Shown here one piece after another: positions 1-32,825 of a stretch of 32,825 nt of DNA. Within the stretch, counting starts at the first letter, position 1. Each line of letters opens with the position of its first letter. Where the stretch lies: assembly GCA_014361445.1 (NCBI GenBank), contig JACIVQ010000012.1, positions 1 to 32,825 on the forward strand, written 5' to 3'. The translations under genes and the position numbers were made by a program. The notes under the pieces were generated by a model, which saw only the letters and a program-made list of their open reading frames with translations, was not told the DNA's origin and searched no databases. Source of the DNA: Methanosuratincolales archaeon. Lineage in GTDB: Archaea; Thermoproteota; Methanomethylicia; Methanomethylicales; Methanomethylicaceae.

Positions 1-816
1 TCCTTCATATCTCCTAGAAAGAAAAGCCGTCAGCTTCTGCATGAAGTCCTTCGCCCTATCCTTCTCCCTCCTAGAGTATTCTGTTAAGACCTTATTCAGC
101 GATGGCTTCCTCGAAACTAGGCTCTGGAGCCTCTTCCTCTTGAGCTCGTAAACCCTATGTATGTGGAATAGCCTTGTCAAGTCTACTCTTATCCACCCTA
201 GTTTTGGGTTGAAGCCGTCCAGGCTCCTCTCGTTGCAGTCCCATGCTATCCCTTCCTTTTGGCTCGCTTTCCGTTTGAACCTGAAAGTAACAGTAAGATA
301 CCTTTCATTTAAGATCAGTTCTCCCATATCGGCATCTTTTGGGACTCTGGTCCAGAACCAAGCCTTTGAAACATCGAACCCCAAATACTCGTTAAACGGC
401 TTAACGCTGACCTTAATTATCCCGTCTCTATAAGAGTACAACGTTTCTTTAATTCTAGCAAATTTCTTCTTAACAGTCGGCTTGTTCCCCGACCTCTTCC
501 CTTTAACGTAGCCCCTCCTCCAGGATTTGAGGATAGAATACGCCTGCTTTATCGCCGAATCAACATAATGTTTAGAATAGTTCCAGTCATTCATTAGAAT
601 ACTCCTTAAGTAGTGGTGCCTGAAGCTCCCTTCTTTTGGTATTATTGGGATGGTCCTCTTCCTTCCGTTTTTGTTTGGCTTTTCAACCCACTTTATCTTT
701 GCCCATATCTCGTCTACTGCCCTCTGAAGGAGAAGCCTGTAAGCCTCTAGGAAACTATTAATGTCGTAGCCGTGCTTAACGTTGTAAGCCCTAACCTGAT
801 ACAAGCTCTTTGACAC
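1..816 (-). CDS. tnpB: TnpB (OrfB) RNA-guided nuclease of an IS607/IS605-type element, partial
   Basis: The reverse strand is open from a GTG at 816 to the window edge (272 codons); the C-terminal part lies outside the window. The N-terminus (SKSLYQVRAYNVKHGYDI) and the basic central region (YSILKSWRRGYVKGKRSGNK) are typical of archaeal TnpB. The segment GIAWDCNERSLDGF has the form of the RuvC-I motif, with Asp193 as the likely catalytic residue. The RuvC-II, zinc-finger and RuvC-III parts and the guide RNA at the 3' end would lie beyond position 1. The GTG start sits 2 nt after the stop of the upstream resolvase relic, the tnpA-tnpB arrangement of IS607 elements. The reading frame is undamaged over all that is visible, although its resolvase partner is broken. 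An ATG further in cannot be excluded as the start. Confidence 0.85.
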   Translation of the reverse strand, partial: MSKSLYQVRAYNVKHGYDINSFLEAYRLLLQRAVDEIWAKIKWVEKPNKNGRKRTIPIIPKEGSFRHHYLRSILMNDWNYSKHYVDSAIKQAYSILKSWRRGYVKGKRSGNKPTVKKKFARIKETLYSYRDGIIKVSVKPFNEYLGFDVSKAWFWTRVPKDADMGELILNERYLTVTFRFKRKASQKEGIAWDCNERSLDGFNPKLGWIRVDLTRLFHIHRVYELKRKRLQSLVSRKPSLNKVLTEYSRREKDRAKDFMQKLTAFLSRRYEG

Positions 817-817
817 C

Positions 818-1135
818 TTACACTACCTCCTTATACCTATGGCCCCTCATCCCGTAGAGCTCCCCGGTGGAGTGTGAGGCTATTGTTATAAGTCCTCGAG
901 GAGCTCCTCTTGAGATGCCCTCCTATCATGGTCAATTGCCTCCACCTCGGCTCCAAAAACAAAGATCCTTCTCAATGTCTCAGACCCGAACCCTCACCTC
1001 GCTTTCTGGTATTCTCCTCCTCTCTCCAATAGTTCTTACAACTTTAATCTTCCCTTCCTTATCCCAGCGCTGAATAGTCCTAGTAGTGACGCCGAGAAAC
1101 TTCTTCGCTTCCTTCAGAGTAAGCAGCCTTTCCAT
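818..1135 (-). pseudogene. tnpA: Decayed IS607-type serine resolvase (TnpA)
   Basis: From the ATG at 1135 the reverse strand encodes [20 protein letters not shown] and continues with a MerR-like helix-turn-helix ([15 protein letters not shown]), the usual N-terminus of IS607 TnpA. A stop follows after about 52 residues. In a second frame comes FGAEVEAIDHD...SQEELLEDL, the end of a serine-recombinase catalytic domain. A further frame change gives GLITIASHSTGELYGMRG, the usual C-terminus, ending at 818. The catalytic core with the nucleophilic serine (the YARVSS region) is missing. This is therefore an internal deletion plus at least one frameshift, not a working resolvase. An AT-rich TATA-like stretch lies just upstream at about 1147-1175 on the reverse strand. 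Confidence 0.85.
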
Positions 1136-1493
1136 AAAGAGTCATTACAACTTATGTCTATTTAAGTCTATATATTTTGAAACTGTTGACAACGGCAAGT
1201 CATAAGTATTTTTACCTCTTCGGTTGGTTCTCAAAATAAAGGCGAAATTGAAACATAAACAAAGTATGAGGCTAAGATAAACGGATTTGAGTTCAAGGTA
1301 GCTACACCTGATCCCTTTGAGAACCTTCACATACGGGAGATAACGCTCCATACGCAACTTCTGGCTCTTAGGAATGTTAGAAGAGCGTGCTGAAAAGTAT
1401 TAAATAAAATCGAAGGCAATAAGCGATTACAGAACAGAGGGATTGTTCATTCTGAATGGAAGCAATCGACCGTTTCCATGATCACATGCCCGG
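1136..1493. other. Intergenic stretch with a short ORF relic
   Basis: No convincing gene is seen. A forward-strand frame from about 1288 reads EFKVATPDPFENLHIREIT and continues to a stop at about 1394. It looks like real protein sequence but has no start codon, so it may be the tail of a gene displaced by the neighbouring insertion element. The reverse-strand ORF here (70 codons, rich in Leu/Tyr/Asn) shows no recognisable domain. The last 25 bases hold a partial copy of hypE sequence, listed separately. Confidence 0.4.
1469..1493 (-). repeat. 25-bp partial copy of hypE coding sequence directly after its stop codon
   Basis: Positions 1469-1493 match 1555-1579 inside hypE (the codons for PGYVIMETV) at 24 of 25 bases, offset 86 bp. 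The copy abuts the hypE stop codon (1494-1496). It looks like the remains of a short tandem duplication of the gene's 3' end. Confidence 0.85.
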
Positions 1494-2516
1494 TCAGCAG
1501 ATCCTTGGTGTAGGCTCCCCCAACGGCGGATTTATCACCCTCTTTCCGCCCACCACCGTTTCCATGATCACATACCCGGGGCGCTCTTTCTTGACATGGC
1601 CTATGATTCTCGCCTCTCTCCCCTCATTTGTTGAACGAATGGCCTCGAGTACCCTCTCCGCATCTTCCTCCCTCACGCCCAATACTGCCCTTCCTTCACA
1701 AACAAGCTCAAGAGGGTCCATGCCGAGCATCTCGCAAGCCCCTCTGACCTCGTCCCTAATTGGTATCTCTTCCTCTTTGATCCATATGGACACATTTGAT
1801 CGGGCCGCCATCTCGTTCAAAGCCATGGCCAGTCCCCCCCTTGTAGGGTCTTTTGCTGCTGTGATCCGCCCTGCACTCATGGCCTTATCCATTAGATTCC
1901 AGAGGGGCGCCACATCTGAGATCAGGGTTGTCTTAAATTCTATACCCTCTCTCAGGGATGCTATGACAATGCCGTGATCTCCTATGGGCCCTGTAACTAT
2001 TATCTTATCCCCCTCACAAAGGCCGGAATCTAATATTGCTTTCCCCTTCTCGACCACTCCGATGCCCGCCGTGGATATCACTATTCCATCCAACTTTCCC
2101 TTTGGCATGACTTTAAAGTCACCGTGTATCAGTGCCATTCCGACCTCTTCTATTGTCGCATTGATGGAGATAAAGATCCTTTCCAGATCCCGGAGTGGAA
2201 ATCCCTCCTCCACAACGACTGTGTCCGTCATGGCAATGGGTCTCGCTCCCATCATTGCGAGATCATTCACTGTGCCACACACTGAGAGCCTACCTATATC
2301 TCCTCCTGGAAAGAATATTGGATTAACTGTATGTGCGTCCGAGGAGACCACGAGCTCCTTTCCATTTAAGGGAAGGGTGGCACCATCATCGAATTCGTCG
2401 AGCCCAACACCTTTTTCAACTTTTCTCTTCCTTATGTTGCCCAGTATGACACTTCTCAGCAATTCATTCATTATAGTGCCGCCTGCACCATGGCTTAGCT
2501 GAATTCTCCCTTCCAT
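1494..2516 (-). CDS. hypE: Hydrogenase maturation protein HypE (carbamoyl dehydratase)
   Basis: 340 residues, the normal length of HypE, which dehydrates the carbamoyl group carried on its C-terminal cysteine to a thiocyanate. HypC/HypD then transfer this as the CN ligand of the [NiFe]-hydrogenase iron. The sequence starts MEGRIQLSHGAGG, the family's glycine-rich opening. It has the PurM-like ATP-binding core (DDGATLPL, SSDAHTVNPIFFPGGDIG, GTVNDLAMMGA, DPTRGGLA) and ends in the diagnostic PRIC with the acceptor cysteine at the very C-terminus. It is divergent from the eS8 gene, with 79 bp between them holding both promoters. HypA lies 0.6 kb away; HypB, C, D and F and the hydrogenase itself are not in the window. 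Cytoplasmic. Confidence 0.96.
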   Translation of the reverse strand: MEGRIQLSHGAGGTIMNELLRSVILGNIRKRKVEKGVGLDEFDDGATLPLNGKELVVSSDAHTVNPIFFPGGDIGRLSVCGTVNDLAMMGARPIAMTDTVVVEEGFPLRDLERIFISINATIEEVGMALIHGDFKVMPKGKLDGIVISTAGIGVVEKGKAILDSGLCEGDKIIVTGPIGDHGIVIASLREGIEFKTTLISDVAPLWNLMDKAMSAGRITAAKDPTRGGLAMALNEMAARSNVSIWIKEEEIPIRDEVRGACEMLGMDPLELVCEGRAVLGVREEDAERVLEAIRSTNEGREARIIGHVKKERPGYVIMETVVGGKRVINPPLGEPTPRIC

Positions 2517-2595
2517 TTTCTATCCCTTTCTCAAGATGATTCAAAAAACTTATATTTGTATTTACTTTATCTACCGTGTTCTTTGAGGGATCTGG
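2517..2595. promoter_or_regulatory. Divergent promoter region of hypE and the eS8 gene
   Basis: 79 bp between divergent starts. AT-rich TATA-like sequence (ACTTATATTTGTATTTACTT, about 2549-2568) serves one or both directions. A GAGGGA Shine-Dalgarno-like motif (2585-2590) precedes the eS8 ATG. Confidence 0.5.
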
Positions 2596-2982
2596 ATGAG
2601 CTATTACCAAGGACGGGACAACAAGAAACCGACTGGCGGAAGGTTTAGGATTAGCAGGAAGAAACGGAGATATGAATTGGGCTCCCCTCCCATTGAGACA
2701 TCATTGGCATCTGAGGGGGAGCGCAGGAGCCCAGAAAGGGGCTATGGAGGGAATGTAAAGGTTAAGCTTGAGGAGGCTTTGTTTGTAAACGTAACCGACC
2801 CTAAGACCAAAATTACAAAGAAGTGCCGAATTGTTAAAGTCAAAGACAATCCCTCCAACGTAGACTACGCCAGAAGAGGTATAATAACAAAGGGCGCCAT
2901 AGTTGAGACCGAGCTCGGCGACGCGAGGATCACTTCAAGACCAGGGCAGCATGGCCTGTTGAATGCTGTCCTCATTAAGTAA
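2596..2982 (+). CDS. rps8e: Small-subunit ribosomal protein eS8 (S8e)
   Basis: 128 residues, the usual length of archaeal S8e. It begins MSYYQGRDNKKPTGGR, followed by the basic stretch FRISRKKRRYELGSPP, and ends ITSRPGQHGLLNAVLIK, all typical of the family. It is a component of the 30S subunit that binds 16S rRNA and is found in archaea and eukaryotes but not bacteria, so it is a firm domain marker. The ATG at 2596 follows GAGGGA by 5 nt. A 39-bp piece of the coding sequence (2794-2832, codons around TDPKTKITKKCRI) is repeated exactly downstream of the gene. Confidence 0.97.
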   Translation: MSYYQGRDNKKPTGGRFRISRKKRRYELGSPPIETSLASEGERRSPERGYGGNVKVKLEEALFVNVTDPKTKITKKCRIVKVKDNPSNVDYARRGIITKGAIVETELGDARITSRPGQHGLLNAVLIK

Positions 2983-3034
2983 TTTTTATTTTATTATGGT
3001 CATTGAACCAAACTATAATCTATAATTATTTATT

Positions 3035-3073
3035 ACCGACCCTAAGACCAAAATTACAAAGAAGTGCCGAATT
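3035..3073 (+). repeat. 39-bp exact copy of an internal eS8 gene segment
   Basis: Identical over 39 bp to 2794-2832 inside the eS8 gene, offset 241 bp. It lies 52 bp after the eS8 stop and abuts, by two bases overlapping, the hypA stop codon (3072-3074). It has no reading role here. It could be a template-switch duplication or an assembly artefact. Confidence 0.95.
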
Positions 3074-3437
3074 ATTTTCTCGTGCCTCTGACCCTCTTAA
3101 GAAGGAGCTCTCTGCCCTTCTCCACCCTCAGCTCCCCTCCACAGTATTGGCATTTGAATGATAAAGGCATCGATCCCAGATCCTTCAAGTTAATTTTGAT
3201 CTCTTTTCCACAACTACTGCACCTTAGCACAGGATCCTTTCTCTTGATATAGATCTTGCAGCCTTCAGCCAGAGTACCTTGAGAGACTAGCTTAAGTGAG
3301 AACCTAAATTGTGCAGGATCTATATGTGTCATCCCGCCGATCTCGATGTAAACCGCCTCGATCTTCTTAAAACCCTGCTCCCTACTCAAGCCCTCCAGAA
3401 AATCCATTACACTTGCGGCTAAGGATAACTCGTGCAA
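3072..3437 (-). CDS. hypA: Hydrogenase nickel-incorporation protein HypA
   Basis: 121 residues starting MHELSLAASVMDFL. The MHE N-terminus binds nickel through His2. The C-terminal half has the zinc ribbon: LRCSSCGKEI, then FKCQYCGGEL about 25 residues later. HypA works with HypB to deliver Ni2+ to the [NiFe]-hydrogenase large subunit and in some organisms to other nickel enzymes. HypE nearby supports a maturation role. The gene converges with eS8. Its stop codon overlaps the end of the 39-bp eS8-derived repeat. Confidence 0.95.
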   Translation of the reverse strand: MHELSLAASVMDFLEGLSREQGFKKIEAVYIEIGGMTHIDPAQFRFSLKLVSQGTLAEGCKIYIKRKDPVLRCSSCGKEIKINLKDLGSMPLSFKCQYCGGELRVEKGRELLLKRVRGTRK

Positions 3438-3498
3438 TTTAGACCAACTTAGTTAAAGCATTTAAACTCCTAATAAATACTTATTCTAGGCGAACTTC

Positions 3499-3819
3499 AT
3501 GAGTAGGGATAGAAATTATTTGGTCGTATGGCCTGCTTACTTCGACTCCCAGCGTACACGCTTGGAAGGGAGAAAAGTTCCTAAGGCCCTCTCTGTCGAG
3601 GCTCCTTCTGTTGAATTGATTTATGAGGTCTGCAAAGAGCTTGGACTCGCCCCTATACTAGAGCTGGATAAGCGCCTACCGAGGTCCCACTGGGAAAAAT
3701 CTGGGAGAGTTCTAATAAAAAAAGTCAAAAAGAAAACCGATCTGCTCATGGAAATTGGCAAAGCCCTACATGACAAATCGTTGGCCCTCAAATTGAAACC
3801 AGGATCTAAATCTAAATGA
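3499..3819 (+). CDS. srp19: Signal recognition particle subunit SRP19
   Basis: 106 residues, normal for archaeal SRP19. It starts MSRDRNYLVVWPAYFDSQRT; the WPAYFDS segment followed by a Glu-Gly-Arg-Lys/Pro motif (LEGRKVPKALSVEAPS) is the family signature. A basic C-terminus (LIKKVKKKTDLL...LKPGSKSK) follows. SRP19 binds the tips of helices 6 and 8 of 7S RNA and readies it for SRP54. It is divergent from hypA with 61 bp between the starts; the AT-rich stretch at about 3463-3485 probably holds its promoter. Confidence 0.96.
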   Translation: MSRDRNYLVVWPAYFDSQRTRLEGRKVPKALSVEAPSVELIYEVCKELGLAPILELDKRLPRSHWEKSGRVLIKKVKKKTDLLMEIGKALHDKSLALKLKPGSKSK

Positions 3820-4043
3820 TTCGCCTCCTTCCTGATCGGCTTGTCGAAAGCCACTCTAAATAATTAGTCAGGGAAAAGGGCGTCATCAGATCAAAATTGT
3901 TTCATTTACAACTGCTTTAAAGTCTGCGGACTATGCGCACTATAAAACTCAAGCGCCTCAACTCCGTCCAAAACACATAGCCAACTTCTATAACTGATTA
4001 AAATTCTTGACATAGTTATCCAAAATCTTTTAAAATTGATTAT

Positions 4044-4398
4044 AAAGCGAGTGCCCAGAAAACCTAGAGCTTCGGCTCTGGGATGAATGGGCAGATGTTA
4101 AATACCTAGGCTTTAAAGTTAAAGTTGAGGATGCTCCGATGACTGATGAAGCCCATGTTGGCTGAGGTGAGACGGGCAGATTAGCCCATGCCTTAATGAG
4201 AGGTATGGGATAGGGGAGGAGTGACGCCCCCCGAACCAGCATATGTGGCCGGAACGCAACGCCACAAAGGCAGGCTGAACGCTGGAACCTCGCACCATAC
4301 GGTGTGCTTCCAACAAAACGGGCTGGAGGGCGACCGATGAAGCCTAAACTGGAGAAAAAGCTGGAAGCTCCCGACTTTAGTCGCGGAGAGGACGTCAC
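4044..4398 (+). mobile_element. IS605-like miniature element with omega-RNA-like 3' end, copy 1
   Basis: 355 bp, beginning after TTAT with AAAGCGAGTGCCCAGAAAAC and ending GGAGAGGACGTCAC. It shares both ends and most of its interior with the copies at 22355-22704 and 29296-29647. In order it has a left-end hairpin (about 4063-4082, GAGC/GCTC), a TATA-like GTTAAATACC, a hairpin CCCATGCC/GGTATGGG, a GGGG/CCCC hairpin, a CCAGC/GCTGG helix enclosing GTGGC/GCCAC, a CACC/GGTG hairpin and a terminal hairpin CTCCCGACTTTAGTCG. The terminal hairpin closely resembles IS200/IS605 right ends, which form the 3' end of TnpB guide RNA. One frame just before it reads EKAGSSRL-stop, like many TnpB C-termini. 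No transposase ORF is present. It points into the CBS-treT operon. Confidence 0.75.
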
Positions 4399-4445
4399 AT
4401 GGAAAAATGGTTATAATTCACAAAAACAATTATATTGTGAAGCTT

Positions 4446-5294
4446 ATGAAGATAAGCGAATTTGTTTCTTCAAATTTTGCAGCGAAGGTAAACGATCCGC
4501 TTATAAAGGCGGCGAGTCTTATCGGGGGCGGAAAAGGTCGTTACAGATTAGTAGTGACAGACGATGATGGTACAGTCAGGGGGGTTATTAGCGGAAGAAG
4601 GATTCTCGAGGTGCTAATCGGAAGGCGGGCAACTTCTGTCATTGAAGAGAAAGGTCTAGACCTGACATTAAACGAGCCGGTAAACCTTTTCATGGACGAG
4701 GCTCATCAAATCTTTTTAGAGGATGTCAACCTGGAGACTGTTTTGAAATATATTGGAGAAAATATGGCAGGGTATGTAATATTAGTGGATCAGTCTGGTA
4801 GGTTCAAAGGAATTGTTGAGGAGATAGGATTTCTGGAGAGGCTCAAAGGGAAAAAAATCGGAATTAGGGTCGAGGAGATAATGAGTGTAAGACTCCATAC
4901 AGAAAATATAGGGGCGACTGTTTGTGATGCTTCGATAAGAATGGTGAACGAAAGGGTGAGGCGGCTCCCGATCCTTGAGGGAGGGAAGGTGGTGGGGTTG
5001 ATAACAATCAGCGACATCCTAAAGCAACTCGCTAGCGCAAAAGAGGCGGGCATAGAGGCTGCGGTGTACGACATCTTCAATCGCAAGGTAGAAGAGGTGA
5101 TGACAAAGAAGATTGTTGGTGTAGAACCTGATGCAGACGTGGGTGAGGCCGTTAAGAGCCTCTTAGAAATGGATGTGAGCGGACTCTTAGTCTTTCGAAG
5201 GGAGGATCTTGTTGGAATAGTCTCTAGGATCGACATTGTAGGGAAGACTGCAAGGATCAAGGGCATAGAGCAGATGGTCGAGATGATGCTCTGA
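4446..5294 (+). CDS. Four-CBS-domain protein next to trehalose synthase
   Basis: 282 residues from the ATG at 4446, the preferred start because it opens MKISEFVSSNF, a usual CBS-protein start. An in-frame ATG at 4407 would add 13 residues reaching almost to the inserted element. Four CBS motifs occupy the whole chain (about residues 5-60, 75-130, 140-195 and 215-275), e.g. RVRRLPILEGGKVVGLITIS and DLVGIVSRIDIV. There is no enzyme domain. CBS pairs usually bind adenine nucleotides, so this may be an energy-state sensor. The stop codon directly precedes the ATG of treT, so the two are almost certainly co-translated and this protein may regulate trehalose synthesis. The element at 4044-4398 ends 47 bp upstream; a TATA-like TTATAATT at 4411-4418 lies after it. 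Confidence 0.85.
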   Translation: MKISEFVSSNFAAKVNDPLIKAASLIGGGKGRYRLVVTDDDGTVRGVISGRRILEVLIGRRATSVIEEKGLDLTLNEPVNLFMDEAHQIFLEDVNLETVLKYIGENMAGYVILVDQSGRFKGIVEEIGFLERLKGKKIGIRVEEIMSVRLHTENIGATVCDASIRMVNERVRRLPILEGGKVVGLITISDILKQLASAKEAGIEAAVYDIFNRKVEEVMTKKIVGVEPDADVGEAVKSLLEMDVSGLLVFRREDLVGIVSRIDIVGKTARIKGIEQMVEMML

Positions 5295-6506
5295 ATGGCG
5301 AGGATAGAGGATTATGCCCCCATAGTGGGTAAAGGGGAGGTAGAGAGCATAAAGGAGCTGGCGGAACATGTTAAAGGAGCCAAAGTACTCCACGTAAACG
5401 CCACGAAGTTCGGCGGCGGGGTTGCCGAGATCTTGAGCAGGGTTGTACCACTGGCAACATCAGTAGGGCTCAAGGCTGAGTGGGAGACCATTCAGGGAGA
5501 GAAGGAATTCTTTTTCGTAACTAAAAAAATTCATAATGCCCTACAGGGTGACGGGTCGGTATTCTTGGATGAGGAAATGATGAGGTTATACCTAGAGACG
5601 AACAGGAGGAACGCCTCGATCATAAGAGATGACGCAGAGGTTATAGTAATTCATGACCCCCAACCCTTGCCTTTAATTGAAAATAAGAAGGGCGGGAAAT
5701 GGGTCTGGCGCTGCCATATCGATACATCAAGCCCAAATATTGAAGTTTGGTCAAGGTTGAGTGGATATGTCAGGAAGTACGATGCTGCTGTATTTTCATT
5801 GGAGAGGTACATACCAAAGGACCTCCAGGGTATGAGGGTTTTGATAGATTATCCAACAATTGATCCTTTGGCTGTGAAGAATATGCAATTGACCCCGACC
5901 GAGATCCAGAAAGTGTTGGAGAGGTATGGCGTTGACCCCGAGAGACCTATCGTTGGGCAGGTCGCTAGGTTCGATCCCTGGAAGAACCCCACTGGTGCGA
6001 TCGATGTCTTCAGGATGGTTAGGAATGAGTTGGACAACCTTCAACTATTACTGATTGGATCCTTTGCGCTTGATGATGCCGAGGGTGAGGAGTGGTACAA
6101 TAAGACAGTGAAATATGCTGGGGGCGACAAAGACATCCATATACTCACAAATCTGGACGGGGTGATGGACAAGGAGGTGAACGCGTTCCAGAGGTCTTTC
6201 AATGCTGCGTTGCAGCTATCGACCCGCGAGGGGTTCGGGTTGACCGTGGCAGAGGCGCTGTGGAAGGGCGTACCGGTCGTAGGTACAAAGGCCGGAGGGA
6301 TTACGTTGCAGGTCATAGACGGCGTCACGGGGTATCTTGTGGATTGTATAGAAGAGGCGGCAGAGAGGGTAAAAATTTTAATAAAGAAGCCCTGGCTTGC
6401 TAGGGAGCTCGGGTATGCAGGAAGGCAGCACGTGAAGTTGAACTTTTTGATAACTAAGGGATTGAAGAACTATCTGAGGATGCATATCGACTTGGTTGGA
6501 AAGTGA
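5295..6506 (+). CDS. treT: Trehalose glycosyltransferring synthase TreT (GT4)
   Basis: 403 residues. TreT makes trehalose in one step from a nucleotide-activated glucose and free glucose. The N-terminal Rossmann domain has KVLHVNATKFGGGVAEILSR, the family hallmark, then IHDPQPLPL and WVWRCHIDTSSP, seen in TreT/trehalose-phosphorylase-type GT4 enzymes. The C-terminal domain has VGQVARFDPWKNPTGAIDVF and the donor-site stretch QLSTREGFGLTVAEALWKG, with the E-x7-E pattern of retaining GT4 enzymes. No signal peptide; cytoplasmic. The start codon follows immediately after the stop of the CBS gene. Product is trehalose as compatible solute or reserve; other GT4 acceptors cannot be excluded from sequence alone. 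Confidence 0.9.
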   Translation: MARIEDYAPIVGKGEVESIKELAEHVKGAKVLHVNATKFGGGVAEILSRVVPLATSVGLKAEWETIQGEKEFFFVTKKIHNALQGDGSVFLDEEMMRLYLETNRRNASIIRDDAEVIVIHDPQPLPLIENKKGGKWVWRCHIDTSSPNIEVWSRLSGYVRKYDAAVFSLERYIPKDLQGMRVLIDYPTIDPLAVKNMQLTPTEIQKVLERYGVDPERPIVGQVARFDPWKNPTGAIDVFRMVRNELDNLQLLLIGSFALDDAEGEEWYNKTVKYAGGDKDIHILTNLDGVMDKEVNAFQRSFNAALQLSTREGFGLTVAEALWKGVPVVGTKAGGITLQVIDGVTGYLVDCIEEAAERVKILIKKPWLARELGYAGRQHVKLNFLITKGLKNYLRMHIDLVGK

Positions 6507-6638
6507 ACTGCCCCCGCCCTCTCGACGGGATCTTCTTGTGAAGGTTTTATAAAATTTGGAGGGACTTCGAACACTCCACGATCTTAGTCCGGAAATGGTT
6601 AGATGCCCCCTTATACAATGGTCTTCGTCTCAACGGAG

Positions 6639-7379
6639 TTAAACTTTGGCTTCAGTTCTCTTTTCAGGATAAGCCTCCAGGTATATCCTCTTGCTTCTGG
6701 AATCGAGCATCGGCCTACTAAGACGCTCGAGGATCTCTACAACTCTCTGAAGGGCTGAGCCTGGAATGCCAACCATCATTTCATTCCGACCAAAATCTGT
6801 CGCGGATCGTGAGCCGTAGCAGCCGAGACCTATCTGCAATTCATTCTTAAGATAAGAAGAGACCGCGACGCCCGAACAGACGCTGGCTTCTGTTTGTAGG
6901 TCTATCTTAAGATGGTTTCCCTCTTTGTATCCCCATGTGTGACAGAGCCACATCGCCTGTTCCGGTAAAACCCTGAGGATCACGGTGTCTGGGTCAATCA
7001 GACCGCGATTTAGTGGTGCTACTAGTACATACGCCACCGCCCCTGGCATCATCTTGGTGTTTGCTCCTAAGGATCTTATCGCCGCCTCGGGGTTCTCGAA
7101 CAACCCCAGTGAATGGTGGACCTCACCCTTTAGAACTCTCTCCTTGACCGGGGCGCCGAAGGATCCGGGCCCTGGACCGCAGGCCATCTCCGTTGGTGAG
7201 ACGGCAAGGGCTTTGCCCCAGGTCGCCTCCATTACGGCTTGGCAAAAACGAATCCTCTTTGCCGGTACTTCGAAACCCTCAGGAACCGTGTCGCCAGGTT
7301 TGAGAAATTTTACAGCCAAAGGAGGTTTCTCGAGTTCTAAGGATCTTTCTAACCTTTTAGAGATCTCCCCATAATCCAT
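6639..7379 (-). CDS. DUF169 family protein
   Basis: 246 residues from the ATG at 7379 (MDYGEISKRLERSL), chosen because AAAGGTGG lies 8 nt upstream; an in-frame ATG at 7409 would add ten residues with no such site. The family is recognised by KPPLAVKFL near the N-terminus, then RFCQAVMEAT, CGPGPGSFG and the late QIGLGCYGSR with conserved cysteines. The family occurs in anaerobic archaea and bacteria and its biochemical function is not established. The conserved cysteines suggest metal or cofactor binding, but that is inference. It is probably co-transcribed with the homoserine dehydrogenase gene upstream (44 bp gap). Confidence 0.85.
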   Translation of the reverse strand: MDYGEISKRLERSLELEKPPLAVKFLKPGDTVPEGFEVPAKRIRFCQAVMEATWGKALAVSPTEMACGPGPGSFGAPVKERVLKGEVHHSLGLFENPEAAIRSLGANTKMMPGAVAYVLVAPLNRGLIDPDTVILRVLPEQAMWLCHTWGYKEGNHLKIDLQTEASVCSGVAVSSYLKNELQIGLGCYGSRSATDFGRNEMMVGIPGSALQRVVEILERLSRPMLDSRSKRIYLEAYPEKRTEAKV

Positions 7380-7423
7380 GTATATACGTCCACCTTTTTG
7401 ATGATTCATAAATACATGAATTT

Positions 7424-8470
7424 TTAATCTTTTTTAAAGGTAAGACCAGTAGAGGCAATTGAGATCAGATCTGATAGCAACGCATAGCCAGTGGCTCTCC
7501 TCCCGGCCCCAGGACCTATCACGGTTACATCGCCTAGGCAGTCGGTTTTGAAGGTTATGGCGTTTGTCACGCCCATGACGTTGGCGAGTGGATCGGAGAG
7601 GGGTAGCGATGTTGGTGAGACCTCGGCTAGGATTTTATCACCCTCCTTCTCAGCCCTTCCAATTAGCTTTATACGCTCACCTTTGCGTTTGGCATCTTGT
7701 ATGTCCTGGGGGGTTATGGAGGTAATGCCCTTACGCTTCACGTCTCCAGGTTTAATACTTGCGCCCAAGAGGACGTTGGTGAGAATGGCCAGTTTCGCGG
7801 CGGCGTCCATGCCCTCAACGTCCATGGTCGGGTCAGCCTCAGCGTAGCCCAATCTCTGCGCCTCTTTCAGAGCCGTGGTGTAATCATCACCCTTCTCCAT
7901 CTCTGTCAGTATGAAGTTGGTCGTGCCGTTCAATATCCCTTTCAGAGAAATGACCGAACAGCCCGAAAGGGGACCCTCAAAGAGGTTGAATGCAGGGGTC
8001 CCGCTAAGAACTGTCCCTTTAAACCGAAGATGAGCCCCTTTACTTCTGGCGAGATCCATGAGATCACGGTAGTATAGGGCAATTGGACCCTTATTGGTTG
8101 TAGCGACGTTCTTGCCTAGGGACAGGGCGGTCTTCATGTGAGTGTAGCCAGGCTCACCATCGATGATGTTTGTCCATGTCACCTCTATAATTGTGTTGGA
8201 TGGTGACTCTTTTATCACATCAATAGGAGAGAGGCCCTTTTTCTGTGAAGGGAGAGACTCCAAATTCCTGCCGGAGTCAGCCAGACGCAAAGCCTCAGAC
8301 AGGTCTATGCCTTTCTCGTCAACCACAGATCCGAGCTTTATGTCCGATATGGCAACTACGCGCCACTCAATCCCGTAAACCCTCTCCAACAGCGATCTCT
8401 TCTCAATTAGGAGCTCGGCAAGACCTCTCCCAACGGTACCAAAACCCACAAATGCAAGGTCAAAGCGCAC
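7424..8470 (-). CDS. hom: Homoserine dehydrogenase
   Basis: 348 residues from a GTG at 8470. It reduces aspartate semialdehyde to homoserine with NAD(P)H, the branch point to threonine and methionine. The N-terminal Rossmann fold has AFVGFGTVGRGLAELL. TNKGPIALYYRDL holds the conserved Asn-Lys around the active site, and the catalytic domain includes GILNGTTNFILTEME and AQRLGYAEADPTMDVEGMDA, the homoserine dehydrogenase signature with the substrate-binding acidic residues. There is no C-terminal ACT domain, so this is the short, probably non-threonine-inhibited form. It is divergent from the CcdA-like gene. Confidence 0.95.
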   Translation of the reverse strand: MRFDLAFVGFGTVGRGLAELLIEKRSLLERVYGIEWRVVAISDIKLGSVVDEKGIDLSEALRLADSGRNLESLPSQKKGLSPIDVIKESPSNTIIEVTWTNIIDGEPGYTHMKTALSLGKNVATTNKGPIALYYRDLMDLARSKGAHLRFKGTVLSGTPAFNLFEGPLSGCSVISLKGILNGTTNFILTEMEKGDDYTTALKEAQRLGYAEADPTMDVEGMDAAAKLAILTNVLLGASIKPGDVKRKGITSITPQDIQDAKRKGERIKLIGRAEKEGDKILAEVSPTSLPLSDPLANVMGVTNAITFKTDCLGDVTVIGPGAGRRATGYALLSDLISIASTGLTFKKD

Positions 8471-8604
8471 CTTACTCGCCCCTTTTTTGTAGAGTGAACT
8501 CTTTTTCCTCTATTTATCGTTTATTTATCGCATTTTGTGAAAGCGAGACTATGCTTGCTACATATAAATTAAACTTTGTGTCAATAATAATTCTTAGAAA
8601 ACTT

Positions 8605-9237
8605 ATGTTTTGGTTGAGTGTTGCACTTTTGGGATTAACTGCAGGATTTTGCCCAGTGAACTTGGCAATGGTAACACCGTATATGCCGAGTCTTGTAGGA
8701 TCGAGAGGAAAGGTCTCATCGGCTGTATTCTTCTCGGCTGGTTTGTCGGTTGTGTTTGTACCTCTAGGAGTTTTGGCTTCGTCTTTCGGGGCGATTATAA
8801 CTCGCGGGCTGGAGTTCTGGCTAAATCTCGCGGGAGGGATCATTATCCTTTTCATGGGTCTTTGGACGTTGAGGCTATTCCGCCTCCCCTTACGCGTTAC
8901 AAAAATAAACAAAATCCAGGGTGGAATTTTTGTATTTGGTCTCGCATACGCTATGGCAACCGTAGGGAGGGGTGCGCCGATGCTAATTAGTACACTCACC
9001 TTGGCAGCATTGGAGGGAGATCCCCTCCTCGGCGGAGTTGCCATGATAATTTACTCGTTTTGTTTGGGTTTGCCCCTTATTTTGTTTGCTATTCTCGTTG
9101 AGACATTAAAGACAGAAAAGAAGGAAGCAGTTCAAAAGTGGTATGTGATGCTTGAGCGTGCCACAGGAGTACTTCTCTTGAGCATCGGGGCTTACTACTT
9201 GGCAAATGCCATTATGATTCCACGAACAAATGTTTAA
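8605..9237 (+). CDS. CcdA/DsbD-like integral membrane protein
   Basis: 210 residues from the ATG at 8605. An in-frame ATG at 8551 lies in or before a TATA-like ACATATAAATT (about 8559-8569) and is less likely. About six membrane segments are visible, e.g. LSVALLGLTAGFCPVNLAM, AVFFSAGLSVVFVPLGVLA, FWLNLAGGIIILFMGLW, GGVAMIIYSFCLGLPLIL and VLLLSIGAYYLANAIM. The fold and the FCPVN segment in helix 1 fit the CcdA family, which passes reducing equivalents across the membrane with two cysteines. The second helix pair reads ATVGRGAPMLIS, where the other redox cysteine is expected, and has none. The gene is 33 bp upstream of the ferredoxin-AOR pair in the same direction, so it may belong to that operon. 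Redox function is therefore uncertain. Confidence 0.75.
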   Translation: MFWLSVALLGLTAGFCPVNLAMVTPYMPSLVGSRGKVSSAVFFSAGLSVVFVPLGVLASSFGAIITRGLEFWLNLAGGIIILFMGLWTLRLFRLPLRVTKINKIQGGIFVFGLAYAMATVGRGAPMLISTLTLAALEGDPLLGGVAMIIYSFCLGLPLILFAILVETLKTEKKEAVQKWYVMLERATGVLLLSIGAYYLANAIMIPRTNV

Positions 9238-9270
9238 TAGAGATGCCAACCATTATTGTTATGAATAAAA

Positions 9271-9681
9271 ATGGTGAAGAGAATAGCTGTAGTTGATGTT
9301 GACCTTTGTGTAGGATGCCAGTCGTGTATGTTTGCGTGTAACAGGCGCTTTGGTGAGGCAGGGCTTGCTAGGACCGCGATATTCGTACAGTCCACAGGGG
9401 GTTTTGAGCATGGGTTTGCTGTTAAGGTCTGCAGGGCATGTAGAGAGCCCCCGTGTGTGAAAGTCTGCCCAACGGGAGCCCTCACCAAGAGGGAGGGGGG
9501 AGGGGTGAGGCTTGACCACAGGAAGTGTATATCGTGCGGGAACTGCGTCTCGGGCTGCACCATAGGGGCCATCTTCTGGGACGAGGTCTTGGACAAGCCA
9601 ACAGTCTGCACTTACTGCGGGTATTGCGTCTCATACTGCCCCTACGGGGTGATAAAATTGGAGGAGGTGGAGGGCGCATGA
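9271..9681 (+). CDS. Four-cluster [4Fe-4S] ferredoxin-like subunit of the AOR operon
   Basis: 136 residues with sixteen cysteines in four ferredoxin motifs: CVGCQSCMFAC, CRACREPPCVKVCP, CISCGNCVSGC and CTYCGYCVSYCP. This is the layout of HycB/DmsB-type electron-transfer proteins carrying four [4Fe-4S] clusters. No signal peptide, so cytoplasmic. Its stop codon overlaps the start of the tungsten oxidoreductase gene by 4 bp (ATGA). It is therefore the likely dedicated electron acceptor or wire for that enzyme rather than a general ferredoxin. The start ATG at 9271 gives MVKRIAVVDVDLCVGCQSC; no clear Shine-Dalgarno motif is visible. Confidence 0.93.
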   Translation: MVKRIAVVDVDLCVGCQSCMFACNRRFGEAGLARTAIFVQSTGGFEHGFAVKVCRACREPPCVKVCPTGALTKREGGGVRLDHRKCISCGNCVSGCTIGAIFWDEVLDKPTVCTYCGYCVSYCPYGVIKLEEVEGA

Positions 9682-11459
9682 CTGAGGCATCTTCGCTCTC
9701 GAGGGTGCTCTACGTAGACCTCAGCAACAAGAGGTACTGGATAAAGGAGAGAGGGGACCTATTCAAGGAGCGTCTAGGTGGGGCAGGGGTTGCCATAAGG
9801 CTGTTGAAAGAGGAGTGCAAGGAGGGGACGGACCCCCTCGCGCCTGAAAGCCCCATAATATTATGTGTGGGATATTTCAATGGTGTATTCCCGTTAGCCT
9901 CAAAGACCGTGGCGATGTTCAAATCCCCTCTCACGAAGAACCTAGGCGAGAGTCACGCTGGCGGAAGGTGTGGGGTTGCGATGAGGATGGCGGGTCTTGG
10001 GGGCATTGTGATAAAGGGCAAGAGCGAGATACCCGTCTATTTGGTGGTCAATGATGAGGGAGTAAGGTTCAAAGACGCCTCGGCTCTCTGGGGTATGAAC
10101 AGCAGCTCCACCGTGGGCAGGATAATTAGGGAGAGAGAGGCTGGCGCGGGCATCAGGGCGATAATGAGGATAGGAAGAGCGGGGGAGAATTTGGTCTCAT
10201 ACGCAGGTGTGATCACCGAGACCTTTAGGCACTTCGGGAGGCTTGGACTGGGGGCGGTATTCGGGTCAAAGAAGTTGAAGGCCATAGTGATCCATGGGAG
10301 GGCAAGCCTCACCCTGAGGGACGCAAGGGGCTATAGGGAGGTTTACGACGAGCTTTTCAGGAACTTCACAAAGACTTCGCTGATGAAGAAGTACCACGAG
10401 CTCGGGACGCCCATGAATGTCTTGCCTCTAAACGCGGCAAACTCGCTCCCCTCAAGAAACCTACAGAGGGCGACTTTCGAGGGCGCCAACGCGCTCTCAG
10501 GGGAGGCTATGTCGGAGAGGTACTTGGGCAGGAGGGCAGCCTGCGGTCATTGTCCGGTGAGCTGCATCCATATAGCGGCGCTAAGAGTCCCCTACGAGAC
10601 TGAGTCGCACTTCTACAAGACGAAGATGATATCATATGACTATGAGCCCATATACGCGCTTGGTTCCATGCTGGACATAAGGAGTCCGGAGGGGTTCCTC
10701 CAGCTCATGGACAGGGTAGAGGAGCTGGGCTTGGATGCGATGAGCACCGGCGTGGCTCTTGCCTGGGCGACTGAGTGCATGGAGAAGGGGATCGTAGGAC
10801 CGGAAGATACCGGAGGGATTGTCCTGAGTTGGGGGGATTATAAGACTTACATTAAGGCGGTGGAGAGGATAGCAGGGGTTAAAGGGGAGTTCTATGAGGC
10901 TTTGGGCAAGGGCGTGGAATACGCCTCATCAATTTACGGAGGAGAGGAATTTGCCCTCGCTTTTGGCGGAAACGAGATGCCAGGTTACCACTGTGGACTC
11001 GCCACGCACCTTGGATTTTTGGTTGGAGCCAGGCACAGCCACCTAGACAACGCGGGCTATGCCATAGACCAGAAATTGAGTGTTGAAGGGAGGAGGGCGG
11101 AGCCCCCCGAGTTGGCTAAAATGATATTTGAGGAGGAGTGTTGGCGCCAGGTCCTCTCCAGCCTGGTGGTCTGCTTCTTTGCAAGGGGGGTTTACACACC
11201 AGAAGTGGTGAGCAAATGCCTCACTGCGATGGGAATAAACCTCACCCCAGAAGATCTGAAAAAGGTAGGAGAGGACATATTGAGGGAAAAATATGAATTC
11301 AAGTTCAGAGAGGGATTCTCCTTCGATGGGCTCAGGGTGCCCAAGAGGGTGACGGAAATCCCAACTCCGCGGGGATTTGTGACCGAGAAGGATCTCAGAG
11401 AGGGTATAAAAAGCTTTGAGGAGCTTCTGAAAAAGCGCATGAGCGCAAGAGCGCAATGA
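9678..11459 (+). CDS. aor: Tungsten-dependent aldehyde:ferredoxin oxidoreductase family enzyme
   Basis: 593 residues from the ATG at 9678, which overlaps the ferredoxin stop; length is close to the ~605 residues of characterised AORs. These enzymes oxidise aldehydes to acids with a bis-tungstopterin and one [4Fe-4S] cluster and give electrons to ferredoxin. Visible: the N-terminal RVLYVDLSNKRYWI and RLGGAGVAIRLL, the pterin-binding region SPLTKNLGESHAGGR and RIGRAGENLVSYAGV, the cluster motif CGHCPVSC (C-x2-C-x3-C) and a later single cysteine in SSLVVCFF. The substrate (general aldehydes, glyceraldehyde-3-phosphate, formaldehyde) cannot be told from sequence. The tungstate importer at 14.2-16.6 kb fits the metal. 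Cytoplasmic. Confidence 0.93.
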   Translation: MTEASSLSRVLYVDLSNKRYWIKERGDLFKERLGGAGVAIRLLKEECKEGTDPLAPESPIILCVGYFNGVFPLASKTVAMFKSPLTKNLGESHAGGRCGVAMRMAGLGGIVIKGKSEIPVYLVVNDEGVRFKDASALWGMNSSSTVGRIIREREAGAGIRAIMRIGRAGENLVSYAGVITETFRHFGRLGLGAVFGSKKLKAIVIHGRASLTLRDARGYREVYDELFRNFTKTSLMKKYHELGTPMNVLPLNAANSLPSRNLQRATFEGANALSGEAMSERYLGRRAACGHCPVSCIHIAALRVPYETESHFYKTKMISYDYEPIYALGSMLDIRSPEGFLQLMDRVEELGLDAMSTGVALAWATECMEKGIVGPEDTGGIVLSWGDYKTYIKAVERIAGVKGEFYEALGKGVEYASSIYGGEEFALAFGGNEMPGYHCGLATHLGFLVGARHSHLDNAGYAIDQKLSVEGRRAEPPELAKMIFEEECWRQVLSSLVVCFFARGVYTPEVVSKCLTAMGINLTPEDLKKVGEDILREKYEFKFREGFSFDGLRVPKRVTEIPTPRGFVTEKDLREGIKSFEELLKKRMSARAQ

Positions 11460-11599
11460 AACACAGGTGATCTCTACTTGACCATTAAATTTCAAAAGTA
11501 GGCACTCCTTAGTTGGAGCGGGGAGTTTCGAAGTAAAGATGTTGGAAAACAGAATAATTTGAAATAGTTGTTTGAACAACTTGTGAGTGAGGGCACAAA

Positions 11600-13132
11600 T
11601 TGAAGGAATTAATATTCTTTTTTGAGGTGCACCAGCCGAGGAGAATTAAGCGGAACTTTGGTAGGAAGTACACCTACCAAGGAGTTGAAGACATTTACTT
11701 TGATGATGACCTTAACAGGGAGATACTTCACAGGGTTGCTAACCACTGTTACATACCAGGGTTGGAGAATCTGTTGAAGTCTGCGGAGGAGGACGGTTTC
11801 AAGTGTGCTCTGGGGGTCTCTGGAATTTTTCTTGAGCAATGCAGCTGGTGGGAGCCGAGGATCATTGAGCTGATCAAGGAGCTTGTCGCATCAGGTGCTT
11901 GCGAGCTTGTGGCAGAGACTTACTACCACTCGCTGGCATATATGATAAACTTTGATGAGTTCAAAGAGCAGGTGGGTGCCCACAGGAAGATCATTAAGGA
12001 GCTCTTCGGCCAAGAGCCTTTAACTGCTGAGAACACTGAGTTCATCTACAACAACGATATAGCTAAAGTCTTTGAGGAGATGGGCTTCAGGGTTGTGCTA
12101 ACCGAGGGCGTGGAGAGGGTACTGGGTTGGAGATCACCAAACTATGTCTACAAGGCAAAGGGATCAGAGGTTTCTGTACTGATGAGAAACTACATGCTCT
12201 CGGACGACATTGGGTTCAGGTTCACCTGCAGAGACTGGAATGAGTGGCCCCTGACTGCTGAGAAGTATGTTGATTGGTTACACAAGAGTCCTGGGGACCT
12301 CATATTAATAGCCATGGACTTTGAAACTTTTGGTGAGCACCACTGGCCAGATAGCGGGATTCACGAATTCATGAAGGCACTTCCGAAGGAGGTAAAGAAG
12401 CGCGGGGATATGATCTTCTCGACCCCGTCGGAGGTTACCTCCAGACTTCAACCAGTTGACGAAGTCGACGTCCCAGAGGCAATATCTTGGGCTGACTTGG
12501 AGCGGGACTTGTCAGCCTGGCTCGGTAACGATATGCAGAGGCACTGCTTCGATGTCGTAAAGTACCTCGAGCCCATGGCAAAGAGCTTGGGCGGAAAATT
12601 CCTCAGGACTTGGAGGTATTTCACCACGAGCGACTACTACCATTATATGAGTACAAAGGGGGGAGGGGCAGGGGCGGTGCACTCTTACTTCAGTCATTTT
12701 AACAGCCCAATAGAGGCCTTCCTGAGCCTCACATGGATCTTGGCAGACTTCAGATACAGGCTGTACGACGCGATGGGGGAGAAGGCGACATACTACAGAA
12801 TGCTATTCGGAGATCTGCCGGAGACGCACGCCTTCCATTTCTACTCAGGGTTTGCGGAGCCGATCGGCGTGAGTGTTAAGAACTTGATTGAGTTACGTGA
12901 GGCTCTAGATAAGATAGAGGAGAGGTCATTGAAATTCCACATCGCTAGAGGGGATTTGAGTATGTGGGTGGACGAGGTCCTTGGGTGCAAAGGGCTCGCA
13001 CAGGAGTTGTTGGCTTTGAAAAGTCTACCTGAAGGTTGGAGGGAGAGCGTTATTAAGGCGGTCGAAGAAACCATAGTCTCGGCAAAAAAAGCGCTCTTCG
13101 GGAGTGAGGAATATGAAGCTGGAAAAGTTTAG
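11600..13132 (+). CDS. GH57 family alpha-amylase-like glycoside hydrolase
   Basis: 510 residues from a TTG at 11600. It opens KELIFFFEVHQPRRIKR, the GH57 conserved region with the HQP motif. The catalytic region has AETYYHSLAYM, GQEPLTAENTEFIYNND (nucleophile glutamate region) and AMDFETFGEHHW, which matches the DYETFGEH motif carrying the acid/base aspartate in archaeal GH57 alpha-amylases. No signal peptide, so it acts inside the cell, presumably on glycogen or maltodextrins. The galT start lies inside the end of this gene, so the two are co-translated. Other GH57 activities (4-alpha-glucanotransferase, branching) remain possible, but the motif form favours the amylase group. Confidence 0.9.
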   Translation: MKELIFFFEVHQPRRIKRNFGRKYTYQGVEDIYFDDDLNREILHRVANHCYIPGLENLLKSAEEDGFKCALGVSGIFLEQCSWWEPRIIELIKELVASGACELVAETYYHSLAYMINFDEFKEQVGAHRKIIKELFGQEPLTAENTEFIYNNDIAKVFEEMGFRVVLTEGVERVLGWRSPNYVYKAKGSEVSVLMRNYMLSDDIGFRFTCRDWNEWPLTAEKYVDWLHKSPGDLILIAMDFETFGEHHWPDSGIHEFMKALPKEVKKRGDMIFSTPSEVTSRLQPVDEVDVPEAISWADLERDLSAWLGNDMQRHCFDVVKYLEPMAKSLGGKFLRTWRYFTTSDYYHYMSTKGGGAGAVHSYFSHFNSPIEAFLSLTWILADFRYRLYDAMGEKATYYRMLFGDLPETHAFHFYSGFAEPIGVSVKNLIELREALDKIEERSLKFHIARGDLSMWVDEVLGCKGLAQELLALKSLPEGWRESVIKAVEETIVSAKKALFGSEEYEAGKV

Positions 13133-14111
13133 CGAATGCGCAAGGATTCTGGACCCTAGGAAGGGGTTTGCTGAAACCTCTCAAGTAATAGAAATAAGAG
13201 TAGATCCCCTAACGGGCGGAATTTCCAGGATAAATATGGCAAGAGAGTTGAGGCCCAAGCAGGAGATAAAGGGCTTAGAGACTCCCGTACCACCTGATTG
13301 TCCTTTCTGTCCGCAGAACATAGATAGAGATACTCCGAAGTTTCCTGAGGACTATGTGAGGGAGGGGAGGATAAAGAATGGCGGCGCCACCATATTCCCG
13401 AACCTTTACCCTCTTGCGGATCTCCACGGTGTTTGCGTTTTTACTGGTGCTCATAAGTTAGACCTAGACAAGTTTTCAAAAGAGGAGATAATGGAAGGGC
13501 TCAAGGCCTCTAAAGAGTTCTTCAGAATAGGGACCGAGAGAGGGGCGATCTACCATTTTTTGGGATGGAACCATATGCCGAATGCAGGGGCGTCCATACT
13601 ACATCCCCACTTTCAGCTGATAGCATCAAGGTCAGGATTGAAGGGGGAGAGGGAGCTATTCGAGGCTTGTGAAAGGTACTGGAAGAGGGAGGGGAGGAGC
13701 TACTGGTCGGACCTGGCGGAGGAAAGGAACTCAGAGAGATATGTGGGAGAGGAGGGGGGCATACTGTGGGTTGCTCCATGGGCTCCCATGGGGACTTACG
13801 AGGTTATTGGTTTCAGCACTCAAAGAGCGAGCTCGCTGGTGGCGCTTGATGATGGGGGGCTGGAGGCTCTCTCGGAAGGGATCGTGAGGATACTAAAAGG
13901 TCTGTGGGAGCTCGGGGTAAGGGCAGTTAACATGGTGGTTTACTCGTTCCCTGAGAGTGTGGAATGGTTCAGCCTCCATGCCAGGGTGATGGCAAGACCG
14001 AGCGGTGCCACTACAGACAAGGCATTCCTGGAGATCTATGGGTCAGAAGTCGGACTGACGGCTCCTCCAGAGGCTTATGCCAAAGTACTCAAGAGCCGTT
14101 TTAGATCATAA
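13113..14111 (+). CDS. galT: Galactose-1-phosphate uridylyltransferase
   Basis: 332 residues from the ATG at 13113 (MKLEKFSECARIL), preceded by GTGAGG; a GTG at 13104 in frame is the alternative. GalT swaps UMP between UDP-glucose and galactose-1-phosphate through a uridylylated histidine. The signature HPHFQLIA is the HIT-superfamily H-P-H-x-Q active site, preceded by WNHMPNAGASILHPH. CPFCPQN near residue 65 is the zinc-site CxxC. GGATIFPNLYPLADLHGVCV is also typical. It overlaps the GH57 gene by 20 bp. With the amylase and the glycogen locus it indicates interconversion of hexose phosphates. A related nucleotide-sugar phosphorylase activity is possible in archaea. Confidence 0.9.
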   Translation: MKLEKFSECARILDPRKGFAETSQVIEIRVDPLTGGISRINMARELRPKQEIKGLETPVPPDCPFCPQNIDRDTPKFPEDYVREGRIKNGGATIFPNLYPLADLHGVCVFTGAHKLDLDKFSKEEIMEGLKASKEFFRIGTERGAIYHFLGWNHMPNAGASILHPHFQLIASRSGLKGERELFEACERYWKREGRSYWSDLAEERNSERYVGEEGGILWVAPWAPMGTYEVIGFSTQRASSLVALDDGGLEALSEGIVRILKGLWELGVRAVNMVVYSFPESVEWFSLHARVMARPSGATTDKAFLEIYGSEVGLTAPPEAYAKVLKSRFRS

Positions 14112-14122
14112 TTGAGCGGAAA

Positions 14123-14149
14123 GTCAACTACCCACGGCTTTAGCCCTGG
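14123..14149 (-). repeat. Solo IS605-like right-end scar
   Basis: Read on the reverse strand it has an imperfect hairpin (stem GGC/GCC, loop TAAA) followed by GTGGGTAGTTGAC, the form of many IS200/IS605 right ends. It shares GCCGTGGGTAG with 17381-17391, which lies on the opposite strand. No transposase is nearby. Confidence 0.4.
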
Positions 14150-14166
14150 ACCTCCTTGGAGGTTTT
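14150..14166 (+). terminator. Hairpin plus T-run downstream of galT
   Basis: Six-base-pair stem ACCTCC/GGAGGT with a TT loop, followed by a short T run (14163-14166). It sits 39 bp after galT and before the convergent tungstate ATPase gene. Archaeal terminators often need only the T run, so the hairpin's role is inferred. Confidence 0.4.
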
Positions 14167-14199
14167 CTGATTAAACCAGCCAAGGATTTACTTAATCCA

Positions 14200-14898
14200 T
14201 TAAATCAACCGGCTTTGGTAGCCAAAGACGTCCCTAAAAGAGCCTATTGCCCTTATCTCCCCTTCGTTGAGCAGGGCGACCCTGTGTGCCAGCCTTTCAG
14301 CCTGAAACATGTTGTGAGTGGTCATAATGACGGTGGTCTTTTTTTCCCTATTCAGACGTGAGAGGATGCCCTCAACTATAGAAACGTTCTTCGGGTCAAG
14401 ATTGGCTGTGGGTTCGTCCAGTAGCAGGAGTTTTGGCTCAGCCACCAGTGCTTGTGCCAACGCGACCCTTTGCGCCTCGCCGCCAGAGAGGGACAGGGCG
14501 TTCTTCCTCTCAAAGCCCCGGAGCTCCACATCCTCAAGTACCCTCGCCACCTTCCGCTCGATCTCAGCCTTAGCAAGATCGCCCCTGATCTTAAGCGGAT
14601 ATGCCACATTATCGAAAACACTCATGTCAAATAGAACTGTCTGCTGGAAGACCATCCCTATCTTCCTGCGGAGAGTTGCCCTCTCCTTTGAATAGTCCAC
14701 CTCCTCTCCCTCGAAGAACACCTTGCCAGCGGTTGGTTCTTCCAGTAGGTCTAATATTCTGAGGAGTGTGGTCTTGCCTGAACCATTGGGACCCAAGAGC
14801 ACAAAAAACTCCCCCTCGTGGACGTCGAAGGTCACATCCCTCAGAACGAGTCTCCCCGAGTACTCCTTGGACAGACCACGGACCTCCACGGCTTTCAT
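14200..14898 (-). CDS. tupC: Tungstate ABC transporter, ATP-binding protein
   Basis: 232 residues with Walker A GPNGSGKTT, Q-loop KIGMVFQQTVLF, signature LSGGEAQRVALAQAL, Walker B KLLLLDEPTANLD and H-loop TTHNMFQAERL. Standard length for an importer ATPase without a C-terminal regulatory (TOBE) domain. It is the last gene of a tupA-tupB-tupC operon and starts 7 bp after tupB. Substrate is assigned from the TupA partner, not from this protein. It powers uptake of tungstate at the inner face of the membrane. Confidence 0.9.
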   Translation of the reverse strand: MKAVEVRGLSKEYSGRLVLRDVTFDVHEGEFFVLLGPNGSGKTTLLRILDLLEEPTAGKVFFEGEEVDYSKERATLRRKIGMVFQQTVLFDMSVFDNVAYPLKIRGDLAKAEIERKVARVLEDVELRGFERKNALSLSGGEAQRVALAQALVAEPKLLLLDEPTANLDPKNVSIVEGILSRLNREKKTTVIMTTHNMFQAERLAHRVALLNEGEIRAIGSFRDVFGYQSRLI

Positions 14899-14905
14899 GC
14901 TTGAG

Positions 14906-15592
14906 CTACCTCCTTGCCCCCTTGATTTGGAGAATGGTCAATGCCAGATTAATCACGAAGGCTATGGACAGTAGTATGGCGCCAAGCGTCAGAGCCATAT
15001 TAAAGTTTCCAAGCTCGGTCTCCACCACTATGGCCGTGGTCAGTGTGCGCGTAAACCACCTTATATTTCCCCCGCTGATCATTATGCCTCCAACCTCAGA
15101 TATGGCTGCGCCGAAGGCGACTATTATGGCTGTCAGGACGCCCACGCGAGCCTCCCTCAGGACCAGAAAAGCCGCTTGATTCTTTGTGGCGCCCAGCGAG
15201 AGCGCCTTTTCCATTATGGATCTCTCGACGCTCCCCACCGCCGACATGGTCACGCCGATGATGATAGGGACGACCATGATCAGCTGAGTTATAACCATGG
15301 CTGTGGGCGTGTAAAGGAGGCCCAACCAGCCGAGAGGACCAGACGATGTGAGGAGGAGGTAAACGACTAGCCCAACGGCTACGGGCGGAAGGCCCATGAA
15401 CGTGTTTATTATGCTCTTTAGCATTACGTCGACAAAGCGCATCATCGTCTTTTTCCCTTTGAATTGCCTAAAACCTAAGTACGCCCCGATCGGGATCCCT
15501 ATCAGTGCACCAATTAGTACAGCTGTGCCAGAGACCCTGAGAGAGAGTAAGGTGATGTTTATTATCTCTTGGAGAAAAATATCTTCAACCAT
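14906..15592 (-). CDS. tupB: Tungstate ABC transporter, permease
   Basis: 228 residues, an MetI-like permease with five or six membrane helices (e.g. LRVSGTAVLIGALIGIPIGA, VAVGLVVYLLLTSSG, MVITQLIMVVPIIIGVTM, LTLGAILLSIAFVINLALTI). The cytoplasmic coupling loop is EKALSLGATKNQAAFLVLRE, the EAA motif that contacts the ATPase. The length and the GLPPVAVGLVVYL motif are typical of TupB. It forms the transmembrane channel as a dimer. It lies between tupA (78 bp gap) and tupC (7 bp gap). Confidence 0.9.
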   Translation of the reverse strand: MVEDIFLQEIINITLLSLRVSGTAVLIGALIGIPIGAYLGFRQFKGKKTMMRFVDVMLKSIINTFMGLPPVAVGLVVYLLLTSSGPLGWLGLLYTPTAMVITQLIMVVPIIIGVTMSAVGSVERSIMEKALSLGATKNQAAFLVLREARVGVLTAIIVAFGAAISEVGGIMISGGNIRWFTRTLTTAIVVETELGNFNMALTLGAILLSIAFVINLALTILQIKGARR

Positions 15593-15670
15593 TGTTCACC
15601 ACACTCCAAATTGGGCATTAATGGGAGGTTGTTTTCGAGCCCCTGTCGACAAAATGCGTTATGACTATGG

Positions 15671-16594
15671 CTAATGGGCATCATACCAGGCGATCTCCTC
15701 CTCCTGGTCCGGAAACCCCAACTCATGGGCCTTCTCATAGTTGCGGGCAATAGGCGTGAAAAGGGTCTCGCCAAATTTCGTGAAGTTGCCTATCAGGTTT
15801 TGACCCTCATCCGAGATCATCCATTTTACCAAAGCAACGGCACCATTAAAGTTCCTTTGCGGGTATTTTTCCGGATTAACCAGTATCACTGAATAGGGGT
15901 TCAGTAAAAGTGGATCACCCTGGACAAGGACCCTCAGGTTAGTAAGTTGACTCTTGAAAGAGAGCCATGTTGCCTTGTCGGTGATTGTGTAGGCTCTCTT
16001 GTCGTTTGCCATGCGCAGCACGGCACCCATGCCGGCACTCGCTTCCAGATACCACTTCTGATCCCGGCTCGATGGACTTATTCCGAGACTCTCCCATATT
16101 ATCAGCTCGACCATATGTGTACCAGACTTGTCTGCCCTGGAGATAAACGAAGTAACGCCCTTACTACCCCCTTCCGCGATCCTCCGGAAAGCCTCTGTTG
16201 CGTTTGTTAGACCCCTTATGTTGGCAGGGTCTTCTGCCGGGCCTATTATAATAAATTCGTTATACATCACACCGACTCTGTGAATTCCGTAGGTGCTGTT
16301 GACGAATTCGAGCTCTTGCTCCCTTGAATGCACCAGTATGAGGTCTACGTCGCCTCTCATGGCAGCCTCTATGGCTTGGCCTGTGCCTACTGAGATTATA
16401 TGAACTTTAATCCCGTGTTCGCTCTCAAATTTTGGTAACAAGTAATCCAAAAGACCCGAGTCGTAGGTGCTTGTGGTAGTCGCGAGGAATACCACCGGTC
16501 TTCCTGAAACGGCGTAATGCTCGTAGGCAATGGAGCTCACAATGGCAATTGTGAAAAGGAGAGCTACGGAAAGTATTTTCGAACGCCTCCACAT
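15671..16594 (-). CDS. tupA: Tungstate-binding protein TupA
   Basis: 307 residues. A positively charged start and hydrophobic segment (RRSKILSVALLFTIAIVSSI) form a signal peptide or membrane anchor. The mature part begins with the TupA hallmark LATTTSTYDSGLLDYLLP; TTTS supplies oxyanion contacts. ISVGTGQAIEAAMRGDVDLI and the late SDEGQNLIGNFTKFGETLF follow. This distinguishes it from molybdate ModA and from WtpA. It captures tungstate outside the cell and delivers it to TupB. The gene is divergent from the ModE/TOBE-type regulator; the intervening 86 bp holds a palindrome. The likely consumer of the tungsten is the AOR at 9.7-11.5 kb. Confidence 0.94.
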   Translation of the reverse strand: MWRRSKILSVALLFTIAIVSSIAYEHYAVSGRPVVFLATTTSTYDSGLLDYLLPKFESEHGIKVHIISVGTGQAIEAAMRGDVDLILVHSREQELEFVNSTYGIHRVGVMYNEFIIIGPAEDPANIRGLTNATEAFRRIAEGGSKGVTSFISRADKSGTHMVELIIWESLGISPSSRDQKWYLEASAGMGAVLRMANDKRAYTITDKATWLSFKSQLTNLRVLVQGDPLLLNPYSVILVNPEKYPQRNFNGAVALVKWMISDEGQNLIGNFTKFGETLFTPIARNYEKAHELGFPDQEEEIAWYDAH

Positions 16595-16612
16595 TAGCAG
16601 AACACCGAGACC

Positions 16613-16664
16613 CGTTATGTTTGGTTGTATACATCGTTATCGATATGTATTTAAAAACATAACG
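16613..16664. promoter_or_regulatory. Palindromic operator between tupA and the TOBE-type regulator
   Basis: Ten-base arms CGTTATGTTT (16613-16622) and AAACATAACG (16655-16664) form a perfect inverted repeat centred at 16638.5. Nested inside is an imperfect ATACATCG/CGATATGTAT repeat on nearly the same centre. The TATA-like TATTTAAAA (about 16649-16657) for the forward regulator overlaps the right arm. CGTTAT arms resemble ModE-type oxyanion operators. It probably controls both directions. Confidence 0.65.
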
Positions 16665-16680
16665 GTTAATAATCAACTGT

Positions 16681-17241
16681 ATGCCCGCCCAAGAGACAAA
16701 GCCCACTGCGAGGATATGGCTAGAATACAGGGGAGAGCCCATCCTAGGCTATGGGGGCGCCAGGATCCTCGAGGCGATAAAAGAAGAGAGATCGATCTCT
16801 AAGGCTGCTAGAAGGCTCGGAATGTCATACCGCTATGTATGGAACTATTTGCTGAGGATCAGAAAGGCCACAGGCGAGTCGGTGGTGAAGACCTTCAAAG
16901 GCGGGAAGAGTGGGGGAGGGGGGGCGACGCTCACCCCGCTGGGGGAATACCTGCTCAAAGAATATCGAAGGCTAGAGAACTACGTGGGCGAGGTCCTGGG
17001 GGATGAGGAGTATTGGGAGGCGGTTGGATTGAAGATTAGTGCAAGAAACAGGTTAAAGGGAGTCGTCAAAAATGTCGAGAGGGGGGATGTTGTGACTAAG
17101 ATAAGGCTGGAAATAGAAGTGCCAACAACAATAACTGCGTTAATATCAACAGAGGCAGCTGATGACTTGGACATAAAGGTCAACGACCGGGTCGAGGCTG
17201 TGATCAAGTCCACAGAGGTCATGATAGCCAAGGAAAAATAG
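16681..17241 (+). CDS. ModE-like regulator with HTH and TOBE (molbindin) domain
   Basis: 186 residues. The N-terminal part (about 15-85) is a LysR/ModE-type winged helix: ILEAIKEERSISKAARRLGM, SYRYVWNYLLRI, then KGGKSGGGGATLTPLGEYLL. The C-terminal part (about 115-182) is a TOBE domain: KISARNRLKGVVKNVERGDV, ISTEAADDLDIKVNDRVEAV. TOBE domains of this kind bind molybdate or tungstate. It sits divergently from tupA, so it is very likely the tungstate-responsive repressor of tupABC and of itself. The ATG at 16681 lies about 28 bp after the TATA-like element, so the mRNA is probably leaderless. Confidence 0.9.
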   Translation: MPAQETKPTARIWLEYRGEPILGYGGARILEAIKEERSISKAARRLGMSYRYVWNYLLRIRKATGESVVKTFKGGKSGGGGATLTPLGEYLLKEYRRLENYVGEVLGDEEYWEAVGLKISARNRLKGVVKNVERGDVVTKIRLEIEVPTTITALISTEAADDLDIKVNDRVEAVIKSTEVMIAKEK

Positions 17242-17265
17242 ACAACCGATTGCGATGAAATTGCC

Positions 17266-17340
17266 GAAAGAATGGGAAAGATGGAAAATGGGAGATGAAA
17301 GATAAAAGATGGAAGATAGAAGACGAAAGTGTGAAGATTG
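17266..17340. other. Purine-rich low-complexity tract
   Basis: About 75 bases on the forward strand are nearly all A and G, built from irregular repeats of GAAAGATGGA/GGAAGATAGA. It lies between the regulator's stop and the hairpin at 17355-17396. No reading frame or known motif is seen. Confidence 0.5.
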
Positions 17341-17354
17341 ACAATTAACATATT

Positions 17355-17396
17355 GTGAGCGGGAAATACCACATGCTTTAGCCGTGGGTAGCTCAC
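17355..17396 (+). repeat. Hairpin with IS605-like right-end form between convergent genes
   Basis: GTGAGC (17355-17360) and GCTCAC (17391-17396) enclose CCAC...CTTTAG...GTGG. The right part GCCGTGGGTAGCTCAC matches the scar at 14123-14149 read on the other strand and right ends of IS605-type elements. The stop codon of the sugar-kinase gene (17393-17395) lies inside it. It may also serve as a structured terminator for both converging genes. Confidence 0.45.
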
Positions 17397-18328
17397 AGAT
17401 CAAATGTGGAGATAATGGATCCCAGTAGCGGAGCCTCCTCCCCCAAGGGAGAGGGGACGATCTTTGGAGGCGAGTTGAAGGAGAGACGCTCAACGTATGG
17501 CTGGAGCGGTGATATAACAAATTCCGGGTTCTTAATCGCAACGCCGCCGCCCACCGAGATCAGGCTGGGATCGTAAAGGTTGACCAGGTTGGCGATAGCT
17601 ACAGCGTTGAGCCTGGTGGCCTCTCTGACGACGCAAAGCGCGAAATTGTCTCCGTTCTTTGCATATTCAAAAACCTCCCTCGCCTCAACTCTTCCGCGCA
17701 GTGATTTCTGGAGGAAGGGAGTGTTCCCTACGAAGCTCTGGGCAAGGAGTCTAGAGAGGTGGGGCAGACCACTCCCGGATGTGTAGGCTTCCCAGTGACC
17801 ACGACCTCCACAGTCGCACTCTATCGCCCCGCCAGCGTCTATGATCATGTGACCCATCTCGTGGGCGTTGCCCTCCTTCCCCAGAACCAGGTGACCGTCA
17901 ACGACTATCCCTCCCCCAATGCCTGTGCCTATCCCGACATAAACGATATTGTCATGACCCTTACCGGCCCCTAGCTTCCACTCTGCCAAGGCGGCGGCGA
18001 CACCATCATTTAAGAGTGTTACCGGCTTTTTGAGCTTCTCACCGAGTATGCCCAAATGGAGCGACCTTATGGACGTGTGAGGTGAGAAGACTATTGTTAA
18101 TCTTTTGAGGTCTAGCTTACCAGCAGCCGCTATCCCAATCCCATCGACCTCACCGAAGGACTCGCCTGATACCTCGAGTATCAATCTTTCAAGCTGATTG
18201 ATTATTGAAGCGTTGTCAGCAAGAGGATCCATAGGGACTGTCAATTTCTTTAGGATAATTCCCTCTCCAGTTCCAATGGCAGCCCTGATCCAAGTCCCAC
18301 CCATATCTATGCCCACAGAGTACTTCAT
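17393..18328 (-). CDS. ROK-family sugar kinase (probable glucokinase)
   Basis: 311 residues from the ATG at 18328 (MKYSVGIDMGGTWIRAAIG), preceded by GAGGGTGTG; longer upstream frames run into the glycosyltransferase gene. The ATP phosphate-binding DMGGT, the second phosphate motif VGIGTGIGGGIVVDG with catalytic Asp in LLNDGVAAALAEW, and the ROK zinc motif HEMGH...CDCGGRGHWE are present. The last zinc position is His instead of the common Cys, a variant I recall from archaeal ROK glucokinases. It phosphorylates glucose or a related hexose with ATP. It starts 4 bp after the stop of the upstream glycosyltransferase, in the glycogen operon. Its own 3' end coincides with the hairpin scar. Exact sugar unknown. 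Confidence 0.9.
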   Translation of the reverse strand: MKYSVGIDMGGTWIRAAIGTGEGIILKKLTVPMDPLADNASIINQLERLILEVSGESFGEVDGIGIAAAGKLDLKRLTIVFSPHTSIRSLHLGILGEKLKKPVTLLNDGVAAALAEWKLGAGKGHDNIVYVGIGTGIGGGIVVDGHLVLGKEGNAHEMGHMIIDAGGAIECDCGGRGHWEAYTSGSGLPHLSRLLAQSFVGNTPFLQKSLRGRVEAREVFEYAKNGDNFALCVVREATRLNAVAIANLVNLYDPSLISVGGGVAIKNPEFVISPLQPYVERLSFNSPPKIVPSPLGEEAPLLGSIISTFDL

Positions 18329-18332
18329 TAGA

Positions 18333-19496
18333 TCACACCCTCGGCTTCCACGATCCACTTTTGTACTCTCCAAGGACGAGCTCATATAACTTGATAGTCT
18401 CATCCGCAACCCTGTCCCATGTGAATGTCCCGAGGCTCTCACGGGCATTCGCAGCGAGGTTCCTGCAGAGCTCGGGGTTGTCTACCAACATGTTTATGGC
18501 TTCTGCCAAAGAGCTAGAAGACCCAGGATGGAATTTTAAGCCGTTGCGACCATGCTGTACGATCTCGTCCAGACCCCCTACCGCTGAGACTATTATTGGG
18601 ACGCCCAAGCCCATGGCTTCCAAGGCAACTATTCCGAAGGGTTCATAGAGGCTTGGAAAGACCGCGACTGCTGCAAGCCTGTAGAGTGCATGGAGGACGT
18701 CGTCGGGGACATGCCCCAAGAAGTATACCTTGTCAGAGATGCCGAGCTTTACGCTCAAGTCCACCAGATAGGGCTTCATGGAGCCGTCTCCCACGAATAT
18801 GAACTTTAGGTCGCCCCTCTTGAGCTTGCTTGCGGCCTCGAGCAGGAGGTGGGGGCCTTTCTCGTAGACGAGCCGCCCTACGTAGAGGACTATCTTCTCG
18901 TCATCCCTGGCATAATCCCTCCGGTTTAATTGGGCAGGTTTAGGGAAAGACTCTGGCGCATAGCCGTTAGGGATCTTGACGATCTTGTTTGGGGGGCAGC
19001 CCAAGAACCTGGAGACCTCGCCCACCATATAACTGCTGCAGCAGATCACGCGCCATGCCTCGTAGGAGAGTAGCCACTCTATCTCGTGGATGTGCCGCTC
19101 ATGTTCATTCTTCAGGCTGCCGCCCCTTCTGCCCAGCTCTGTGGAGTGGATCGTGGCTACAAGGGGCTTTCTCATAACATGTTTAAGCGCTATGCCAGAT
19201 GTTGCTGTGAGCCAGTCATGGGTGTGTATGAGGTCAAAGTCCCTGAGGGTTACGGAACGTTCCATCAGGAGGAGGTTCAGCCCGTGTATCCAAGATGCGA
19301 AGTCGGGATACCTCAGGGAGTAAGGGTTCACTCGTATTATCCTGACGCCATCAGCCATCTCCTCAGGAGGGGACGATCCATCGGTGAAGGTCAATACCTG
19401 CACCTTAACGCCCCTCGATGAGAGGACCTTCGATAAGTGAAAGACGTGCCTTCCGAGCCCACCGACGATGTGGGGAGGGTACTCCCAGCTCAACAT
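18333..19496 (-). CDS. GT4 glycogen-synthase-like glycosyltransferase
   Basis: 387 residues. It opens MLSWEYPPHIVGGLGRHVF, the WEYPP..GGLG motif of archaeal glycogen (starch) synthases. N-domain: LIHTHDWLTA and ATIHSTELGRRGG. C-domain: IVLYVGRLVYEKGPHLLLEA and FPSLYEPFGIVALEAMGLG, the E-x7-E donor site with both glutamates present. It probably extends alpha-1,4-glucan from ADP- or UDP-glucose. It lies 14 bp downstream of the half-length glycosyltransferase gene and directly upstream of the ROK kinase, all on the reverse strand. The N-terminus is short: MLSWEY lacks the few residues usually before it, and no earlier start codon exists in frame before the previous gene's stop. Confidence 0.9.
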   Translation of the reverse strand: MLSWEYPPHIVGGLGRHVFHLSKVLSSRGVKVQVLTFTDGSSPPEEMADGVRIIRVNPYSLRYPDFASWIHGLNLLLMERSVTLRDFDLIHTHDWLTATSGIALKHVMRKPLVATIHSTELGRRGGSLKNEHERHIHEIEWLLSYEAWRVICCSSYMVGEVSRFLGCPPNKIVKIPNGYAPESFPKPAQLNRRDYARDDEKIVLYVGRLVYEKGPHLLLEAASKLKRGDLKFIFVGDGSMKPYLVDLSVKLGISDKVYFLGHVPDDVLHALYRLAAVAVFPSLYEPFGIVALEAMGLGVPIIVSAVGGLDEIVQHGRNGLKFHPGSSSSLAEAINMLVDNPELCRNLAANARESLGTFTWDRVADETIKLYELVLGEYKSGSWKPRV

Positions 19497-19510
19497 TATT
19501 ACACTTATGC

Positions 19511-20098
19511 TCAGCCCAAAAACCTCCTGTAGGTCTCTAGAATCGTCTCTGGATCGTTCCCCAAGACGACCCTCCCCCGGTCTATGCCGTATTCTTTTGT
19601 CAGATGTTCGCGCATCATTGTGTCTTGCACAAAAAGCCTTTCAGCCCTCTGGAAGCAGTGCCGCTCCAGGTCGAATATGCCCAGGCTCAGGAGGGATTTC
19701 AAGGAGCCAGACCTTGTGATCTCGGTTGTGTACACGGACATTAGAAGGGGGCACCCAACATATGAGGAGACGTAGGCGGAGGCGATGGAGCTGATCCAGT
19801 CGTGAGAGTGAATTAGTGAAGCGCCCCCATTATCATGGAGGGCATTTGCTGCAGCCCGTATCAGGTCAAGGTTCAATAGATGGGCGTAGGTTAGGATGTG
19901 GGGGTGTGTTCGGACCGAGGGCCCCGCCTTGTAGATCTTCATCCCATCGGCTTCGAATACGCCATCCGAGTCCCCCCTCACCACCAGTACTGTAGGGTAA
20001 CGCGAGGCTATCCTTGGAAGGGTATCAGAGAGCCGCTTTGAGAGGTCCCCTACCACGAAGGGAGGGTACTCCCAGGTGATGTGAATGATGGGCTTCAT
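19511..20098 (-). CDS. Half-length glycogen-synthase-like protein (N-terminal domain only)
   Basis: 195 residues, about half a GT4/GT5 enzyme. It has the N-terminal Rossmann domain: ITWEYPPFVVGDLSKRLSD, SLIHSHDWISSIASAYV and MSVYTTEITRSGSLKSLL, each aligning with the full-length enzymes at 18333 and 22775. The glycine loop GGLG is replaced by GDLS. The chain stops after GNDPETILETYRRFLG, where the C-terminal nucleotide-sugar domain should begin. No frame downstream restores that domain; the next gene starts 14 bp later with its own full enzyme. The reading frame is clean with no internal stops, so it looks maintained. It may be a non-catalytic partner of the neighbouring synthase, or a decayed paralogue. 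Confidence 0.8.
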   Translation of the reverse strand: MKPIIHITWEYPPFVVGDLSKRLSDTLPRIASRYPTVLVVRGDSDGVFEADGMKIYKAGPSVRTHPHILTYAHLLNLDLIRAAANALHDNGGASLIHSHDWISSIASAYVSSYVGCPLLMSVYTTEITRSGSLKSLLSLGIFDLERHCFQRAERLFVQDTMMREHLTKEYGIDRGRVVLGNDPETILETYRRFLG

Positions 20099-20107
20099 CG
20101 TCCGCCC

Positions 20108-20350
20108 TCAGGTGTATACACTTCTTACCACAGATATCCCAAGACTGCTGAGGTAGTACGTCCCTTCTCGCTCAATCACATATCCGTGCGATAGGAGTTC
20201 CCTGAGCGCCTCCCTCAATTCATCGTTTTTTAGGTCAGAAAAATCTCTCAGGTCGTCTATCCTCTTCGCCGAGTCTGTATTGACAGCTGAGATGTTGTGC
20301 ATGGTGAGGAGGAGGCGCATGGATGGTGTGAGCTCGTAAATATCCCGCAA
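20108..20350 (-). CDS. Small winged-helix-like protein heading the glycogen operon
   Basis: 80 residues from a TTG at 20350 preceded by GGGGGATCTCC. The second half (LKNDELREALRELLSHGYVI, then EREGTYYLSSLGISVVRS) has the recognition-helix-plus-wing pattern of archaeal winged-helix proteins. It is first in a reverse-strand run: this gene, the half glycosyltransferase, the glycogen synthase and the ROK kinase, with gaps of 4-14 bp. It is divergent from the debranching enzyme. A local regulator of glycogen genes is plausible but not shown. No closer family recognised. Confidence 0.65.
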   Translation of the reverse strand: MRDIYELTPSMRLLLTMHNISAVNTDSAKRIDDLRDFSDLKNDELREALRELLSHGYVIEREGTYYLSSLGISVVRSVYT

Positions 20351-20417
20351 GGAGATCCCCCAAATGATTATTTACTGCCTCTGGAAATAACTCTTTCTAA
20401 TATTTGGAGGGGATCCG
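20351..20417. promoter_or_regulatory. Divergent promoter of glycogen operon and debranching enzyme
   Basis: 67 bp between divergent starts. A TATA-like GATTATTTAC (about 20366-20375) faces the debranching enzyme; AAATATTAG on the reverse strand could serve the other side. GGAGGGGATCC (20406-20416) is a strong ribosome-binding site for the GTG start at 20418. Confidence 0.5.
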
Positions 20418-22337
20418 GTGCAATACCTGCCAGAGATAGAGGTCGGGGTCCAAGAGGAAAAAGACTGGGACTTCGCGAGAAATAAGCAGGTCTTATTGAA
20501 GGCGAGTATGGGGGAGTGGTCGTCCTCAGTCTTCTCTGTAGAGGTTCTCCTTAAGAACGAAAGGTTTGTTGGTCCAAACAGGGATTACCCCTACCAAGGG
20601 TTGCTGATATCGAAGGCGGAGAGGGTATACAAACTGCTGGACGGGATCATGTTCTCTATGGAGGAGGGCTGTGCTGAAAAGGTCTTTGTTGGGCCTTACA
20701 GGGTGAGGTACATTTACACTGATCTGGATGTAGAGCTGAGTTTTGTTGAGGATTCATTCCAAGCAAGTTTCAACAGAGATTGTGTCAGGGTTTTGCCATT
20801 TTTTGATATTAGGGGCGTAAACGGGGAGGGGTCCTCGGGAGTTAGAATCGCGCCCCAAGGGAGGTGGTTGATGGTCTATTTCGACGGTTTGAGGGCTGCG
20901 GTTGGTCCATTCAAAGAGATCGAGCCCACAGATTATTCCACAGAGTGGGTTTACAAGCTGGGGAGCGGTTTTAGGTACAGGGAACCAGAAGGTTACATAA
21001 GGTTCGTGAGGGAGAAGAGGAAGATCCATGCGCCAGCTGTATGCGTGGTGGATGGGAGAGGGCTTAGAGTGGTTGTAGATGGTCTGAAGAATGATGCGGC
21101 AGTGAAGGATCTTTCATGGATGAGCAGGGTATATTTCTTGGAGCCCAGGCTCCGCGACATAATGATCCTCAGGCTGTCCACCTTGAGGTGTTTCGGTTTA
21201 AACATCCGGGGGGGATGGTTCCCAGAGGCAGGCTGCTGGTGGTTCAGATCTCCTTGGATTAGGGACGCGCTCGAGGGAATAATAAACAATTTCCAAGTTT
21301 ACACCCAGATCTTTGCATGGGAGGAAAGGATTAGGGCGCTTGCCGGGATGCTGATGGATGTGCTCAAGGAGAAGAGGGGGCTCCCCAACCTCATAGGCGG
21401 CGAGGACTATTCTGCAGATGCACCACCACTTCTGCTTTACTTATGTGCTCTGCTGGGAGGAGAGCTCAGAGATAGGGCGGCTTCTTTGGCTCTTGAACTA
21501 TTGGATGAGATGGAGGCAGGGGATATGGTCTGGAAAGGACCCCCTGTTTTAAGGGGCGGGCTAGTTGCATGTGCCCCATACCAATCCTGGACAGACTCCA
21601 TTGTAAACGGGAGGGCATGCAGATTGCCCACCGGGTGGGACAGCACCGAGCGGTCTCTGCCCAAATACTACCTGCCGGAGGTTAACGGTCATTGGATAAG
21701 GGCTTTGAGGGGGCTCTGCGGCGGGATATCGGAGAATAGATCGGAGTTGGGAAAAAGGCTTGCGGAGAGGCTAAAAGAGATGGAAGGAGCCTTCAGGCAA
21801 AGGTTTTGGGATGGAAGGTTCGTCTCGGACATTGTGGACTGCGAGAGTAACAGAAGGTTTGAAGAGCTAACTTCAATGGGGATGGTTGGGATGGTAACGG
21901 CGATCCATCTATTCAATAAAGATGAGGTTAGAAGCGCTTACCAGAATTTTAAAAAGCTGGTGGTGAACAGAACCCTGAGGGTGCTCGGCGATGCCACCCT
22001 CCCCTTCGGCGTGGCTATATCCAAGAGGGTGGAGCCCTACCTTGGGGATGAAGAATACCACAGGTCTGCAATCTGGCCCAGAGACACCCCTTACCTAATA
22101 AGGCTACTTGAGCATATGGGGTTGGAGATCGAGATCAGGGGGATATTGTTGAACAACCTCGACCATATGATCTGCGAGGGGGCGATCCTCTATGAAAGCG
22201 AGTTGTTTGGACATCCGGTTGGGAGGAACCCCCACCCCTCTGAAGGGAGCATGAACCCCATACCCTTGAAGAACCCTGCTCAATACTGGAGCCACTGGTG
22301 TGATCCATATATTAATAGGTTCATTAGGCCGGCTTAG
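20418..22337 (+). CDS. Glycogen debranching enzyme-like amylo-alpha-1,6-glucosidase
   Basis: 639 residues from a GTG at 20418 with GGAGG 8 nt upstream. The N-terminal ~270 residues are a beta-rich domain (GPNRDYPYQGLLISKAERVY). The C-terminal half is an (alpha/alpha)6 barrel: WFRSPWIRDALEGIINNFQ carries the W-x-R-D active-site motif, and YLPEVNGHWIRALRGLCG and RSAIWPRDTPYLIRLLEHMG are also typical of archaeal GDE-type enzymes. It removes alpha-1,6 branches from glycogen so that amylase or phosphorylase can continue. Cytoplasmic (no signal peptide). Transcribed away from the glycogen-synthase operon. The copy 2 miniature element starts 17 bp after its stop and would be transcribed towards it, antisense. 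Confidence 0.85.
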   Translation: MQYLPEIEVGVQEEKDWDFARNKQVLLKASMGEWSSSVFSVEVLLKNERFVGPNRDYPYQGLLISKAERVYKLLDGIMFSMEEGCAEKVFVGPYRVRYIYTDLDVELSFVEDSFQASFNRDCVRVLPFFDIRGVNGEGSSGVRIAPQGRWLMVYFDGLRAAVGPFKEIEPTDYSTEWVYKLGSGFRYREPEGYIRFVREKRKIHAPAVCVVDGRGLRVVVDGLKNDAAVKDLSWMSRVYFLEPRLRDIMILRLSTLRCFGLNIRGGWFPEAGCWWFRSPWIRDALEGIINNFQVYTQIFAWEERIRALAGMLMDVLKEKRGLPNLIGGEDYSADAPPLLLYLCALLGGELRDRAASLALELLDEMEAGDMVWKGPPVLRGGLVACAPYQSWTDSIVNGRACRLPTGWDSTERSLPKYYLPEVNGHWIRALRGLCGGISENRSELGKRLAERLKEMEGAFRQRFWDGRFVSDIVDCESNRRFEELTSMGMVGMVTAIHLFNKDEVRSAYQNFKKLVVNRTLRVLGDATLPFGVAISKRVEPYLGDEEYHRSAIWPRDTPYLIRLLEHMGLEIEIRGILLNNLDHMICEGAILYESELFGHPVGRNPHPSEGSMNPIPLKNPAQYWSHWCDPYINRFIRPA

Positions 22338-22354
22338 GATTAGTAGGCGATGAG

Positions 22355-22704
22355 GTGACGTCCTCTCCACGACTAAAGTCGGGAGCTTCCAGCTTTTCCT
22401 TTTGGTTAGGCTTCATCGGTCACCCTCCAGCCCGTTTTGTTGGAAGCACACCGTATGGTGCGAGGTCCCAGCGTTCGCTCGAGGCTTTGCGCCTTCAGCC
22501 ACATATGCTGGTTCGGGGGGCTCACACTTACGCCTCCCCCATCCCATGCCTCTCGTTAAGGCATAGGCTATATCCTGATCACCTCAGCCAACACGGCCTC
22601 ATCAGTCATCGGAACATCCTCAACTTTAACTTTGAAATAGAAGTATTTAATATTTGCCCATTCATCCCAGAGCTGAAGCTCTGGGTTTTCTGGGCACTCG
22701 CTTT
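22355..22704 (-). mobile_element. IS605-like miniature element with omega-RNA-like 3' end, copy 2
   Basis: 350 bp on the reverse strand, bounded by TTAT upstream of AAAGCGAGTGCC and by GGACGTCAC at 22355. Left-end hairpin, internal TATA-like AATATTAAATAC and terminal hairpin are as in copy 3. The middle differs: the arm after CCAGC is rebuilt (AGGC/GCCT hairpin in place of GTGGC/GCCAC) and the G-run/C-run hairpin has a different loop, yet both helices remain. The first stem is CCTATGCC/GGCATGGG, a G-U pair replacing G-C. The right end points into the 3' end of the debranching gene. Near the left end one frame reads FKVKVEDVPMTDEAVLAEVI, perhaps a protein remnant. Confidence 0.75.
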
Positions 22705-22774
22705 ATAAAAAAAGATGATAATACTCCAATTTTTACATCATTTAGCAGTATCCAGATTTCGGTGTTTCGCCGAC

Positions 22775-24037
22775 TCAATAGAAGTGTTCGCTCTTCCCCT
22801 CAGCGACCCTAGTATAAACCTCCATTATCCTCCTTGATATTACGTCCCAAGTGAACTCTGAGAGGACTCTAGCCCTGGCATTCTCGCCTAGAGTTCTCAT
22901 GTGGTTCTCGTCGCCAAGTATCATGTTTATGCCCATGGCTATGTCCTGGGGATCGTATGGGTTTATGTGGTAGCCGCACTGGTTCGGTCCACCGGAGACG
23001 ACTATCTCCCTCATGCCGCTTATTCCTCTAGCACCTACCACGACTGGCTTGTTCATGGACATGGCCTCAAGGGCCACTATACCAAAGGGCTCGTAGAGGC
23101 TGGGGAAGACGGCCAGGTCGCAGGCGGCATAGTGGGCGATCCGCTCCTCCTCAGGAAGCATGTTGAAGTTGAATATGACGTTGTTCTGAATCCCCAGGGA
23201 CGCGGCAAGTCTGACGAGCTCGCCCTCCATCTCGCCCTTTCCAACGATCACAAGCTTTGTCTTCGGGAATTTGGAGAGGACGTGGGGCATAGCCATAAGG
23301 AGGCGGTCAGTGCCTTTTACGCCAGTCAACCTACCTATGAAGAGGATCATCTTTTCGTCTGGGGCGATCTTGTACCGAGACCTGATCTGTTGCCGCTTCT
23401 CAGGCGGCACCCTCTCCAAAGAGTACTTGTTTGGGTCGACGCCGTTCCAGACGACCTCTATCTTGTCTGAAGGGAACCCATAGGAGATCAGTTCGTCTTT
23501 CATTGCATATGAGACCGTTATGATCTTCTCGGCAAAGTCGGCAGCCTTTCGCTCGAGGTCGTTTATAAGTTTAGAGCCGTCGCCGAGGCTCCTCCCCTTC
23601 TCGGTGGAGTGGAGGTGAAAGACCATCGGGGTTTTGAGGGACTTTTTCAGGGTTATCCCAGCCATTGCCGAGAGCCAGTCATGGACCGAAAGGATGTCAA
23701 AGTTCCGTTTCTCATTTGGGACCATGTCGTTCACGATCTTGGAGCTTACGAGTATGTTGTATAGCCAGACATCTGAGAAGAAGCGCATGCCCGGACCCCA
23801 CCGCCTGATCTCCTCGGTTACGACGTCTGGAAAGATCTCTGAAATGTCGAGGAGTTTTGGGCGGTGGACCTCCACCCCTCCCATTAGCTCTCTTGTCTTT
23901 AGAGTGCCATCATTCATCGTGAAGACGCATACATTGTGTTCCATCTTGACGAGCTGTCTTGTGAGTTCATAGGTGTATGTGCCGAGCCCACCGACGATCT
24001 TAGGAGGGTACTCCCAGGTCAAAAGACATATGTTCAA
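22775..24037 (-). CDS. GT4 glycogen-synthase-like glycosyltransferase, second paralogue
   Basis: 420 residues from a TTG at 24037 (NICLLTWEYPPKIVGGLGTY), with GGTGTG just upstream. N-domain: ILSVHDWLSAMAGI and VFHLHSTEKGRSLGDGSK. C-domain: MILFIGRLTGVKGTDRLLMA and FPSLYEPFGIVALEAMSMN, the intact E-x7-E donor site. It is longer than the enzyme at 18333 and belongs to the same family of archaeal glucan synthases using nucleotide-glucose. It is separated from the other glycogen genes by the debranching enzyme and copy 2 of the miniature element. Two different full-length paralogues may make different glucans or act on different primers; that is inference. Confidence 0.9.
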   Translation of the reverse strand: MNICLLTWEYPPKIVGGLGTYTYELTRQLVKMEHNVCVFTMNDGTLKTRELMGGVEVHRPKLLDISEIFPDVVTEEIRRWGPGMRFFSDVWLYNILVSSKIVNDMVPNEKRNFDILSVHDWLSAMAGITLKKSLKTPMVFHLHSTEKGRSLGDGSKLINDLERKAADFAEKIITVSYAMKDELISYGFPSDKIEVVWNGVDPNKYSLERVPPEKRQQIRSRYKIAPDEKMILFIGRLTGVKGTDRLLMAMPHVLSKFPKTKLVIVGKGEMEGELVRLAASLGIQNNVIFNFNMLPEEERIAHYAACDLAVFPSLYEPFGIVALEAMSMNKPVVVGARGISGMREIVVSGGPNQCGYHINPYDPQDIAMGINMILGDENHMRTLGENARARVLSEFTWDVISRRIMEVYTRVAEGKSEHFY

Positions 24038-24056
24038 GAATCACACCAGATAATCG

Positions 24057-24509
24057 TTAGAATGATTGAGTTTTTAAAGGTTGCTCTAATTGATCAACCT
24101 TCGAGATCTCATAGCTCCACTTAAGTTCCGATATGTTGGCGAGTATTGCAGCTATTGGGCACAACTTTGTCATGGTCAGGCGGACGACCCTATCGACGAC
24201 GTTGTCGTCCAATGCCCCCTTGAGTTTAAACTTGATGGAGATCTTGCTGAAGAACCTAGGGTGCTCCTCTCTTCTTATGCCGTCAAGTTCCACATCAAGA
24301 GAAGCCAAGCCTTGATTTCTGGACTTGAGCATAGTAATTATGTCAAGGCTGGCGCACCCGCCTAGCGCCATTAAGAATAGGTCCATAGGGGTGGTGCCCT
24401 CTCCGGAGCCCCCATATCTTTTGTGAGCCTCCATGAGCACTTCGTGCCCAAATTGATCTCTTCCAACGAGCTTGAGATCACCATTCCACGTTACAGAAGC
24501 CTTGGGCAT
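24057..24509 (-). CDS. OsmC/Ohr-family protein
   Basis: 150 residues, the usual OsmC length. The two conserved cysteines are in MALGGCASLDIITML and LTMTKLCPIAAILA, the peroxide-reducing pair of the family. GGSGEGTTPMDLFLMALGGC is the classic OsmC segment. Members detoxify organic peroxides using thiols; some archaeal members have unknown substrates. It ends 19 bp before the TTG of the downstream glycosyltransferase on the same strand, so co-transcription is possible. Cytoplasmic. Confidence 0.92.
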   Translation of the reverse strand: MPKASVTWNGDLKLVGRDQFGHEVLMEAHKRYGGSGEGTTPMDLFLMALGGCASLDIITMLKSRNQGLASLDVELDGIRREEHPRFFSKISIKFKLKGALDDNVVDRVVRLTMTKLCPIAAILANISELKWSYEISKVDQLEQPLKTQSF

Positions 24510-24714
24510 GGGTTGTTTAACTTTCTTCTCTAACTAATAATTTTATCGCCCTCTGGAAGAGCCATTAGAGGGGATGTGACGTTTTTATCTGCTTAAGAGG
24601 ATGGGAAAAACATCTTTGTAGGCAGGCTCCAAACTCAAGATCCCAATCATCCTGACGTCTTTGGGACTTTTCGTCATCGCCTGCCACTAAATTAATAAAA
24701 TGCAGGGAAAAATA

Positions 24715-25140
24715 TCACTTTTGTTCTGGACTGGTTCTCTTCGACTCGTTTGTTGATATGAGACCTTTTTTCTTTAGACGGAGTATGGCGGATCTAACGC
24801 TGCTCGGCTTTGTATTTAGGATCTTTGCGATCTCTGTGATGGAGATGTCTTTGTTGTTTAGGATCAGCTGGAAGACCTTGTCTTCGAGTGAGTCCTCTGC
24901 GGGGAGCGAGAGGATGCTGACGTGAGAGATGGAGCCGCCCATGATTACAGTTGCCGGAGAGGGGCGCCCATCTATATCGACACAGTCCTCCAAGAAAATG
25001 TTCATCAAGTCTTCGTCTACCTGGACTAGCTTCCCCTTGATGATTTGACCGTCTAGGAGGTGGACCTCGACTGTGCTCTTGATATACCTCCTAAGGCGGT
25101 CAACAACAGAGCCTTTGTTTTGCAGTCTTGAGACCCCCAG
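24715..25140 (-). CDS. Sm-like (LSm) domain fused to a winged helix-turn-helix, non-standard start
   Basis: The clear reading frame runs upstream of the first ATG (25008). Residues encoded by 25108-24916 form an Sm fold: Sm1 as VEVHLLDGQIIKGKLVQVDE and DLMNIFLEDC, Sm2 as ATVIMGGSISHVSIL. A linker and a winged helix follow (EDKVFQLILNNKDISITEIA, KPSSVRSAILRLKKKGLIS). Starting at the ATG would cut the Sm domain in half. No ATG, GTG or TTG occurs in frame before the domain; the only candidate is CTG at 25140, just after an in-frame stop. A TATA-like CTTTTATGTAA about 25 bp upstream predicts a transcript beginning there. The 141-residue protein would join an RNA-binding ring domain to a DNA-binding one. 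Divergent from the KaiC-like gene. Confidence 0.7.
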   Translation of the reverse strand: MGVSRLQNKGSVVDRLRRYIKSTVEVHLLDGQIIKGKLVQVDEDLMNIFLEDCVDIDGRPSPATVIMGGSISHVSILSLPAEDSLEDKVFQLILNNKDISITEIAKILNTKPSSVRSAILRLKKKGLISTNESKRTSPEQK

Positions 25141-25275
25141 TTAGACAGAAGTTATTACATAAAAGTGGTTTTAAAGTTTAACGCTCCATGCACCAATACC
25201 TTTAAAGTCGGCTCGCCAAACCAAAAACAGATAATTTATAGGTGTTCCTCGCGGATATGGTTACAGGATCTCACC
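25141..25275. promoter_or_regulatory. Divergent promoter region of the Sm-HTH and KaiC-like genes
   Basis: TATA-like CTTTTATGTAA on the reverse strand (about 25155-25165) faces the Sm-HTH gene. AGATAATTTATAGG on the forward strand (TATA core about 25232-25240) predicts a start site near 25262 for the KaiC-like gene. Both genes would have very short or no leaders. Confidence 0.45.
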
Positions 25276-26073
25276 TTGACCATAGAGAGGCTCTCAACAG
25301 GTGTACCGGCCCTCGACAAGATGCTCTCGGGCGGGATCCCTAGGGGGTTCTCCGTCGCTGTTACAGGCGAGCCTGGTACTGGAAAGACTATTCTATGTAT
25401 CCATTTCATAACGAAGGGCACAGCCGAGGGTGACAAGTGCATTTATGTCACGACAGAGGAGAGCCGCGAGTCCATAATAACCCAGGCGAGCCAGTTCGGC
25501 TTCGACTTCTCCACGGCCATTAAGGACGGGAGATTGATACTGATAGATGCCCTAATGGGGACTGAGGATCAGTGGACGATTAAGTCTTTGAACGTTGAGG
25601 AACTCGTAAGTAAGGTTATTGAGGCGAAGAAGGCATTGGGCTATGGGAGGGCCCGCTTGGTCATTGACTCGCTCTCAGCTTTTTGGCTCGACAAGCCAGC
25701 AATGGCAAGGCGCCACTCCTACTTCGTAAAGAAGGTCCTATCGAAGTGGGACTTCACGATATTAGCAACTTCTCAGTATGCCATAACAACCTCTGAGGCC
25801 TTTGGGTGGGGGGTCGAACACATAGCCGACGGGATAATTAGGTTCAGGCGCTTTGTTCGGAACGGTGTCTTGAAGCGTTATATACTCATTGAGAAAATGA
25901 GACAGACGCCCCATAGCCTACAGATGCACGAGATTACCATTGAGCATGGGAAGGGGCTTGTGGTTCTGGGTCCTGTCGAAGAACGCAAGGAGGATATAGC
26001 ACTACCGAAGAAAGTTATGGATAAGATCCAAAAAAGTGCAGAGAGGAAGGGTATTGGGTTACCAAAGACTTGA
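25276..26073 (+). CDS. KaiC/RadA-like ATPase
   Basis: 265 residues from a TTG at 25276 (TIERLSTGVPALDKMLSGGI), preferred because it begins at the conserved domain and lies just after the predicted transcription start. An ATG at 25165 would add 37 residues of unlike composition upstream of the promoter. Walker A is GEPGTGKT, a paired acidic motif YVTTEESRESI follows, and Walker B is RLVIDSLSAFWLD. One KaiC domain only. Archaeal single-domain KaiC-like proteins are often signal- or DNA-related ATPases of unknown role. The next gene overlaps its end by 20 bp, so the two proteins are probably made together. Confidence 0.88.
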   Translation: MTIERLSTGVPALDKMLSGGIPRGFSVAVTGEPGTGKTILCIHFITKGTAEGDKCIYVTTEESRESIITQASQFGFDFSTAIKDGRLILIDALMGTEDQWTIKSLNVEELVSKVIEAKKALGYGRARLVIDSLSAFWLDKPAMARRHSYFVKKVLSKWDFTILATSQYAITTSEAFGWGVEHIADGIIRFRRFVRNGVLKRYILIEKMRQTPHSLQMHEITIEHGKGLVVLGPVEERKEDIALPKKVMDKIQKSAERKGIGLPKT

Positions 26074-26911
26074 AGTTGAACACTACTCAAGGGTTGAGGT
26101 CCAAAGGGAGATAGCAGAGTTCTGCAGGGCTAGGTGGGTAGCTGCCCATGTAATAGACAAGAGCGGCAAGCTCGTCTTTAGGCGCTACATAGGTAGGAGA
26201 CCAATTACCATAAAAAGCCAAGAAGATCTCGTTGCGCTTTCGAATAGGCTGAGGGCCCCAGTGAGGGCCATTTATGCCACCGCGAACAAGTACCCTAAAA
26301 TAGAGCGGGTGGAGGACGTAGATCTTTCGAAGGCCCACCTTTGCACCCCTACATGGGACATTGATGGAAGGCTCCAGGAATGGCAAGAAACAATTGCCGT
26401 GGCAAAGGAGATCATAACAATATTGAGGGATGAGGGCGTAGAAAAGTCCGTTTACCTAAAATGGTCTGGGAACGGGTGCCACATCCACATACATGAAGGG
26501 GCAATATCAGAGTCTGTTATCAAGAGGGCCCACCCATTAGACTTTGCTTATGCTATCGTAGATTACGTGAACATGAGGTTAGCAGAGCGTGTTGCTTGGG
26601 GGCTAAAGTTTGAAGGGATAAGGGTAGAGAACAAGATGGATGCCGGAAGGGTCTTCACTTGTCCATTAAGTCTCCATAGGCAACTGGACGTGGTATGCGT
26701 TTGCCTAAAACCGGACCAAGTTGATGACTTCACACCAGATTGGATTAAACCCTTAAAGTTTAGGCATAACCCAGAATGGCGGATCTTCGAGGAAGGGGAG
26801 GCCGATTCTTTGGCCATTAAAGCCTACGAAACGGTTGGGGGCTATTCAGCCCCGTCCCGAAGGGGGAAGAGCCTAGATCAGTTGATAAATGAATGGCTCA
26901 GAAAGTTTTAA
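26054..26911 (+). CDS. Archaeo-eukaryotic primase (PriS)-like protein
   Basis: 285 residues from TTG 26054, which has GAGGAAG upstream; GTG 26036 in frame would add six residues. It has the primase-superfamily motifs in order: TPTWDIDGRL (paired metal-binding aspartates), LKWSGNGCHIHIHEGA (the sGxGxHxh motif) and CPLSLHRQLD (conserved Ser-Leu-His-Arg). The chain is shorter than true PriS, without its zinc-stem insertion visible, so it may be a paralogue with a repair or specialised priming job. It overlaps the KaiC-like gene by 20 bp. The pairing of a RecA-fold ATPase with a primase-like enzyme suggests a joint DNA function. Whether the organism's main primase lies elsewhere cannot be seen. 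Confidence 0.82.
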   Translation: MGYQRLEVEHYSRVEVQREIAEFCRARWVAAHVIDKSGKLVFRRYIGRRPITIKSQEDLVALSNRLRAPVRAIYATANKYPKIERVEDVDLSKAHLCTPTWDIDGRLQEWQETIAVAKEIITILRDEGVEKSVYLKWSGNGCHIHIHEGAISESVIKRAHPLDFAYAIVDYVNMRLAERVAWGLKFEGIRVENKMDAGRVFTCPLSLHRQLDVVCVCLKPDQVDDFTPDWIKPLKFRHNPEWRIFEEGEADSLAIKAYETVGGYSAPSRRGKSLDQLINEWLRKF

Positions 26912-26996
26912 GAAGAGCGCCAACCACCCAAGGTCCAAAAGTGTAGGATCGTCCCTAAAAACACTTGAAACCATGGGATAGCGATGGGAGTAGGGG

Positions 26997-27092
26997 TGGT
27001 GCGGCCGCCGGGATTCGAACCCGGGTCCTTAGCGGTCTACAGGTCAAGCCTTTGGCAGGCTAACGTCCTAGACCAGGCTAGACTACGGCCGC
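26997..27092 (-). tRNA. tRNA-Gly (GCC) with an 18-nt intron
   Basis: Acceptor GCGGCCG/CGGCCGC, D arm GTCT/GGAC, anticodon stem TTAGC/GCTAA and T arm CCGGG-TTCGAAT-CCCGG all pair. The loop is 25 nt and becomes 7 nt when 27035-27052 is removed, giving CTGCCAC with anticodon GCC. The intron sits at canonical position 37/38. A clear bulge-helix-bulge forms: 4-bp helix CTGC/GTAG, 3-nt bulges CAA and ACC with cuts after the second base, and an inner stem AGG/CCT. Discriminator A and CCA are encoded (26997-27000). Confidence 0.97.
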
Positions 27093-27119
27093 AACCTTGA
27101 AAATCTGTGGCGGAGGTAT

Positions 27120-27380
27120 GTGAGCTGCCCACGGATGAAGACCGCGGGCTTCCTGCTTCTAAGACCGGACTCGATCCCCACACACCCACAGCGGAGGCCT
27201 CGGCAGATGAGACCGTTCCAATGGAGCCCGTGTGGAAGGCGGGTTACGGAGGTCTCGGTCTCCGCAGGCGTGACTTCGGCCTGCCCCATGCCTAGCAGAA
27301 TAACAATGAAAAAGGGGAGATAAAAATGTTCGCCCTCATCCCACCGCTGAAGCATGTGGGATTTCTCGACATGGTATTTA
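27120..27380 (-). mobile_element. Second IS605-like miniature element, between the two tRNA genes
   Basis: Read on the reverse strand it has a left-end hairpin CCCACATGCTTCAGCGGTGGG (27340-27360) followed by ATGAGGGC and an AT-rich TATA-like stretch. This is the same order as the left end of the 350-bp family. The right part has a frame AEVTPAETETSV and a frame EAGSPRSSSVGSS, both like TnpB C-termini. It ends in a hairpin CCCGCGG/CCGTGGG and CAGCTCAC at 27120. No transposase ORF remains. The exact left border is uncertain by about 15 bp. It stops 28 bp upstream of tRNA-Gly, where that gene's promoter should be. Confidence 0.6.
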
Positions 27381-27572
27381 AAAGGTTCGGCGCGACGGCT
27401 CCCATTTATTGTGAGGTTAAATTGAGGGGCTATCGCAAACGCCTTCAAGTCATCCCACCAAGGTCATTTTAACTCTGAGCGATCATCGCCCCATATAATA
27501 AAGTGAGAGGGTCCATAAAAAATTTAATGGTAAAAAACTTATTAAGCCCCAAAGAGTATTTTACGAAACGAG

Positions 27573-27646
27573 GCCCGAGTAGCTCAGCCTGGGAGAGCAT
27601 CCGGCTGAAGACCGGAGTGTCGCCGGTTCAAGTCCGGCCTCGGGCA
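27573..27646 (+). tRNA. tRNA-Phe (GAA)
   Basis: Acceptor GCCCGAG/CTCGGGC, D stem GCTC/GAGC, anticodon stem TCCGG/CCGGA with loop CTGAAGA (anticodon GAA), and T arm GCCGG-TTCAAGT-CCGGC. No intron. CCA is not encoded (A is followed by CCT). A TATA-like CTTATTAAG lies about 30 bp upstream (27538-27546). The last 23 bases of the gene and the next three are repeated exactly at 29920-29945. Confidence 0.97.
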
Positions 27647-27649
27647 CCT
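27624..27649 (+). repeat. att-like repeat, tRNA-Phe copy
   Basis: 26 bp exact match to 29920-29945, covering the T arm and 3' end of tRNA-Phe. This is the usual archaeal integrase attachment site. With three more matching bases beyond one mismatch the similarity reaches 30 bp. Confidence 0.9.
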
Positions 27650-27714
27650 ATGAACCTTTTACTGATGAAAAAGCTTCACCAAAAATACATTTTTTCTGAC
27701 ATTGTTCAGGGCTG

Positions 27715-28250
27715 ATGGTACGGTACAATAGCGAAGACCTGGTCCAAGAGTTTAAGAAATTCCTGAAAATAGACAAGCAGTTCCCAAAAAGACCGTGGAC
27801 AACCACCTTTCCGTGCTCAACTCGCTGATGGAGTTCTGCGACCCCCTCGAAGTCACCAAGGACCAGCTCAGGGACTACCTCGGGCAGTTCTTGGACCAGC
27901 CGAAGACCTACGCCTACCACCTATGCGGCCTGAAGAGGTTTTACAGGGACTTCTTGGGGTGCCCCGACCTCGTCGACTCCTTTAAGTTCCCCTCCATCAT
28001 CCCCCGACCGAAGTTCATCCCATCAAAGACGGAGTTAAGGGAGTGTGCCTCGTGGCTGGACCAGAAGGACCTGGCGCTATTCCTTACCCTCGCATCTTCG
28101 GGCGCCAGGAGGTCTGAAGTCTTGACATTAGCCGTAAAGGACGTCGACCTGGACAGGCGGATGTTCACCCCCTCGGATAGCCAAGGCTTCTCCATTTGTA
28201 TGGACGATGATTTGTTTAGAACTAAAATGAAAAAGTTGGTTTTATCTTAA
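27715..28250 (+). pseudogene. Broken tyrosine integrase, N-terminal part
   Basis: It starts MVRYNSEDLVQEFKKFLKID 66 bp after tRNA-Phe. The frame shifts at an A5 tract (27786-27790), after which VDNHLSVLNSLMEFCDPLEV and later ASSGARRSEVLTLAVKDVDL follow, an archaeal SSV/pNOB8-type integrase with its N-terminal SAM-like domain. The first catalytic arginine (GARRSE) is present. After DRRMFTPSDSQG the sequence turns unrelated and stops; the His-x-x-Arg box and tyrosine are missing. Its place beside the tRNA-derived att site shows it belonged to the integrated element. Confidence 0.85.
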
Positions 28251-28720
28251 TAAGTTGCCGTACTCGTGAACCTTTCCACGTTAGTTATAGCCTGCACGGT
28301 AGCTGCATAAATTGGTTCGCCATAAATGTTCCTTTTATCATACTTTAACACTTTAACAACAACAGGCTTTACCATTATCTTAAAACCGTCATTTGTAACA
28401 TATTCTTGCACTTTTTCCTCCTGTGGCTCAAATTTTATTTCCTTACCAACGTCCCTCCGAGGATCCCAAGGCTCTTTGGAAGGCGGACCCTTAAGAGCCA
28501 AGGGCACAACTGCTACTACAGCGTTTACAGAGTCGAAGCTCAATCCAGTAGGGTACCCTTCAGGGGTTATTTCCGCGGATCTAAATATTTTTTTTACCAC
28601 GATTTTAACCTTTAAAATAGTTCCATCTTGAAGAAGATACCTGCTGTAATCTTCAGAGAGAACTATAAAGTCACATTCAATCATAGTTGTGTTGGTCATA
28701 CCTTGGAAATCCATCATCAT
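28247..28720 (-). CDS. Third gene of the HicBA operon, internally duplicated protein of unknown function
   Basis: 157 residues; the first of three consecutive ATGs overlaps the hicA stop by 4 bp, so translation is coupled. Two halves resemble each other: YLLQDGTILKVKIVVKKIF and YVTNDGFKIMVKPVVVKVL, each followed by a Gly-Tyr/Glu-Pro turn and a hydrophobic strand. Beta-rich, no membrane segment or cysteine pair. I do not recognise a named family. Its overlap with a toxin gene suggests a role tied to the toxin-antitoxin pair or the mobile element. Converges with the integrase relic (stop codons overlap by 4 bp). Confidence 0.75.
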   Translation of the reverse strand: MMMDFQGMTNTTMIECDFIVLSEDYSRYLLQDGTILKVKIVVKKIFRSAEITPEGYPTGLSFDSVNAVVAVVPLALKGPPSKEPWDPRRDVGKEIKFEPQEEKVQEYVTNDGFKIMVKPVVVKVLKYDKRNIYGEPIYAATVQAITNVERFTSTATY

Positions 28721-28944
28721 CTACACCACTCCTTCAAAAATTCTTCCTTACTAATGCCAGCCTCTGATAATATTTCAAGCAAAGTCCCTCTATCTAACTC
28801 TTCATGTAATGGCACGGTTACACGACGCCCATTCTGTGATTTTAGAACCACATGACTTCCTTTTTGTCTCGAAAATATAAAACCTTTTTTTGTCAAATAT
28901 TTAATCAACTCCCTACCTGAGACTATAGGAAGTTTGACATTCAT
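28717..28944 (-). CDS. hicA: HicA-family mRNA interferase toxin
   Basis: 75 residues: LPIVSGRELIKYLTKKGFIF, then SRQKGSHVVLKSQNGRRVTV and PLHEELDRGTLLEILSEAGI. The Gly-Ser-His of QKGSHVVLK is the catalytic histidine motif of the HicA double-stranded-RNA-binding-like fold. HicA cleaves mRNA in a ribosome-independent way and is inhibited by HicB. It overlaps hicB (4 bp) upstream and the 157-residue gene (4 bp) downstream. Order is antitoxin first, toxin second, the reverse of E. coli hicAB. Confidence 0.93.
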   Translation of the reverse strand: MNVKLPIVSGRELIKYLTKKGFIFSRQKGSHVVLKSQNGRRVTVPLHEELDRGTLLEILSEAGISKEEFLKEWCR

Positions 28945-29231
28945 TTTTCTTCCCGTACAAAAATTGAAAATTCTTGTACTTCTCCATACACATCCTCCAA
29001 TATGGCGGATATAGCCTCAATAATATTTTTAAGAGCCTCTTGCACACTCTTCCCTTGCGATACCGCACCTTTAATATCAACACATTTTGCAACAATCCAA
29101 CCATCAAGACCTTTTTTCAGCACTACTCTATAACAACAACGAGGGTCAACTTTTACTTCGGACAACCCAAAATCCACATCTAAAGGTCTAGCCACTGTGG
29201 AATCAGGTTCTAGTAACATTTTTTGAGCCAT
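28941..29231 (-). CDS. hicB: HicB-family antitoxin
   Basis: 96 residues. The core RVVLKKGLDGWIVAKCVDIK, GAVSQGKSVQEALKNIIEAI is the degenerate RNase-H-like HicB fold. The N-terminal ~30 residues are extra, and no C-terminal DNA-binding domain is obvious, so autoregulation is unclear. AGGTG lies 9 nt before the ATG at 29231, and a TATA-like CGCTTATAG lies about 30-40 bp upstream. The right end of miniature element copy 3 is only 65 bp upstream and points into this operon, so read-through is possible. Confidence 0.9.
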   Translation of the reverse strand: MAQKMLLEPDSTVARPLDVDFGLSEVKVDPRCCYRVVLKKGLDGWIVAKCVDIKGAVSQGKSVQEALKNIIEAISAILEDVYGEVQEFSIFVREEK

Positions 29232-29295
29232 AAGGTTACACCTATTTAATTATCAGCTTACTATAAGCGATATACCTAATAATATTACTTATTAT

Positions 29296-29647
29296 GTGAC
29301 GTCCTCTCCACGACTAAAGTCGGGAGCTTCCAGCTTTTCCTTTTGGTTAGGTTTCATCGGTCACCCTCCAGCCCGTTTTGTTGGAAGCACACCGTATGGT
29401 GCGAGGTTCCAGCGTTCAGCCTGCCTTTGCGGCGTTGCGTTCCGACCACATATGCTGGTTCAGGGGGCGTCACTCCTCCCCCATCCCATGCCTCTCGTTA
29501 AGGCATGGGCTAATCTGCCCGTCTCACCTCAGCCATCAGCCTCATCAGTCATCGGAACATCCTCAACTTTAACTTTGAAATAGAAGTATTTAATATTTGC
29601 CCATTCATCCCAGAGCTGAAGCTCTGGGTTTTCTGGGCACTCGCTTT
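29296..29647 (-). mobile_element. IS605-like miniature element with omega-RNA-like 3' end, copy 3
   Basis: 352 bp on the reverse strand from AAAGCGAGTGCC (after TTTAT) to GGACGTCAC at 29296. Left-end hairpin CCCAGAGCTTCAGCTCTGGG, TATA-like AATATTAAATAC, perfect stem CCCATGCC/GGCATGGG, G-run/C-run hairpin, CCAGC/GCTGG helix, CACC/GGTG hairpin and terminal hairpin GACTTTAGTC within CTCC/GGAG are seen. The inner helix GTGGT/GCCGC differs from copy 1 (GTGGC/GCCAC) at two positions and both stay paired as G-U. It lies inside the tRNA-Phe-integrated segment, so it arrived with or after that element. Confidence 0.75.
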
Positions 29648-29652
29648 ATAAA

Positions 29653-29867
29653 TGCCAGCTCATCACAGGCAAGTTTAAGAAAAACGTTGTCGAGCTGTTT
29701 GAAGAGGATCTTCCCCGCTTTAATGCTAAGCTTTTAAACTCAGAATTCAATGGAAAAATTACAAAGTCAAATATAAACCCTGCGATGCAAAAGTAGAGAT
29801 GAACAGGGTTAAAGAAATAAAGATCATTCCATTTCCAAAGGTGCTAGGAATTGAGAAACGAGTTTAG
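29653..29867 (+). pseudogene. Frameshifted gene relic, unrecognised
   Basis: A frame without start codon, GKFKKNVVELFEEDLPRFNA and onward to a stop at 29796, continues in a second frame as KYKPCDAKVEMNRVKEIKII, ending PFPKVLGIEKRV at 29867. It begins right at the left end of element copy 3, so the element may have cut the gene. No family recognised. Confidence 0.4.
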
Positions 29868-29919
29868 AAAGCAAGGCTTCATGAAAAAGGATTTTGCGGG
29901 GGATGTCTCCAACTATCGT

Positions 29920-29945
29920 CGGTTCAAGTCCGGCCTCGGGCACCT
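29920..29945 (+). repeat. att-like repeat, distal copy
   Basis: Exact 26-bp copy of the 3' end of tRNA-Phe with no tRNA body attached; the bases before it do not match the anticodon arm. It marks the far end of an element integrated at 27624-27649. The second integrase relic ends 33 bp further on. Confidence 0.9.
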
Positions 29946-29978
29946 TCATGGAATTTTGGAATAAGCCGGCGACAGTGG

Positions 29979-30510
29979 CTATTTCCGTTTGCGGAAAAGC
30001 TTGACACCTTCAATTTCGCAAACATCTTCAAAGCCTTGCCTCTATTAGGGCTCTGGTCTCCTCAACCGTTCTGGCCGTCTTCGAAAGTACTCGTTTTTCG
30101 TCCTCGCATGTTTTGATAAGTTGCGTGTAGACGAGCGTGTTCTTTATATTCTTGTGTCCGAGGGGCTGCATGACGTGGAGTATGTCCTTAGTCTTATGAT
30201 ATTCCATGGTTGCCTTCCAATGTCACAAAATGTGGAAATGGATTTGAAGCAGCCTCGAGTTGCCAAATTTGTGGGCTGACCGCTTCCTATACCTCTGAAA
30301 GCTTCGCGCCAAATTTCTTAGGCTCTTGTATCTTCTGAAGACGTTTAGGCTTTCCTTAGGTAAGGTGTTAAGCATACTGATAAGCCGATTTAAGATTTTG
30401 AATATTCGTGGCTTGCTTCCCTTCTCGGCTGTTATACGTAATGTTCTATTTTCAAAGGCTATGTCCGTCAATCTCGGCGCGAAAACCTCTCGTCCTCGCC
30501 AGGTTGTCCA
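29979..30510 (-). pseudogene. Broken tyrosine integrase, catalytic C-terminal part
   Basis: On the reverse strand: EVFAPRLTDIAFENRTLRIT, AEKGSKPRIFKILNRLISML, NSRLLQIHFHIL, then a TGA (30223-30225) where other archaeal integrases have the Arg of RHW, then HWKATMEYHKTKDILHVMQP and LGHKNIKNTLVYTQLI with the nucleophile tyrosine. A frameshift near 30031 separates IEA from GFEDVCEIEGVKLFRKRK, the normal C-terminus, ending at 29979. It is thus a near-complete catalytic domain killed by a probable CGA-to-TGA change and a frameshift. It lies outside the att-bounded segment, on the opposite strand to the first integrase. Confidence 0.85.
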
Positions 30511-30672
30511 TGCGTAAAAGGGATAACTGCGTCCACTACGACCCAGACCTAGGTGTATGCACCAACTGGTACTGCAACTCGGTGGACGACAGGTACGAGG
30601 AAATTTAAGTCAAGGTGGGGCCGGTGGCACCCAAAGGTCAGGGATTACCCAGACTACTGCACCGCATACTAA
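30510..30672 (+). pseudogene. Cys/Trp-rich small protein relic
   Basis: Starts MRKRDNCVHYDPDLGVCTNW and continues to a stop at 30608. A second frame then gives HPKVRDYPDYCTAY, ending at 30672. The spaced cysteines suggest a metal-binding domain of a small archaeal protein often carried on mobile segments. One frameshift and an internal stop show decay. Family not identified. Confidence 0.4.
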
Positions 30673-31216
30673 AGCCACAAGCCCAAATGAGGTTGCGCTA
30701 AGCTGCGCGAAGTCCTTCAACATTGACACGCTGTGTTAATATTTGTTTCGCCAAGCCTGGAGCCGTCCCTCCCCTTCAGCCCGAGAATTTCAGTGGCTGA
30801 TCGCTAGTGTGGGGCAGTTTGCCACCCGTTGGCCACGTGCACGCCCCTAAGTGATAGTTCGCCTCGTCCACCTGGCTGAGAAAAAGAGGGTTTTAAGGAG
30901 CTTTCTTTGCGCCCCTCCCTTTAGCCGAGTTAGCAGCAGACAATGCCGTGTTAAAACTGCTTTCTTGTTGGAAGTGCCCACCGATGAGATCAGTGTTTGC
31001 TTTAATAATAAATTGCGGGTATTCAGAGGCGGATCTCTACAAGCAAAGGATCGGTAGTCGAATCAGACCGATTGTGGACTCTTTAATGCGCTTAGAGTCG
31101 CAGTCTCGTCAGGCGGAGAAGGGCTACTCCTTTCGTAGACCTTTTCTCTGGGAACTCTATGGATTTAGTAGCTCAGCCCTTCGGGTGTGTTTACAGAAAT
31201 TTTTACAGGTCCACCA
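30673..31216 (+). other. Gene-poor stretch with weak ORFs only
   Basis: No gene can be supported. The longest forward frame (30948-31256) includes YKQRIGSRIRPIVDSLMRLE and PFLWELYGFSSSALRV, protein-like in places, but it has no recognisable domain and runs into the oppositely coded M20 peptidase. It may be another relic of the integration region. No tRNA, repeat array or strong promoter seen. Confidence 0.4.
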
Positions 31217-32410
31217 TTATGTAAGCTTAAGCATCCTCTCCGCAATTGCGAGGTAAAGCATCGTAGCCTTCTCCAAGTTTTCTATCTTTACATACTCGTT
31301 TGGCTGGTGACCGAGGTAAATGTTATTCTTGAGGTCGTATTCGCCAGGTCCCAAAATGATTGTGGGTATCTTACGTTTAATGGCAAATATCGCAGCGTCA
31401 GTATAGAAGTTCACGCCGAATAACCCAAGATCCCTACCAACGATCGACGAACCAAGCTCCTTTGCGACCTTGACGATCTCTTCTCTTTCGTCTGTGGCTA
31501 CAGGCTGCCTCTCATTTATGACTCGCATCTCTGCCCTAAAATTCGGCACTTTTCTCTTCACTTCCTCAATAACTTCACCCATTCTGCTCAGGATTAAATC
31601 GTGGCTTTGGTTTGGAACAGGTCGTAGATCGACGGTTGCGACGCACCTGTCTGGTATCGAGTTCGTCTTGATGCCACCATTTATTGTTGCAATGTTCATC
31701 GTGGGCGGTGATAGATATCGATCCGGAACATAGGGGATGGCTTCCCAGGCGCTCTTTACCATTTGGAGTAGAGTCAACATGTGCTCAACAGCATTAATCC
31801 CAATGTGGGGTTGTGTACTATGGGCGCTCTTCCCGTAAGTTTCAAACTCTAGCCAAAGCGTGCCCTTCTCCGCAACAACAATGTCGAGGCTTGTAGATTC
31901 AGGTATAATTATGGAGCCGATCCCTTCTAGGCTGTTGTGCTCTACGTAGTGCTTGGCACCTATGCTATCAGATTCCTCTCCAGCAAATGCTGTGACATAC
32001 AAATCTCCCTTAAGTCCACCCCTTGTTGCTAAGAGGCCGGCTGCCACGGACATGGCGGCAATGCCTCCCTTCATGTCTGAGGCCCCTCTGCCCCATATCT
32101 TATTCTCTACAATATCTCCGGAGAAGGGATCCCTCTGCCACGTTTCTCTCTCCCCTATCGGCACTACGTCAAGGTGGCCGTTGAACATGAGTGCAGGCCT
32201 TTCTTCTCTGCCCTTGAGAACCGCAACCACATTTGCCCTGTTTTTGCCCACTTCGACGACCTCGGTCTCGAGTCCGTATTTCTTAAGTCGCTGAGCAAGA
32301 AGTTCTGCGGCGGGCAGTTCATCCCCAGGTGGGTTCACGCTCTTTATTCTGACGAGTTCCTGGGTCAGTTTGATGACTTCATTCTTTGCAGAAGAAGAGT
32401 CTAATTTCAT
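31217..32410 (-). CDS. M20-family metallopeptidase (ArgE/DapE-like deacylase)
   Basis: 397 residues. Co-catalytic zinc ligands are in FNGHLDVVPIGE (His, with the Asp two residues on), GRGASDMKGGIAA (bridging Asp) and TAFAGEESDSIGA (Glu-Glu catalytic base and ligand). The last histidine is in YLGHQPNEYVKIE. The central lid domain has EFETYGKSAHSTQPHIGINA. The family hydrolyses N-acyl amino acids (acetylornithine, succinyl-diaminopimelate) or short peptides; sequence alone does not choose. A TATA-like CTTAAATAACTT lies about 30-40 bp upstream of the ATG at 32410. Cytoplasmic. It stands alone next to the integration graveyard. Confidence 0.92.
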   Translation of the reverse strand: MKLDSSSAKNEVIKLTQELVRIKSVNPPGDELPAAELLAQRLKKYGLETEVVEVGKNRANVVAVLKGREERPALMFNGHLDVVPIGERETWQRDPFSGDIVENKIWGRGASDMKGGIAAMSVAAGLLATRGGLKGDLYVTAFAGEESDSIGAKHYVEHNSLEGIGSIIIPESTSLDIVVAEKGTLWLEFETYGKSAHSTQPHIGINAVEHMLTLLQMVKSAWEAIPYVPDRYLSPPTMNIATINGGIKTNSIPDRCVATVDLRPVPNQSHDLILSRMGEVIEEVKRKVPNFRAEMRVINERQPVATDEREEIVKVAKELGSSIVGRDLGLFGVNFYTDAAIFAIKRKIPTIILGPGEYDLKNNIYLGHQPNEYVKIENLEKATMLYLAIAERMLKLT

Positions 32411-32754
32411 AAATTATCAATAAGCGTAAGAGCAAATAAGTTATTTAAGGATTATTTAGAAACAGGGAGCAGAAATGACCACAGAAGCAAAAGGTGCTTT
32501 CAGCAGATGAGATAATCAGAATGAAGATTATCAAAATGCAAGTGAGCGGACAGAGAGGAAGACATGGTCTGCAAAAGTAATCGTAATGGTGCCACATTCA
32601 TAAGTGATCGATTTTCGAGTAGTTGTCACCAAAATAGACACTAAAAAACCACCTATGACCTCTAAATCAGGAAGGTTCGCCATCTATCCTTAGAAATTTT
32701 GCGAAAAGTTTATTCAAGGATATAAAAAATGAGACCATTAATGGAGGACGATAG
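32411..32754. other. Divergent intergenic region
   Basis: 344 bp with no supported gene; frames are short. It holds the TATA-like CTTAAATAACTT (about 32438-32449, reverse strand) of the M20 gene. Near the right end are a TATA-like GATATAAAAAAT (about 32719-32730) and GGAGGA (32743-32748), the ribosome-binding site of the next gene. Confidence 0.5.
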
Positions 32755-32825
32755 ATGAGACTTCTTCATAAAGAGGATATTAAGGATATAGCCATTGGTG
32801 CTGCCATACTCAGTACAGGGAGTGG
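32755..32825 (+). CDS. DUF917-like protein, N-terminal fragment at window edge
   Basis: 23 whole codons from ATG 32755, with GGAGGA 6 nt upstream. MRLLHKEDIKDIAIGAAILS followed by TGSG matches the usual opening of DUF917 (S-Me-THD-like) proteins, where a leucine-rich start and the E/D-D-IA-x-GAA-x-L-x-TG-G segment are conserved. These often sit with hydantoinase-like or amidohydrolase genes, and a neighbouring M20 peptidase is consistent. The rest is outside the window, so the call is tentative. Confidence 0.55.
   Translation, partial: MRLLHKEDIKDIAIGAAILSTGS

Follow-up and report, generated by a model that had tools for sequence, protein, structure and literature searches.

Short non-autonomous IS200/IS605-type elements with a putative complete omegaRNA in a Methanosuratincolales archaeon

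The three short repeats found in the stretch of DNA analyzed here are probably palindrome-associated transposable elements (PATEs), that is, non-autonomous derivatives of IS200/IS605-type (IS1341-like, tnpB-only) elements that carry a complete omegaRNA and are moved by TnpA, and used by TnpB, in trans. We hold this composite reading with moderate confidence, the use of the omegaRNA by TnpB in trans being likely but unproven. The stretch in question (the window) comprises positions 1 to 32,825 of the forward strand of contig JACIVQ010000012.1, from the Methanosuratincolales archaeon assembly GCA_014361445.1 (hereafter the source genome, G000; 1.46 Mb in 87 contigs, 90% complete).

Copies, Boundaries, and Descent

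A first-pass annotation had described three copies of a "stand-alone omega-RNA transposon" in the window, a name that is anatomically right, although the established term is PATE. The positions given for these copies (Table 1) prove exact to the base, with the left end following TTAT or TTTAT and the right end lying at GTCAC. Full-length alignment (90% mean column identity, far above chance) recovers in every copy the common ends and TTAT flank that had been reported, together with the TATA-like box, now recognizable as a conserved TTAAATA motif, and verifies that none of the three encodes TnpA or TnpB. In all three copies the right end reads GGACGTCAC and TTAT lies directly 5′ of the element, with the 3′ hairpin taking the form CTCC GAC UUUA GUC GGAG followed by GAGGACGTCAC. 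Furthermore, the proposed likeness of this hairpin to the IS200/IS605 right end that forms the 3′ end of TnpB guide RNA is borne out by an ISDra2-like architecture and by compensatory changes that extend to the pseudoknot, as discussed below.

Table 1. Positions of the mini-elements and their parts (window coordinates unless a contig is named)
Feature	Position	Strand	Remarks
Copy 1	4044..4398	+	complete mini-element, class A, 355 bp
Copy 2	22355..22704	-	complete mini-element, 350 bp; recombinant, pseudoknot mismatched (GUGAGC vs CGUCAC)
Copy 3	29296..29647	-	complete mini-element, class A, 352 bp; pseudoknot intact
TTAT target, copy 1 (presumed TAM)	4040..4043	+	directly left of copy 1
Left-end imperfect hairpin, copy 1	4053..4092	+	outer GCCCA..TGGGC, inner CCTAGAGC/GCTCTGGG
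TTAAATA TATA-like box, copy 1	4098..4104	+	tnpB promoter relic; retained in nearly all mini-elements
tnpB start codon position, copy 1	4139..4141	+	GTTCCGATG context; tnpB starts here in the related element on C57
omegaRNA scaffold, copy 1	4180..4398	+	5′ hairpin, stem 1, stem 2, stem 3, end hairpin, pseudoknot
Pseudoknot 5′ strand GUGACG, copy 1	4221..4226	+	in stem 1 loop; architecture as in PMC10097598
Right-end hairpin, copy 1	4368..4388	+	UUUA tetraloop; stem 4 equivalent
Pseudoknot 3′ strand CGUCAC, copy 1	4393..4398	+	six final bases ahead of guide
Presumed guide, copy 1	4399..4418	+	flank; expected from TnpB biology
TTAT target, copy 2	22705..22708	-
Presumed guide, copy 2	22335..22354	-
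TTAT target, copy 3	29648..29651	-
Presumed guide, copy 3	29276..29295	-
Further complete mini-elements, source genome	C13, C2, C14, C22, near C8:9200		one each

BLAST returns 26 matches to the mini-element family in the source genome (the window copies at E values from 3.5e-189 to 6.6e-111), eight of which are complete mini-elements with both ends, namely the three window copies and five elsewhere; the remaining loci are damaged or cut at contig ends. The family was found again across the phylum (Thermoproteota). We note that contigs of the source assembly end inside family copies (C34:49489, C40:11542, C55:1, C57:7543 and C24:18974). The assembly is thus broken up by these repeats, and its gaps may conceal an intact tnpB.

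As in PATEs, the mini-elements have near-terminal palindromes related to IS605-type ones, have neither terminal inverted repeats nor target duplication, lie after a short fixed oligonucleotide, and are too short for a transposase (331–355 bp in what we call class A, 250–276 bp in class B). None of them contains tnpA or tnpB, and they are thus distinct from autonomous IS200/IS605 elements, which encode TnpA. In turn, homology to the 3′ end of tnpB and the adjoining right end, combined with a covarying stem and pseudoknot architecture of the ISDra2 type, is what marks a TnpB omegaRNA, and both are found here. The left-end hairpin has been replaced with compensation in two loci (L091 and L096). 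As a separate observation, several mini-elements have kept a short frame that begins at the tnpB start codon (MTDEAxLAEV...; window 4139–4183 and equivalents). It ends no later than the first scaffold hairpin, and in copies 1 and 3 it is frameshifted or truncated.

To judge from this layout, in which the left end, the TTAAATA box, and the GTTCCGATG start-codon context are followed by a jump to the tail of TnpB, the mini-elements are internal-deletion derivatives of tnpB-bearing IS200/IS605 (IS1341-type) elements. The retained tail codes for the last ~40 residues of TnpB, and the same region constitutes the omegaRNA. Relatives with the same ends that still bear tnpB, for which the first-pass annotation had proposed a search and whose absence it would have counted towards refuting its reading, are present both in the source genome and, in intact form, elsewhere. 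In the source genome, a 1071-bp element on contig C9 contains a decayed tnpB and is bounded by TTTAT and a CTCAC end; its left end matches query positions 1–66, and its tail and right end are as in the mini-elements. On C57, a family left end continues into the beginning of a tnpB that is cut off by the end of the contig, and on C24 a matching tnpB tail and right end lie at another contig end; these may be the two halves of one intact gene. Within this 90%-complete assembly, the cognate tnpB thus occurs only in decayed or contig-broken form, and no demonstrably intact cognate TnpB was found. Intact tnpB elements are present in Candidatus Terraquivivens tikiterensis (G089; L193, 409 aa, and L195, 412 aa). 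In that genome, the mini-element L074 shares 94.6% scaffold identity with L193 and 96.2% with L194. The left and right hairpins are common to the mini-elements and the tnpB-bearing C9, L193, and L071 elements. The protein of these relatives is TnpB, matching PF07282 as well as the solved structures of TnpB (8bf8 and 8h1j, E about 6.5e-7) and of a Cas12f (2.8e-10). In another relative (G067, contig C49, L108), a tnpA–tnpB IS605 element sits within a tnpB of the mini-element family.

Elsewhere in the window, a tRNA-Phe gene is followed by an integrase-like frame (27573–28250, + strand; 151 aa, recognized by eye and without a Pfam match) that may be the remnant of a tRNA-integrated element, and the region 9271–16594 holds an aldehyde ferredoxin oxidoreductase and a ferredoxin-like gene, with an ABC transporter set including a solute-binding protein nearby that is possibly involved in tungstate or molybdate uptake.

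The omegaRNA Scaffold and Its Two Classes

When 16 class B scaffolds, from mini-elements and tnpB-bearing copies alike, were submitted to RNAalifold, the program paired GUGAGC with the terminal GCUCAC unprompted, a pairing whose counterpart in the ISDra2 omegaRNA is the pseudoknot. In the full class B structure, 93.3% of cells are paired and both sides have changed in 17 pairs, values reached by 0 of 500 shuffles, and sliding the pairing partners drops the paired cells to 35–44%. Compensatory change is seen for example in stem 2, where CCAGC/GCUGG has become CCCCC/GGGGG in L087 and CUCCC/GGGAG in L085. Since the alignment includes tnpB-bearing copies, this covariation proves the omegaRNA of the family, not its use in the mini-elements, and covariation within class A alone (seven sequences) is weak. 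The scaffold of copy 3 folds 2.8 standard deviations below its shuffles. On these comparative grounds, the retained tail can be identified as a complete omegaRNA scaffold, conserved and covarying, with the flank as its 3′ neighbor.

A structured RNA of another kind (such as a C/D box sRNA or an HgcC-like RNA), repeated by chance, might in principle produce a similar fold, and Rfam does return sub-threshold matches to sR30 (21 bits) and HgcC (14.1 bits). However, these fall far under the respective gathering cut-offs of 38 and 50 bits, there is no match above threshold at the mini-elements, and the ends, the target, the tnpB homology, and the omegaRNA architecture account for the whole element. 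We therefore treat both matches as chance and give this explanation almost no credence. The sR30 match lies at 29497–29564 (- strand), between promoter and scaffold.

The two classes differ in more than length. Class B, which includes the tnpB-bearing relatives, ends mostly in GTAGCTCAC, and class A, to which the window copies belong, ends mostly in GAGGACGTCAC and has ~65 extra nucleotides. Class A was seen only without tnpB, in the source genome and in Terraquivivens: no tnpB-bearing class A copy was found among 398 genomes of the phylum, in which two candidates per genome were scored, and a degenerate exact pattern run over all genome contigs matched only in Terraquivivens, again with no tnpB-bearing copy, and had no match in viral contigs. 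The pseudoknot strands have changed together between the classes (GUGACG/CGUCAC in class A vs GUGAGC/GCUCAC), and 7 of 10 class A copies have both of the fitting strands. In copy 2, the stem 1 loop is class-B-like and the end is of class A, which leaves the pseudoknot mismatched, the outcome to be expected if copies recombine. Across class A, mean ungapped identity is 0.86 in the scaffold, 0.72 in the left end, and 0.64 in the middle, compared to 0.44 for shuffled middles; between copy 3 and the Terraquivivens locus L072, the corresponding values are 0.85, 0.86, and 0.56.

This conservation of the scaffold is the main indication that the RNA itself may be under constraint in elements that have no tnpB, with gene conversion or undetected tnpB parents remaining as alternatives. 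It also bears on the most serious competing explanation, namely that the mini-elements are passive PATEs or MITEs, TnpA-moved deletion derivatives in which the scaffold was spared by chance and the RNA is useless. PATEs are common in archaea and arise through core deletion (PMC3119063), stems or the pseudoknot are broken in some copies, forms that lack the scaffold exist (see below), and the source assembly has no demonstrable intact cognate tnpB, all of which would fit such passive elements. However, the promoter box is kept in nearly all copies, and in class A, which has no known tnpB parent, the scaffold is better conserved than the other parts of the element and its pseudoknot strands have changed together, observations that speak against this explanation. 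We thus consider passive elements a real possibility, but not the probable one. A bolder extension of our preferred reading, which we put forward only tentatively and consider rather unlikely, is that class A forms a free-standing lineage of guide-RNA transposons, diverged from any tnpB, with a scaffold of its own (the extra 65 nucleotides and the switched pseudoknot), that selection on the RNA maintains it, and that it acts as a satellite recruiting the TnpB of other elements for RNA-guided retention.

Insertion, Movement, and a Possible Mechanism

The mini-elements insert 3′ of (T)TTAY without target duplication, and have dispersed. (T)TTAT or TTTAC forms the left flank of nearly every copy, across genera, the boundary of L079 being less clear. 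Copy 2 has a clean empty site in two genomes of the same genus (G001 and G003), reading TTTTAT or TTTCAT followed by the flank, again with no target duplication, and the flanks of copy 1 have no synteny in relatives. Recent movement is evident in G067, where two copies at separate sites are identical at 254 of 254 body bases. What sets these copies (L076 and L077, on contigs C44 and C5) apart is solely the left tip (AAGAAAGGGTGCCC or TAAAATTCGACA) and the target (TTAT or TTAC). Such a naturally occurring exchange of tips is consistent with control of target choice by the left tip.

The empty sites also bear on whether each copy could instead be a domesticated guide or regulatory RNA, held at its site for the regulation of a host gene. 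The copies are intergenic and beside genes, and TnpB-derived RNA-guided regulators (TldR) exist elsewhere (PMC13418256). Yet the many copies occupy unrelated sites, the flanks differ from copy to copy, the site of copy 2 is empty in two congeners, and no nuclease-dead TnpB partner was identified, such that we consider domestication very improbable.

Turning to the transposase, no Y1 TnpA was found in the 90%-complete source assembly, and intact Y1 TnpA is present in four family-bearing relatives (G007, G012, G067, and G089). The ends of the elements that carry it resemble those of the mini-element family; where clear, their target is TTTAC and their end GTGTCA or GTGCCA, and they differ from the TTAT copies in this target and in ending GTGTCA rather than GTCAC. 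In G080, two elements of 154–159 bp (L080:305–458 and L081:239–397) consist of the two ends only, without an omegaRNA scaffold, and hence movement does not need the scaffold.

Taking the above into account, we propose that loss of the core removed almost all of tnpB and left the ends required for single-strand transposition, the promoter, the start codon, and the omegaRNA scaffold. A Y1 TnpA acting in trans would then move (or have moved) the mini-elements as single-stranded circles, and the retained tnpB promoter would drive transcription of the scaffold together with the flank. A TnpB from elsewhere could bind this RNA and cut the donor site (TTTAT plus flank) once excision has emptied it, upon which repair would restore the element, amounting to RNA-guided retention supplied in trans. 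Our confidence in this scheme is tempered by the lack of Y1 TnpA and the presence of only pieces of cognate tnpB in the source assembly, by the differing target and end of the TnpA-bearing relatives, and by the scaffold-free G080 forms; the damaged pseudoknot of some class A copies, copy 2 of the window among them, likewise counts against it.

Relation to Known Systems and Implications

PATEs were described as the palindrome-associated transposable elements of Haloquadratum walsbyi, of which HqIRS71 in particular already had a retained C-terminal coding segment (PMC3119063). Like those, the present elements are archaeal and non-coding, have near-terminal palindromes without terminal inverted repeats or target duplication, and are related to IS605-type elements, from which they derive in part by core deletion. 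In contrast to that work, which predates the omegaRNA, we find that the retained part is a complete omegaRNA, pseudoknot included and supported by covariation, and that one of the two classes was seen only in tnpB-less form. A 271-nt PATE-like element of Halanaerobium hydrogeniformans likewise joins a left-end hairpin to the last part of tnpB and the entire right end, but it is bacterial and occurs as one copy, and the available part of that report (PMC7290912) contains no analysis of a guide RNA.

With respect to the RNA, bases -6 to -2 of the ISDra2 omegaRNA pair with a strand between the halves of stem 1 (PMC10097598), and the mini-elements share with it the order of stem 1, loop pseudoknot strand, stem 2, stem 3, and end hairpin with a UUUA tetraloop, with the second pseudoknot strand directly before the guide. 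They differ in that the RNA is encoded without its TnpB and has an extra 5′ hairpin, and, in class A, in the ~65 extra nucleotides before the end hairpin. Archaeal omegaRNAs associated with IS200/IS605 elements of Halobacterium are expressed (PMC12558985); these belong to IS200/IS605 transposase loci, whereas the mini-elements have no gene. The PATE kind is known, and what is new, to judge from the open-access papers searched, is the demonstration of a complete omegaRNA with covariation and of a class in which no copy was seen to bear tnpB.

For the most part, PATEs have been regarded as degenerate remains of IS605-type elements. If the RNA that they have kept functions as an omegaRNA, elements that are themselves non-autonomous could make use of TnpB in trans; a single nuclease would then protect many of them, and a further natural guide would arise with every insertion. 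The differing pseudoknots of classes A and B would then present a testable code, in terms of whether one TnpB serves both.
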